A stretch of 38,374 bases of DNA from an uncultured Rhodobacterales bacterium. GTDB taxonomy: Bacteria > Pseudomonadota > Alphaproteobacteria > Rhodobacterales > Rhodobacteraceae. Each line of letters opens with the position of its first letter. The stretch's first letter is position 1. Of this stretch, positions 1-38,374 are shown in pieces. The stretch lies in contig CAIMWI010000078.1 in assembly GCA_903845215.1 (NCBI GenBank), positions 1 to 38,374 on the forward strand, in the 5' to 3' direction. A program made the translations under genes and the position numbers. The notes under the pieces are model-generated. The model searched no databases. It worked only from the letters and a program-made list of their open reading frames with translations, and was not told where the DNA came from.

Positions 1-135
1 AAGATCACAGTTGCAAATGACAACCGTGCTCCGGCTTATGCTCTGGCTGCGTGAGCAGTTCGAGAAAGCCAAACTAAGCCCTTGCGGTTAGCACCGTAAG
101 GCGGGGTTTGCAGGTACCTGGCAACAGAAACCTGC
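1..135 (+). ncRNA. ssrA: tmRNA (ssrA), coding piece, 5'-truncated by window edge
   Basis: Positions 13-54 read GCA AAT GAC AAC ... GCT GCG TGA, encoding ANDNRAPAYALAA-stop. This is a tmRNA proteolysis tag: alphaproteobacterial tags start with ANDN and end in LAA or VAA, and the context ACAGTT-GCA-AATGAC resembles the resume-codon region of other tmRNAs. No tRNA-like 3' half with CCA follows in positions 55-243, as expected for the circularly permuted two-piece tmRNA of alphaproteobacteria, where the tag lies near the 3' end of the gene. Downstream are two hairpins: stem 80-87/94-101 with a 6-nt loop, and 110-115/130-135. The true 3' end is uncertain; 135 is the end of the second hairpin. The tag tags proteins from stalled ribosomes for ClpXP, and the adaptor gene sspB lies 1.5 kb downstream. 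The alternative, the C-terminus of an ordinary protein, is much less likely given the tag. Confidence 0.78.
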
Positions 136-243
136 GCCTAATCACAGTCCTTTGCTTTGAACCGCTAGCCAGCACCGCCAGCGTCTTGTTCTTGTCACAT
201 CGGTGCCGCACAAGGCGCAAAAGTCGGTCAATGGACAAGGCGC

Positions 244-1488
244 ATGATCTCCTATCGCACGCTCTTTCGCGTCTTCTTGCGAATCGGGCTTTTGTCCTAT
301 GGTGGGCCTGCGGCTCAGATTTCGCTGATGCACCGCACCTTGGTGGACGAGCGCCGCTGGATTTCTGAGACCGAGTTCTTGTCAGCTTTGTCGTTTTGCA
401 TGCTTTTGCCCGGGCCAGAGGCGATGCAACTGGCCACTTGGACGGGGTGGCGGTTGAAGGGCACGATTGGCGGGCTGATCGCGGGGCTGTTGTTTGTGCT
501 GCCGGGGGCCTTGGTGGTTTTGGCCCTTGCAGCCTTGTATGCCGGCCTTGAACAGGTGCCGTTGGTGGCCGCCCTGTTCAGCGGGGTTCAAGCCGCCGTG
601 GTCGCCGTGGTGCTCCAAGCCGTGATCCGTTTATCGCGCCGCGCGCTGAAAAGCTGGGCGCATCGGAGTGCGGCGGTTTTGGCCTTTGTGGCCCTTGCAG
701 GGTTTGCTCGGCCCTTTCCGGCAGTCATCGGGGCGGCGGGGCTTTATGGCTATCTGACCACGCAAGGAATACCCGCCACCCTTTCCGGCCCGCGCCCTTG
801 GGCGGCGACGGGACGCGCGGTGGTGGTGTGGGGGTTGGTTTGGCTGCTGCCCTTGGCTGCGCTGGTGGCGATAACCCCGGGCTTTTATGCCGAAGTGGCA
901 TTGTTCTTTTCCAAACTGGCCGTGGTCACCTTTGGCGGGGCCTATGCGGTTCTGGCATGGATGAGCCAAGCGGTGGTGGTGGATAAGGGCTGGCTGACTG
1001 CACCCCAGATGATGGACGCTTTGGGGATGGCCGAGACCACACCGGGCCCCTTGATCTTGGTGACAGAATTTGTGGCCTATTTGGCAGGATATCAAAAAGA
1101 CGGATGGGTGGGCGGGCTTTGGGCGGCGTTGATCACGCTATGGATGACCTTTGCGCCGTGCTTTTTATGGATCTTTGCAGCAGGCCCTTGGCTGGAACGG
1201 CTGACCTTGATGCCGCGCCTGTCAGGGGCCTTGGGCTATATTTCGGCCGCAGTCGTCGGGGTGATTGCCCACCTGTCGCTGTGGTTTGCGGCCCATGTGA
1301 TCTTTGGCCAGATCGGACGAATCGATTTCGGGCCGATCCATGCGATCTGGCCGCAGATCACCTCGGTGCGCCCGCTGCCGACTGTCTTGGTGCTGGCCTC
1401 GGCCTATCTGTTGCTGCGCAGGCTTTGGGCGCTGCCTTGGGTGCTCGCGCTGGCGGCGATCGGGTCGGCGATCGGGGTTTGGCTGTGA
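244..1488 (+). CDS. chrA: Chromate transporter ChrA (two-domain)
   Basis: This 414-residue membrane protein of the CHR family is predicted to export chromate, or a related oxyanion, across the inner membrane. It has the long two-domain architecture. The first CHR domain carries SYGGPAAQ (about 18-25) and LLPGPEAMQLA (about 54-64); the second repeats the theme with TFGGAYAV (about 229-236) and TTPGP (about 264-268). Hydrophobic segments cover most of the chain, about ten or more helices. The ATG at 244 is chosen because the N-terminus then begins directly at the conserved FRVFLRIGLLSYGG block; an AAGG lies a few bases upstream. It follows the tmRNA gene and is followed after 64 bases by sspB. 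No ChrB-type regulator is visible, so the chromate substrate is inferred from the family only. Confidence 0.9.
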   Translation: MISYRTLFRVFLRIGLLSYGGPAAQISLMHRTLVDERRWISETEFLSALSFCMLLPGPEAMQLATWTGWRLKGTIGGLIAGLLFVLPGALVVLALAALYAGLEQVPLVAALFSGVQAAVVAVVLQAVIRLSRRALKSWAHRSAAVLAFVALAGFARPFPAVIGAAGLYGYLTTQGIPATLSGPRPWAATGRAVVVWGLVWLLPLAALVAITPGFYAEVALFFSKLAVVTFGGAYAVLAWMSQAVVVDKGWLTAPQMMDALGMAETTPGPLILVTEFVAYLAGYQKDGWVGGLWAALITLWMTFAPCFLWIFAAGPWLERLTLMPRLSGALGYISAAVVGVIAHLSLWFAAHVIFGQIGRIDFGPIHAIWPQITSVRPLPTVLVLASAYLLLRRLWALPWVLALAAIGSAIGVWL

Positions 1489-1552
1489 CGGGCTCTCTTC
1501 CCTTTGGGGGCAAATCGCCTATGGTGGCGCAAGGGACGCGAAAGGAGCTGGC

Positions 1553-2002
1553 ATGGCAAAGGCGATCGATTACGGCAATCTGATGCACAAGGCCATGTGC
1601 GGGCTGATCCAGACCGTGCTTAAACAGGTGGCGGCCTTTGGTCTGCCCGGCGCGCATCATTTCTTTATCACCTTTGACACCAGCACCGACGGTGTCGAGA
1701 TGGCCGATTGGCTGCGTAAACGCTATCCCGCCGAGATGACGATTGTGGTGCAAAATTGGTTTGAAAATCTGGTCGTGGGCAAAGACAGCTTTTCCATCAC
1801 GCTGAACTTCGGCAACAACCCCGAACGGATGACCATTCCCTACGACGCTTTGCGCACCTTTGTGGACCCCTCGGTCGAATTCGGCCTGCGCTTTGATGCG
1901 CAGGTCGCCGATGACGAAGACGACGAGGGCCCCGACGATGACCCACCCACCCCGCAGCACGATGCGCAGATTGTGCGTTTGGACAAATTTCGAAAATCAT
2001 AG
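1553..2002 (+). CDS. sspB: SspB-like ClpXP proteolytic adaptor (alpha type)
   Basis: This 149-residue cytoplasmic protein is the alphaproteobacterial SspB, which delivers ssrA-tagged polypeptides to ClpXP. Residues 1-118 form the substrate-binding domain (MAKAIDYGNLMHKA..., GAHHFFITFDT, YPAEMTIVVQNWFENL, FGLRF). A flexible acidic linker follows (ADDEDDEGPDDD), and the protein ends in QIVRLDKFRKS, which matches the short C-terminal ClpX-binding tail of the family. The start at 1553 has AAAGGAG at 1541-1547. The frame stays open farther upstream to 1304, but that part overlaps chrA and is not conserved-looking. The gene is close to the tmRNA that encodes its substrate tag, and is followed 6 bases later by the methyltransferase, so the two are probably cotranscribed. 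Confidence 0.92.
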   Translation: MAKAIDYGNLMHKAMCGLIQTVLKQVAAFGLPGAHHFFITFDTSTDGVEMADWLRKRYPAEMTIVVQNWFENLVVGKDSFSITLNFGNNPERMTIPYDALRTFVDPSVEFGLRFDAQVADDEDDEGPDDDPPTPQHDAQIVRLDKFRKS

Positions 2003-2008
2003 GGCATT

Positions 2009-2560
2009 ATGAGCGATACATTCCTTTTCATGCGCCAGTTGATCAACCGGCCGCTGCAAGTTTCTGCGATGGCGCCATCATCGCGGTTTTTGGGCAAGGC
2101 TATGGCCAAGGATCTTGGGCCGCACACTGGCCGCGTGGTTGAATTTGGCCCCGGCACGGGCCGGCTGACCCAAGGAATTTTGGACGCAGGCGTTGCCCCC
2201 GAAAACCTGACCCTGTTCGAGATGAACCCCGAATTCGTGACCCACCTGCGCGCCCAATTTCCTGGGGTGACAGTGCATTTGGCGGGGGCGCAAGACGCGC
2301 CGCTGATGGTGGAAAAGGGCGTGGGGGCGGTGATCTCGGGCGTGCCTTTGCTGTCGATGCCCATGGCGCTGCGCCGCACGATCATGGCCGCAGCCTTCGA
2401 GATTTTGCGCCCTGACGGCGTTTACGTGCAATTCACCTACCGCGCACGGCCCGCGCTGGAGGAAGCGCAGATCAGATCCCTTGGGCTGACATGGAAGCAG
2501 ACAGCCTTCGTGCCGCTTAACCTGCCCCCCGCACGTGTCCATACCTTTCGGCGCGCCTGA
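2009..2560 (+). CDS. Class I SAM-dependent methyltransferase, phospholipid N-methyltransferase (PmtA)-like
   Basis: This is a 183-residue class I methyltransferase. The SAM-binding motif I is VVEFGPGTGRLTQGIL (about 44-59), followed by the acidic residue of motif II in LTLFEMNPEF. The N-terminal stretch FMRQLINRPLQVSAMAPSSRFLGKAMA resembles short rRNA-dimethylase-like phospholipid N-methyltransferases, which methylate phosphatidylethanolamine toward phosphatidylcholine. Length (about 180-200 residues) fits that group. It starts 6 bases after sspB with AGGG ahead of the ATG. The specific substrate is inference: the same fold covers other small-molecule methyltransferases. Confidence 0.75.
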   Translation: MSDTFLFMRQLINRPLQVSAMAPSSRFLGKAMAKDLGPHTGRVVEFGPGTGRLTQGILDAGVAPENLTLFEMNPEFVTHLRAQFPGVTVHLAGAQDAPLMVEKGVGAVISGVPLLSMPMALRRTIMAAAFEILRPDGVYVQFTYRARPALEEAQIRSLGLTWKQTAFVPLNLPPARVHTFRRA

Positions 2561-2637
2561 AAGTATGCCACGGCATACCGATTGAGTTTTCCACGCGGCA
2601 GGGGTAGATGCGGCGTGCAACCAAAGGAGCCCCCGCC

Positions 2638-4032
2638 ATGACCGCCATTCGTGTTGAAACCGACAGCTTTGGCCCGCTGGATGTTCCAGCCGACAAATAC
2701 TGGGGCGCGCAGACCCAGCGGTCGATCATCAACTTCCCCATCGGGTGGGAACGTCAGCCCGTGGCCATCATCCGCGCCTTGGGCGTGATCAAGAAGGCCT
2801 GTGCTTTGGTCAATATCGCCCAAGGCGACATCGACACCGCCTTGGGCCAGACCATTGCCGCCGCAGCGCAAGAAGTGATCGAAGGCAAGTTTGACGACAA
2901 CTTCCCGCTGGTTGTCTGGCAAACTGGATCAGGCACCCAGTCGAATATGAACGCCAACGAGGTAATCTCGAACCGCGCGATCGAGATGCTGGGCGGGGTA
3001 ATGGGGTCAAAAAAGCCGGTTCATCCCAATGACCATGTGAATATGGGCCAATCGTCCAACGACACCTTCCCCACCGCGATGCATGTGGCGATCGGCATGA
3101 TGGCGCGCGATGTGCTGTTGCCGGGGTTAGAAAAGCTGCACGCCGCATTGGCAGCGAAAGCTCTGGAATTCAAAGACATCATCAAAATCGGCCGCACCCA
3201 TACCCAAGACGCCACACCCTTGACGCTGGGGCAGGAATTTTCGGGCTACGCCGCCCAAGTCGCCAAAGGCATAGCGCGGGTCAAGATGTGCTTGCCTGAC
3301 ATTTACGAACTGGCCCAAGGCGGCACCGCTGTTGGCACTGGCCTGAACACCCGCGTGGGTTGGGATACCCGTGTCGCCGCCGCCATCGCCGACATCACCG
3401 CCCTGCCCTTTGTGACCGCGCCGAACAAGTTTGAGGCGCTGGCCGCCCATGACGCCATGGTGATGTTTTCCGGCGCGCTGAAAACCGTTGCCGCCAGCCT
3501 GTTCAAAATCGCCAACGACCTGCGGCTTTTGGGCTCTGGCCCGCGGTCGGGTTTGGGCGAGTTGATCTTGCCCGAAAATGAACCCGGATCCTCGATCATG
3601 CCCGGAAAAGTTAACCCGACCCAGGCCGAAGCGCTGACGATGGTGTGCGCCCATGTCATGGGCAATGATGCAGCCGTAGGCTTTGCCGGTTCGCAGGGCC
3701 ATTTCGAACTGAACGTCTACAACCCGATGATGGCCTATAACGTCTTGCAATCCATGCAGCTTTTGGGCGATGCGGCGGGGTCTTTCACCGACAATATGGT
3801 GGTGGGCACCCAAGCCAACATTCCGCGCATCGAAAAGCTGATGAAAGAAAGCCTGATGCTGGTGACAGCGCTTGCCCCGACCATCGGCTATGATGCCGCC
3901 ACCAAAGTCGCCAAAACCGCGCATAAGAACGGCACAACCTTGCGCGAAGAGGCGATTGCGCTGGGCTATGTTGATGGCGAAACCTTTGACCGCATTGTGC
4001 GGCCCGAAGATATGGTCGGCCCCAAAGACTGA
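2638..4032 (+). CDS. fumC: Class II fumarate hydratase FumC
   Basis: This 464-residue, iron-independent fumarase interconverts fumarate and L-malate in the TCA cycle. The family signature [10 protein letters not shown] is at 317-326, so the catalytic serine of the mobile loop is Ser318, the same number as in E. coli FumC. His188 lies in [10 protein letters not shown]. Full length for the family. The ATG at 2638 is preceded by AAAGGAG (2623-2629); an upstream in-frame ATG at 2608 would add ten residues without a good ribosome-binding site. The stop overlaps the ATG of the DUF4169 gene (ATGA-type coupling, one shared base). Confidence 0.97.
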
Positions 4033-4211
4033 TGGCCGAAATCATCAACCTGCGCCAAGCCCGCAAAGCGGCCGCCCGCAAGGCTGATCGTTCGGGTGGC
4101 GATGCGGCCGCACTGAAATTTGGCCGCACCAAGGCACAAAAGCTGTTAGAGACGGCAAATTCTGCCAAAGCCAAGGCCGAGCTTGATGCAAAAAAGCGCG
4201 AGACACCCTAG
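4032..4211 (+). CDS. DUF4169 family small basic protein
   Basis: This 59-residue reading frame begins [17 protein letters not shown] and ends ...AKKRETP. It matches the DUF4169 pattern: an N-terminal INLRQARKA segment, a central KFGRTKAQK motif (29-37), and a charged Ala/Lys-rich predicted helix. Its ATG shares one base with the fumC stop codon, so it is translationally coupled to fumC. The DUF4169 gene next to fumC is a recurrent arrangement in Rhodobacteraceae. Function is unknown; high charge and helix propensity suggest a small cytoplasmic, possibly nucleic-acid-associated protein, but that is speculation. Confidence 0.85.
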   Translation: MAEIINLRQARKAAARKADRSGGDAAALKFGRTKAQKLLETANSAKAKAELDAKKRETP

Positions 4212-4217
4212 GCGCTG

Positions 4218-4233
4218 TTAACTGCGCTTTAAC
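4218..4233. promoter_or_regulatory. Candidate CtrA binding site (TTAA-N7-TTAAC)
   Basis: The 4212-4258 intergenic gap contains TTAA (4218-4221), seven bases, then TTAAC (4229-4233), an exact match to the full CtrA consensus. The site extends into a perfect 7-bp inverted repeat, CTGTTAA (4215-4221) against TTAACAG (4229-4235). It lies 26 bases upstream of the 85-residue orphan gene. CtrA is the conserved cell-cycle/motility response regulator of alphaproteobacteria. If the site occupies the -35 region, transcription would start near the ATG. Confidence 0.5.
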
Positions 4234-4258
4234 AGATGGGGGGCAAAGTGAAGGCATC

Positions 4259-4516
4259 ATGACACATCATATGCTCCCCCCGATTCTCTCCGCCGTGATC
4301 CCGGCTTTCACGCCCGATCAATGGCTTTATCACCTCTTTTCGCCGCTGGCTGTGGCGCAAGGAACCCCGCTGATCCGCGGTGTGGCCGATGTAGATGCCC
4401 ATATTGGCCGATCCAGGTTCTTGGCCGAAGCTGCATTACGCGGCTATCAAGTGACCGAAAACGCTGGAATGTTTATGCTTAGCCTGCGCCGCACCCCTGT
4501 TCAAGTGATGGTCTGA
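4259..4516 (+). CDS. Hypothetical protein, 85 residues
   Basis: I do not recognise this protein. It starts MTHHMLPPILSAVIPAF; a second in-frame ATG lies at 4271. AGTGAAGG is located 5-6 bases upstream of 4259. The C-terminal half (HIGRSRFLAEAALRGYQVTENAGMF) looks like a helix-strand unit and the N-terminus is moderately hydrophobic but has no clear signal cleavage site. It lies between DUF4169 and the ribbon-helix-helix gene on the same strand and is preceded by a candidate CtrA site, which argues that it is a separately controlled real gene. Confidence 0.6.
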   Translation: MTHHMLPPILSAVIPAFTPDQWLYHLFSPLAVAQGTPLIRGVADVDAHIGRSRFLAEAALRGYQVTENAGMFMLSLRRTPVQVMV

Positions 4517-4595
4517 CAGCCAGGCGTTGCAGCTTGCGGCTAGATCGTGGCAAATGGGCGGTGCACAGACCGCTCCGTTCAAAAGGCCATATCCC

Positions 4596-4832
4596 ATGCC
4601 ACAGGCGAACCCGTCCGGCCGACCCGTCAAACACAGCCTCACGCTGCGTGGTCACCGCACGTCGGTGTCTTTGGAACAGGTGTTTTGGCAAGAATTTCGC
4701 CAGATTGCCGCTGACCAAGCGCAATCCGTGAACGATCTGGCGTCACGCATCGACGCACAACGCGGCGATATTGGTTTGGCCTCGGCCATCCGGGTTTTTG
4801 TGCTGACGTCGCTACAGGCCAAATCTGGCTAA
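4596..4832 (+). CDS. Ribbon-helix-helix domain protein
   Basis: This 78-residue protein has the layout of the RHH_4 family: a short beta segment KHSLTLRGHRTSVSLE (13-28) followed by two helices, EQVFWQEFRQIAADQ and SVNDLASRIDAQR, then GLASAIRVFVLTSL. Ribbon-helix-helix proteins bind DNA as dimers, so a small transcriptional regulator is likely; the target is unknown. The ATG at 4596 is chosen because AAAAGG (4581-4586) precedes it and the family starts just before the GRPVKHS segment. The frame continues upstream to 4527 without support. A dyad lies immediately downstream (4834-4858). Confidence 0.8.
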   Translation: MPQANPSGRPVKHSLTLRGHRTSVSLEQVFWQEFRQIAADQAQSVNDLASRIDAQRGDIGLASAIRVFVLTSLQAKSG

Positions 4833-5289
4833 TCCTTTAAGCCAATGGCTGTTTAAGGTGGACTTGCGCTGACGAATGGGCGATCGCAGGTCTCTAAAAG
4901 GCCCAGACACACAAATCGACCATTGTCATTCCTTGACCTTTGGCCTTAGATAACCCCACGCGATTTGGTTCGCGCAAGCATTCTCTGACCATCTGCTCTG
5001 GCGCCCATCATCGGCGCCGAAATGGCGGTCAGTCGGATCGGTCGCAAGACCGGAGAGTTGCCCAGAAAGTCGCTGATTTACTGGGATTTCATTGGGGCCC
5101 GTCCGGGGCCTGGAAGAGAACCGCGATGAAGCGCGCGTCAACATTGGTGAAGGTCGAGGGCTGCCTGTCAGGCATAGCCGCGCTTTCTCATGCGCAGCCC
5201 CTCGCCCGAACACGCCGCCCGTACCTTGGTCTGTCCCGCACCGGCGCTTCGCCACCGGGGCCTGCAAGACCGCGCGGCATTGGAACATC
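4833..5289 (+). promoter_or_regulatory. Long structured leader region of rne
   Basis: 457 bases without a convincing gene precede rne. A possible promoter is TTGTCA (4923-4928) with TAGATA (4947-4952), spacer 18; the -10 match is poor. Downstream are several hairpins: GGCGCC at 5000-5005 pairing with 5013-5018 around a 7-nt loop; CGGTC (5039-5043) with GACCG (5048-5052) closed by a GCAA tetraloop; and a long stem, 5155-5164 with 5194-5204 (ten pairs, one bulged C), enclosing GCCT/AGGC. RNase E in E. coli autoregulates through hairpins in its leader; a similar role here is inference. The region lacks stops in the rne frame from 5092, but that extension does not resemble RNase E. Confidence 0.45.
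4834..4858. repeat. Imperfect dyad after the ribbon-helix-helix gene
   Basis: CCTTTAA (4834-4840) and TTTAAGG (4852-4858) form an imperfect inverted repeat flanking an internal GCCA/TGGC pair. There is no T-tract, so it is not a standard terminator. It could be an operator, perhaps for the adjacent ribbon-helix-helix protein, or a weak processing hairpin. Confidence 0.3.
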
Positions 5290-8055
5290 ATGTCTAAGAA
5301 AATGCTCATCGACGCCACCCACGCAGAGGAGACTCGCGTGGTTGTGGTGGACGGCAACAAAGTTGAAGAATTCGACTTTGAAACCCTGAACAAGCGCCAG
5401 CTTGCAGGAAATATCTATTTGGCCAAAGTCACGCGGGTCGAACCCTCGCTGCAGGCGGCCTTTATAGATTACGGCGGCAATCGGCACGGCTTTCTGGCCT
5501 TTGCCGAAATTCACCCCGATTACTATCAAATCCCGGTCGCCGACCGCAAAGCCCTGCTGGAAGAAGAGCGCGCCTTTGCCCGCGCAGAGGATGACGAAGA
5601 CAACCGGCGCTCCTCTCGCCCAGCACCGCGGCCTCGCCCGCAACCCGCCCGCGTGGAAAGCCGCGATGCGGTGGAAACGGCGCAGGCCTCCTCCAGCTAT
5701 GGCAGCATGGATGTGGTGGATCTGTCCGAAGACACCGAAGCAGACGATCGCCAAGTGGTCGCAGATCAAATGATCGAAGCCCCCGCCGAACCCGTCGCCG
5801 TTGCGGCACCGGCTCACGATCATGACCACAGCGACGCGCATGATCACGACCACGCCCATGATCACAGCCACGACGATGCCGCACCCGCCGAAGGTGACGC
5901 CCCCTTCCGCGCCATCGACCATGCCTCTGACACCGACGACGAGATCGAGTCGATTGCGGAAGAGGATGTGCAAGAAGAAATCAGCGCCCCGCGCAAACCC
6001 CGCGCGCGCCGTTACAAGATCCAAGAAGTCGTCAAAGTGCGCCAGATCATGCTGGTGCAGGTCGTCAAAGAAGAGCGTGGCAATAAGGGCGCTGCCCTGA
6101 CCACCTATCTGTCACTTGCTGGTCGCTATTGCGTTTTGATGCCCAACACGGCGCGTGGTGGTGGCATTTCTCGCAAGATTACCGTGGCGACAGATCGCAA
6201 GAAGCTGAAAGAAATCGCCTCGGAACTGGAAGTGCCAGAAGGTGCTGGCCTGATCATCCGCACAGCGGGTGCCAAGCGCACCAAGCCCGAAATCAACCGC
6301 GATTACGAATATCTGATGCGACTGTGGGAACAGATCCGCGAGTTGACGCTGAAATCCATGGCGCCCGCCGCCATCTACGAAGAAGGTGATCTGATCAAAC
6401 GTTCGATCCGCGATCTTTACAGCCGCGAGATTGACGAAATTTTGGTCGAAGGCGAAGCAGGTTACCGCACCGCCAAAGACTTTATGAAGATGATCATGCC
6501 CTCGCATGCCAAGGTCGTGCAGCGCCATAATGACCAGATGCCGCTGTTTGCGCGCTATCAGGTTGAAAGCTATTTGGCCGGCATGTTCAACCCGACTGTG
6601 CAGTTGAAATCAGGCGGCTATATCGTGATCGGCGTGACCGAGGCACTGGTGGCCATCGACGTCAACTCTGGTCGCGCCACCAAAGAAGGCTCGATCGAAG
6701 ACACCGCGCTGAAAACCAACCTTGAAGCCGCCGAAGAGATTGCCCGCCAGTTGCGCCTGCGCGACTTGGCCGGATTGATCGTGATCGACTTCATCGACAT
6801 GGAAGAACGCCGCAACAATCTGGCCGTTGAAAAGCGCATCAAGGACAAGTTGAAAACCGACCGCGCGCGCATTCAGATCGGCAGGATTTCCGGCTTTGGC
6901 CTGTTGGAAATGTCGCGTCAACGCCTGCGGCCGGGGATGCTGGAATCCACCACCCAGCCTTGCGCGCATTGCCATGGCACGGGTCTGATCCGCTCGGACG
7001 ACAGCCTTGGCCTGCAAGTGCTGCGCGCTTTGGAAGACGAAGGCGCGCGCAAGCGGTCTAAAGAGGTGCTTTTGAAAGCGCCGATTGGCATTGTGAACTT
7101 CCTGTTCAACCAAAAGCGCGAACATCTGGCCGTGATCGAGGCCCGCTATGGCATGGCCGTGCGGATTGAAGCCGATCCGCAGATGATCAGCCCCGATTTC
7201 CTGTTGGAAAAATTCAAGACCGCGACACGGGTCGTCCCCGACGCCGCCGCCGTAATCTCGGGCAATGCCAGCTTGATGGGCGCGCCGGTGCTGGAAGAGG
7301 AAGACGACGATATCATCGAAGAGGATATTGACGACGAAACCGATGACGCCGAGGATGACAGCGAAAGCGAAAGCACGTCCAACGGCGGCAGCAAGTCGGC
7401 CGATCCGGCAAACCCTGGCAAGAAAAAGCGCCGCCGTCGTCGCAAGAAGAAGGGCGGCGGTGGGGCCGGGCAGACCGAGCAGGGTGACGCCGTGGCCAGC
7501 GAAGGCGCAGAGGCTGCACCCTCGCAAGAGGCAGGCATCAGCCCTGACACTGCAGAGCCAGCGCCGACCGAGGCAGGCGAAGCCCCAGTCGCCAAGAAAG
7601 CCCCGCGCCGCACGCGTGGTCGGTCTTCGAAAGCGGTGGAAGCTGTGGCAGAGACTGATGCAGACACAGCCGCCGAGACCGTGGCCGAGCCTGTGGCGGA
7701 TGTGCCTGCCGAAGGTGCCGCAGAACCCGCCCCCGCCAAACGCCCCGCATCGCGGCGCAAAGCGGCAACCGAAGCGACAGGCGATGGTGCAGACCAAGCG
7801 CCCAAGCCCGCCCGCAGCCGCTCTGCGCGCAGCAAAGCCGCAGCTGAACCTGTGGCAGACGTCGTTGAAGCGCCAGCACAGGCCGAAGCTGCGGCCTTCC
7901 CCGCTGATCCAGCTGCCAGCGAGCCGCCCGTAGCTGAGGTGCAGCCCGTCTTGCGCGCTGATCCTGAAGATGTGGTAGCACCCGCCGCGCCTGCGCCAGA
8001 ACCTGAAGACCCGAACAAACCCAAGCGCAAAGGCTGGTGGTCGCTGGGCCGCTGA
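5290..8055 (+). CDS. rne: Ribonuclease E
   Basis: This 921-residue endoribonuclease is the core of the RNA degradosome. The start is MSKKMLIDATHAEETRV, the conserved N-terminus. The S1 domain begins at about 38 (AGNIYLAKVTRVEPSLQAAFIDYGG), is interrupted by an acidic insertion of about 150 residues (81-240) that includes a His/Asp-rich run near 176-195, and resumes at KIQEVVKVRQIML. The catalytic Asp457 (AIDVNSG) and Asp500 (VIDFIDM) correspond to E. coli Asp303 and Asp346. The Zn-link is Cys558-A-H-Cys561. The C-terminal half is disordered: an acidic patch, a KKKRRRRRKKK RNA-binding patch, Ala/Pro-rich repeats, and a final KRKGWWSLGR. In Caulobacter a terminal GWW motif docks PNPase, so the same role is likely. 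The ribosome-binding site is weak. Confidence 0.96.
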   Translation: MSKKMLIDATHAEETRVVVVDGNKVEEFDFETLNKRQLAGNIYLAKVTRVEPSLQAAFIDYGGNRHGFLAFAEIHPDYYQIPVADRKALLEEERAFARAEDDEDNRRSSRPAPRPRPQPARVESRDAVETAQASSSYGSMDVVDLSEDTEADDRQVVADQMIEAPAEPVAVAAPAHDHDHSDAHDHDHAHDHSHDDAAPAEGDAPFRAIDHASDTDDEIESIAEEDVQEEISAPRKPRARRYKIQEVVKVRQIMLVQVVKEERGNKGAALTTYLSLAGRYCVLMPNTARGGGISRKITVATDRKKLKEIASELEVPEGAGLIIRTAGAKRTKPEINRDYEYLMRLWEQIRELTLKSMAPAAIYEEGDLIKRSIRDLYSREIDEILVEGEAGYRTAKDFMKMIMPSHAKVVQRHNDQMPLFARYQVESYLAGMFNPTVQLKSGGYIVIGVTEALVAIDVNSGRATKEGSIEDTALKTNLEAAEEIARQLRLRDLAGLIVIDFIDMEERRNNLAVEKRIKDKLKTDRARIQIGRISGFGLLEMSRQRLRPGMLESTTQPCAHCHGTGLIRSDDSLGLQVLRALEDEGARKRSKEVLLKAPIGIVNFLFNQKREHLAVIEARYGMAVRIEADPQMISPDFLLEKFKTATRVVPDAAAVISGNASLMGAPVLEEEDDDIIEEDIDDETDDAEDDSESESTSNGGSKSADPANPGKKKRRRRRKKKGGGGAGQTEQGDAVASEGAEAAPSQEAGISPDTAEPAPTEAGEAPVAKKAPRRTRGRSSKAVEAVAETDADTAAETVAEPVADVPAEGAAEPAPAKRPASRRKAATEATGDGADQAPKPARSRSARSKAAAEPVADVVEAPAQAEAAAFPADPAASEPPVAEVQPVLRADPEDVVAPAAPAPEPEDPNKPKRKGWWSLGR

Positions 8056-8076
8056 TCTGACGCGCTAGAATTCAAA

Positions 8077-8105
8077 CGCCCGACAGTCCCCTGTCGGGCG
8101 TTTTT
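8077..8105 (+). terminator. Rho-independent terminator of rne
   Basis: A perfect 10-bp stem, CGCCCGACAG (8077-8086) with CTGTCGGGCG (8091-8100), loop TCCC, followed by TTTTT (8101-8105). The three A's before the stem give a short T-run on the other strand, so it may also end the convergent tusA transcript, whose stop codon overlaps the T-tract. Confidence 0.93.
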
Positions 8106-8331
8106 ATGCGCCAGCGCGGATCAGGTGAAGGGTCACGGGGCCGTCATCCTTGGCCCCAAGATAGCTATGCCCCGCTTCAAGACAAAAATGCGGCAGGTCG
8201 ATGCGGGCCATCGCATCAGTGGCACGCAGGCACAAAACTTGCCCCACAGCCATCGCCATCAACCGCTTACGCGCTTTCAGCACAGGCAGCGGGCACAAAA
8301 GCCCCTCGCAATCCAAAACCTCATCCCACAT
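8104..8331 (-). CDS. tusA: TusA-family sulfurtransferase
   Basis: This 75-residue protein has the TusA/SirA fold. LDCEGLLCPLPVLKARKRL (6-24) contains the CPxP motif, with Cys13 as the persulfide-carrying residue. TusA-family proteins pass sulfane sulfur, for example to tRNA 2-thiolation, molybdenum-cofactor or sulfur-oxidation pathways. The start at 8331 is chosen for the MWDEVLDCEGL family start, with AAGGGGG ahead of it; the open frame continues far upstream without resemblance to anything. It is divergent from ccdA, 104 bases apart, and convergent with rne at the shared terminator. Length is typical. Confidence 0.88.
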   Translation of the reverse strand: MWDEVLDCEGLLCPLPVLKARKRLMAMAVGQVLCLRATDAMARIDLPHFCLEAGHSYLGAKDDGPVTLHLIRAGA

Positions 8332-8435
8332 CGGCGCCCCCTTTGGCCTTCCATACAAAGCCAGCCCTGCAAAGGCCACAAAAAGGTGAAGATTGCGCAG
8401 GTGACGGCGTAGGGCAAACAGGGTAAGCCTGTCGC

Positions 8436-9176
8436 ATGTTCGGAATAGAGATCTTAGACGCCAGCCTTCTGCCCGCAGCCCTTGTGGCCTTGGTGGCGGG
8501 CGTTTTGTCTTTCCTATCGCCCTGCGTGCTGCCCATTGTGCCGCCCTATCTGGCCTATATGTCGGGCATTTCGGTGGGAGAGATGACATCCGGCCGTAAA
8601 CCGCTGCTGGCCGCCAGTTTCTTTGTGCTGGGCCTGTCGACGGTGTTTTTGCTGATGGGGGCGGCGTCATCGGCTTTTGGCGCTTTCTTTCTGGCGCGGT
8701 CACAAGGTTTTGCGATACTTTCAGCGCTGGTCGTGATGGTCTTTGGCGCGCATTTCTTAGGCATCTTTCGCCTGCGCTTTCTGGATCAAGACATCCGCAT
8801 GGATGCAGGCGACAGGGGCGGTTCGGCCATGGGGGCCTATGTGCTAGGACTGGCCTTTGCCTTTGGCTGGACACCCTGCATCGGCCCGCAACTGGGCGCT
8901 ATTCTGACGATTGCCGCCCAAGAGGGATCTGTTGGGCGCGGCACCTTGCTTTTGGCAGTTTACGCCATCGGCCTTGGCCTGCCCTTCATTCTGGTCGCCG
9001 CCTTTTTCCCCCGCTTTACACCCCTGATGGCACTGATGAAGCGCCATATGGAGCGGATCGAGAAGATCATGGGCCTGATGCTTTGGACAATCGGTCTGTT
9101 GATGCTAACGGGTGGTTTTTCGCAGTTTTCCTACTGGTTGCTGGAACATCTTCCAGCCCTTAGCCAGTTCGGTTAA
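8436..9176 (+). CDS. ccdA: Cytochrome c biogenesis protein CcdA (DsbD-like membrane thiol transporter)
   Basis: This 246-residue protein has six predicted transmembrane helices and moves reducing equivalents from cytoplasmic thioredoxin to periplasmic thiol proteins, which keeps apocytochrome c cysteines reduced. The two redox cysteines are Cys30 (FLSPCVLPIVP) and Cys148 (GWTPCIGPQLG), in the two inverted halves. Length and topology match the stand-alone CcdA family rather than full DsbD. It starts at the only good ATG, 8436. It ends 3 bases before the convergent dctD stop. Confidence 0.92.
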   Translation: MFGIEILDASLLPAALVALVAGVLSFLSPCVLPIVPPYLAYMSGISVGEMTSGRKPLLAASFFVLGLSTVFLLMGAASSAFGAFFLARSQGFAILSALVVMVFGAHFLGIFRLRFLDQDIRMDAGDRGGSAMGAYVLGLAFAFGWTPCIGPQLGAILTIAAQEGSVGRGTLLLAVYAIGLGLPFILVAAFFPRFTPLMALMKRHMERIEKIMGLMLWTIGLLMLTGGFSQFSYWLLEHLPALSQFG

Positions 9177-9179
9177 CCG

Positions 9180-10508
9180 CTATACATAATCCTGCCGCTG
9201 CAAGTTATACTTGGCCATCTTTTCGTTCAGCGTCCGGCGCGGCAAGCAAAGCTCTTCCATCACCGCCACGATCGACCCTTTATGGCGGCGCATGGTGTTG
9301 TCGATCAACATGCGCTCAAAGGACTCGACATAGTCTTTCAATGGCTTGCCCTCGGTGGTCAGCATCGGGCCTGTGGATTCGTTGTCTGCCATCAAGAGTG
9401 ACGTGATCGACCCAGATCCACGCCGGTTTTGCAACACTGCGCGTTCAGCCACGTTGACCAATTGGCGCACATTGCCCGGCCACGGGGCTTGCAGCAGTTG
9501 AGCGGCTTCTTGGGTCGTGACTTGGGGCGCATCGCAGCCGTATTCATCAGCGAATTGCTCGGTAAGGCCGTTAAACAGCGTCAAGATGTCTTCACCCCGC
9601 GCACGCAGCGGTGGCAGAACGATGGTCATAGCCCCAAGGCGATAGAAAAGATCAGGGCGCAGCGTGTCTTCCAGCGTTTTGTCGGGGGCGTGGCGGTTGC
9701 AGATGGCGATGATGCGGGTTTCGGGCGGGGTGCCTTGGTCATTGATCACCTCTAACAGGCGGGCCTGCATGGCGCCTGACAGGGCCTCGATATCTTCAAG
9801 ACAGATCGTGCCACCGCGCGCATCTTCGATCATGGGAAGCATCCCGTCTTCGGCGGGGCCAAACAGGCGGGCGGCAAACTGGTCTTCGGACCAAGCGGCA
9901 CAAGAAACCGTGACAAACTTGCGCCCCGCGCGAGGCCCCACCGCATGCAGCGCATGGGCCACCAAGGTCTTGCCCGTGCCTGTTTCACCGTCAATCAGCA
10001 CATGGGCGTCTGCTTGGCCAAGATCAAGAATGTCTTCGCGCAGTCTTTCCATCACGGGGCTGGAACCGATCAGCTTTTTCATCAAGATCGTGCCGTCTGA
10101 CAGCTCTTTGCGCAAAGCGCGGTTATCCAATGTCATCCGGCGGGTTTGGGTGGCGCGCTTGGCAAGCTCGGTCATACGGTCAGGGTTGAAGGGTTTTTCC
10201 AGAAAGTCAAAAGCCCCGATCCGCATCGCTTCCACCGCCATGGGCACATCGCCGTGACCGGTGATCAAAATCACGGGCAGACCGGAATCCATGCCCATCA
10301 GCTTTTTCAAGAAAGCCATACCATCCATGCCTGGCATCTTGATGTCAGACACGATCACGCCAGGAAATTCGGGGCCGATCACCTTTAGCGCGTCTTCGGC
10401 CGAGGCGAAGGTTTCCGTATCAAACCCCGACAGGGCCAGCCATTGGCTGATGGATTGGCGCATATCGGCTTCGTCATCTACAATCGCCACTTTCATTGCC
10501 CGCGCCAT
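9180..10508 (-). CDS. dctD: DctD-like response regulator lacking the GAFTGA motif
   Basis: This 442-residue NtrC-family regulator is paired with the kinase gene dctB upstream (7-base gap). The receiver domain (5-120) has Asp55 as phospho-acceptor, Thr83 and Lys105. The AAA+ domain has Walker A GETGTGK (174-180), Walker B GGTICLEDI (232-240, with E-D in place of the usual D-E) and the LRPDLFYRL sensor/arginine region (283-291). The C-terminal Fis-type helix-turn-helix covers about 390-440. Between LFGPAEDG (215-222) and Walker B the GAFTGA loop, which contacts sigma-54, is missing. It therefore probably does not activate sigma-54 promoters. Rhodobacter capsulatus NtrC also lacks GAFTGA and works with the housekeeping polymerase. 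The start at 10508 has GAGGG upstream; a longer frame to 10613 overlaps dctB. Confidence 0.85.
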   Translation of the reverse strand: MARAMKVAIVDDEADMRQSISQWLALSGFDTETFASAEDALKVIGPEFPGVIVSDIKMPGMDGMAFLKKLMGMDSGLPVILITGHGDVPMAVEAMRIGAFDFLEKPFNPDRMTELAKRATQTRRMTLDNRALRKELSDGTILMKKLIGSSPVMERLREDILDLGQADAHVLIDGETGTGKTLVAHALHAVGPRAGRKFVTVSCAAWSEDQFAARLFGPAEDGMLPMIEDARGGTICLEDIEALSGAMQARLLEVINDQGTPPETRIIAICNRHAPDKTLEDTLRPDLFYRLGAMTIVLPPLRARGEDILTLFNGLTEQFADEYGCDAPQVTTQEAAQLLQAPWPGNVRQLVNVAERAVLQNRRGSGSITSLLMADNESTGPMLTTEGKPLKDYVESFERMLIDNTMRRHKGSIVAVMEELCLPRRTLNEKMAKYNLQRQDYV

Positions 10509-10515
10509 AAAACCC

Positions 10516-12327
10516 TCACTCTGCTGCTTTTGTGTCTTGCCCCAAGTCCTGCGCCAAAGACTGACCCAAGATCGGAAGCTGCATTTCAAATACGGCCCCC
10601 TGGGGGGTGCCATTGCGTGCGGTCAACCGCCCGCCAAAGTCGATCATAATGCCAGAACTGATGGCCAGCCCCAAGCCCACACCCTCTCCGGCCCGTTTGG
10701 TGGTGTAGAAGGGTTCAAACAGGTTCACCAGATCCGCAATGCCATGGCCGTTGTCACAGACGGTTAGCGTTGCCATTTCCCCTGCCGAAAGGGTCAAGTC
10801 GATCATCGGTTCGCGCACATCCTTGGTCGCATCCAGCGCGTTGCGCAACAGGTTAATGATCACCTGCTCTAGGCGCAAACGGTCGACCGTCACCATCACA
10901 GCCGCCCTAGGAACAGACCGCGAGATCTTGACGACCCGAAGTTTCAACTGCGGCTCCATCATGGCCAAGGCAGACGACAGGCACAGGCGAAAATCGACAG
11001 GTTCAAAGGCATCGCCACCTTTGCGCGCATAAGATTTAAGCTGGCGCGTGATGGCGCCCATGCGGTCGATCAGATCGTCGATCCGCTGAAACGACGACAG
11101 CGCCTCTTCGGCGCGTTTGCGCTGTAACAAAAGCCGTGCGCCGGCAAGGTAGGTTTTCATCGCCGCCAAAGGCTGGTTCAATTCATGGCTGACTGCGGCC
11201 GACATTTCACCCAAGGCCGCAAGTTTGGACGATTGCGCCAGTGTCTGTTCAGCGACAGCCAGATCTTTTTGCACCTTCTCGCGCTCGGCCACTTCGCGTT
11301 GAAGGCGGGCGTTGAGTTGGCGCAATTCCAGAGATTCGCGACGAAACGATAGGGTCTGCGACCAAGCCCGACGCGACAAAAGGTAAAACGTCACGGCGGC
11401 CAATATGGCGAAGCCCATGATCTCAAGCGCCAAAATGCCATTGACCCTTTCGCGAACAGAATCATAGGCAGTAAAACTGGCCATGCGCCAGGCGCGAAAG
11501 GTCATCCGGTTGTCGGTGCGCAAAACAGCCACGCCGCGCACATAGGCATCAGGATGGTTTTGGGTTAAATCGGATGTGACCGACATCGCCCTTTTCAGCG
11601 CCATATTCAACGCCGAGGGGCTGGCAGGGGCGGCAATTGCCTGTTCCACCGCCTTGCCGCGCCAGCGCGGTTCGGTGGACAAGATCACCGTGCCTTCGCT
11701 GTCTGTCACCAGCACCAAATCTTGCAAAGCAGCCCATGCGCGTTCGAATTTCATCAGATCGACCGCGACAACAATCACGCCCAAAGGCTTGCCGTCGGCA
11801 AAAACCTGTTGGCTATAGGTGAATTCATACCCCCCGCCGGCGCGCGAGGTGGTCGAAAAGACGGTTTCGGCCGATTGCATCGCCTGCACAAAAAACGGCG
11901 CGCTGCGGTAGGGCGTGCCCAAAAGCATTCGATTGGTGGCGCCAACCGTGCGCCCTTCGGTATCAAGCAACAAGATCGAGGCCACGCTGATATCGGCCTG
12001 CACTTGGATCAGACGCTGGCTGGCATAGGTGTAAGAGCCGGTTGTCAGGGCCTCGGTTATGGCGGCATCGCGCGACAACAGCAGCGGCACAACCGATGTG
12101 CGTTGCAATTCCGACACCACGTTGCCGCTGTAAAGCGCAAGGCGCAGTTCGGCCTTGTTGCGGGTGGTTTCGGTGAAGCGTTCGGTCAGCCAGCGGTTGG
12201 TGATCAAGACCACACCCACCGCGAAGATGATCAGGGCCGCAACAGCCCCTTTCACCCAAACCGAAGAGCCCGCCGGACTATCAGTTTGCGCAGGACGTGC
12301 CGAGGAGAAGGCAGTTGGATCTGACAT
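10516..12327 (-). CDS. dctB: C4-dicarboxylate sensor histidine kinase DctB
   Basis: This 603-residue membrane sensor kinase has transmembrane helices at about 24-43 and 296-317 enclosing a periplasmic double-Cache-type sensing domain (ISVASILLLDTEGRTVGATNR, GGYEFTYSQQVFADGKPLGVIVVAVDL). A coiled-coil linker (320-365) leads to the H-box with His381 (EMSAAVSHELNQPLAAM). The ATPase domain has N-box IINLLRNALDA, G1 VCDNGHGI and G2 GVGLGLAISSGI. It signals to the adjacent dctD. No dctPQM transport genes lie in the window, so the dicarboxylate ligand is inferred from overall similarity. The ribosome-binding site is weak. Confidence 0.87.
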   Translation of the reverse strand: MSDPTAFSSARPAQTDSPAGSSVWVKGAVAALIIFAVGVVLITNRWLTERFTETTRNKAELRLALYSGNVVSELQRTSVVPLLLSRDAAITEALTTGSYTYASQRLIQVQADISVASILLLDTEGRTVGATNRMLLGTPYRSAPFFVQAMQSAETVFSTTSRAGGGYEFTYSQQVFADGKPLGVIVVAVDLMKFERAWAALQDLVLVTDSEGTVILSTEPRWRGKAVEQAIAAPASPSALNMALKRAMSVTSDLTQNHPDAYVRGVAVLRTDNRMTFRAWRMASFTAYDSVRERVNGILALEIMGFAILAAVTFYLLSRRAWSQTLSFRRESLELRQLNARLQREVAEREKVQKDLAVAEQTLAQSSKLAALGEMSAAVSHELNQPLAAMKTYLAGARLLLQRKRAEEALSSFQRIDDLIDRMGAITRQLKSYARKGGDAFEPVDFRLCLSSALAMMEPQLKLRVVKISRSVPRAAVMVTVDRLRLEQVIINLLRNALDATKDVREPMIDLTLSAGEMATLTVCDNGHGIADLVNLFEPFYTTKRAGEGVGLGLAISSGIMIDFGGRLTARNGTPQGAVFEMQLPILGQSLAQDLGQDTKAAE

Positions 12328-12383
12328 GCGCCAAACTTAATCCTCGGGTAAGGCCACCTCAAGTCAGGGCAAAATCGGCCGCT

Positions 12384-13052
12384 TCAGGCGAGCGCCATCC
12401 CGCCCATCAAGCTGGCAAAAAGGGTGGCCCCATCGACGCCGCCCTGAACCACTTCGACCGCACGTTCGGGGTGCGGCATCATGCCCAAAACCCGCCGATT
12501 GGGCGATAAGATGCCGGCGATGTCAGCCGTGGCCCCGTTTGGGTTGCCCTGATAGGTAAAAGCGATGCGGTCTTGATCTTGCAGGGCCTTAAGCCCCTCG
12601 GCATCAATGGTGAAATTGCCGTCGTGATGGGCGATCGGCAGCGTAACGTGCTGGCCCAAGCCAAAGGTACCCGTGAACGCGCTGTCGGTGGTGGCCACCC
12701 GCAATCCCACTGTGCGGCAAACAAATTTCAACCCCGCATTGCGCATCAAGGCCCCGGGCAAAAGCCGCATTTCAGTTAGAACCTGAAAACCGTTGCAAAC
12801 GCCAAGCACAAAGCCACCCCGCCCCGCATGGGCCTTCACCGCGGCCGCGATGGGCGACTGCGCCGCAATGGCACCACAGCGCAGATAATCGCCGAACGAA
12901 AAACCACCCGGCAAACCCACAACATCGGTGCCGAGAGGCAATGTTGTGTCTTTGTGCCAAACGCGCGCCACCTGAAAACCCGCCTTCTCAAAGGCGACGG
13001 CCAGATCACGGTCACAATTGGATCCGGGGAAGGTGATGACGGCGGCTTTCAT
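12384..13052 (-). CDS. purQ: Phosphoribosylformylglycinamidine synthase subunit PurQ
   Basis: This 222-residue glutaminase subunit supplies ammonia to PurL in the fourth step of purine synthesis. The class I glutamine amidotransferase triad is visible: Cys86 in GVCNGFQ, His194 and Glu196 in MPHPER. The N-terminus MKAAVITFPGSNCDRD is typical, which fixes the start at 13052 with GGAG upstream; the frame's first ATG at 13085 would add eleven unusual residues. PurS, which often precedes purQ in related bacteria, is not recognisable in 13053-13259. It is followed by dctB after 56 bases. Confidence 0.95.
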   Translation of the reverse strand: MKAAVITFPGSNCDRDLAVAFEKAGFQVARVWHKDTTLPLGTDVVGLPGGFSFGDYLRCGAIAAQSPIAAAVKAHAGRGGFVLGVCNGFQVLTEMRLLPGALMRNAGLKFVCRTVGLRVATTDSAFTGTFGLGQHVTLPIAHHDGNFTIDAEGLKALQDQDRIAFTYQGNPNGATADIAGILSPNRRVLGMMPHPERAVEVVQGGVDGATLFASLMGGMALA

Positions 13053-13259
13053 CGCGGGCTCCATTGGCTGGGTTGGCCACGCCATAGCGCAAAGCCGGAG
13101 TGTCTGCCAGTGGGACGTGGCAGGATTTGCTGCGCAGCTTCACACACCCTGCCCCAGACACGGGCTGAACCACGGGCCCAGCGTTCATCGCAAACATGCT
13201 CTAGACGAAAATATCTGATCTCTGCTGACGCGGATGCGTATCTCGGCCAAGGTGAAGCG

Positions 13260-13679
13260 TTATAGCCCAAGACGGGGGATTTCGATGGCGGGGCAGCGGT
13301 CCATCACCACCTCAAGCCCTGCGGCACGCGCGGCACTGGCCGCGGCTTCGTTGACCACACCCAGTTGCATCCAGATCGCACGAGAGCCGGACAGGTGGGC
13401 AATAGCTTCCGCCACCACGGGGCCAACCTCGGCAGGGGCGCGGAAGATGTCGACCATATCGACTTGCTCTGAGATGTCAGACAAACGGGCGCGCACCACC
13501 TCTCCCCAAGCGGTGACAACACCGACTTGCGCGGGGTTGACAGGAATGACGCGGTAACCGCGCCCCGCAAGATAGGCCGCAACGCGGTGGCTTGGGCGGT
13601 CGGGCTTGGGCGACCAGCCGACCAAGGCTATGATCTTAGCCGCGCTCAATATGCGGGCCATTTGGGCATCTTGCATCAT
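13260..13679 (-). CDS. CoA-binding protein (YccU family)
   Basis: This 139-residue single-domain protein has the Rossmann-like CoA-binding fold found also in succinyl-CoA synthetase alpha. The nucleotide-binding segment is IIALVGWSPKPDRPSHRV (16-33), followed by GYRVIPVNPAQ, VDMVDIFRAPAEV and IWMQLGVVNEAAASAARAAGLEVVMDRCPAIE. Physiological role is unknown. The ATG at 13679 is preceded by GGGGGA; a second ATG follows directly. A terminator for upstream minus-strand transcripts lies 14 bases ahead of it, so it probably has its own promoter or relies on readthrough. Confidence 0.85.
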   Translation of the reverse strand: MMQDAQMARILSAAKIIALVGWSPKPDRPSHRVAAYLAGRGYRVIPVNPAQVGVVTAWGEVVRARLSDISEQVDMVDIFRAPAEVGPVVAEAIAHLSGSRAIWMQLGVVNEAAASAARAAGLEVVMDRCPAIEIPRLGL

Positions 13680-13692
13680 TCATCCCCCCAAA

Positions 13693-13723
13693 CAAAAAAG
13701 CACCCGAACCTTAATTCGGGTGC
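13693..13723 (-). terminator. Rho-independent terminator (minus strand)
   Basis: On the minus strand GCACCCGAA (13723-13715) pairs with TTCGGGTGC (13708-13700) around a 6-base loop, and is followed by a run of T's (13699-13694). It would end rlmB transcription, whose stop is 137 bases upstream, or a short RNA made within 13724-13859. Confidence 0.88.
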
Positions 13724-13859
13724 CAGTTAGGAACAAGGGACAGGGAAAGAGATGGAGTTCCAAACGCATCCCTTCCCTAAAGATATGCGGCGGGTGGCGC
13801 GTTTAAAGGGGTGGCCCTATAAATGCCGAACCTTAACCCGGAACCGCGTGCTGCGCGCC

Positions 13860-14654
13860 CTAACGCACCGAGGCCGCGTAAAGCGCAATCGCCGCCGCGT
13901 TTGACACGTTAAGCGAGCCAAAAGCATCGGCAAACGGGATCCGGGCGATCACATCGCAGGTTTCGCGTGTCTTTTCGCGCAGGCCCGGCCCCTCGGCCCC
14001 CATGACGATCGCCACAGCCCTTGTGCCCGCATCGGCCATGGCTTGAGACAGCGTCACGCTGCCTTCACCGTCCAACCCGATCAGCACATAGCCCATCTCG
14101 CGCAGCGTTCCCATTGCATCCGACAGGTTGGTGACACGCAAGTAAGGCTGGCGTTCCAAAGCGCCGGAGGCCGTCTTGGCCAAAGCGCCGGTTTCGGGGG
14201 CCGAATGGTGGCGCGGCGCGATCACAGCACGCGCCCCGAACACCTCGGCCGAGCGCAAAACAGCCCCCGCGTTGTGTGGGTCGGTCACGCGGTCAAGGCA
14301 CACCACCAGCGCGTTGCCCTTGCCCGAGATGCAGACGTCTTCCAACTTGCCCCAGTTCAGCGGGCGCACTTCCATAGCCGCGCCTTGGTGCACCGAATCT
14401 TCGGCAATCGGCACTTGGAATTTGCGCGGGTCAACGATTTCGGGTTCGATCCCCGCATGGGGCAGCGCCTCGGCCAAGCGGTCAGCGGCGTTTTTGGTCA
14501 GGACAAGGCGCAGTTTCTCGCGATTGGGATTGAGCAGCGCATCGCGCACGGCGTGGATGCCAAACAGCCAGAGCGTCTCTTTCGCCTCTGCACGTTTGGT
14601 GCGCTCTTTGTCGACCACCCAGGTGGGTTTGGTTGTGCCGTTATAGCCTGTCAT
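13860..14654 (-). CDS. rlmB: 23S rRNA (guanosine-2'-O-)-methyltransferase RlmB (TrmH/SpoU family)
   Basis: This 264-residue SPOUT methyltransferase is predicted to methylate the ribose of G2251 in the 23S rRNA P loop. An N-terminal substrate-binding domain (LWLFGIHAVRDALLNP..., about 30-110) precedes the SPOUT domain with motif 1 LDRVTDPHNAGAVLRSAEVFGA, motif 2 AIVMGAEGPGLR and motif 3 PFADAFGSLNVSNAAAIALY. The start MTGYNGTTKPTW at 14654 has GAGGG five bases upstream; a longer frame to 14705 is possible. It is divergent from the tRNA-Tyr gene. Site specificity is by family assignment. Confidence 0.88.
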   Translation of the reverse strand: MTGYNGTTKPTWVVDKERTKRAEAKETLWLFGIHAVRDALLNPNREKLRLVLTKNAADRLAEALPHAGIEPEIVDPRKFQVPIAEDSVHQGAAMEVRPLNWGKLEDVCISGKGNALVVCLDRVTDPHNAGAVLRSAEVFGARAVIAPRHHSAPETGALAKTASGALERQPYLRVTNLSDAMGTLREMGYVLIGLDGEGSVTLSQAMADAGTRAVAIVMGAEGPGLREKTRETCDVIARIPFADAFGSLNVSNAAAIALYAASVR

Positions 14655-14730
14655 GATGCCCTCGTCTTTGTCGCCCCATTTGGCGCGGCTTGCCGCTTGG
14701 CGCAAGCTGAAACCTTCTGCACGCTCCCCC

Positions 14731-14757
14731 TTGACGCCCCGCCGCCCCTTGGATATT
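14731..14757 (+). promoter_or_regulatory. Candidate promoter of the tRNA-Tyr gene
   Basis: TTGACG at 14731-14736 is a good -35 element. A -10 could be GATATT (14752-14757, spacer 15) or TATTCC (14754-14759, spacer 17). The tRNA 5' end is 13-18 bases downstream, which fits. Confidence 0.5.
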
Positions 14758-14770
14758 CCCCAGCCTCAGT

Positions 14771-14854
14771 GGGCGATATGCTACAAGGTGTGGCAGCGGA
14801 CTGTAACTCCGCCGAGGCGACTCGTGCCTGGTTCGATTCCAGGATCGCCCACCA
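14771..14854 (+). tRNA. tRNA-Tyr (GTA), class II
   Basis: An 84-base tRNA with encoded CCA. Acceptor GGGCGAT (14771-14777) pairs with ATCGCCC (14844-14850), discriminator A14851, CCA 14852-14854. D arm GCTA/TGGC with GG in the loop (14780-14794). Anticodon stem GCGGA/TCCGC with loop CTGTAAC, anticodon GTA at 14803-14805. A 14-base variable arm (14813-14826) forms CGAG/CTCG, as in bacterial tRNA-Tyr. T arm CCTGG/CCAGG with loop TTCGATT. Unusual points: position 8 is A rather than T, position 14 is C rather than A, and the acceptor pairing could extend by two bases outward (14769-14770 with 14851-14852). Confidence 0.9.
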
Positions 14855-14909
14855 TCTTCTGCCAGAATATCATGTTGTTAGCGGCCCATATCGCCAGCAT
14901 CTAGGCCGT

Positions 14910-15821
14910 TTAGCCGGCAAAAGGCTGGCCCAAAGAGGCGACCGTGTTCAACCGCATCCTGCGGCGGTTGGAAGAGATCACGGCCAGCATCACAATAGTC
15001 ACCGCATAGGGCAAAGATGCCAAAAGCTGGGATGGCAGCGCCACGCCTGCCGCTTGGGCGATCAAGCCGCCTAAGGACAGCGCACCAAACAGCAGCGCGC
15101 CAAAGACGATTCGCCCCGCAGCCCAAGTGCCAAAGACCACCAGCGCCACCGCAATCCACCCGCGCCCCGCAATCATCCCATCAGCCCATAGCGGGGTGTA
15201 GATGGTAGAGGCATAGGCCCCCGCCATCCCCGCCATCGCCCCGCCAAAGGCCACTGCCGCCAACCGGATGCGCAACACGCGAAAGCCGATCGCGCGGGCT
15301 GCATGCGGGTTTTCGCCCACAGCGCGGATGATCAAGCCCAGTTTGGAATGGTTCAGAACGGCCCAGATCACAACCGCCAAGCCAAAGGTCAGATAAACCA
15401 CCACATCCTGCTCAAAAAGTGGCCCGATCACCGGCAGATCGGCCAAGACAGGAATAGCCAACTTGCCCGGCGCATCCAGCGTTTGGCTTTCCAATGGCTT
15501 GCCGATCAGTGACGATAAGCCCAGCCCCAGCACCCCAATCGCCAACCCTGCGGCGACCTGATTGGCCATAAAGCCCAAGGCCAACGTGGCAAATACCAAC
15601 GATAGGGCAATGCCCGCCACAGACGCTGCTGCAAAGCCCAAGACGTGGCTATGGGTGGTATAGGCCACCACAAACCCCACCGCAGCCCCCAAGGCCATCA
15701 TGCCTTCAAGGCCAAGGTTTAAGACACCGGCGCGTTCGGCGATAAGCTCTCCAAGGGCTGCCAGCAGCAAAGGCGTGGCGGCGGCGAGCGTTCCGGCAAG
15801 GATAAAGGCCAAAATCGTCAT
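14910..15821 (-). CDS. ABC transporter permease, BMP/nucleoside type (NupQ/YufQ-like)
   Basis: This 303-residue permease has about eight or more hydrophobic segments and belongs to the BPD_transp_2 family used by purine nucleoside and simple sugar importers. The conserved stretch AERAGVLNLGLEGMMALGA (28-46) is typical of the second permease of such systems, as is RAVGENPHAARAIGFRV in the cytoplasmic coupling region. The ATG at 15821 overlaps the stop of the upstream permease by four bases; the frame is open to 16151, but that part lies over the upstream gene. It is the last gene of the operon. Confidence 0.9.
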   Translation of the reverse strand: MTILAFILAGTLAAATPLLLAALGELIAERAGVLNLGLEGMMALGAAVGFVVAYTTHSHVLGFAAASVAGIALSLVFATLALGFMANQVAAGLAIGVLGLGLSSLIGKPLESQTLDAPGKLAIPVLADLPVIGPLFEQDVVVYLTFGLAVVIWAVLNHSKLGLIIRAVGENPHAARAIGFRVLRIRLAAVAFGGAMAGMAGAYASTIYTPLWADGMIAGRGWIAVALVVFGTWAAGRIVFGALLFGALSLGGLIAQAAGVALPSQLLASLPYAVTIVMLAVISSNRRRMRLNTVASLGQPFAG

Positions 15822-16888
15822 GCGCGGCCCGCCCAGTTCAAGATCACCCGATGGCGAATGAATGTCAGGCTGCCAAGGTAAAACACCAAAAGCAGCCCTT
15901 GAAAGACAAACACCGCCGCCACCGGCAAATCGGCCGATACCATGGCATTGTCCCCGCCAATAAACAGCGCCGCCATCAAGAACGCCGAAACCACGATGCC
16001 CAGTGGGTTCAAGCCGCCCAAATAGGCCACAATGATCGCCGAATACCCATACCCCGTCGACACCGACCGCTGCAATTGGCCCAAGGGGCCTGCCACCTCG
16101 CAAGCGCCGGCCAGCCCTGCCATCAACCCACCCAAAAGCAGGCTGACCCAAACCGCCCGCGCTTCGGTAAAGCCTGCATAGCGTGCCGCGCGGGGGGCAA
16201 GGCCGCCGACCAGCAACTGGTAGCCCGAAAACCGGTGGCGCATCATCACATAGGCCAAGGCACTGACCAACAGCGCCGCCAGAACAGAGATATTCACCCG
16301 CGTGCCCGACAGCAAAATCGGCAACAGGGCCGCATCGGGGAAGATCACGCTTTGGGGAAAGTTAAAGCCATGCGGATCTTTCCATGGGCCCAACAGCAGA
16401 TAGTTCAGCACTTGGGTGGCAATCAGCGTCAGCATCAAGGTGACAAGGATTTCATTGGCGTTAAAGCGCACCCGCAACCCTGCCGCAATCGCCGCCCAAG
16501 CCGCCCCGCCCACAGCGCCCAGCGCGATCATGGCAGGCAGCATCAGGGGCGAGGAGCCTTCCGGAAAATACACCGGCAGCGCACTGGCGCACAGCGCGCC
16601 GATGATCAACTGCCCCTCGGCCCCGATGTTGAACACATTGGCGCGAAAGCCAATCGCCAGACCTTGGGCGATCAGCATCAAAGGCCCCATCTTCAGCAAA
16701 ACTTCCGAGATGTTGTACCAGCCGACAAAGGGTTCTAGCAGCAGCGAATACAGCGCCTGCCCCGCTGGTTTGCCCAAAGCGGCAAACAGGATCAGGCTGG
16801 TCAGCATCGTCAGCCCCAAGGCGATCAGCGGGGCTGCAAACAAAACCCGTCGCGACAGGGCAGCGCGGCGTTCGAACGTAATCTTCAT
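15818..16888 (-). CDS. ABC transporter permease, BMP/nucleoside type (NupP/YufP-like)
   Basis: This 356-residue membrane protein is the first permease of the importer. It shows the family motif GLAIGFRANVFNIGAEGQL (76-94) and FNANEILVTLMLTLIATQVLNY. Together with the other permease, the double ATPase and the BMP binding protein it forms a complete nucleoside/purine-type importer. Both ends overlap neighbouring genes by four bases, so the operon is tightly coupled. Confidence 0.9.
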   Translation of the reverse strand: MKITFERRAALSRRVLFAAPLIALGLTMLTSLILFAALGKPAGQALYSLLLEPFVGWYNISEVLLKMGPLMLIAQGLAIGFRANVFNIGAEGQLIIGALCASALPVYFPEGSSPLMLPAMIALGAVGGAAWAAIAAGLRVRFNANEILVTLMLTLIATQVLNYLLLGPWKDPHGFNFPQSVIFPDAALLPILLSGTRVNISVLAALLVSALAYVMMRHRFSGYQLLVGGLAPRAARYAGFTEARAVWVSLLLGGLMAGLAGACEVAGPLGQLQRSVSTGYGYSAIIVAYLGGLNPLGIVVSAFLMAALFIGGDNAMVSADLPVAAVFVFQGLLLVFYLGSLTFIRHRVILNWAGRA

Positions 16889-18381
16889 GCCGCAGCCCCG
16901 ATCATATAGGTGCCGATCTGTTCAACCGAAGTGGCCGCAACATCTACCGAGGGCGACAAGTGCCCCTTGTGCAGCACTTGCAATCGGTCGCAGATTTCAA
17001 ACAACTCGTCGATCTCTTCCGAGATCACCACAATCGCCGCCCCCGCATTGCGCATAGCCACCAGCCGTTGGCGAATGTCAGCGGCAGCACCAATATCCAC
17101 GCCCCATGTGGGTTGGGCGACCAAAAGCACCTTTGGGTCTAGCATCATCTCGCGCCCCATGATGAACTTTTGCAAATTGCCCCCCGACAATGACCCCGCC
17201 TCGGCTTGCGGGCCAGATGTGCGCACATCAAAGCGGGCGATGCAGTCGGCGGTAAAGGCGCGCTCAAGCTTGCGGTTGATAAAGCCGTTTTTCACCAACC
17301 CACGCCCATGGGCGGTCAGCAGCGCATTGTCGGCCAAAGACATATCCGGCACAGCGCCGCGACCCAGCCTGTCTTCGGGCACAAAGGCCAGCCCGCGATG
17401 GCGCCGCGCCGCAGCGCCCAGATCGCCCACGGGCTGGCCCATGAATGTCACGGCCTTAGCGTTTGATGTCAAAGCAATCTCACCCGAAATCAGCGCTGCC
17501 AATTCTTGCTGGCCATTGCCCGAAATCCCCGCAATGCCCAGAATTTCGCCCCCCCGAACGGCCAAAGACACATCCTTCAAAGACACACCGAACGGATCGT
17601 CATTGGCAAAGTTTAGGTTGGAAAGGGCCAGCCGCTCTTCTCCCAGCCCGTGCGGGGTCGGGTGTACGGGCGGCGGCATCGGGCGGCCGATCATCAAGGT
17701 CGCCAGATCATGCGCCGTGCCTTGGCGCGGGTCCAGCCGTGCCATCACACGGCCTTGGCGCAGGATCGTGGCGGTGTCGCACAATTCGCGGATTTCTTCC
17801 AGCTTGTGGCTGATGAACAAAATCGCCATGCCCTTGGCCCGCAGCGCGCGCAGCGTATCAAACAGCAGCGCCACCGATTGCGGCGGCAGAACTGAGGTTG
17901 GTTCATCCAAGATCAACAACGCAGGGTTCAGCAGCAGGCAGCGAATGATCTCGACCCTTTGGCGTTCCCCCACCGACAGGGCATGTACCATCGCTTGCGG
18001 GTCGACCGACAGGCCAAAGGCAGCACCCAAGTCGCGAATGCGCGTGGCCAGTTCGCCCTTTGATCCCGGCACGATCAGCGCCATGTTTTGCACGACACTC
18101 AGCGTTTCAAACAGCGAGAAGTGCTGAAACACCATTCCGATCCCCAGCCGCCGCGCATCAGACGGGCTGGACAGGGTAACCGCTTGGCCCTGCCAAAGCA
18201 CCTGCCCCTCATCGGGGCGTTCCACCCCATAGATCAGTTTCATCAGCGTGGATTTGCCAGCGCCGTTTTCGCCCAAGATGGCATGGATAGACCCGGCATC
18301 GACCGAAAGATCGATGCCAGCATTGGCCTGCACCCCGCCGTAGCGTTTTGATACGCCAGAAAGCTGCAACAGCGGGGCCAT
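16885..18381 (-). CDS. ABC transporter double ATPase, BMP/nucleoside type (NupO/YufO-like)
   Basis: This 498-residue protein contains two nucleotide-binding domains. The first is canonical: Walker A GENGAGKST (37-45), signature LSVGERQRVE, Walker B LLILDEPTSVL, H-loop FISHKLEE. The second has the degenerate Walker A GISGNGQQEL and Walker B VLLVAQPTWGVD but an intact signature LSGGNLQKF, the usual asymmetry in this subfamily. It powers the two permeases encoded downstream. It starts 9 bases after the binding-protein stop. Confidence 0.93.
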   Translation of the reverse strand: MAPLLQLSGVSKRYGGVQANAGIDLSVDAGSIHAILGENGAGKSTLMKLIYGVERPDEGQVLWQGQAVTLSSPSDARRLGIGMVFQHFSLFETLSVVQNMALIVPGSKGELATRIRDLGAAFGLSVDPQAMVHALSVGERQRVEIIRCLLLNPALLILDEPTSVLPPQSVALLFDTLRALRAKGMAILFISHKLEEIRELCDTATILRQGRVMARLDPRQGTAHDLATLMIGRPMPPPVHPTPHGLGEERLALSNLNFANDDPFGVSLKDVSLAVRGGEILGIAGISGNGQQELAALISGEIALTSNAKAVTFMGQPVGDLGAAARRHRGLAFVPEDRLGRGAVPDMSLADNALLTAHGRGLVKNGFINRKLERAFTADCIARFDVRTSGPQAEAGSLSGGNLQKFIMGREMMLDPKVLLVAQPTWGVDIGAAADIRQRLVAMRNAGAAIVVISEEIDELFEICDRLQVLHKGHLSPSVDVAATSVEQIGTYMIGAAA

Positions 18382-18390
18382 AGGAACCTC

Positions 18391-19479
18391 TTACTTCGGC
18401 AGCGGCGTGGTGACGCCCTTCACATGCCAATCCATCGACAAGATCATATCGTCGCCCAAGGTGACGCCCGCTGCAACCTGCTCTGCGCCGTCTTGGTTGG
18501 TGATCGGGCCGGTGAAGGGCGAGAAGGCGCCCGATTCAATGGCTGCTTCCGTCTCAATGATCTTGGCCACGATGTCGGCGGGGATATCGGGGTTCCAATC
18601 GGTCACAAAGACGCATTTCTCGGCCATGCTTAGCCAAGCCGAGGCGCCTGCAAAGGTGCCCGCCAGATGCGCCTCAACCGATTGCAAGAAGTAGGGGGCC
18701 CAATCGGTGCCAACCACGCCCAGATACTTCGTTGGCGCATAGGTCTTCATCGAGGAGTTGAGGTTGAAGGCGTAAACCCCCGCTTCTTCCGCCGTCTGGA
18801 TCACCGAAGGCGTGTCTTGTGCGTTCGAGAAGATCACATCCACACCTTGCGAAATCAGCGCCTTGGCCGCTTGCTGTTCAGAGGCCGGATCGAACCACGA
18901 ATTCACCCAAACCACCGAGACTTCAATCGCAGGGTCCACCGATTGCGCGCCCAAGGTGAACGCATTGATCGAGGTGATCAGTTCGGGAATGGCAAAAGCC
19001 CCGACACAGCCCAGTTTCTTGGATTTGGTCAGCGCAGCGGCCGCCATGCCCATCAGGTAGGTGCCCTGATAATACCGCGCCCCAAAGGGCGAGAAGTTCG
19101 GCGCGGTCTTATAGCCCGAAGCGTGCAAGATCGACATATCGGGCCGCGACTTGGCCAGTTTTAGCCCGCCTTCCATATAGCCAAAAGAGCCCAAGATCAG
19201 GAACGTGGTACCATCGGCTGCGGTCTTGTTCATGATGCGGTCGGCATCGGGGCCTTCGGCGATGTTTTCGAGCAGGGTCACTTTGACCTTGTCGCCATAT
19301 TTCGCCTCTAGCGCCTTGGTGCCCAGTTCCAGCGTATGCGACCAACCCACATCGGCGGCGGGTGACGGCACGATCAGCGCCACGTTCAGCACATCATCGG
19401 CAAAGGCCGGCACGGGCAGCGCAAGGGCGGTGCTGGCGGCGAGGGTGGATTTTAGAAAGGTGCGGCGGTTTAAGGACAT
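18391..19479 (-). CDS. BMP-family (PnrA-like) substrate-binding protein
   Basis: This 362-residue protein starts MSLNRRTFLKSTLAAS with a twin-arginine-like signal and a likely cleavage after AFA (about residue 27), so it is periplasmic. The BMP domain shows NVALIVPSPAADVGWSHTLELG, FLILGSFGYMEG, ARYYQGTYLMGMAAAALTKSKKLGCVGA and DVIFSNAQDTPSVIQTAEEAG. BMP-family proteins bind purine nucleosides or related compounds; the exact ligand here is inferred from the deaminase and oxygenase genes in the same operon. GGAG lies six bases before the ATG. It is separated by 25 bases from the amidohydrolase. Confidence 0.92.
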   Translation of the reverse strand: MSLNRRTFLKSTLAASTALALPVPAFADDVLNVALIVPSPAADVGWSHTLELGTKALEAKYGDKVKVTLLENIAEGPDADRIMNKTAADGTTFLILGSFGYMEGGLKLAKSRPDMSILHASGYKTAPNFSPFGARYYQGTYLMGMAAAALTKSKKLGCVGAFAIPELITSINAFTLGAQSVDPAIEVSVVWVNSWFDPASEQQAAKALISQGVDVIFSNAQDTPSVIQTAEEAGVYAFNLNSSMKTYAPTKYLGVVGTDWAPYFLQSVEAHLAGTFAGASAWLSMAEKCVFVTDWNPDIPADIVAKIIETEAAIESGAFSPFTGPITNQDGAEQVAAGVTLGDDMILSMDWHVKGVTTPLPK

Positions 19480-19504
19480 GGTCTTCTCCGTTCGGGGTTA
19501 AGGG

Positions 19505-20875
19505 TTAGGTCAGGGTGCGGTTCAGGGCCTCTTCGGCTTGGGCAAACAACTGCCCTTCATCAAGGCCGGGGAAAGCGCCGTTTTGCCAAAGGATGCGGCC
19601 ATTGGCCATGGTCAGGTCGGTGGGCGCACCCACGCCCACTTTGGCAATCAGGCTGACGGGGTCGTGGCGTGTGCCAACGTAATCCAGCTTGCGGGTGTCG
19701 ATGGCGAAAAGATCAGCGGCCTTGCCCACCTCTAAACTGCCCAAATCGCGCCGCCCCAGCAGGTCAGCCCCGCCTTGGGTGGCATAGTGCAGGAATTGTG
19801 CAGGCTCTGGCACAGGATGTTTGCGCCCCGAGGCCACCAAGCATTGCAGCATATAGGCCGAATGTATGCAGTGCATCAGGTTGGAATTGTCATTCGACGC
19901 CGCCCCATCCACCCCCAGCCCGATACGCAGCCCCAAGGCCTGCATGGCGGGAATGTCGGTGACTTCTGCCCCCACCAGATAAACCGGTTCGGGGCAATGC
20001 GACACGCCTGTGTTGGTCGCGGCCAGTTGCGCCAATTCGCAATGGGTCAACTCCCACGCATGGGCATAAAACGTATCGGGGCCGCAAAAGCCCATCTCTT
20101 CCAGATAATCGACTGTGCGCTTTCCGGTGCGGGCCTGCATCACGGGGCTTTCGCCTTCGCCCACATGGGAATGTAAGAACACGCCCTTATCGCGCGCCAA
20201 GCGCACCGATTCGACAAAGGTGTCGCGGTAGCAATTCACCGGTTGGCAGGGCGATATGACCACCTGCCGCAGGCTAAAGTCGCGCGCATCGTGGTACTGG
20301 TCGATCAGCCTTTCGCAATCGGCCAGAAAGCCGTCAGTGGTTTCCAGCATCTCGTCGGGGATGGTAGAGCCTTCGCTTTTGGGCAGCGTATTGCCGCCCC
20401 GCCCCGCATGAAACCGCAGCCCGAACAGATCGGCCGCTTCAAACTGGCGGTCGACAATGCGCGATCCGGCATGGCGGGGGAAGTTATACTGATGGTCAAA
20501 GGCCGTGGTGCAGCCGTGTTTGATCAGCTCGGCCATGGCCACGACGGAAGAGTGGTAAAAGCATTCTTCCGTCAAGCGGGCAAAGATCGGATAGATCCGG
20601 TCCAGCCATTGCAGCACGGAAAGCGTGGTCCAATCCAGATCGGCGCGGTTGCGCACGAAGGTTTGGAAGAAATGGTGATGGGTGTTGATCAGACCCGGAT
20701 AAACAAACCACCCACTGGCGTCGATCACTTGGGTGCCTGCTGGCAGCGGGCCTGCCGACAGGTTCGGCCCAATGGCCGCAATCGCAGGCCCTTGGATCAA
20801 GATATCCTGATCCCGCAGCACGGGCAAATGGGCTGAACGCACTATTGCCGCACAAGATTTCAGCAAATATCCCAT
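19505..20875 (-). CDS. Amidohydrolase, 8-oxoguanine deaminase type
   Basis: This 456-residue protein of the AtzA/TrzN amidohydrolase family probably deaminates a purine-type base. The metal site is visible: His66 and His68 in NTHHHFF, His235/237 in FLHSHVGE, His272 in FYAHAWELTHCE and Asp323 in GVDGAASND. The INTHHHFFQTFVRN segment resembles characterised 8-oxoguanine and isoxanthopterin deaminases, in contrast to classical guanine deaminase. The ATG at 20875 shares one base with the stop of the GST-like gene; the frame continues upstream to 20968 within that gene. It is cotranscribed with a purine-type importer and a split Rieske oxygenase. Confidence 0.85.
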   Translation of the reverse strand: MGYLLKSCAAIVRSAHLPVLRDQDILIQGPAIAAIGPNLSAGPLPAGTQVIDASGWFVYPGLINTHHHFFQTFVRNRADLDWTTLSVLQWLDRIYPIFARLTEECFYHSSVVAMAELIKHGCTTAFDHQYNFPRHAGSRIVDRQFEAADLFGLRFHAGRGGNTLPKSEGSTIPDEMLETTDGFLADCERLIDQYHDARDFSLRQVVISPCQPVNCYRDTFVESVRLARDKGVFLHSHVGEGESPVMQARTGKRTVDYLEEMGFCGPDTFYAHAWELTHCELAQLAATNTGVSHCPEPVYLVGAEVTDIPAMQALGLRIGLGVDGAASNDNSNLMHCIHSAYMLQCLVASGRKHPVPEPAQFLHYATQGGADLLGRRDLGSLEVGKAADLFAIDTRKLDYVGTRHDPVSLIAKVGVGAPTDLTMANGRILWQNGAFPGLDEGQLFAQAEEALNRTLT

Positions 20876-21525
20876 CAGGCCACCTCGGGCGCAGGGCGCA
20901 ATTCGTGCAGGCGGTGGATGCCGGGCATTTCGACAAAGCGGTCTAGCGCGCGGATGGCGCGGGTCCACAGGCGAACGGAAGGATAGGCATCTAGGCTAAC
21001 ACCGCCATCTTGGGACAGCGCCACATTGGGAAAACAGGCGATATCAGCGATCGAGGGGGCATCCCCCACCAACCAAACCCCGCCCGCAAAGCGCCGCTCG
21101 CTTAGGGCTGCTTCCAATTCGCGCAGCGCCGCATGGCCTTGGGCACGCCATGCGTCAATATCGCCCTCATACAGCAACATATCATGCAGACGCGCCATGC
21201 CCAAGCTTGCCGCCAAGCGGCCCGAAAAGGCCAGCCAGTGTTGCACTTGGGCGGCGGATTTGGGGTCGCAAGGCCCCAGCCAGTCACGCCCCGAAAGCTG
21301 TGCAAGATAAACCAGCATCGCGGTGCTTTCGGTCAGGATCAAATCGCCATCCACCAGCACCGGCAGCGTGCCCGCCGGATTAAGCTGCGCAAATGCCGCC
21401 GATTTATGCGCCCGACCAGGGTGAAAATCCACCGCCTCATGCTCTAGCTTAACACACAGCAAAGCCGCCATCAGGCGGATTTTATAGCAACTGGCACTCA
21501 GCACATAATCATAAAGCCGGATCAT
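20875..21525 (-). CDS. Glutathione S-transferase-like protein (possible NdmE-type scaffold)
   Basis: This 216-residue protein has the two-domain GST fold. The thioredoxin-like N-terminal domain includes YVLSASCYKIRLMAALL (7-23), the cis-proline strand GTLPVLVDGD (52-61) and the TEST glutathione-gamma-Glu motif; the all-helical C-terminal domain has PSIADIACFPNVA. It overlaps the catalytic oxygenase subunit by four bases. In the Pseudomonas caffeine pathway the GST-like NdmE is required to assemble the Rieske-less N7-demethylase NdmC with NdmD, so a structural rather than detoxifying role is plausible here. An isomerase or glutathione-dependent enzyme remains possible. Confidence 0.85.
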   Translation of the reverse strand: MIRLYDYVLSASCYKIRLMAALLCVKLEHEAVDFHPGRAHKSAAFAQLNPAGTLPVLVDGDLILTESTAMLVYLAQLSGRDWLGPCDPKSAAQVQHWLAFSGRLAASLGMARLHDMLLYEGDIDAWRAQGHAALRELEAALSERRFAGGVWLVGDAPSIADIACFPNVALSQDGGVSLDAYPSVRLWTRAIRALDRFVEMPGIHRLHELRPAPEVA

Positions 21526-22364
21526 GCCGCCACCATCTGCGCACCGTAAGTTAGACCTCGTTTCTTCAGCCAGCGCCGATAAGCGATCGAGGTCAGATCG
21601 GCTTGGGTCGGAATCTCCATCCCCGGATCCAGCGGCAACAGGCGCGGTATCTGGTTTTCAAGAATGGATCGGTCTTGCAGGAAGATCATCTGCTGAAAGG
21701 CGATCAGTTCGGCTTGCGGCGTGGCGTCATCATACAGCGCCATCCACGGCCAGACATCGCACAGCTCTTCGCTGAGTGGCTGCACAAAAATGCCGATCAC
21801 ATCCCAAGCATCAGGCCGCGCGGGGCAGGTTTTGTACAGCACCGCCGCCGTGGGGGCGGGCACGCGGTACATGTATTGCGTCACAATCCCGCCTTCCGCC
21901 GACTTGGCGGCTTGAGGCTGGTAGAATGTGACTTTGGTGGCCCAGACCTCGTCGCTGTCTTCGCGGATCTGCACCTCGTAGCGGTTCACCTCGGTATGGG
22001 GTTCAGCGCCCAAGACATCGGTGTGGACAAAGGGAAAATGGGCGATGTCTAGAAAGTTTTCTACCGCGCGCAAGGGAGAGCATTTGACCCGCACCACGCC
22101 CACATCTACCAAGCGGCGGCCTGTCTCTAGGGCTTCGGGAATGGGAAACAGCGGATGCGCTGGCGTACCGGGGCAAGCCCAGACATGGCCGAAAGCCTCG
22201 GTCACATGCAAGGGGCCTGCCTGCCCCGTCACGACGATGACACCATCTTGCACATGAACCGTGATCGGCTGGCCCAACAGTTGCGTCACCCGCCGCTGGC
22301 CTGCACAGATTTGCGCGGCCATGGCCACCGGATACCATTCGTTCATAACCTCTGGCGCGATCAT
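21522..22364 (-). CDS. Rieske-type oxygenase catalytic subunit lacking the Rieske domain (NdmC-like)
   Basis: This 280-residue protein keeps the start of a Rieske oxygenase (NEWYPVAMAAQI, LLGQPITVHVQDGVIVV) but passes directly to FGHVWACPGTPAHPLFPIPE (59-78) without any Cys-x-His...Cys-x2-His cluster motif. The catalytic domain has the mononuclear iron site Asp106-x2-His109-x4-His114 (ENFLDIAHFPFVHTD), a candidate third ligand Asp231 (FLQDRSILENQ), and Glu102. Length matches NdmC, the N7-demethylase of 7-methylxanthine, which also lacks a Rieske domain and borrows electrons from a Rieske domain in NdmD. The ATG overlaps the stop of the Rieske gene by four bases. Substrate is inferred: probably an N-methylated or otherwise modified purine. 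Confidence 0.85.
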   Translation of the reverse strand: MIAPEVMNEWYPVAMAAQICAGQRRVTQLLGQPITVHVQDGVIVVTGQAGPLHVTEAFGHVWACPGTPAHPLFPIPEALETGRRLVDVGVVRVKCSPLRAVENFLDIAHFPFVHTDVLGAEPHTEVNRYEVQIREDSDEVWATKVTFYQPQAAKSAEGGIVTQYMYRVPAPTAAVLYKTCPARPDAWDVIGIFVQPLSEELCDVWPWMALYDDATPQAELIAFQQMIFLQDRSILENQIPRLLPLDPGMEIPTQADLTSIAYRRWLKKRGLTYGAQMVAA

Positions 22365-22987
22365 GCGGCCCCCTTTCGTTCAGCGCGGCGGCGCAAGTCT
22401 TCCAGCCAGCGCGAGGCGGCGATGCGATCCGCCCCCACCGCGCACAAGGCGTGCAGCGTCAGGCCCGAAGCGCCGTGTTGCACCAAAAGGCAGACCTCAC
22501 ACGCCTGCCCGCCGATCTGCACCAACCCGCGCAGCACATCGTCACCCGACAAAGCCGGTTCCGCCAAACGTACAGCCACGACATCGCAGGTCAGGCTGAT
22601 GCTGCGCAAAGGCTGCAATCCGCGCAACGCCACAGGCGCCCCCACCGTCTCGGCAGGGGCAACCCAGATCACGCCGTCTTGTTCGACACAGGCAAAGGCC
22701 GCAACGCGGATCGTCGCAGGCGGGGTCAGTGCGGGATGGGCGGGGATGTGTTTGCACCCGCCGTCAGCACCGTAAACCCAACCATGATAGATGCAGGCCA
22801 AAGTCTCGCCGCGCACAAAGCCGTGCGACAGGCGCATGCCGCGGTGCGGGCACCGGTCGTTCCATGCCTGCAAGCGCCCGCTGGCACTGCGCCAAACAGC
22901 CAGATCGTGCCCTTGCCAATGACCAGCCATGGCCACCGCCTTGGGCAAATCTTGCGACAGGCCTGTGGCCGTCCAACGCTGTGTCAT
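22361..22987 (-). CDS. Stand-alone Rieske [2Fe-2S] protein with unknown C-terminal domain
   Basis: This 208-residue protein has an N-terminal Rieske domain (about 5-112): Cys46-P-His48 (NDRCPHRGMRLSHG) and Cys65-I-Y-His68 (ACIYHGW) bind the cluster. Residues 120-208 form a second segment I do not recognise. No iron-binding catalytic motif is present, so it cannot be an oxygenase by itself. It is the natural electron donor for the Rieske-less subunit encoded directly downstream (four-base overlap), equivalent to the extra Rieske domain of NdmD. The start at 22987 has GAGGTGG six bases upstream and excludes a non-conserved extension to 23095. Confidence 0.88.
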   Translation of the reverse strand: MTQRWTATGLSQDLPKAVAMAGHWQGHDLAVWRSASGRLQAWNDRCPHRGMRLSHGFVRGETLACIYHGWVYGADGGCKHIPAHPALTPPATIRVAAFACVEQDGVIWVAPAETVGAPVALRGLQPLRSISLTCDVVAVRLAEPALSGDDVLRGLVQIGGQACEVCLLVQHGASGLTLHALCAVGADRIAASRWLEDLRRRAERKGAA

Positions 22988-23093
22988 GCAAACCACCTCA
23001 CTCACCGCGCAGTCTTTCGGCTTGGCGCGCCCTACTCTAGCCTTGCGGAAGCGAAAGCCATTATCAGGCAGCACCGATGCCTTAGAATGTGGC

Positions 23094-23108
23094 ACTTCGA
23101 CGCGAAGT
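23094..23108. promoter_or_regulatory. Dyad upstream of the Rieske gene, candidate operator
   Basis: ACTTCG (23094-23099) and CGAAGT (23103-23108) form a perfect inverted repeat with a 3-base spacer, about 110 bases upstream of the Rieske start codon. A second short palindrome, AACATGTT (23111-23118), is adjacent. Either could bind a local repressor; no regulator gene is present beside it. The 131-base gap 22988-23118 otherwise shows no clear feature. Confidence 0.3.
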
Positions 23109-23118
23109 TGAACATGTT

Positions 23119-23466
23119 TCAGGCAAGGGGTGAAGAGAATTTCGCATCAAGCGGATCGTTTGTTCGAAAACGATCCACCTGATCCACCCAAACCTCTTGC
23201 GGGCCAAGGCTGCAGGCCAAGGCCATGGCATCCAACAAATCGGGCGGACCAGAGACGATCATCTCTAGGCGGGCCGCATTTTGCCCCAAAAATTGCAGGC
23301 CCAAACCCAACCTTCCAGCGTGACGACTGATCCAGACAGGAAAGACCGCAGACCCCACCTGTCCGCAAAGGGCGAAGTGTTCGCTCGCACAGGGCAAGGG
23401 CAGCGCAGTTTGCATCGCAATGGGCCTTGGATAGACAGCCCCCATCTTTGCTGGCTTTCGCAGCAT
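23119..23466 (-). CDS. Hypothetical protein, about 115 residues, upstream of the Rieske operon
   Basis: I do not recognise this frame. With the ATG at 23466 it gives 115 residues; in-frame ATGs at 23445 and 23415 and a TTG at 23508 are alternatives. The C-terminal part, including PPDLLDAMALACSLGPQEVWVDQVDR, reads like a folded protein. It is on the same strand as the Rieske operon, 131 bases upstream of it. It could be a small accessory component or a regulator of that operon. No strong ribosome-binding site supports any of the starts, so it may be a chance frame; if it is not real, 22988-23581 is a 594-base gap with only dyads and promoters. Confidence 0.4.
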   Translation of the reverse strand: MLRKPAKMGAVYPRPIAMQTALPLPCASEHFALCGQVGSAVFPVWISRHAGRLGLGLQFLGQNAARLEMIVSGPPDLLDAMALACSLGPQEVWVDQVDRFRTNDPLDAKFSSPLA

Positions 23467-23581
23467 TGACCACCCAAAAGACGCCTGCAGCCTGCCTATG
23501 TCACCCAAGCCTTACGCAAGCGACACGCGCCTGTCACTTGGCCACGCTAACTTGGGCTCCATCACATGTTAGGAGAATACC

Positions 23582-24397
23582 ATGACCCGCCCCATCATCG
23601 GTGCCGCGCTGACCAATGCCGAATTGGCAACCTATCAAAACTGGATCCTTGAAAAAGACCGCGACCTAGAACTGCAAAGCTTTGTCAACGCCGCCGTGCT
23701 TGACGATGACTGGACGCCTTTGGCCGCGCAAGTCAAACACCTGCTGGCAGGTTACAAGGGCCGCATGGGCATTCATGGCCCTTTCTGGGGCTTTACCATC
23801 GACACGCCAGACCCATTGGTGCGCGCCGTGGTGCAAAAGCGCTTGGGGCAGGGTTTGGACGTTTGCGCCGCCATTGGTGGAACGCATATGGTCGTCCATT
23901 CTCCCTTCACCACATGGGATTACAACAACCTTGACGGCTATGCCGGCGCCCGTGACAAAATGCTGACCTCTGTGCATGACGTGATGGCCCCCATCGTCAA
24001 GCGCGCCGAAACTTTGGGCGTAACGCTGGTTTTGGAAAACATCGAAGACATCAACCCCACCGACCGTAAAGAGTTGTGCCAAAGCTTTGGCAGCGCCGCC
24101 TTGCAACTTTCGGTCGACACCGGCCACGCGCATTATGCCCACGGATCAACCGGCGCACCGCCCGTGGATTACTTTGTCCGCTCTGCCGGTGACATGCTGG
24201 CCCATGTGCACTTGCAAGACGCCGATGGTTATGCCGATCGGCATTGGCAGATTGGCCAAGGAAACATCCTGTGGCCTTCGGTTTTTGCAGCCATTGCCGC
24301 TCTACCCGTGCAACCGCGCTTGATTTTGGAACTGGCCGATAAGGCCGGCATTCCGGCCTCGATGGAGTATTTGGAAGCACAGGGGTTGGGACAATGA
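23582..24397 (+). CDS. Sugar phosphate isomerase/epimerase family protein (AP_endonuc_2 TIM barrel)
   Basis: This 271-residue protein has the xylose-isomerase-like TIM barrel. Metal-ligand strands are recognisable: MGIHGPFWGF, HMVVHSPF (His), LVLENIED (Glu), LQLSVDTGHAHY (Asp/His), MLAHVHLQDADG (His) and LILELADK (Glu). The substrate is unknown; relatives act on sugars or sugar phosphates. AGGAGA precedes the ATG. The stop overlaps the start of the metallophosphoesterase by four bases, and both precede the ugp-type importer, so a role in breakdown of the imported compound is plausible. Confidence 0.82.
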   Translation: MTRPIIGAALTNAELATYQNWILEKDRDLELQSFVNAAVLDDDWTPLAAQVKHLLAGYKGRMGIHGPFWGFTIDTPDPLVRAVVQKRLGQGLDVCAAIGGTHMVVHSPFTTWDYNNLDGYAGARDKMLTSVHDVMAPIVKRAETLGVTLVLENIEDINPTDRKELCQSFGSAALQLSVDTGHAHYAHGSTGAPPVDYFVRSAGDMLAHVHLQDADGYADRHWQIGQGNILWPSVFAAIAALPVQPRLILELADKAGIPASMEYLEAQGLGQ

Positions 24398-25200
24398 GTG
24401 ATACTTTAAAATTTGTGGTGATGAGCGATCTGCACTTGGTGCGCGAGGGGGAAACCTCGATGACGCTGGACACATCCGCGCGGCTAGAGGCGGCCGTGGC
24501 CTGCCTGAATGACCGCTATGCAGACGCCGATTTTGTTATCATCGCGGGCGATCTGGCGGATGAAGGCGAAGCAGAGGCCTACGAACGCCTGAAAGCCATC
24601 ACGGCGGGCATCACCCTTCCCACCTATATCACCTTGGGCAACCATGATGACCGCCCGACCTATCTGAACGTCTTTGGCGCACATCACGCCGACGAGACGG
24701 GCAAGATCAACCATGTGATCGACGCCAAAGGTTACCGCATTATCGTCTTGGATTCGTCGGAACCCGGTCGGGTCGATGGGGTCTTAACAGCCCATCAGAT
24801 GACATGGCTGACCGCACGCTTGGCCGAGGCCGCCGACCGCCCCGTGATCGTGGTCTTGCACCACAACGCCAACGCGCTGCACATCGCAGCCGATACGATC
24901 AAGATCCATGACAATGCGCCATTCATCGCGGCGCTGAAAACCCATGGCGATATCCGTCAGGTGATTGCAGGCCATGTCCATCTGACCTCAACCGCCATGT
25001 ATCACGGGCTGCCCTTTACCACGCTGGCGGGCGGGCATTACTCGGTCAGCTTCAACGCCGATCAACCCCAAACCCCGTTCAAAAGCCTGACCGGGCCGGG
25101 GCAGATGGCCGTGGTTCTGGGCACGTCCCATGCCACGACCGTGCTGTTTGAAGATTTCATCGATGGCAATGCCATGATCGGCCTGCACGATCCCGACTAA
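24394..25200 (+). CDS. Metallophosphoesterase (GpdQ / class III phosphodiesterase-like)
   Basis: This 268-residue calcineurin-like phosphoesterase has all the dinuclear metal motifs in order: MSDLHLV (10-16), IIAGDLADEG (about 49-58), TLGNHDDRP (about 79-87), VVLHHNAN and IAGHVHLTS. The spacing and length match the GpdQ/cAMP-phosphodiesterase group, which cleave glycerophosphodiesters and cyclic nucleotides. It is coupled to the isomerase-like gene and sits 180 bases upstream of ugpBAEC, where many bacteria instead carry UgpQ, so hydrolysis of glycerophosphodiesters to sn-glycerol 3-phosphate is the likely role. No signal peptide, so cytoplasmic. Confidence 0.85.
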   Translation: MSDTLKFVVMSDLHLVREGETSMTLDTSARLEAAVACLNDRYADADFVIIAGDLADEGEAEAYERLKAITAGITLPTYITLGNHDDRPTYLNVFGAHHADETGKINHVIDAKGYRIIVLDSSEPGRVDGVLTAHQMTWLTARLAEAADRPVIVVLHHNANALHIAADTIKIHDNAPFIAALKTHGDIRQVIAGHVHLTSTAMYHGLPFTTLAGGHYSVSFNADQPQTPFKSLTGPGQMAVVLGTSHATTVLFEDFIDGNAMIGLHDPD

Positions 25201-25213
25201 GATCAAACGAGCT

Positions 25214-25246
25214 GGTTGGGCCACACGCTAAAGTTGCGGCCCAACC
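25214..25246. repeat. 9-bp hairpin between the phosphoesterase and ugpB
   Basis: GGTTGGGCC (25214-25222) and GGCCCAACC (25238-25246) pair perfectly across a 15-base loop, just after the phosphoesterase stop. No T-tract follows. It may stabilise the upstream mRNA or act as a factor-dependent end. The remaining 134 bases up to ugpB should hold its promoter, but I cannot name convincing boxes. Confidence 0.5.
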
Positions 25247-25380
25247 GTTACGAACTTGTCGCGCCCTTGAAACAAACCCGATTCCAAACCTTCGCTCAAA
25301 TGTCTGCACCCTGACACAAGAGCCCGTTAACAAAACCAAGCGCCCGAAATTCTGCGGGACGTCCCAATTGGAGAACGAAG

Positions 25381-26709
25381 ATGAACAAGACCTATCCGGC
25401 GCTTGCCGCGCTGGCGCTGGCCTTTTGTGCCACCACCGCCTCCGCCGACAAGATCAAGTTTGATTACTGGTATGGCCTTTCGGGCGATCTTGGTGAGACC
25501 TTGGCCGAAACTTGCAACCGCTTTAACGCAAGCCAAGACAAGTACGAAGCCGTCTGCACCGGCTATGATGGCTATGAACTGGTTGTCCAGTCGGCCATCG
25601 CTGCGTTCCGCGCTGGCAAAGCCCCGGCTTTGCTGCAGTCGTTTGATGCCGGCACCGCTGACCTGATGATGTCGGGCCAGTTCTACGCCGTCACCCAGAT
25701 GATGAAAGACTACAATATCGAGATCAACTGGGACGACTATTTCCCCGGGATCGCCAACTACTACGCCTCGTCCAAGGGCGAGCTGTTCTCGATGCCCTTC
25801 AACTCGTCGACCGCTGTGATGTATTACAACACAGACGATCTGGCTGCCGTGAACATGCCTGCCCCGACCACTTGGGCAGAATTCGACGCCACGTTGAAGG
25901 CGCTGAAGGCCAAGAACCCCGAGAAGTGCTCTTACGGCTACGAACCTTCGGTTTGGGTTGACCTTGAGCAGTATTCCTCGATCAACAACGTGCCCTTGGC
26001 CACCAACAACAACGGCTACGATGGCCTGGATACCCAGTACGTCTACAACACCACCTCGGCCGTCAAGCACATGGAAGACATCAAGGGCTGGCTGGATGCT
26101 GGTCTGGCAGAGATGAAAGTCTCGGCCGGTGGCATGAACAGCCAAGAAGCTTTCTCGCAGAACATCTGCTCGTTCTTCTTCGGCTCGATCGCCAACCACT
26201 CGTCCTTGCACCTCAAGCATGCGGATGGCCTGAACTGGGACGTTGCGATGATCCCGACCGAAACCGCCGAGCGTCACAACTCGGTCGTGGGCGGTGCCTC
26301 GCTTTGGGTGCTGGCTGGCAAGACGGAAGAAGAATATCGCGGTGTGGCAGAATATCTGAAGTTCATCGCCACCCCCGAAGAGATCAAGTTCTGGGTGTCT
26401 AACACCGGTTACATCGCTGTGACCAAGTCGGCTTTCGACGCGCTGACCGCCGAAGGCTTCTATTCGGCCGCGCCCTATAAGGGCCGTGAAGTGGCAATCA
26501 CGTCTTTGACCGCAACCGAGCCGGGCCCGCTGAACCGCGGCTTCCGTCTGGGGTCGATGATCCAGCACCGCGCAGAATGGCTGTCGGAAGTGCAAGCAGC
26601 CTTGGCTGGCCAAAAAACGGTGCAAGAGGCTTACGACACCTCGGTCGAGCGTGGCAATGCCCTGCTTGAGAAGTTTGCCAAGACCTACGCTGGCAAGACC
26701 CTGCCGTGA
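25381..26709 (+). CDS. ugpB: sn-glycerol-3-phosphate-type substrate-binding protein UgpB
   Basis: This 442-residue periplasmic binding protein has a Sec signal peptide with cleavage likely after TASA (residue 22). The mature part (KIKFDYWYGLSGDLGETLAETCNRFNASQ, APALLQSFDAGTADLMMSG, FNSSTAVMYYN, VVGGASLWVL) has the UgpB pattern within extracellular solute-binding family 1. It captures glycerol 3-phosphate or glycerophosphodiesters for UgpAE-UgpC. GGAG lies about 7 bases before the ATG. A strong terminator-like hairpin separates it from ugpA, so it is probably expressed above the membrane components. Confidence 0.92.
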   Translation: MNKTYPALAALALAFCATTASADKIKFDYWYGLSGDLGETLAETCNRFNASQDKYEAVCTGYDGYELVVQSAIAAFRAGKAPALLQSFDAGTADLMMSGQFYAVTQMMKDYNIEINWDDYFPGIANYYASSKGELFSMPFNSSTAVMYYNTDDLAAVNMPAPTTWAEFDATLKALKAKNPEKCSYGYEPSVWVDLEQYSSINNVPLATNNNGYDGLDTQYVYNTTSAVKHMEDIKGWLDAGLAEMKVSAGGMNSQEAFSQNICSFFFGSIANHSSLHLKHADGLNWDVAMIPTETAERHNSVVGGASLWVLAGKTEEEYRGVAEYLKFIATPEEIKFWVSNTGYIAVTKSAFDALTAEGFYSAAPYKGREVAITSLTATEPGPLNRGFRLGSMIQHRAEWLSEVQAALAGQKTVQEAYDTSVERGNALLEKFAKTYAGKTLP

Positions 26710-26723
26710 TCTGACATAACCCT

Positions 26724-26755
26724 GCCCCCTCCGGCCTGTGCCGGAGGGGGCTTTT
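26724..26755 (+). terminator. Intercistronic terminator/attenuator between ugpB and ugpA
   Basis: A perfect 12-bp GC-rich stem, 26724-26735 with 26740-26751 and loop CTGT, is followed by TTTT (26752-26755). It ends about 15 bases before the ugpA ATG. Partial termination here, or protection of the ugpB 3' end, would raise binding protein over permease. Confidence 0.85.
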
Positions 26756-26770
26756 CGTGGAGGATGACCC

Positions 26771-27652
26771 ATGCGGCGCGCGTATTTCAAGAACAACTGG
26801 GTGGCGGCCCTGATGGTGGCACCGCAACTGATCATCGTTTTTACCTTTTTCTATTTCCCGACCTCGCAGGCTTTGTACTGGGCCTTTACGCTAGAACAGC
26901 CTTGGGGCGGCGGGAACACTTGGGTTGGCTTTGACAATTTTGCAGCGATTTTGGGCGACGCCTATTATTGGGACTCGATCTGGGTGTCGATCGTCTATGC
27001 CATTGGGTCTACGGCCCTTTCCGTGATCATGGCGCTGACCTTGGCGATTTTCGCGGATCGGCAACTGGCAGGGTATAAGCTTTACCGCGTCGGTATGATC
27101 TGGCCCTATGCGATCGCAGCCCCAGCGGTTGGATTGGCCTTTCGGTTCATCTTCACGCCCGGCGCGGGGTTGATGATGTTTATCAACCAAATGTTTCCCG
27201 ATCTGTGGAACCCTGTCGACAACGGCACCCAAGCCATGGGGATGGTGATCGTGGCGGGGGCTTGGAAACAGGTGGCTTACAACTTCATCTTCTTCCTTGC
27301 CGGCCTTCAATCGATTCCCCGCAGCCTGATTGAGGCGGGCGCTATGGACGGGGCGCGCGTGCTGCGCCGGATGCGCGACATCCAGTTGCCCTTGCTGGCC
27401 CCCACCTTCTTTTTTGTGCTGGTGATCAACATCACCGACAGCTTCACCGACAGTTTCGGCATTGTTGACACGATGACCGCAGGCGGGCCATCGCGGGCGA
27501 CAAATCTGATGGTCTATAAAATCTTCAACGACGGTTTTCAGGGCTTGGATTATTCGGGCGCTGCGGCGCAATCCATCATCTTGATGCTGTTGGTCATCGC
27601 CCTGACCTTTGTCCAATTCCGGTATATCGAACGCAAGGTGCACTACACATGA
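26771..27652 (+). CDS. ugpA: Glycerol-3-phosphate ABC transporter permease UgpA
   Basis: This 293-residue inner-membrane permease has six predicted helices and the cytoplasmic EAA loop EAGAMDGARVLRRMRDIQLPLLAP, which docks UgpC. The beginning, ...NWVAALMVAPQLIIVFTFFYFPTSQALYWAFT, is typical of UgpA. GGAGGA precedes the ATG at 26771. The stop overlaps ugpE by four bases. Confidence 0.93.
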   Translation: MRRAYFKNNWVAALMVAPQLIIVFTFFYFPTSQALYWAFTLEQPWGGGNTWVGFDNFAAILGDAYYWDSIWVSIVYAIGSTALSVIMALTLAIFADRQLAGYKLYRVGMIWPYAIAAPAVGLAFRFIFTPGAGLMMFINQMFPDLWNPVDNGTQAMGMVIVAGAWKQVAYNFIFFLAGLQSIPRSLIEAGAMDGARVLRRMRDIQLPLLAPTFFFVLVINITDSFTDSFGIVDTMTAGGPSRATNLMVYKIFNDGFQGLDYSGAAAQSIILMLLVIALTFVQFRYIERKVHYT

Positions 27653-28575
27653 TCGAACGCACCCCTATTTTGAACATCGCAACCCATGCGATCTTGGTCT
27701 TCGGCCTGCTGTTTTTGCTGTTGCCGATGTATCTGGTGATCGTCGCGGCATCCCATAGCCTGCAAGACGTTGTCGCCGTGCCGCCCAACTTGCTGCCGGG
27801 CGACCAGCTTTGGATCAATCTGCAAGCCGCTTGGGCCAAGGGCCATCTGGGCGAGCGGTTTGTTACCACCTTTGTCGTGGCGATAGGCGTCATGACGGGC
27901 AAGATCGTTTTGTCCTGTATCACCGCTTTTGGCATCGTGTTTTTTGACCACCGCCTGAAAATGCCGATCTTCTGGCTGATTTTCATCACTTTGATGCTGC
28001 CGCTGGAAGTGCGGATCGTTCCAACCTACGCCGTGGCCGCCAACGCCTTTTTGCCCTTCCAAACCCTGCTTGACCTGTCGGGGATCACATGGGTGATCAA
28101 CGCTTTGTCCGGGGTTGAAGTAAAGCTAGAATGGAACCTTCTCAACTCTTACGCAGGTTTGATCATGCCCTTGGTCGCCACGGCCACCGGTACTTTCTTA
28201 TATCGTCAATTCTTTCTGACCATCCCCGAAGAACTGGTGGAAGCCGCAAAGATGGACGGTGCAGGACCGCTGCGCTTTTTGTGGGATGTGCTTATCCCAT
28301 TGTCGCGCACCAATATCGCGGCCCTTGCCACGATCATGTTCGTCTATGCGTGGAACCAGTACCTTTGGCCGCTTTTGGTGGTCACAGACCAGTCTTACGC
28401 CATGATCGCCGTAGAACTTAGCCGTCTGGTGCCCAAATTCTCGGCCACCGGTGGTGAAGTGCCCAAGTGGCATATCGCCATGGCGGGAACCCTGATCGTT
28501 ATGCTGCCGCCCATTGTGGTCGTCGTCGCCATGCAACGCTGGTTCGTGCGCGGCCTGATCAACACCGACAAATAG
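27649..28575 (+). CDS. ugpE: Glycerol-3-phosphate ABC transporter permease UgpE
   Basis: This 308-residue permease is the partner of UgpA, with six predicted helices and EAA loop EAAKMDGAGPLRFLWDVLIPLSRTN. The segments FLLLPMYLVIVAASHS and YAWNQYLWPLLVVTDQSY are characteristic of MalG/UgpE-type subunits. It overlaps ugpA by four bases and is followed by ugpC after 9 bases. Confidence 0.93.
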   Translation: MIERTPILNIATHAILVFGLLFLLLPMYLVIVAASHSLQDVVAVPPNLLPGDQLWINLQAAWAKGHLGERFVTTFVVAIGVMTGKIVLSCITAFGIVFFDHRLKMPIFWLIFITLMLPLEVRIVPTYAVAANAFLPFQTLLDLSGITWVINALSGVEVKLEWNLLNSYAGLIMPLVATATGTFLYRQFFLTIPEELVEAAKMDGAGPLRFLWDVLIPLSRTNIAALATIMFVYAWNQYLWPLLVVTDQSYAMIAVELSRLVPKFSATGGEVPKWHIAMAGTLIVMLPPIVVVVAMQRWFVRGLINTDK

Positions 28576-28584
28576 GATAAAGCC

Positions 28585-29691
28585 ATGGCCCATATTACCA
28601 TCCAAGACGTCCGCAAATCCTATGCCAAGACCGAAGTGGTCCACGGCGTCAGCCTTGAGGTGCAAAGCGGCGAGTTTGTTGTGATCCTTGGCCCGTCAGG
28701 CTGCGGGAAGTCGACCTTGCTGCGGATGATTGCGGGTTTGGAAAGCATCAGCAGTGGGGAAATCTTGATCGCGGGGAAGGTCGTGAATGATCTGGAACCG
28801 CACCAGCGCGGCTGTGCGATGGTGTTTCAAAACTACGCGCTTTATCCACATATGACGGTCGCGGATAACATCGGCTACGGCTTGAAGGTCGCAGGCCTGC
28901 CGCTTGCCGCGCGCAATGCCAAGGTGGCCGCCGTTGCCGCCTCGGTCGGCTTGACCGAGTTTCTGGATCGCCGCCCCGGTCAGCTTTCGGGCGGCCAGCG
29001 CCAGCGCGTTGCCATGGCGCGCGCCATCGTGCGTGAACCGGCGGTGTTCTTGTTTGATGAACCCCTGTCGAACCTTGACGCCAAGCTGCGCGTGCAGATG
29101 CGCCACGAAATTCGCCGGATCCACAATCAAATCTCGGCCACTTCGGTGTTCGTGACCCATGATCAGGCCGAGGGCATGACTTTGGCCGATCGTTTGGTAG
29201 TGATGAACAAGGGCGTGATCGAACAGGTCGGCACGCCGGAAGAAATCTACCACGCCCCTGCTTCGGTTTATGTCGGCGGGTTTATTGGCTCGCCGGCGAT
29301 GAATTTCATGGGTGGCATGGTGTCGCCGAACCAGGCCTGTGTGGCGCTGGAGAACGGCAGCCGGATCGAAATACCCCAAGCTTTGGCCACTGCCCATGCC
29401 GGCCAATTGGTGCAAATCGGCCTGCGCCCCGAGGCGTTAAGCCTTGTGCCTGCCGGAATGGGCGCGTTCGACGCCACATTCGACTTCTTCGAAGAACTGG
29501 GCCCGACGCGGCTTTATCATTTCCAGTTTGAAGACTTGATGATTGCGGCCTTGGCGTCCGACAAGCCACCCGTGCAAGTCGGCCAGCCCATGGGCCTGAA
29601 AATTGCACCCGAGGCCGTGCATCTTTTCGCGGCCGACACTGGCAAGCGGTTGGAAGCGACGCAAAAGGCTGCACAACCCGTGATGGTTTAG
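28585..29691 (+). CDS. ugpC: Glycerol-3-phosphate ABC transporter ATPase UgpC
   Basis: This 368-residue MalK-type ATPase has Walker [10 protein letters not shown] (about 36-44), Q-loop [11 protein letters not shown], signature [14 protein letters not shown], Walker [13 protein letters not shown] and the H-loop [14 protein letters not shown], followed by a C-terminal TOBE-type regulatory domain (about 240-355). It energises UgpAE. AGGATAA precedes the ATG. The C-terminal domain in E. coli UgpC binds PhoU-type or phosphate signals; that control is not shown here. Confidence 0.94.
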
Positions 29692-29713
29692 GCCAAAGGC
29701 AAGGTCGGCGGCA

Positions 29714-29739
29714 GGGCGCAGCCACCCTGTGGCACGCCC
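29714..29739 (+). terminator. Stem-loop at the 3' end of the ugp operon
   Basis: GGGCG (29714-29718) pairs with CGCCC (29735-29739) outside an inner GCCAC/GTGGC hairpin (29721-29733). No T-tract follows, so it may be an mRNA-stabilising end or a factor-dependent terminator. Confidence 0.4.
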
Positions 29740-29778
29740 TTCCCTGCGGCGCGGCTTGGCGCTATGGTGGAGTGAACG

Positions 29779-29795
29779 GCGGGCTTTCGGCCCGC
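29779..29795 (+). repeat. Hairpin in the leader of the dac gene
   Basis: GCGGGC (29779-29784) pairs with GCCCGC (29790-29795) across TTTCG, 34 bases ahead of the dac start codon. It overlaps the possible N-terminal extension from 29772, which supports use of the internal ATG. Confidence 0.35.
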
Positions 29796-29828
29796 AGCCC
29801 GATCCATCCGCTGAAAGGCCTTTGCTTC

Positions 29829-30980
29829 ATGACCCTGTTTGGCCGTCTTGCCTGCCTTTTCTCCGTCACGCTTCTTGCGGCCCTGCCTGTGCAAGCCTTT
29901 GAAACGGCAGCGCCTCATGCTTGGGTTTATGACATGACGACGCAGACCGTTTTGTTGGACAAAGACGGCGACTTGCCGGTACCTCCGGCCTCGATGTCAA
30001 AATTGATGACGATCGAAATGCTGTTTGAAGCTTTGGCCGACGGCCGCGTTCAGATGGACACCACCTTTGGTGTGTCAGATGCAGCGGTTGCCTTCACAGC
30101 TTTGGGCGGATCGACCATGTATCTGCAACAAGGCGACAGACCCACGGTTGAGGATCTGATCAAGGGCATGATCGTCAACTCGGGCAACGATGCTTGCACA
30201 GTGGTTGCCGAAGGCTTGGAAGGTTCTGAAAACGAATTCGCCCGCAAGATGACAGAACGGGCCAAGATTTTGGGGCTAGAACATTCTACCTTCGCCAATT
30301 CCTCTGGCTGGCCCGACCCCAACCAAAAGATGAGCATGCGTGACCTTGGCATGCTTTCAGCCCATATCATTTCAACCTACCCCGAGCTTTACCGCCACTT
30401 TGCCGATACCGAGTTTAACTATAAAGACCGCGCGCCCGCCAATGCAGACAATCGCAACCCGATTTTGGGCGTGGTGTCTGGCGCTGATGGCTTGAAAACC
30501 GGCCATACGACCGAAGCGGGCTTTGGGATGGTTGGATCGGTCCTGCAAGGAGAGCGGCGGATTGTGTTTGCCTTTTCGGGCCTGACCTCGAAGGAAGAGC
30601 GCGCCACAGAGGCAGAGGCCATCGCAAATTGGGCTTTTCGGCAGTTTTCTTTGAAAACCACCGTCAAGGCCGGGCAGGAAGTGGCGCAAGCGCCGGTGTT
30701 TTTAGGCGATGCCCAAACTGTCGGCTTGGTGGCGGCACAAAGTTTGCGCCATTTGATGCCGGCCGGGGCTGCAGGCCAGGTGGCGGGTGATGTGGTCTAT
30801 ATTGGCCCCATCAAGGCCCCGATCGCCAAGGGAACAAAGCTGGGCGAATTGATCGTGCATATCCCCGATCTGGGCGATCAAAGGGTTGATCTATTGGCTG
30901 CGGCAGATGTGGGGGTTGCAGGATTTACGGCCCGCCTGTCCGTGGCCGTTGACTATCTGCGCGCGAAATACGGTCTTTGA
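29829..30980 (+). CDS. D-alanyl-D-alanine carboxypeptidase (PBP5/6 type)
   Basis: This 383-residue periplasmic low-molecular-weight penicillin-binding protein trims the terminal D-Ala from peptidoglycan stem peptides. The start MTLFGRLACLF opens a Sec signal peptide cleaved after VQA (residue 23). Active-site motifs are Ser55-M-S-Lys58 (ASMSKLMT), Ser118-G-Asn120 and Lys223-T-Gly225 (LKTGHT). A C-terminal PBP5-type beta domain follows. The upstream ATG at 29772 would bury the signal peptide behind 19 residues and is rejected. It begins a run of closely spaced genes ending with the AEC permease. Confidence 0.92.
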   Translation: MTLFGRLACLFSVTLLAALPVQAFETAAPHAWVYDMTTQTVLLDKDGDLPVPPASMSKLMTIEMLFEALADGRVQMDTTFGVSDAAVAFTALGGSTMYLQQGDRPTVEDLIKGMIVNSGNDACTVVAEGLEGSENEFARKMTERAKILGLEHSTFANSSGWPDPNQKMSMRDLGMLSAHIISTYPELYRHFADTEFNYKDRAPANADNRNPILGVVSGADGLKTGHTTEAGFGMVGSVLQGERRIVFAFSGLTSKEERATEAEAIANWAFRQFSLKTTVKAGQEVAQAPVFLGDAQTVGLVAAQSLRHLMPAGAAGQVAGDVVYIGPIKAPIAKGTKLGELIVHIPDLGDQRVDLLAAADVGVAGFTARLSVAVDYLRAKYGL

Positions 30981-30983
30981 TCC

Positions 30984-31601
30984 ATGGCAGGGCGCTTTTG
31001 GTCGTTTGAGGGCATTGACGGGTCAGGCAAATCCACCCAAGCCCGCGTGCTGGCAGAGACTTTGCGCACAGCGGGTCATGAGGTGGTCTTAACCCGCGAA
31101 CCGGGCGGCAGCCCCGGAGCCGAGCAAATCCGCCGTCTGGTGCTGGAAGGTGAAAGCGACCGCTGGTCTGCCGAGACCGAGATTTTGCTTTTCACCGCAG
31201 CGCGGCGCGATCATCTGGAAAAGACCATTCGCCCGGCCTTGGCGCGCGGGGCTGTGGTGATCACCGACCGCTTTGCCGACAGCACGCGGATGTATCAAGG
31301 CATCTCACGCGGGGATCTGGCCAAAGTTGTGGATGATCTGCACGCGCTGATGATTGGGGTAGAGCCTGACCTGACCTTTCTGATCGACCTGCCCGCAGAA
31401 ATGGGCCTTGCGCGCGCGCACAGCCGTGCAGGATCAGAGATGCGGTTTGAAGACATGGGGCTGGCCTTGCAAAGCCAAATGCGCCACGGCTTTTTGGCCT
31501 TGGCGGCGAAACTCTCCCGCTTTGCAGTGATCGACGGCACCCAAACGCAAGACGACATTGCGGCCCAGATCTTGGCCATAGCCCAAGCACATCTGGGATG
31601 A
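30984..31601 (+). CDS. tmk: Thymidylate kinase
   Basis: This 205-residue enzyme phosphorylates dTMP to dTDP. The P-loop is FEGIDGSGKST (8-18); the DR(F/Y) motif appears as TDRFADSTRMYQG, and TREPGGSPGAEQIR is the conserved dTMP-binding segment. It starts 3 bases after the dac stop and overlaps holB by four bases; tmk-holB pairing is common in bacteria. Confidence 0.96.
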   Translation: MAGRFWSFEGIDGSGKSTQARVLAETLRTAGHEVVLTREPGGSPGAEQIRRLVLEGESDRWSAETEILLFTAARRDHLEKTIRPALARGAVVITDRFADSTRMYQGISRGDLAKVVDDLHALMIGVEPDLTFLIDLPAEMGLARAHSRAGSEMRFEDMGLALQSQMRHGFLALAAKLSRFAVIDGTQTQDDIAAQILAIAQAHLG

Positions 31602-32719
31602 GCGATATCCCCGAACCTGATTGCCTGGACGGTGCGCCCCATCCGCGCCAAACGGTGCATCTGTTTGGGCATAAGGCCGCAGAGGCTGTTTTTCTTGAGG
31701 CCTTTAATGCCCAGCGTGTGCACCATGCTTGGCTGATCAGCGGACCCAAAGGTGTGGGCAAGGCAACGCTTGCATGGCGCTTGGCGCGGTTTTTGCTGGC
31801 AAGCCCGGAAACGGATGGCGGCTTTTTCGCAGCGCCCACTCCCGAAAGCTTGGATATCCCAGCCTCTGATCCTGTGGCGCACCGCCTGTTGGCCCTGTCC
31901 GAACCACGGTTGTTTTTGCTGCGCAGACCCTATGATGAAAAGACCGAACGGCTGCGGGGCGATATTACGGTCGATGAAACCCGCAGTTTGCGGACGTTCT
32001 TGGGCCTTTCGGCCGCAGATGGCGGGCGGCGCGTGGTGATCATCGACAGCGCAGATGAGATGAACAGGTCTGCCGCCAATGGCATCTTGAAACTGCTTGA
32101 AGAACCACCTGCCAAGGTCACCTTCTTGATCATCAGCCATCAACCTGCTGACTTGCTGCCCACGATCCGATCACGCTGCCGCGATCTGCGACTTGCGCCC
32201 CTCGGCCCAGCCGACCTTTCTGACGCCTTGACCCAAGCAGGCGCTGCGATTGTGGCCGGCGACCGCGATGGTTTGGCGCAATTGGCCGGAGGTTCGGTTG
32301 GCGAGGCGTTTCGCCTGTCGCACCTTGACGGGCTGAAACTTTACAGCACCCTCATCCGCCTTTTCTCGACACTGCCAAAGTTAGACCGCCCCCTCGCCCG
32401 CGCCGTCGCGGAAGCTGGGGCCAACCGAAAAACGCCCGAGGCCTTTGATTTGACCGTCACCTTGCTGGACGCGCTTTTGGCGCGTACCGCCCGCGCTGCC
32501 GCCACCCGTGCCCTGCCACCAGAAGCCGCCAAAGGCGAATCTGCCCTGATCGAACGGCTGGCGCAAATTCCCCAAGCAGCGCTGGTATGGGCTGATCTGG
32601 CGCAGCATTTGGGCCTGCGGGCGCGCAGGGGAAAAGCGGTCAATCTTGACCCCGCAGCCCTTCTGATGGATATGCTTTTGAAAGTCGACGAGACGGCGGC
32701 ACAGGTCGTCCAAAGGTGA
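31598..32719 (+). CDS. holB: DNA polymerase III subunit delta'
   Basis: This 373-residue clamp-loader subunit has the AAA+ pattern: HAWLISGPKGVGKATLAWRLARFLL (P-loop), VVIIDSADEMNRSAANGILKLLEEPP (Walker B-like) and the sensor stretch TFLIISHQPADLLPTIRSRC. The C-terminal part (about 220-373) is the helical collar region. Length and order are normal for alphaproteobacterial HolB. The ATG overlaps the tmk stop. Confidence 0.93.
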   Translation: MSDIPEPDCLDGAPHPRQTVHLFGHKAAEAVFLEAFNAQRVHHAWLISGPKGVGKATLAWRLARFLLASPETDGGFFAAPTPESLDIPASDPVAHRLLALSEPRLFLLRRPYDEKTERLRGDITVDETRSLRTFLGLSAADGGRRVVIIDSADEMNRSAANGILKLLEEPPAKVTFLIISHQPADLLPTIRSRCRDLRLAPLGPADLSDALTQAGAAIVAGDRDGLAQLAGGSVGEAFRLSHLDGLKLYSTLIRLFSTLPKLDRPLARAVAEAGANRKTPEAFDLTVTLLDALLARTARAAATRALPPEAAKGESALIERLAQIPQAALVWADLAQHLGLRARRGKAVNLDPAALLMDMLLKVDETAAQVVQR

Positions 32720-32723
32720 CAAG

Positions 32724-33530
32724 ATGAACGCCCCTTATGAACTGGTCGACAGCCACTGCCACCTTGATTTCGCCGAGTTTGCGCAAGAACGCAGTGCCGT
32801 GGTTGCCCGTGCCCAGGCGGCAGGCGTGGGCCGCATGGTGACGATCTGCACCAAGTTGCACCAAGAACCTGCCGTGCGCGCGATTGCCGAAGCTTTTGAA
32901 GGCGTCTTTTACGCCGCAGGCACTCATCCAATGTCTGCGGCCAGCGAGCCTATGGCCACGCTGGACCAATTGGTCGCCTTGGCGCACCACCCCAAGTTTG
33001 TGGGCATTGGCGAGACCGGCTTGGATTACCACTACACAGCCGAAAGTGCCGAGGTGCAAAAAACCTCGTTGCGGGTGCATATCGAGGCGGCGCAAGTAAC
33101 GGGGCTGCCCTTGATCATCCACGCGCGGGCCGCCGATGACGACATTGCCGCCATCTTAGCCGAAGGGATGCGTGCCAAGCCCTATGCCTGCGTGATGCAC
33201 TGCTTTTCCTCGGGCGCACATCTGGCTGCGGCAGCCCTGGAGATGGGATTTTATCTGTCGATGTCGGGCATTGCGACCTTTCCCAAAAGCACCGAGCTGC
33301 GCGATATTTTCGCCGCAGCCCCCATCAACCGCATTCTTTTGGAAACCGACAGCCCCTATCTGGCCCCGATCCCGCATCGTGGCAAACGCAACGAACCCGC
33401 CTATACCGCCTTTACGGCCAAAACGGGCGCCGCACTCTATGGGGTGACTGAGGCAGAGTTTGCCGCCGTCACAACCGCGAACTTTGATCGCCTTTTCACC
33501 CGCGCAGCTCGCAAAGCACAGGCCGCATGA
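32724..33530 (+). CDS. tatD: TatD-family metal-dependent hydrolase / DNase
   Basis: This 268-residue TIM-barrel enzyme has the TatD metal motifs: VDSHCHLDF (8-16), GETGLDYHY (94-102 region), LIIHARAADDD, MHCFSSG and LLETDSPYLAP. TatD proteins are 3'-5' exonucleases or related hydrolases. It follows holB after 4 bases and overlaps the next gene by four. Confidence 0.93.
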   Translation: MNAPYELVDSHCHLDFAEFAQERSAVVARAQAAGVGRMVTICTKLHQEPAVRAIAEAFEGVFYAAGTHPMSAASEPMATLDQLVALAHHPKFVGIGETGLDYHYTAESAEVQKTSLRVHIEAAQVTGLPLIIHARAADDDIAAILAEGMRAKPYACVMHCFSSGAHLAAAALEMGFYLSMSGIATFPKSTELRDIFAAAPINRILLETDSPYLAPIPHRGKRNEPAYTAFTAKTGAALYGVTEAEFAAVTTANFDRLFTRAARKAQAA

Positions 33531-34336
33531 TGGCCAGTTTGCGGTTCACCATTCTGGGATGCGGGTCTTCGGGCGGGGTACCGCGATTGGGTGGTGATTG
33601 GGGCACTTGCGATCCGACCAACCCCAAAAATCGCCGCCGGCGTTGTTCGATGCTGGTCGAGCGGATCAGTGGCGATGCGCGCACAAGGGTGCTGATCGAC
33701 ACGTCGCCTGATATGCGCGATCAGTTGTTAGATGCGGGCGTGGGCACATTGGACGGGGTGGTCTTTACCCATTCCCACGCCGATCATACCCACGGCATCG
33801 ACGATCTGCGCCAGATCGTTTTTAACACGGGCAAACGCTTGCCCGTCTGGGCCGATGGGCCAACCGAAAACGCGCTGATTGCGCGGTTTGGCTATGCCTT
33901 TGTGCAACCCAAAGACTCGCCCTATCCGCCGATTTTAGACCTAAACGCCATCAGCGATGCCCCCTTTGAAGTGGCAGGCCCTGCAGGTGCCATTCGCTTT
34001 GCACCCTTCAGGGCAGACCACGGCGCTATGATCGCTTTAGGTTTTCGCATCGGGCCCTTGGCTTATCTTCCCGATGCCGTGGCCCTGCCAAAGGAAAGTT
34101 GGGCCTGTTTGGACGGCTTGGATGTTTGGGTGGTCGATGCGCTGCGCCGCAAGCCGCACCCAACCCATGCGCATCTAGACATGACCTTGAGCTGGATCGC
34201 CAAGGCCAAGCCCGCCCGCGCCGTGCTGACCAATATGCATCTGGATATGGATTACGAAACCCTGCGCGCGGAATTGCCCAAGGGCATCGACCCCGCCTAT
34301 GACGGCATGACGATCACCTTTGACGCCGTCGCCTGA
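33527..34336 (+). CDS. PhnP-like metallo-beta-lactamase-fold hydrolase
   Basis: This 269-residue protein has the metal-binding motif THSHADHTHGIDD (about 84-96) and further ligands in RADHG and the C-terminal HLDM regions. The beginning FTILGCGSSGGVPRLGG and the segment CDPTNPKNRRRRCSMLVE match the PhnP/YcbX-type cyclic phosphodiesterase group next to tatD in many alphaproteobacteria. The substrate is not known; 2',3'-cyclic phosphodiesters are possible. Two ATG codons stand at the start (33527, 33530). Confidence 0.87.
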   Translation: MMASLRFTILGCGSSGGVPRLGGDWGTCDPTNPKNRRRRCSMLVERISGDARTRVLIDTSPDMRDQLLDAGVGTLDGVVFTHSHADHTHGIDDLRQIVFNTGKRLPVWADGPTENALIARFGYAFVQPKDSPYPPILDLNAISDAPFEVAGPAGAIRFAPFRADHGAMIALGFRIGPLAYLPDAVALPKESWACLDGLDVWVVDALRRKPHPTHAHLDMTLSWIAKAKPARAVLTNMHLDMDYETLRAELPKGIDPAYDGMTITFDAVA

Positions 34337-34337
34337 T

Positions 34338-35273
34338 ATGGGCCTGTTGTTAGACGTCATTCTGCCGGTCTTTGTCGTCATCGGGTTTGGCTATGGCATG
34401 GCCAAATGGGGCGGAATGTCCGAAAGCGTGGTCGACGCTTTGATGTGGTTTGCCCAAAGCATTGCTGTTCCGGCCCTGTTGTTTCGCCAAATCGCCCTGA
34501 TTGACTTGAAAACCAGCTTTGACCCCGGCCTGATTGGCAGCTTTTACATCGGTGGTTTTCTTTGCTTTGCCGCAGGCTTCTTTGGCGCGTGGAAACTGTT
34601 CAAACGCCCTTTGGAGGAAGCGGTAACAACGGGCTTTGCCTGTATGTTTTCCAACTCGTTGCTTTTGGGCCTGTCGATCACGGAACGCGCCTATGGGCCT
34701 GCAGCTCTCAGCGGCAATTATGCCATCATCGCAATGCATTCTCCGATGTTCTATGCCTTTGGCATCACCTTGATGGAACTGGTGCGCAGCCATGGTCTGG
34801 GGCTGTCGGGGGGCGCACTGGCGTTTAAGGTGGTGAAGGCCATCTTCAGCCAGTCCTTGGTGCTGGCCATCACCTTGGGCATGATCGTCAACCTGTCGGG
34901 CTTGGCGCTGCCCAGTGCGGTAGATGCCGCAGCCGAGATGCTGGGCAAAGCGGGCCTGCCTACAGCGCTGTTTGGTTTGGGCGGGGTGCTGAACCGCTAT
35001 CGGCCCGAAGGCGACAAGGGCCTGATTGGCCTGATTGTGGTTGTGTCTTTGGTGCTGCATCCCGTGACCACCTATGGTTTGGCAATGCTGTTCCAACTGG
35101 ATGTGGCAAGCCTGCGGTCGGCCACCGTCACGGCGGCCATGCCACCCGGGGCAAATGCGTATCTTTTTGCGCATCTATATGCGACGGGGCGTCGGGCCAA
35201 TGCCTCGGCCGTTTTGATTGCCACGGGCTTATCGATTTTCACGGCCTGGGTTTGGTTGCAGATTCTGCCATAG
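34338..35273 (+). CDS. AEC (auxin efflux carrier) family transporter
   Basis: This 311-residue membrane protein has about ten hydrophobic segments arranged as two halves. The opening LLLDVILPVFVVIGFGYGMAKWGGMS and the end ATVTAAMPPGANAYLFAHLY are typical of the family. Bacterial members move organic acids such as malate or malonate. The ATG at 34338 is 2 bases after the previous stop; the upstream ATG at 34320 lies inside the previous gene. The substrate is unknown. Confidence 0.85.
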   Translation: MGLLLDVILPVFVVIGFGYGMAKWGGMSESVVDALMWFAQSIAVPALLFRQIALIDLKTSFDPGLIGSFYIGGFLCFAAGFFGAWKLFKRPLEEAVTTGFACMFSNSLLLGLSITERAYGPAALSGNYAIIAMHSPMFYAFGITLMELVRSHGLGLSGGALAFKVVKAIFSQSLVLAITLGMIVNLSGLALPSAVDAAAEMLGKAGLPTALFGLGGVLNRYRPEGDKGLIGLIVVVSLVLHPVTTYGLAMLFQLDVASLRSATVTAAMPPGANAYLFAHLYATGRRANASAVLIATGLSIFTAWVWLQILP

Positions 35274-35294
35274 CCTATTGTGCTAAGGCCAAAA

Positions 35295-36251
35295 TCAACT
35301 TACGCCACGGGCGTGGAAGATGAATCCAAGAAAGTTCAGCAAAACCTGCGCGGCCAAGATCGCGGTGGATTGGCTGTGGTCGTAATCGGGGGCAACTTCG
35401 ACCAGATCAATGCCCACGATGTCATGGGCCTTTGCGACGGCTTGCAGCAGTTCCAAAACCTCGTAATACAAAAACCCGCCGTGGCTGGGCGTACCCGTGC
35501 CCGGCGCGATCGAGGGGCAAAAGCCGTCGATGTCGATCGTCACATAAAGCCGCGCGCCTTTGGGGATGCGGTCGGCCACACCCTGTGGCCCAAGCGCGCG
35601 AAATTGGCGGACAGACAGAATATCTGACCCCATCGCCCGCGCCGCTTCGTACCCGTCGCGTGCGGTCGAAGACACGTTGCGAATGCCAACCTGCGTTAGA
35701 CCCGTCACATAGGCCTTCTCTGCCGCGCGGCGCAGGGGTGATCCATGCCCCACCTTCACCCCGTGGCGTTCATCGACAAAATCCAGATGCGCGTCGATTT
35801 GCAGGATATGGATCGGGCCTTGACCGGCAAAAGCCTCGATACAGGGGATGTTGATGGAATGGTCGCCACCAATCACCACGGGCAAAGCACCCGCACGCAA
35901 GATCGCCTCGACCCCTTTGCGAATGTTGGCGTGGCTTTGGGTGGTATCGGTATGCACGATATCGGCATCGCCAATATCGACGATGCGCACCGATTGCGGC
36001 AGATAGGTCGCGTCATCCTCGTGGTCATAGGCCCCCGCATGGCCAAAGCTGAACAAGGTTGACGCCTCGCGCACAGACCGCGGGCCAAAGCGGGCGCCGG
36101 CGCGAAACTGGGTTCCAAAGTCAAAAGGTGCGCCCATGACGGCGACGTCGGCGTCAATCTGCGCCCAATCTTCAACATAAGGGCGCTTGCCAAAGGTGGA
36201 GATGCCCACAAAGGGCAGGTTCAGTCGGCCAGTGTCGTAGCTATGCGCCAT
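35295..36251 (-). CDS. Agmatinase-like ureohydrolase (SpeB family)
   Basis: This 318-residue arginase-fold enzyme hydrolyses a guanidino compound to urea plus an amine. The dinuclear Mn site is complete: His131 (GGDHS), Asp153, His155, Asp157 (QIDAHLDF) and Asp240, Asp242 (TIDIDGF). The region DIDGFCPSIAPGTGTPSHGGF differs from the usual agmatinase wording (DIDxLDPAxAPGTGTP), which suggests a separate clade and perhaps another guanidino substrate such as guanidinobutyrate. It sits 10 bases downstream of two PotC/PotB-type permeases, so the substrate is probably imported by them. Confidence 0.87.
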   Translation of the reverse strand: MAHSYDTGRLNLPFVGISTFGKRPYVEDWAQIDADVAVMGAPFDFGTQFRAGARFGPRSVREASTLFSFGHAGAYDHEDDATYLPQSVRIVDIGDADIVHTDTTQSHANIRKGVEAILRAGALPVVIGGDHSINIPCIEAFAGQGPIHILQIDAHLDFVDERHGVKVGHGSPLRRAAEKAYVTGLTQVGIRNVSSTARDGYEAARAMGSDILSVRQFRALGPQGVADRIPKGARLYVTIDIDGFCPSIAPGTGTPSHGGFLYYEVLELLQAVAKAHDIVGIDLVEVAPDYDHSQSTAILAAQVLLNFLGFIFHARGVS

Positions 36252-36261
36252 GGGTTTTCCC

Positions 36262-37233
36262 TTACTGCGGCGTCATGCCGCGCAACCGTTCTGACCGGCG
36301 GCGCAAAAGCTCCACTGTGGCCAAAAGCACGATCGAGACGATCACCAAGATCGTGGCCACCGCTAGAATGGCGGGCGAGATCGCCTCGCGGATGCCGTTG
36401 AACATCTGGCGCGGGATGGTTTGCTGTGCAGGCCCAGCGATGAACAGCACCGCCACCACCTCGTCAAACGAGGTGACAAAGGCGAACAAAGCCCCCGAAA
36501 TCACCCCCGGCAGGATCAAGGGCATCACGACCTTGAAGAATGTCACCCGTGGGTTTGCCCCCAAAGAATGCGCCGCGCGGGTCAAGGATTGGTCAAACCC
36601 CGAAAGCGTTGCTGTCACCGTGATGATCACAAACGGAATGCCCAGCACCGCATGCGCCACAATCACGCCCAAATGCGAATTCACCAGACACCCCTTTTCC
36701 GACAGAAACGGGCCGGTGAGGGTCGCAAAAACGCTGTCAGGCGGAACACAGGCTTGGGCGTAAAAAAAGCTCATCCCCACGGCGATAATGATGATCGGCA
36801 CAATCATCGGGCTGATCAGAATAGCCATGATCAGCCGGCGATAGGGCATTTCGGGGCGCGATAAGCCAAGTGCTGCAATCGTGCCCAGAACTGTCGCCAG
36901 AACGGTGGCCCAAAGCCCGACCCAGAACGAGTTCTTGGCCGCCTGCACCCATGTTGCGCGTTCCCATACTGCAGCCCACCATGTGCTGTCGCGCACTGTG
37001 TCTGGCGCGGGATGACCCAGCGTCAGCAGCGTGTCGTACCAGCGCAGCGAATACCCCTGCGGATCAAAGGACAGCATCTTTTCGGTAAAGCTGAAATAGG
37101 GTTCTGCGTTGAAAGACAACGGCACCACAAGCAGGATCGGCGCGATCAGAAAGATGAAGATCAGCGTGCAGATCACCAGATAGGCATAATGCCAGATCCG
37201 TTCCAAGGGTGACGCATAGGTTGGAAGGGCCAT
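36262..37233 (-). CDS. PotC-type ABC transporter permease (polyamine/opine family)
   Basis: This 323-residue permease has six predicted helices. After the first helix (about 15-37) lies a longer periplasmic loop, then NSFWVGLWATVLATVLGTIAALGLSR, the cytoplasmic loop RAAHSLGANPRVTFFKVVMPLILPG that docks the ATPase, and SFDEVVAVLFIAGPAQQTIPRQM, typical for PotC. AAGGAG precedes the ATG. It lies between the PotB-type permease and the ureohydrolase. Confidence 0.9.
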   Translation of the reverse strand: MALPTYASPLERIWHYAYLVICTLIFIFLIAPILLVVPLSFNAEPYFSFTEKMLSFDPQGYSLRWYDTLLTLGHPAPDTVRDSTWWAAVWERATWVQAAKNSFWVGLWATVLATVLGTIAALGLSRPEMPYRRLIMAILISPMIVPIIIIAVGMSFFYAQACVPPDSVFATLTGPFLSEKGCLVNSHLGVIVAHAVLGIPFVIITVTATLSGFDQSLTRAAHSLGANPRVTFFKVVMPLILPGVISGALFAFVTSFDEVVAVLFIAGPAQQTIPRQMFNGIREAISPAILAVATILVIVSIVLLATVELLRRRSERLRGMTPQ

Positions 37234-37243
37234 GATCTGCTCC

Positions 37244-38374
37244 TTAGCCCAGCTTCAATCGGTCAATGCCGACGAGCTGGTCATAAATCCAATACAGCAC
37301 CAAGATCGCGGCCAGCAGCATGGCGGCCAGTGCAGCCGCCAAGGACCAGTTTGATTTGGACATGTGGAAGCTGATCAGGTTTGAAATCAGCTGCCCATCA
37401 GCACCCCCCACCAAGGCCGGGGTGATGTAATAACCCACGGCCAAAATGAACACCAACAGCGACCCCGCCGCGATCCCGGGCAAGGTTTGCGGCAGATAGA
37501 TCCGGCGGAAGGTGGTCCATGAAGTGGCCCCAAGGCTGCGCGCTGCCCGCGCATATGACGGCGGAATGACCCGCATCACCGAATAGAGCGGCAAAATCAT
37601 AAAGGGCAGCAAGACATGCGTCATCGCGATAATCGTGCCTGTCATGTTGTACATCATCGACAAGCGGTTGTCGTTCGACACAAGGCCAATCGAAACCAGA
37701 GCGTCGTTCACAATTCCTTGTTCCTGCAACAAGGCCATCCACGCCGTCGTGCGCACCAACAGCGATGTCCAAAAAGGTAAAAGTACAAGGATCAGCAAAA
37801 GCGACGATTTAGAAACGGGCAAAACAGCCAGCAAATGCGCCACAGGAAAGGCCAGCACCATGCAAATCAGGGTGATCGCACCCGATACAAGGAAAGTTTT
37901 GAAAAAGAGGTAAAGATAGATCCTCTGCTTGTCGTCGCCCCGTTCCCATCCGGTTTCGGTCAGCTTGCGGTCGGCGGCAACTTGGTAAAAATCGGCTGTC
38001 CACTTTGATGCGGCGGCTTCCATCGCATACCACAGGGCAGGCTCGCCCCATGCAGGATCAAGCATCAGCATCGCGGCCTTGAACGGCGGCTGCATATCGC
38101 CTGCCTCTCGCGCGCCCTTTTTGAATAGGCTGATGCTACCGGGGGCTGTGTAGTTGATTCGCGTGCCTGCAATGCCGGTGTTTTTATCAGCCTGCATTTG
38201 GGCAAGGTCGGTAACAAGGGCAGCAAAGGCCCCTTCCGGCGGGTTCCTATGGTCAAAATCAGGGTTGGCCTGAAACCAAGCGGTCAAAGTTGGTGAGGAT
38301 TTTGAAAATCCGTCATGCTCGATTGAACGTTTCAGCATATAGCCGATGGGGATCAAAAAGGTCAAAAGCACAAA
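37244..38374 (-). CDS. PotB-type ABC transporter permease, N-terminus cut by window edge
   Basis: At least 376 residues are visible; the frame is open at the right edge, where it reads FVLLTFLIPIGYMLKRS inside the first transmembrane helix, so the real start lies beyond the window. A long periplasmic segment (about 20-130) separates helix 1 from helix 2, a feature of PotB-like subunits of this group. The ATPase-docking loop is RAARSLGATSWTTFRRIYLPQTLPG. It ends 10 bases before the PotC-type gene. A binding protein and ATPase are expected outside the window. Confidence 0.88.
   Translation of the reverse strand, partial: FVLLTFLIPIGYMLKRSIEHDGFSKSSPTLTAWFQANPDFDHRNPPEGAFAALVTDLAQMQADKNTGIAGTRINYTAPGSISLFKKGAREAGDMQPPFKAAMLMLDPAWGEPALWYAMEAAASKWTADFYQVAADRKLTETGWERGDDKQRIYLYLFFKTFLVSGAITLICMVLAFPVAHLLAVLPVSKSSLLLILVLLPFWTSLLVRTTAWMALLQEQGIVNDALVSIGLVSNDNRLSMMYNMTGTIIAMTHVLLPFMILPLYSVMRVIPPSYARAARSLGATSWTTFRRIYLPQTLPGIAAGSLLVFILAVGYYITPALVGGADGQLISNLISFHMSKSNWSLAAALAAMLLAAILVLYWIYDQLVGIDRLKLG

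Follow-up and report, generated by a model that had tools for sequence, protein, structure and literature searches.

Separate Rieske and Catalytic Proteins Encoded beside an NdmH-Type Amidohydrolase Suggest an Unrecognized Way to Recycle Methylated RNA Bases

The window, a 38,374-nucleotide stretch of DNA from an uncultured Rhodobacterales bacterium, carries adjacent genes for a stand-alone Rieske protein, a catalytic oxygenase subunit and an NdmE-like GST-fold protein (Table 1). The Rieske stop is overlapped by the catalytic start, and the catalytic stop by the GST start, in each case by 4 bases. The cluster motif of the Rieske protein is C46-x-H48 and C65-x2-H68; the catalytic protein has the iron site D106-x2-H109-x4-H114 with D231, and neither a Rieske motif nor a Pfam Rieske match occurs in it. 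Open reading frames, motifs and Pfam matches all agree with the initial annotation, which had described overlapping genes for a Rieske-only protein, a Rieske-less oxygenase with an intact iron site and a GST-fold protein, and had given both motifs as they are found here. Its grouping of these genes as a three-gene unit stands only in part: the overlapping genes are real, but the conserved unit is a block of eight genes (14910–22987) that continues through an amidohydrolase and a BMP-type ABC importer.

Table 1. Genes of the conserved block in the window
Feature	Coordinates	Strand	Basis
Stand-alone Rieske [2Fe-2S] protein, 208 aa	22361–22987	minus	Pfam Rieske PF00355, 70.9 bits
Catalytic oxygenase subunit, 280 aa	21522–22364	minus	Pfam VanA_C PF19112, 73.7 bits
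GST-fold protein, NdmE-like, 216 aa	20875–21525	minus	Pfam GST_N and GST_C
Amidohydrolase, NdmH type (N2,N2-dimethylguanine hydrolase), 456 aa	19505–20875	minus	13/13 poNdmH active-site residues
BMP-family substrate-binding protein, ABC importer	18391–19479	minus	PF02608
ABC importer ATP-binding protein	16885–18381	minus	PF00005, two stretches
ABC importer permease 1	15818–16888	minus	NF047929, 148 bits, below the cut-off of 400
ABC importer permease 2	14910–15821	minus	Relative in 77/80 operon loci (best 80 of 470)

Of 470 related genome loci, the best 80 were set beside the window, giving 81 rows in all, with positions in the related loci taken from profile hits; longest-open-frame gene calls are unreliable in high-GC loci. 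The Rieske, catalytic and GST genes occur together in all 80, the co-occurrence in other genomes on which the original proposal had been made to depend. The rest of the block is nearly as constant in these best 80 of 470 loci, some of whose contigs are cut: the BMP protein is found in 79, the amidohydrolase in 78, and the ATPase and each permease in 77. The 4-base overlap is kept at the Rieske-catalytic junction in 73/80 and at the catalytic-GST junction in 77/80. All 81 rows keep every one of the four cluster ligands and of the four catalytic residues, and the Rieske motif is found in 80/80 Rieske proteins and 0/80 catalytic proteins, so the arrangement is not due to chance. The operon occurs across rhizobial and rhodobacterial genera. 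Promoter and terminator scans gave numbers close to those of shuffles.

The hallmark of a Rieske oxygenase (CxH-x16-CxxH, D..H....H and a distal Asp) is thus carried by the pair jointly in 81/81 rows, and neither protein alone has both the cluster and the mononuclear iron site. The two domains are encoded by two genes, not on one alpha chain, in the window and in 80/80 of the best 80 of 470 loci. Since each protein is without one half of the normal catalytic equipment, the genes might be taken for decayed remnants of a normal Rieske oxygenase; we regard the chance of this as negligible, given that both metal sites are kept across the family and that the gene overlaps and co-occurrence persist at the frequencies above.

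Structure models of the two halves point to complementary losses. The AlphaFold2 model of the Rieske protein (pLDDT 94.9) finds GxtA as its best Foldseek match at a TMq of 0.78, and the best 24 rows, all GxtA or SxtT, lie between 0.69 and 0.78 with high rmsd (3.7–7.2). The value of 0.78 spans 208 residues; by our own arithmetic, the 115-residue Rieske domain alone could reach ∼0.55. The C-terminal domain may represent an oxygenase catalytic domain that is reduced in size and lacks iron ligands, a reading that comes from the Foldseek result only, and profile-profile comparison of this domain with oxygenases was not significant (E 0.2 and 0.09). The catalytic protein matches GxtA and SxtT at TMq 0.76–0.82 (best 24 rows); its model has a pLDDT of 77.4, with residues 110–124, 151–157 and 240–242 below 50, and is weak around the iron site. 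Its N-terminal part looks, in the model, like a Rieske-lobe scaffold that is missing the cluster-binding loops. Both single-chain models match complete Rieske oxygenases, and SxtT and GxtA (SxtDIOX) are, in sequence as in fold, the nearest solved relatives of either half. Unlike the split pair, these are single-chain enzymes, SxtT being listed as alpha3 (PMC12445004), and their structures carry saxitoxin-type ligands. On this picture the Rieske protein would retain the [2Fe-2S] cluster but no more of the catalytic fold than a reduced version free of iron, and the catalytic protein would retain the mononuclear iron but no more of the Rieske part than a scaffold free of the cluster.

A similar division of labor is known from NdmCDE, the 7-methylxanthine N7-demethylase of Pseudomonas putida CBB5 (PMC4408171), in which a Rieske-less catalytic subunit works with a Rieske domain on another protein and a GST-like third protein. 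That GST partner is required for solubility and activity. We used NdmCDE-type clusters of Klebsiella, Sinorhizobium and Mesorhizobium as stand-ins for the P. putida proteins. The catalytic subunit is 41%–44% identical to four NdmC-like stand-ins over 271–295 aligned columns and joins the NdmC-like proteins in one clade of the catalytic tree (support 100/98); kinship with NdmC, the other point on which the initial annotation had staked its case, is thus upheld with these stand-ins. The GST-fold protein is 43% identical to two NdmE-like stand-ins over 206–207 columns. Against the Rieske protein profile (∼211 positions), the NdmD-type proteins of loci L112 and L150 align over 3–206 or 3–209, and shorter N-terminal stretches align in others, such as those of L111 (3–152), L115 (4–146) and L151 (5–122). 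The Rieske protein matches the N-terminal part of NdmD minus its reductase. Together, the catalytic clade, the NdmE-like GST and the NdmD N-terminal match support the earlier claim of an oxygenase related to NdmCDE and differently partitioned, and the form with a stand-alone Rieske protein is a genuine and widespread variation on the NdmCDE arrangement.

The difference lies in the reductase. NdmD fuses its Rieske domain to a flavin/NADH/plant-ferredoxin reductase, and the fused NdmD of the Sinorhizobium, Mesorhizobium and Klebsiella clusters is 585–588 aa long, whereas the Rieske protein of the window is unfused and the block has no reductase gene. The Rieske protein stands alone in 80/80 of the best 80 of 470 loci. 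The idea of a reductase gene belonging to the block, inside it or close by, was rejected: the NdmD reductase profile has no match in any of these best 80 of 470 loci, nor in a further set of 15 (L161–L175), at least three of which are already among the 80 (L161/L011, L162/L018, L164/L026). One sister locus, L141, has a separate reductase beside the Rieske, catalytic and GST genes. The genome of the window holds one NdmD-reductase match (39% identity), inside a haem-dependent N-demethylase/DmmA locus, and it also encodes a GR-type reductase (PF14759) and a [2Fe-2S] ferredoxin, which are candidate donors only.

The compared loci thus present four oxygenase layouts: single chain, split, split with a separate reductase (once) and split with a fused reductase. 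These layouts are useful for tracing the origin of NdmD; whether the reductase was gained by fusion or lost by fission is not settled by the sequence trees. The description of the Rieske carrier as freed from the reductase therefore holds for the absence of a fused reductase and not for the direction it implies. Support for the stand-alone group in the Rieske tree is only 82/67, and L148 falls outside it in both trees, so that stand-alone partners are not strictly one clade. In the catalytic tree, rows L141, L142, L143 and L148 are long and of unsure placement according to the tree program's warning. Among the Rieske tree rows, L150 is a full-length oxygenase, L090 and L091 are NdmD cut by the locus end, L148 is a Rieske protein in a long open frame with no reductase match (Rieske is the only Pfam hit in the part scanned), and L114 is a copy on a plasmid with reading frames that seem disrupted.

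The main addition made here is functional: an NdmH-type gene lies directly next to the split oxygenase. NdmH was described by Drexler et al. (2026), who note that work on its physiological context is ongoing, and the main text makes no mention of Rieske, operon, ABC transporter or glutathione (PMC13054789). Three homologs were measured to have a strong preference for N2,N2-dimethylguanine over guanine, and NdmH belongs to the AtzB cluster (PMC13054789). Thirteen residues are named for poNdmH, namely CQNN, the catalytic Q, E, H and D, and the substrate-flanking W, W, Y, Y and P (PMC13054789); 13/13 are present in the window and in 79/79 operon copies, and the copy from Pleomorphomonas oryzae, the source of one characterized NdmH (PMC13054789), has all of them at the same numbers as poNdmH. 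By these residues the window's amidohydrolase appears to be of the NdmH type. The 8-oxoguanine deaminase assignment (PRK08203) was rejected, its score of 363 bits falling below the cut-off of 532 and 13/13 NdmH residues being present. In the window's family, 12 genomes encode a catalytic protein of at least 64% identity. The NdmH signature lies nearby in 9 of them and a guanine deaminase-like protein in 1; the stretch fetched holds no amidohydrolase in the other 2, one of them cut by the contig end. The NdmH gene lends independent support to methylguanine as a candidate substrate, which had earlier appeared in a list of proposed assays.

Because the oxygenase shares its operon with NdmH and methylated guanine may be a substrate of both enzymes, the oxygenase might N-dealkylate N2 itself, on N2-methyl- or N2,N2-dimethylguanine, in parallel with NdmH on the same methyls. 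We think this quite unlikely, as NdmH homologs already remove the whole dimethylamine at ∼10^5–10^6 per M per s (PMC13054789), and as the oxygenase is retained where a guanine deaminase replaces NdmH. Such a deaminase lies beside the oxygenase above the TIGR02967 cut-off in sister loci L113 and L115, and, going by profile match and residues, in L170, L173 and L174; a swapped deaminase with a kept oxygenase fits a ring methyl rather than an N2 methyl.

The cargo of the importer would be a methylated purine base. In NCBIfam it comes closest to models of a putative vitamin B6 importer, none of which reaches its cut-off (80 bits against 400 for the BMP protein), and the best solved relatives of the BMP protein are 3s99 (Basic membrane lipoprotein) and then 6pi5 (Atrazine periplasmic binding protein). 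The latter match, together with the inclusion of NdmH in the AtzB cluster, could be read as an operon that takes up and degrades hydroxy-triazines or some other xenobiotic, in the manner of AtzB and an atrazine-binding BMP protein; this is very improbable, with the operon amidohydrolases bearing the CQNN of NdmH in 79/79 copies, not the SSII of AtzB, and the operon being spread over rhizobial and rhodobacterial genera.

The NdmCDE-type clusters L112, L117, L115 and L111, from Sinorhizobium, Mesorhizobium and Klebsiella, combine the same three functions as the window. The rhizobial ones have a BMP importer like that of the window, which, unlike in the window, is divergent along with a GntR regulator; a guanine deaminase adjoins the cluster in L115, and in L112 two catalytic subunits are served by one NdmD. 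The window differs from NdmCDE in having an NdmH-type amidohydrolase and a BMP-type importer in the same operon.

A different role for the oxygenase, C8-hydroxylation of xanthine or guanine as a molybdenum-free bypass that takes the xanthine made by NdmH (PMC13054789) to urate, would resemble that of HpxD, a molybdenum cofactor-independent xanthine hydroxylase subunit. HpxD-annotated proteins are recognizable relatives (31%–32% identity over 78% of the query) and likewise annotated as purine-acting, and beside one relative (L144) lies a protein above the 8-oxoguanine deaminase cut-off. HpxD is annotated as a hydroxylase, unlike the N-demethylase proposed here, and carries its own Rieske domain; the window splits the Rieske and catalytic domains that HpxD has in one protein. 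All 17 full-length oxygenases in a tree that did not include HpxD itself fall outside the split clade, the genome of the window already has a molybdenum xanthine dehydrogenase (XdhB, TIGR02965, 1181 bits against a cut-off of 849.5), and the split clade holds the Klebsiella cluster, of a kind ranked among the nearest to the N7-demethylase NdmCDE (PMC4408171). We consider C8-hydroxylation unlikely.

Our preferred explanation, to which we give somewhat better than even weight as a whole, is that one Rieske oxygenase is split over two subunits with complementary losses and acts as a three-protein N-demethylase of ring-methylated guanine or xanthine, with an NdmH partner and a BMP importer. The importer would bring in a methylated purine base, the amidohydrolase would take off the (di)methylated N2 amine, and the oxygenase would strip a methyl from a ring nitrogen, most likely N7 in view of the kinship with the NdmCDE 7-methylxanthine demethylase; the xanthine produced would pass to xanthine dehydrogenase. 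A reductase whose gene lies elsewhere would supply electrons to the stand-alone Rieske protein, which would pass them over the subunit interface to the iron, with the NdmE-like protein probably holding the two subunits together. NdmH converts N2,N2-dimethylguanine to xanthine with no oxygenase needed (PMC13054789), so the requirement for the oxygenase is deduced only. A formaldehyde-handling gene was not found in the conserved block (best 80 of 470 loci).

More specifically, and more doubtfully, the operon could be dedicated to a purine that bears methyl groups on the ring as well as on the exocyclic amine, for instance N2,N2,7-trimethylguanine. NdmH would turn this base into 7-methylxanthine, and the three-piece oxygenase, receiving electrons from a housekeeping ferredoxin system and not from a reductase of its own, would N7-demethylate that product to xanthine. 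Eukaryotic small nuclear RNAs carry N2,N2,7-trimethylguanine as their cap base; if this route is true, soil and aquatic alphaproteobacteria recycle modified RNA bases, and the split oxygenase beside an NdmH-type enzyme suggests an unrecognized way of doing so. The operon supplies a gene context for NdmH and a testable prediction of substrate and step order. It also offers a natural Rieske oxygenase with cluster and active site on separate proteins, in which inter-protein electron transfer could be measurable by mixing. Among the matches listed, the open-license literature on methylguanine demethylation, dimethylguanine catabolism and stand-alone or split Rieske oxygenases held nothing relevant beyond the papers cited; the 2013 NdmCDE paper, outside that scope, might mention an unfused form.

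A link to dimethylamine use, through co-occurrence of the dimethylamine monooxygenase subunit DmmA, was set aside as too weak. Within the window's family, a DmmA match occurs in 4/12 genomes that have the close catalytic protein versus 38/283 others, one of these matches being below the DmmA family cut-off (one-sided Fisher p 0.07; 0.19 without the index genome). With any split catalytic protein, a match occurs in 7/21 genomes versus 35/274 (p 0.018; 0.044 without the index genome), the 21 leaving out G515, which has catalytic pieces only (best E 6.9e-18, 61% identity over 59 residues).

The window carries a block of eight co-directional genes on the minus strand (14910–22987). Genes two, three and four each begin before the preceding gene has ended, with overlaps of 4, 4 and 1 bases, respectively. 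The initial annotation had likened the first three products, a Rieske-only protein, a Rieske-less oxygenase and a GST-fold protein, to the NdmCDE N7-demethylase of Pseudomonas putida. The Rieske cluster ligands that it named (C46, H48, C65 and H68) were recovered, as was its D-x2-H-x4-H iron site (D106, H109 and H114), and D231 is a further iron residue of the catalytic protein.

The eight-gene block in the window
Product	Position	Strand
Rieske protein	22361–22987	minus
Catalytic oxygenase	21522–22364	minus
GST-fold protein	20875–21525	minus
Amidohydrolase	19505–20875	minus
BMP-family binding protein	18391–19479	minus
ATPase	16885–18381	minus
Permease, first of two	15818–16888	minus
Permease, second of two	14910–15821	minus

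The window is one contig of 88 in an assembly of 2.97 Mb that is 93% complete, and its nearest named relatives are Rhodobacteraceae. Positions 1–138 hold the 3′ portion of a tmRNA of the alphaproteobacterial type (Rfam RF01849, 89.9 bits), which is truncated by the edge of the window.

A contig scan for relatives of the catalytic protein found 470 places, of which the best 80 were compared; as nearest relatives, these describe the family rather than the whole group. A separate Rieske protein, commonly 200–217 amino acids long, and a GST-fold protein lie beside the catalytic protein in all 80. An amidohydrolase gene accompanies them in 78 loci and a BMP gene in 79, and each of the remaining importer genes (three) occurs in 77; some contigs end early. 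Four-base overlaps recur at the Rieske-catalytic junction (73/80) and the catalytic-GST junction (77/80). A less selected sample drew on the window's taxonomic family (295 genomes); it overlaps with the best 80, at least three contigs being common to both as judged by equal length (L161/L011, L162/L018 and L164/L026). A split catalytic protein (E < 1e-60) occurs in 21 of the 295 genomes, the window's own included; the accompanying Rieske protein is stand-alone in 18, reductase-fused in two (L151 and L176) and not found nearby in one (L177). The divergent neighbors of the window's block (23582–25200), a TIM-barrel protein and an SpdA-like phosphodiesterase, adjoin the operon in one of the 80 loci (L003).

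A split catalytic subunit with a separate Rieske domain and a GST partner is already known from NdmCDE. NdmC-like proteins from Klebsiella, Sinorhizobium and Mesorhizobium are 41–44% identical to the window's catalytic protein, and their clusters also encode a 585–588 amino acid Rieske-reductase protein and a GST. The ndmCDE homologs without known function are reported mostly from Sinorhizobium and Mesorhizobium, and another Klebsiella strain has one of the closest related clusters (PMC4408171). In a 54-row tree, all 37 split catalytic proteins fall on one side of a branch (100/98), apart from 17 full-length oxygenases. Within the split side, the window family (100/99) joins five rows with stand-alone Rieske partners, from four genomes (L113, L141, L142 and L143/L144; 99/98). 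A further stand-alone locus, L148, lies outside this group, and the tree program flags several such rows as long and of uncertain placement. For the Rieske protein, the profile aligns nearly full-length with the NdmD-type proteins of L112 and L150, and its alignments to others cover shorter N-terminal stretches. The protein is thus the counterpart of the N-terminal portion of NdmD, in a match that apparently includes its C-terminal domain. As far as searches of the open-licence literature show, the unfused partition is new as a widespread conserved form, although the 2013 NdmCDE paper may have noted unfused homologs.

The predicted structure of the Rieske protein is of high confidence (pLDDT 94.9) and matches complete Rieske oxygenases in Foldseek (GxtA best, TMq 0.78; 0.69–0.78 in the 24 best rows). 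These values exceed expectation for a Rieske domain alone, which suggests that the C-terminal 90 residues form a shrunken catalytic domain devoid of iron ligands. We infer this with caution because a profile comparison of the C-terminal part alone was not significant and the rmsd values are high. The model of the catalytic protein is weaker (pLDDT 77.4, residues 110–124 below 50) and also matches complete oxygenases (TMq 0.76–0.82 in the 24 best rows); its first 50–60 residues look like a remnant of a Rieske lobe. Known enzymes place the cluster of one subunit ∼12 Å from the catalytic site of a neighbor (PMC12445004), and two complementary subunits could therefore form the same pair.

N2,N2-dimethylguanine hydrolases (NdmH) were identified in a 2026 study, one of them from Pleomorphomonas oryzae, and 13 residues of the active site were specified (PMC13054789). 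All 13 occur at the exact published numbers in the operon amidohydrolase of P. oryzae DSM 16300 (L034), which is very likely the studied poNdmH; they are equally found in two other Pleomorphomonas species. They are invariant in 79/79 operon amidohydrolases, including the window's, and 4 to 8 are present in amidohydrolases of the other relatives examined. An 8-oxoguanine deaminase identity for the window amidohydrolase scored below cut-off. Rieske, operon, ABC transporter and glutathione do not occur in the main text of the NdmH paper, whose authors describe the physiological context as under investigation (PMC13054789). Judged on open-licence literature, the linkage of an unfused split oxygenase to NdmH is new as far as our searches show.

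Because NdmH alone converts N2,N2-dimethylguanine to xanthine and dimethylamine (PMC13054789), the oxygenase should serve something else. Guanine deaminase adjoins the split oxygenase in sister loci L113 and L115 (TIGR02967) and in L170, L173 and L174 (by profile and residues). That the amidohydrolase varies with the N2 state while the oxygenase is kept points to a methyl group on the purine ring as its target. Kinship to NdmCDE, whose substrate is 7-methylxanthine (PMC4408171), makes N7 our first guess. The BMP importer, whose best NCBIfam matches fall below cut-off and carry the name of a putative vitamin B6 importer, would bring the methylated base into the cell, and xanthine would be taken onward by the xanthine dehydrogenase XdhB encoded in the same genome. 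On chemical grounds, we propose N2,N2,7-trimethylguanine as the most specific substrate requiring both NdmH and the oxygenase. Trimethylguanine occurs in RNA caps.

No match to the NdmD reductase was found in any of the best 80 loci. Three NAD-binding proteins (PF00175) are encoded in the window's own genome, and one of them shares 39% identity with the NdmD reductase. The genome also has a single GR-type reductase and a [2Fe-2S] ferredoxin, and the simplest reading is that the donor is shared. In L141, a separate reductase accompanies this Rieske type. The 39% match sits with a DmmA-family protein and a haem-dependent oxidative N-demethylase (L155, contig C9), probably a locus using dimethylamine, which is a product of NdmH. 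In genomes G386 and G508 (L173), two catalytic subunits flank a single Rieske-GST pair, and one NdmD is common to two catalytic subunits in L112; the Rieske carrier may therefore serve more than one partner.

Layouts vary among relatives. The paired catalytic subunits of L143 and L144 (G386:C61) and L173 (G508:C22) lie near different amidohydrolases; one of those in L144 exceeds the 8-oxoguanine deaminase cut-off (580.6 versus 532 bits), and another in L143 is a distant match only. In L113, L173 and L174, the Rieske-GST pair is on the opposite strand to a catalytic subunit that is followed by guanine deaminase, with importer genes between the latter two in L113; the components are the same, arranged in another order. 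L149 encodes a 418 amino acid protein with Rieske and plant-type ferredoxin domains (7107–8360) adjoining a split catalytic subunit; flavin/NAD domains between the two were not found (Pfam, E up to 0.001). In L145 (9084–11491), a full-length Rieske oxygenase lies directly upstream of a relative of the operon-type amidohydrolase (256 bits) that lacks the NdmH signature (7/13 residues). Among full-length oxygenases, those most closely related to the split form (37–43% identical; L146, L147, L157 and L099–L102) have a BMP-family gene nearby; L146 and L157 additionally carry a guanine deaminase-like gene.
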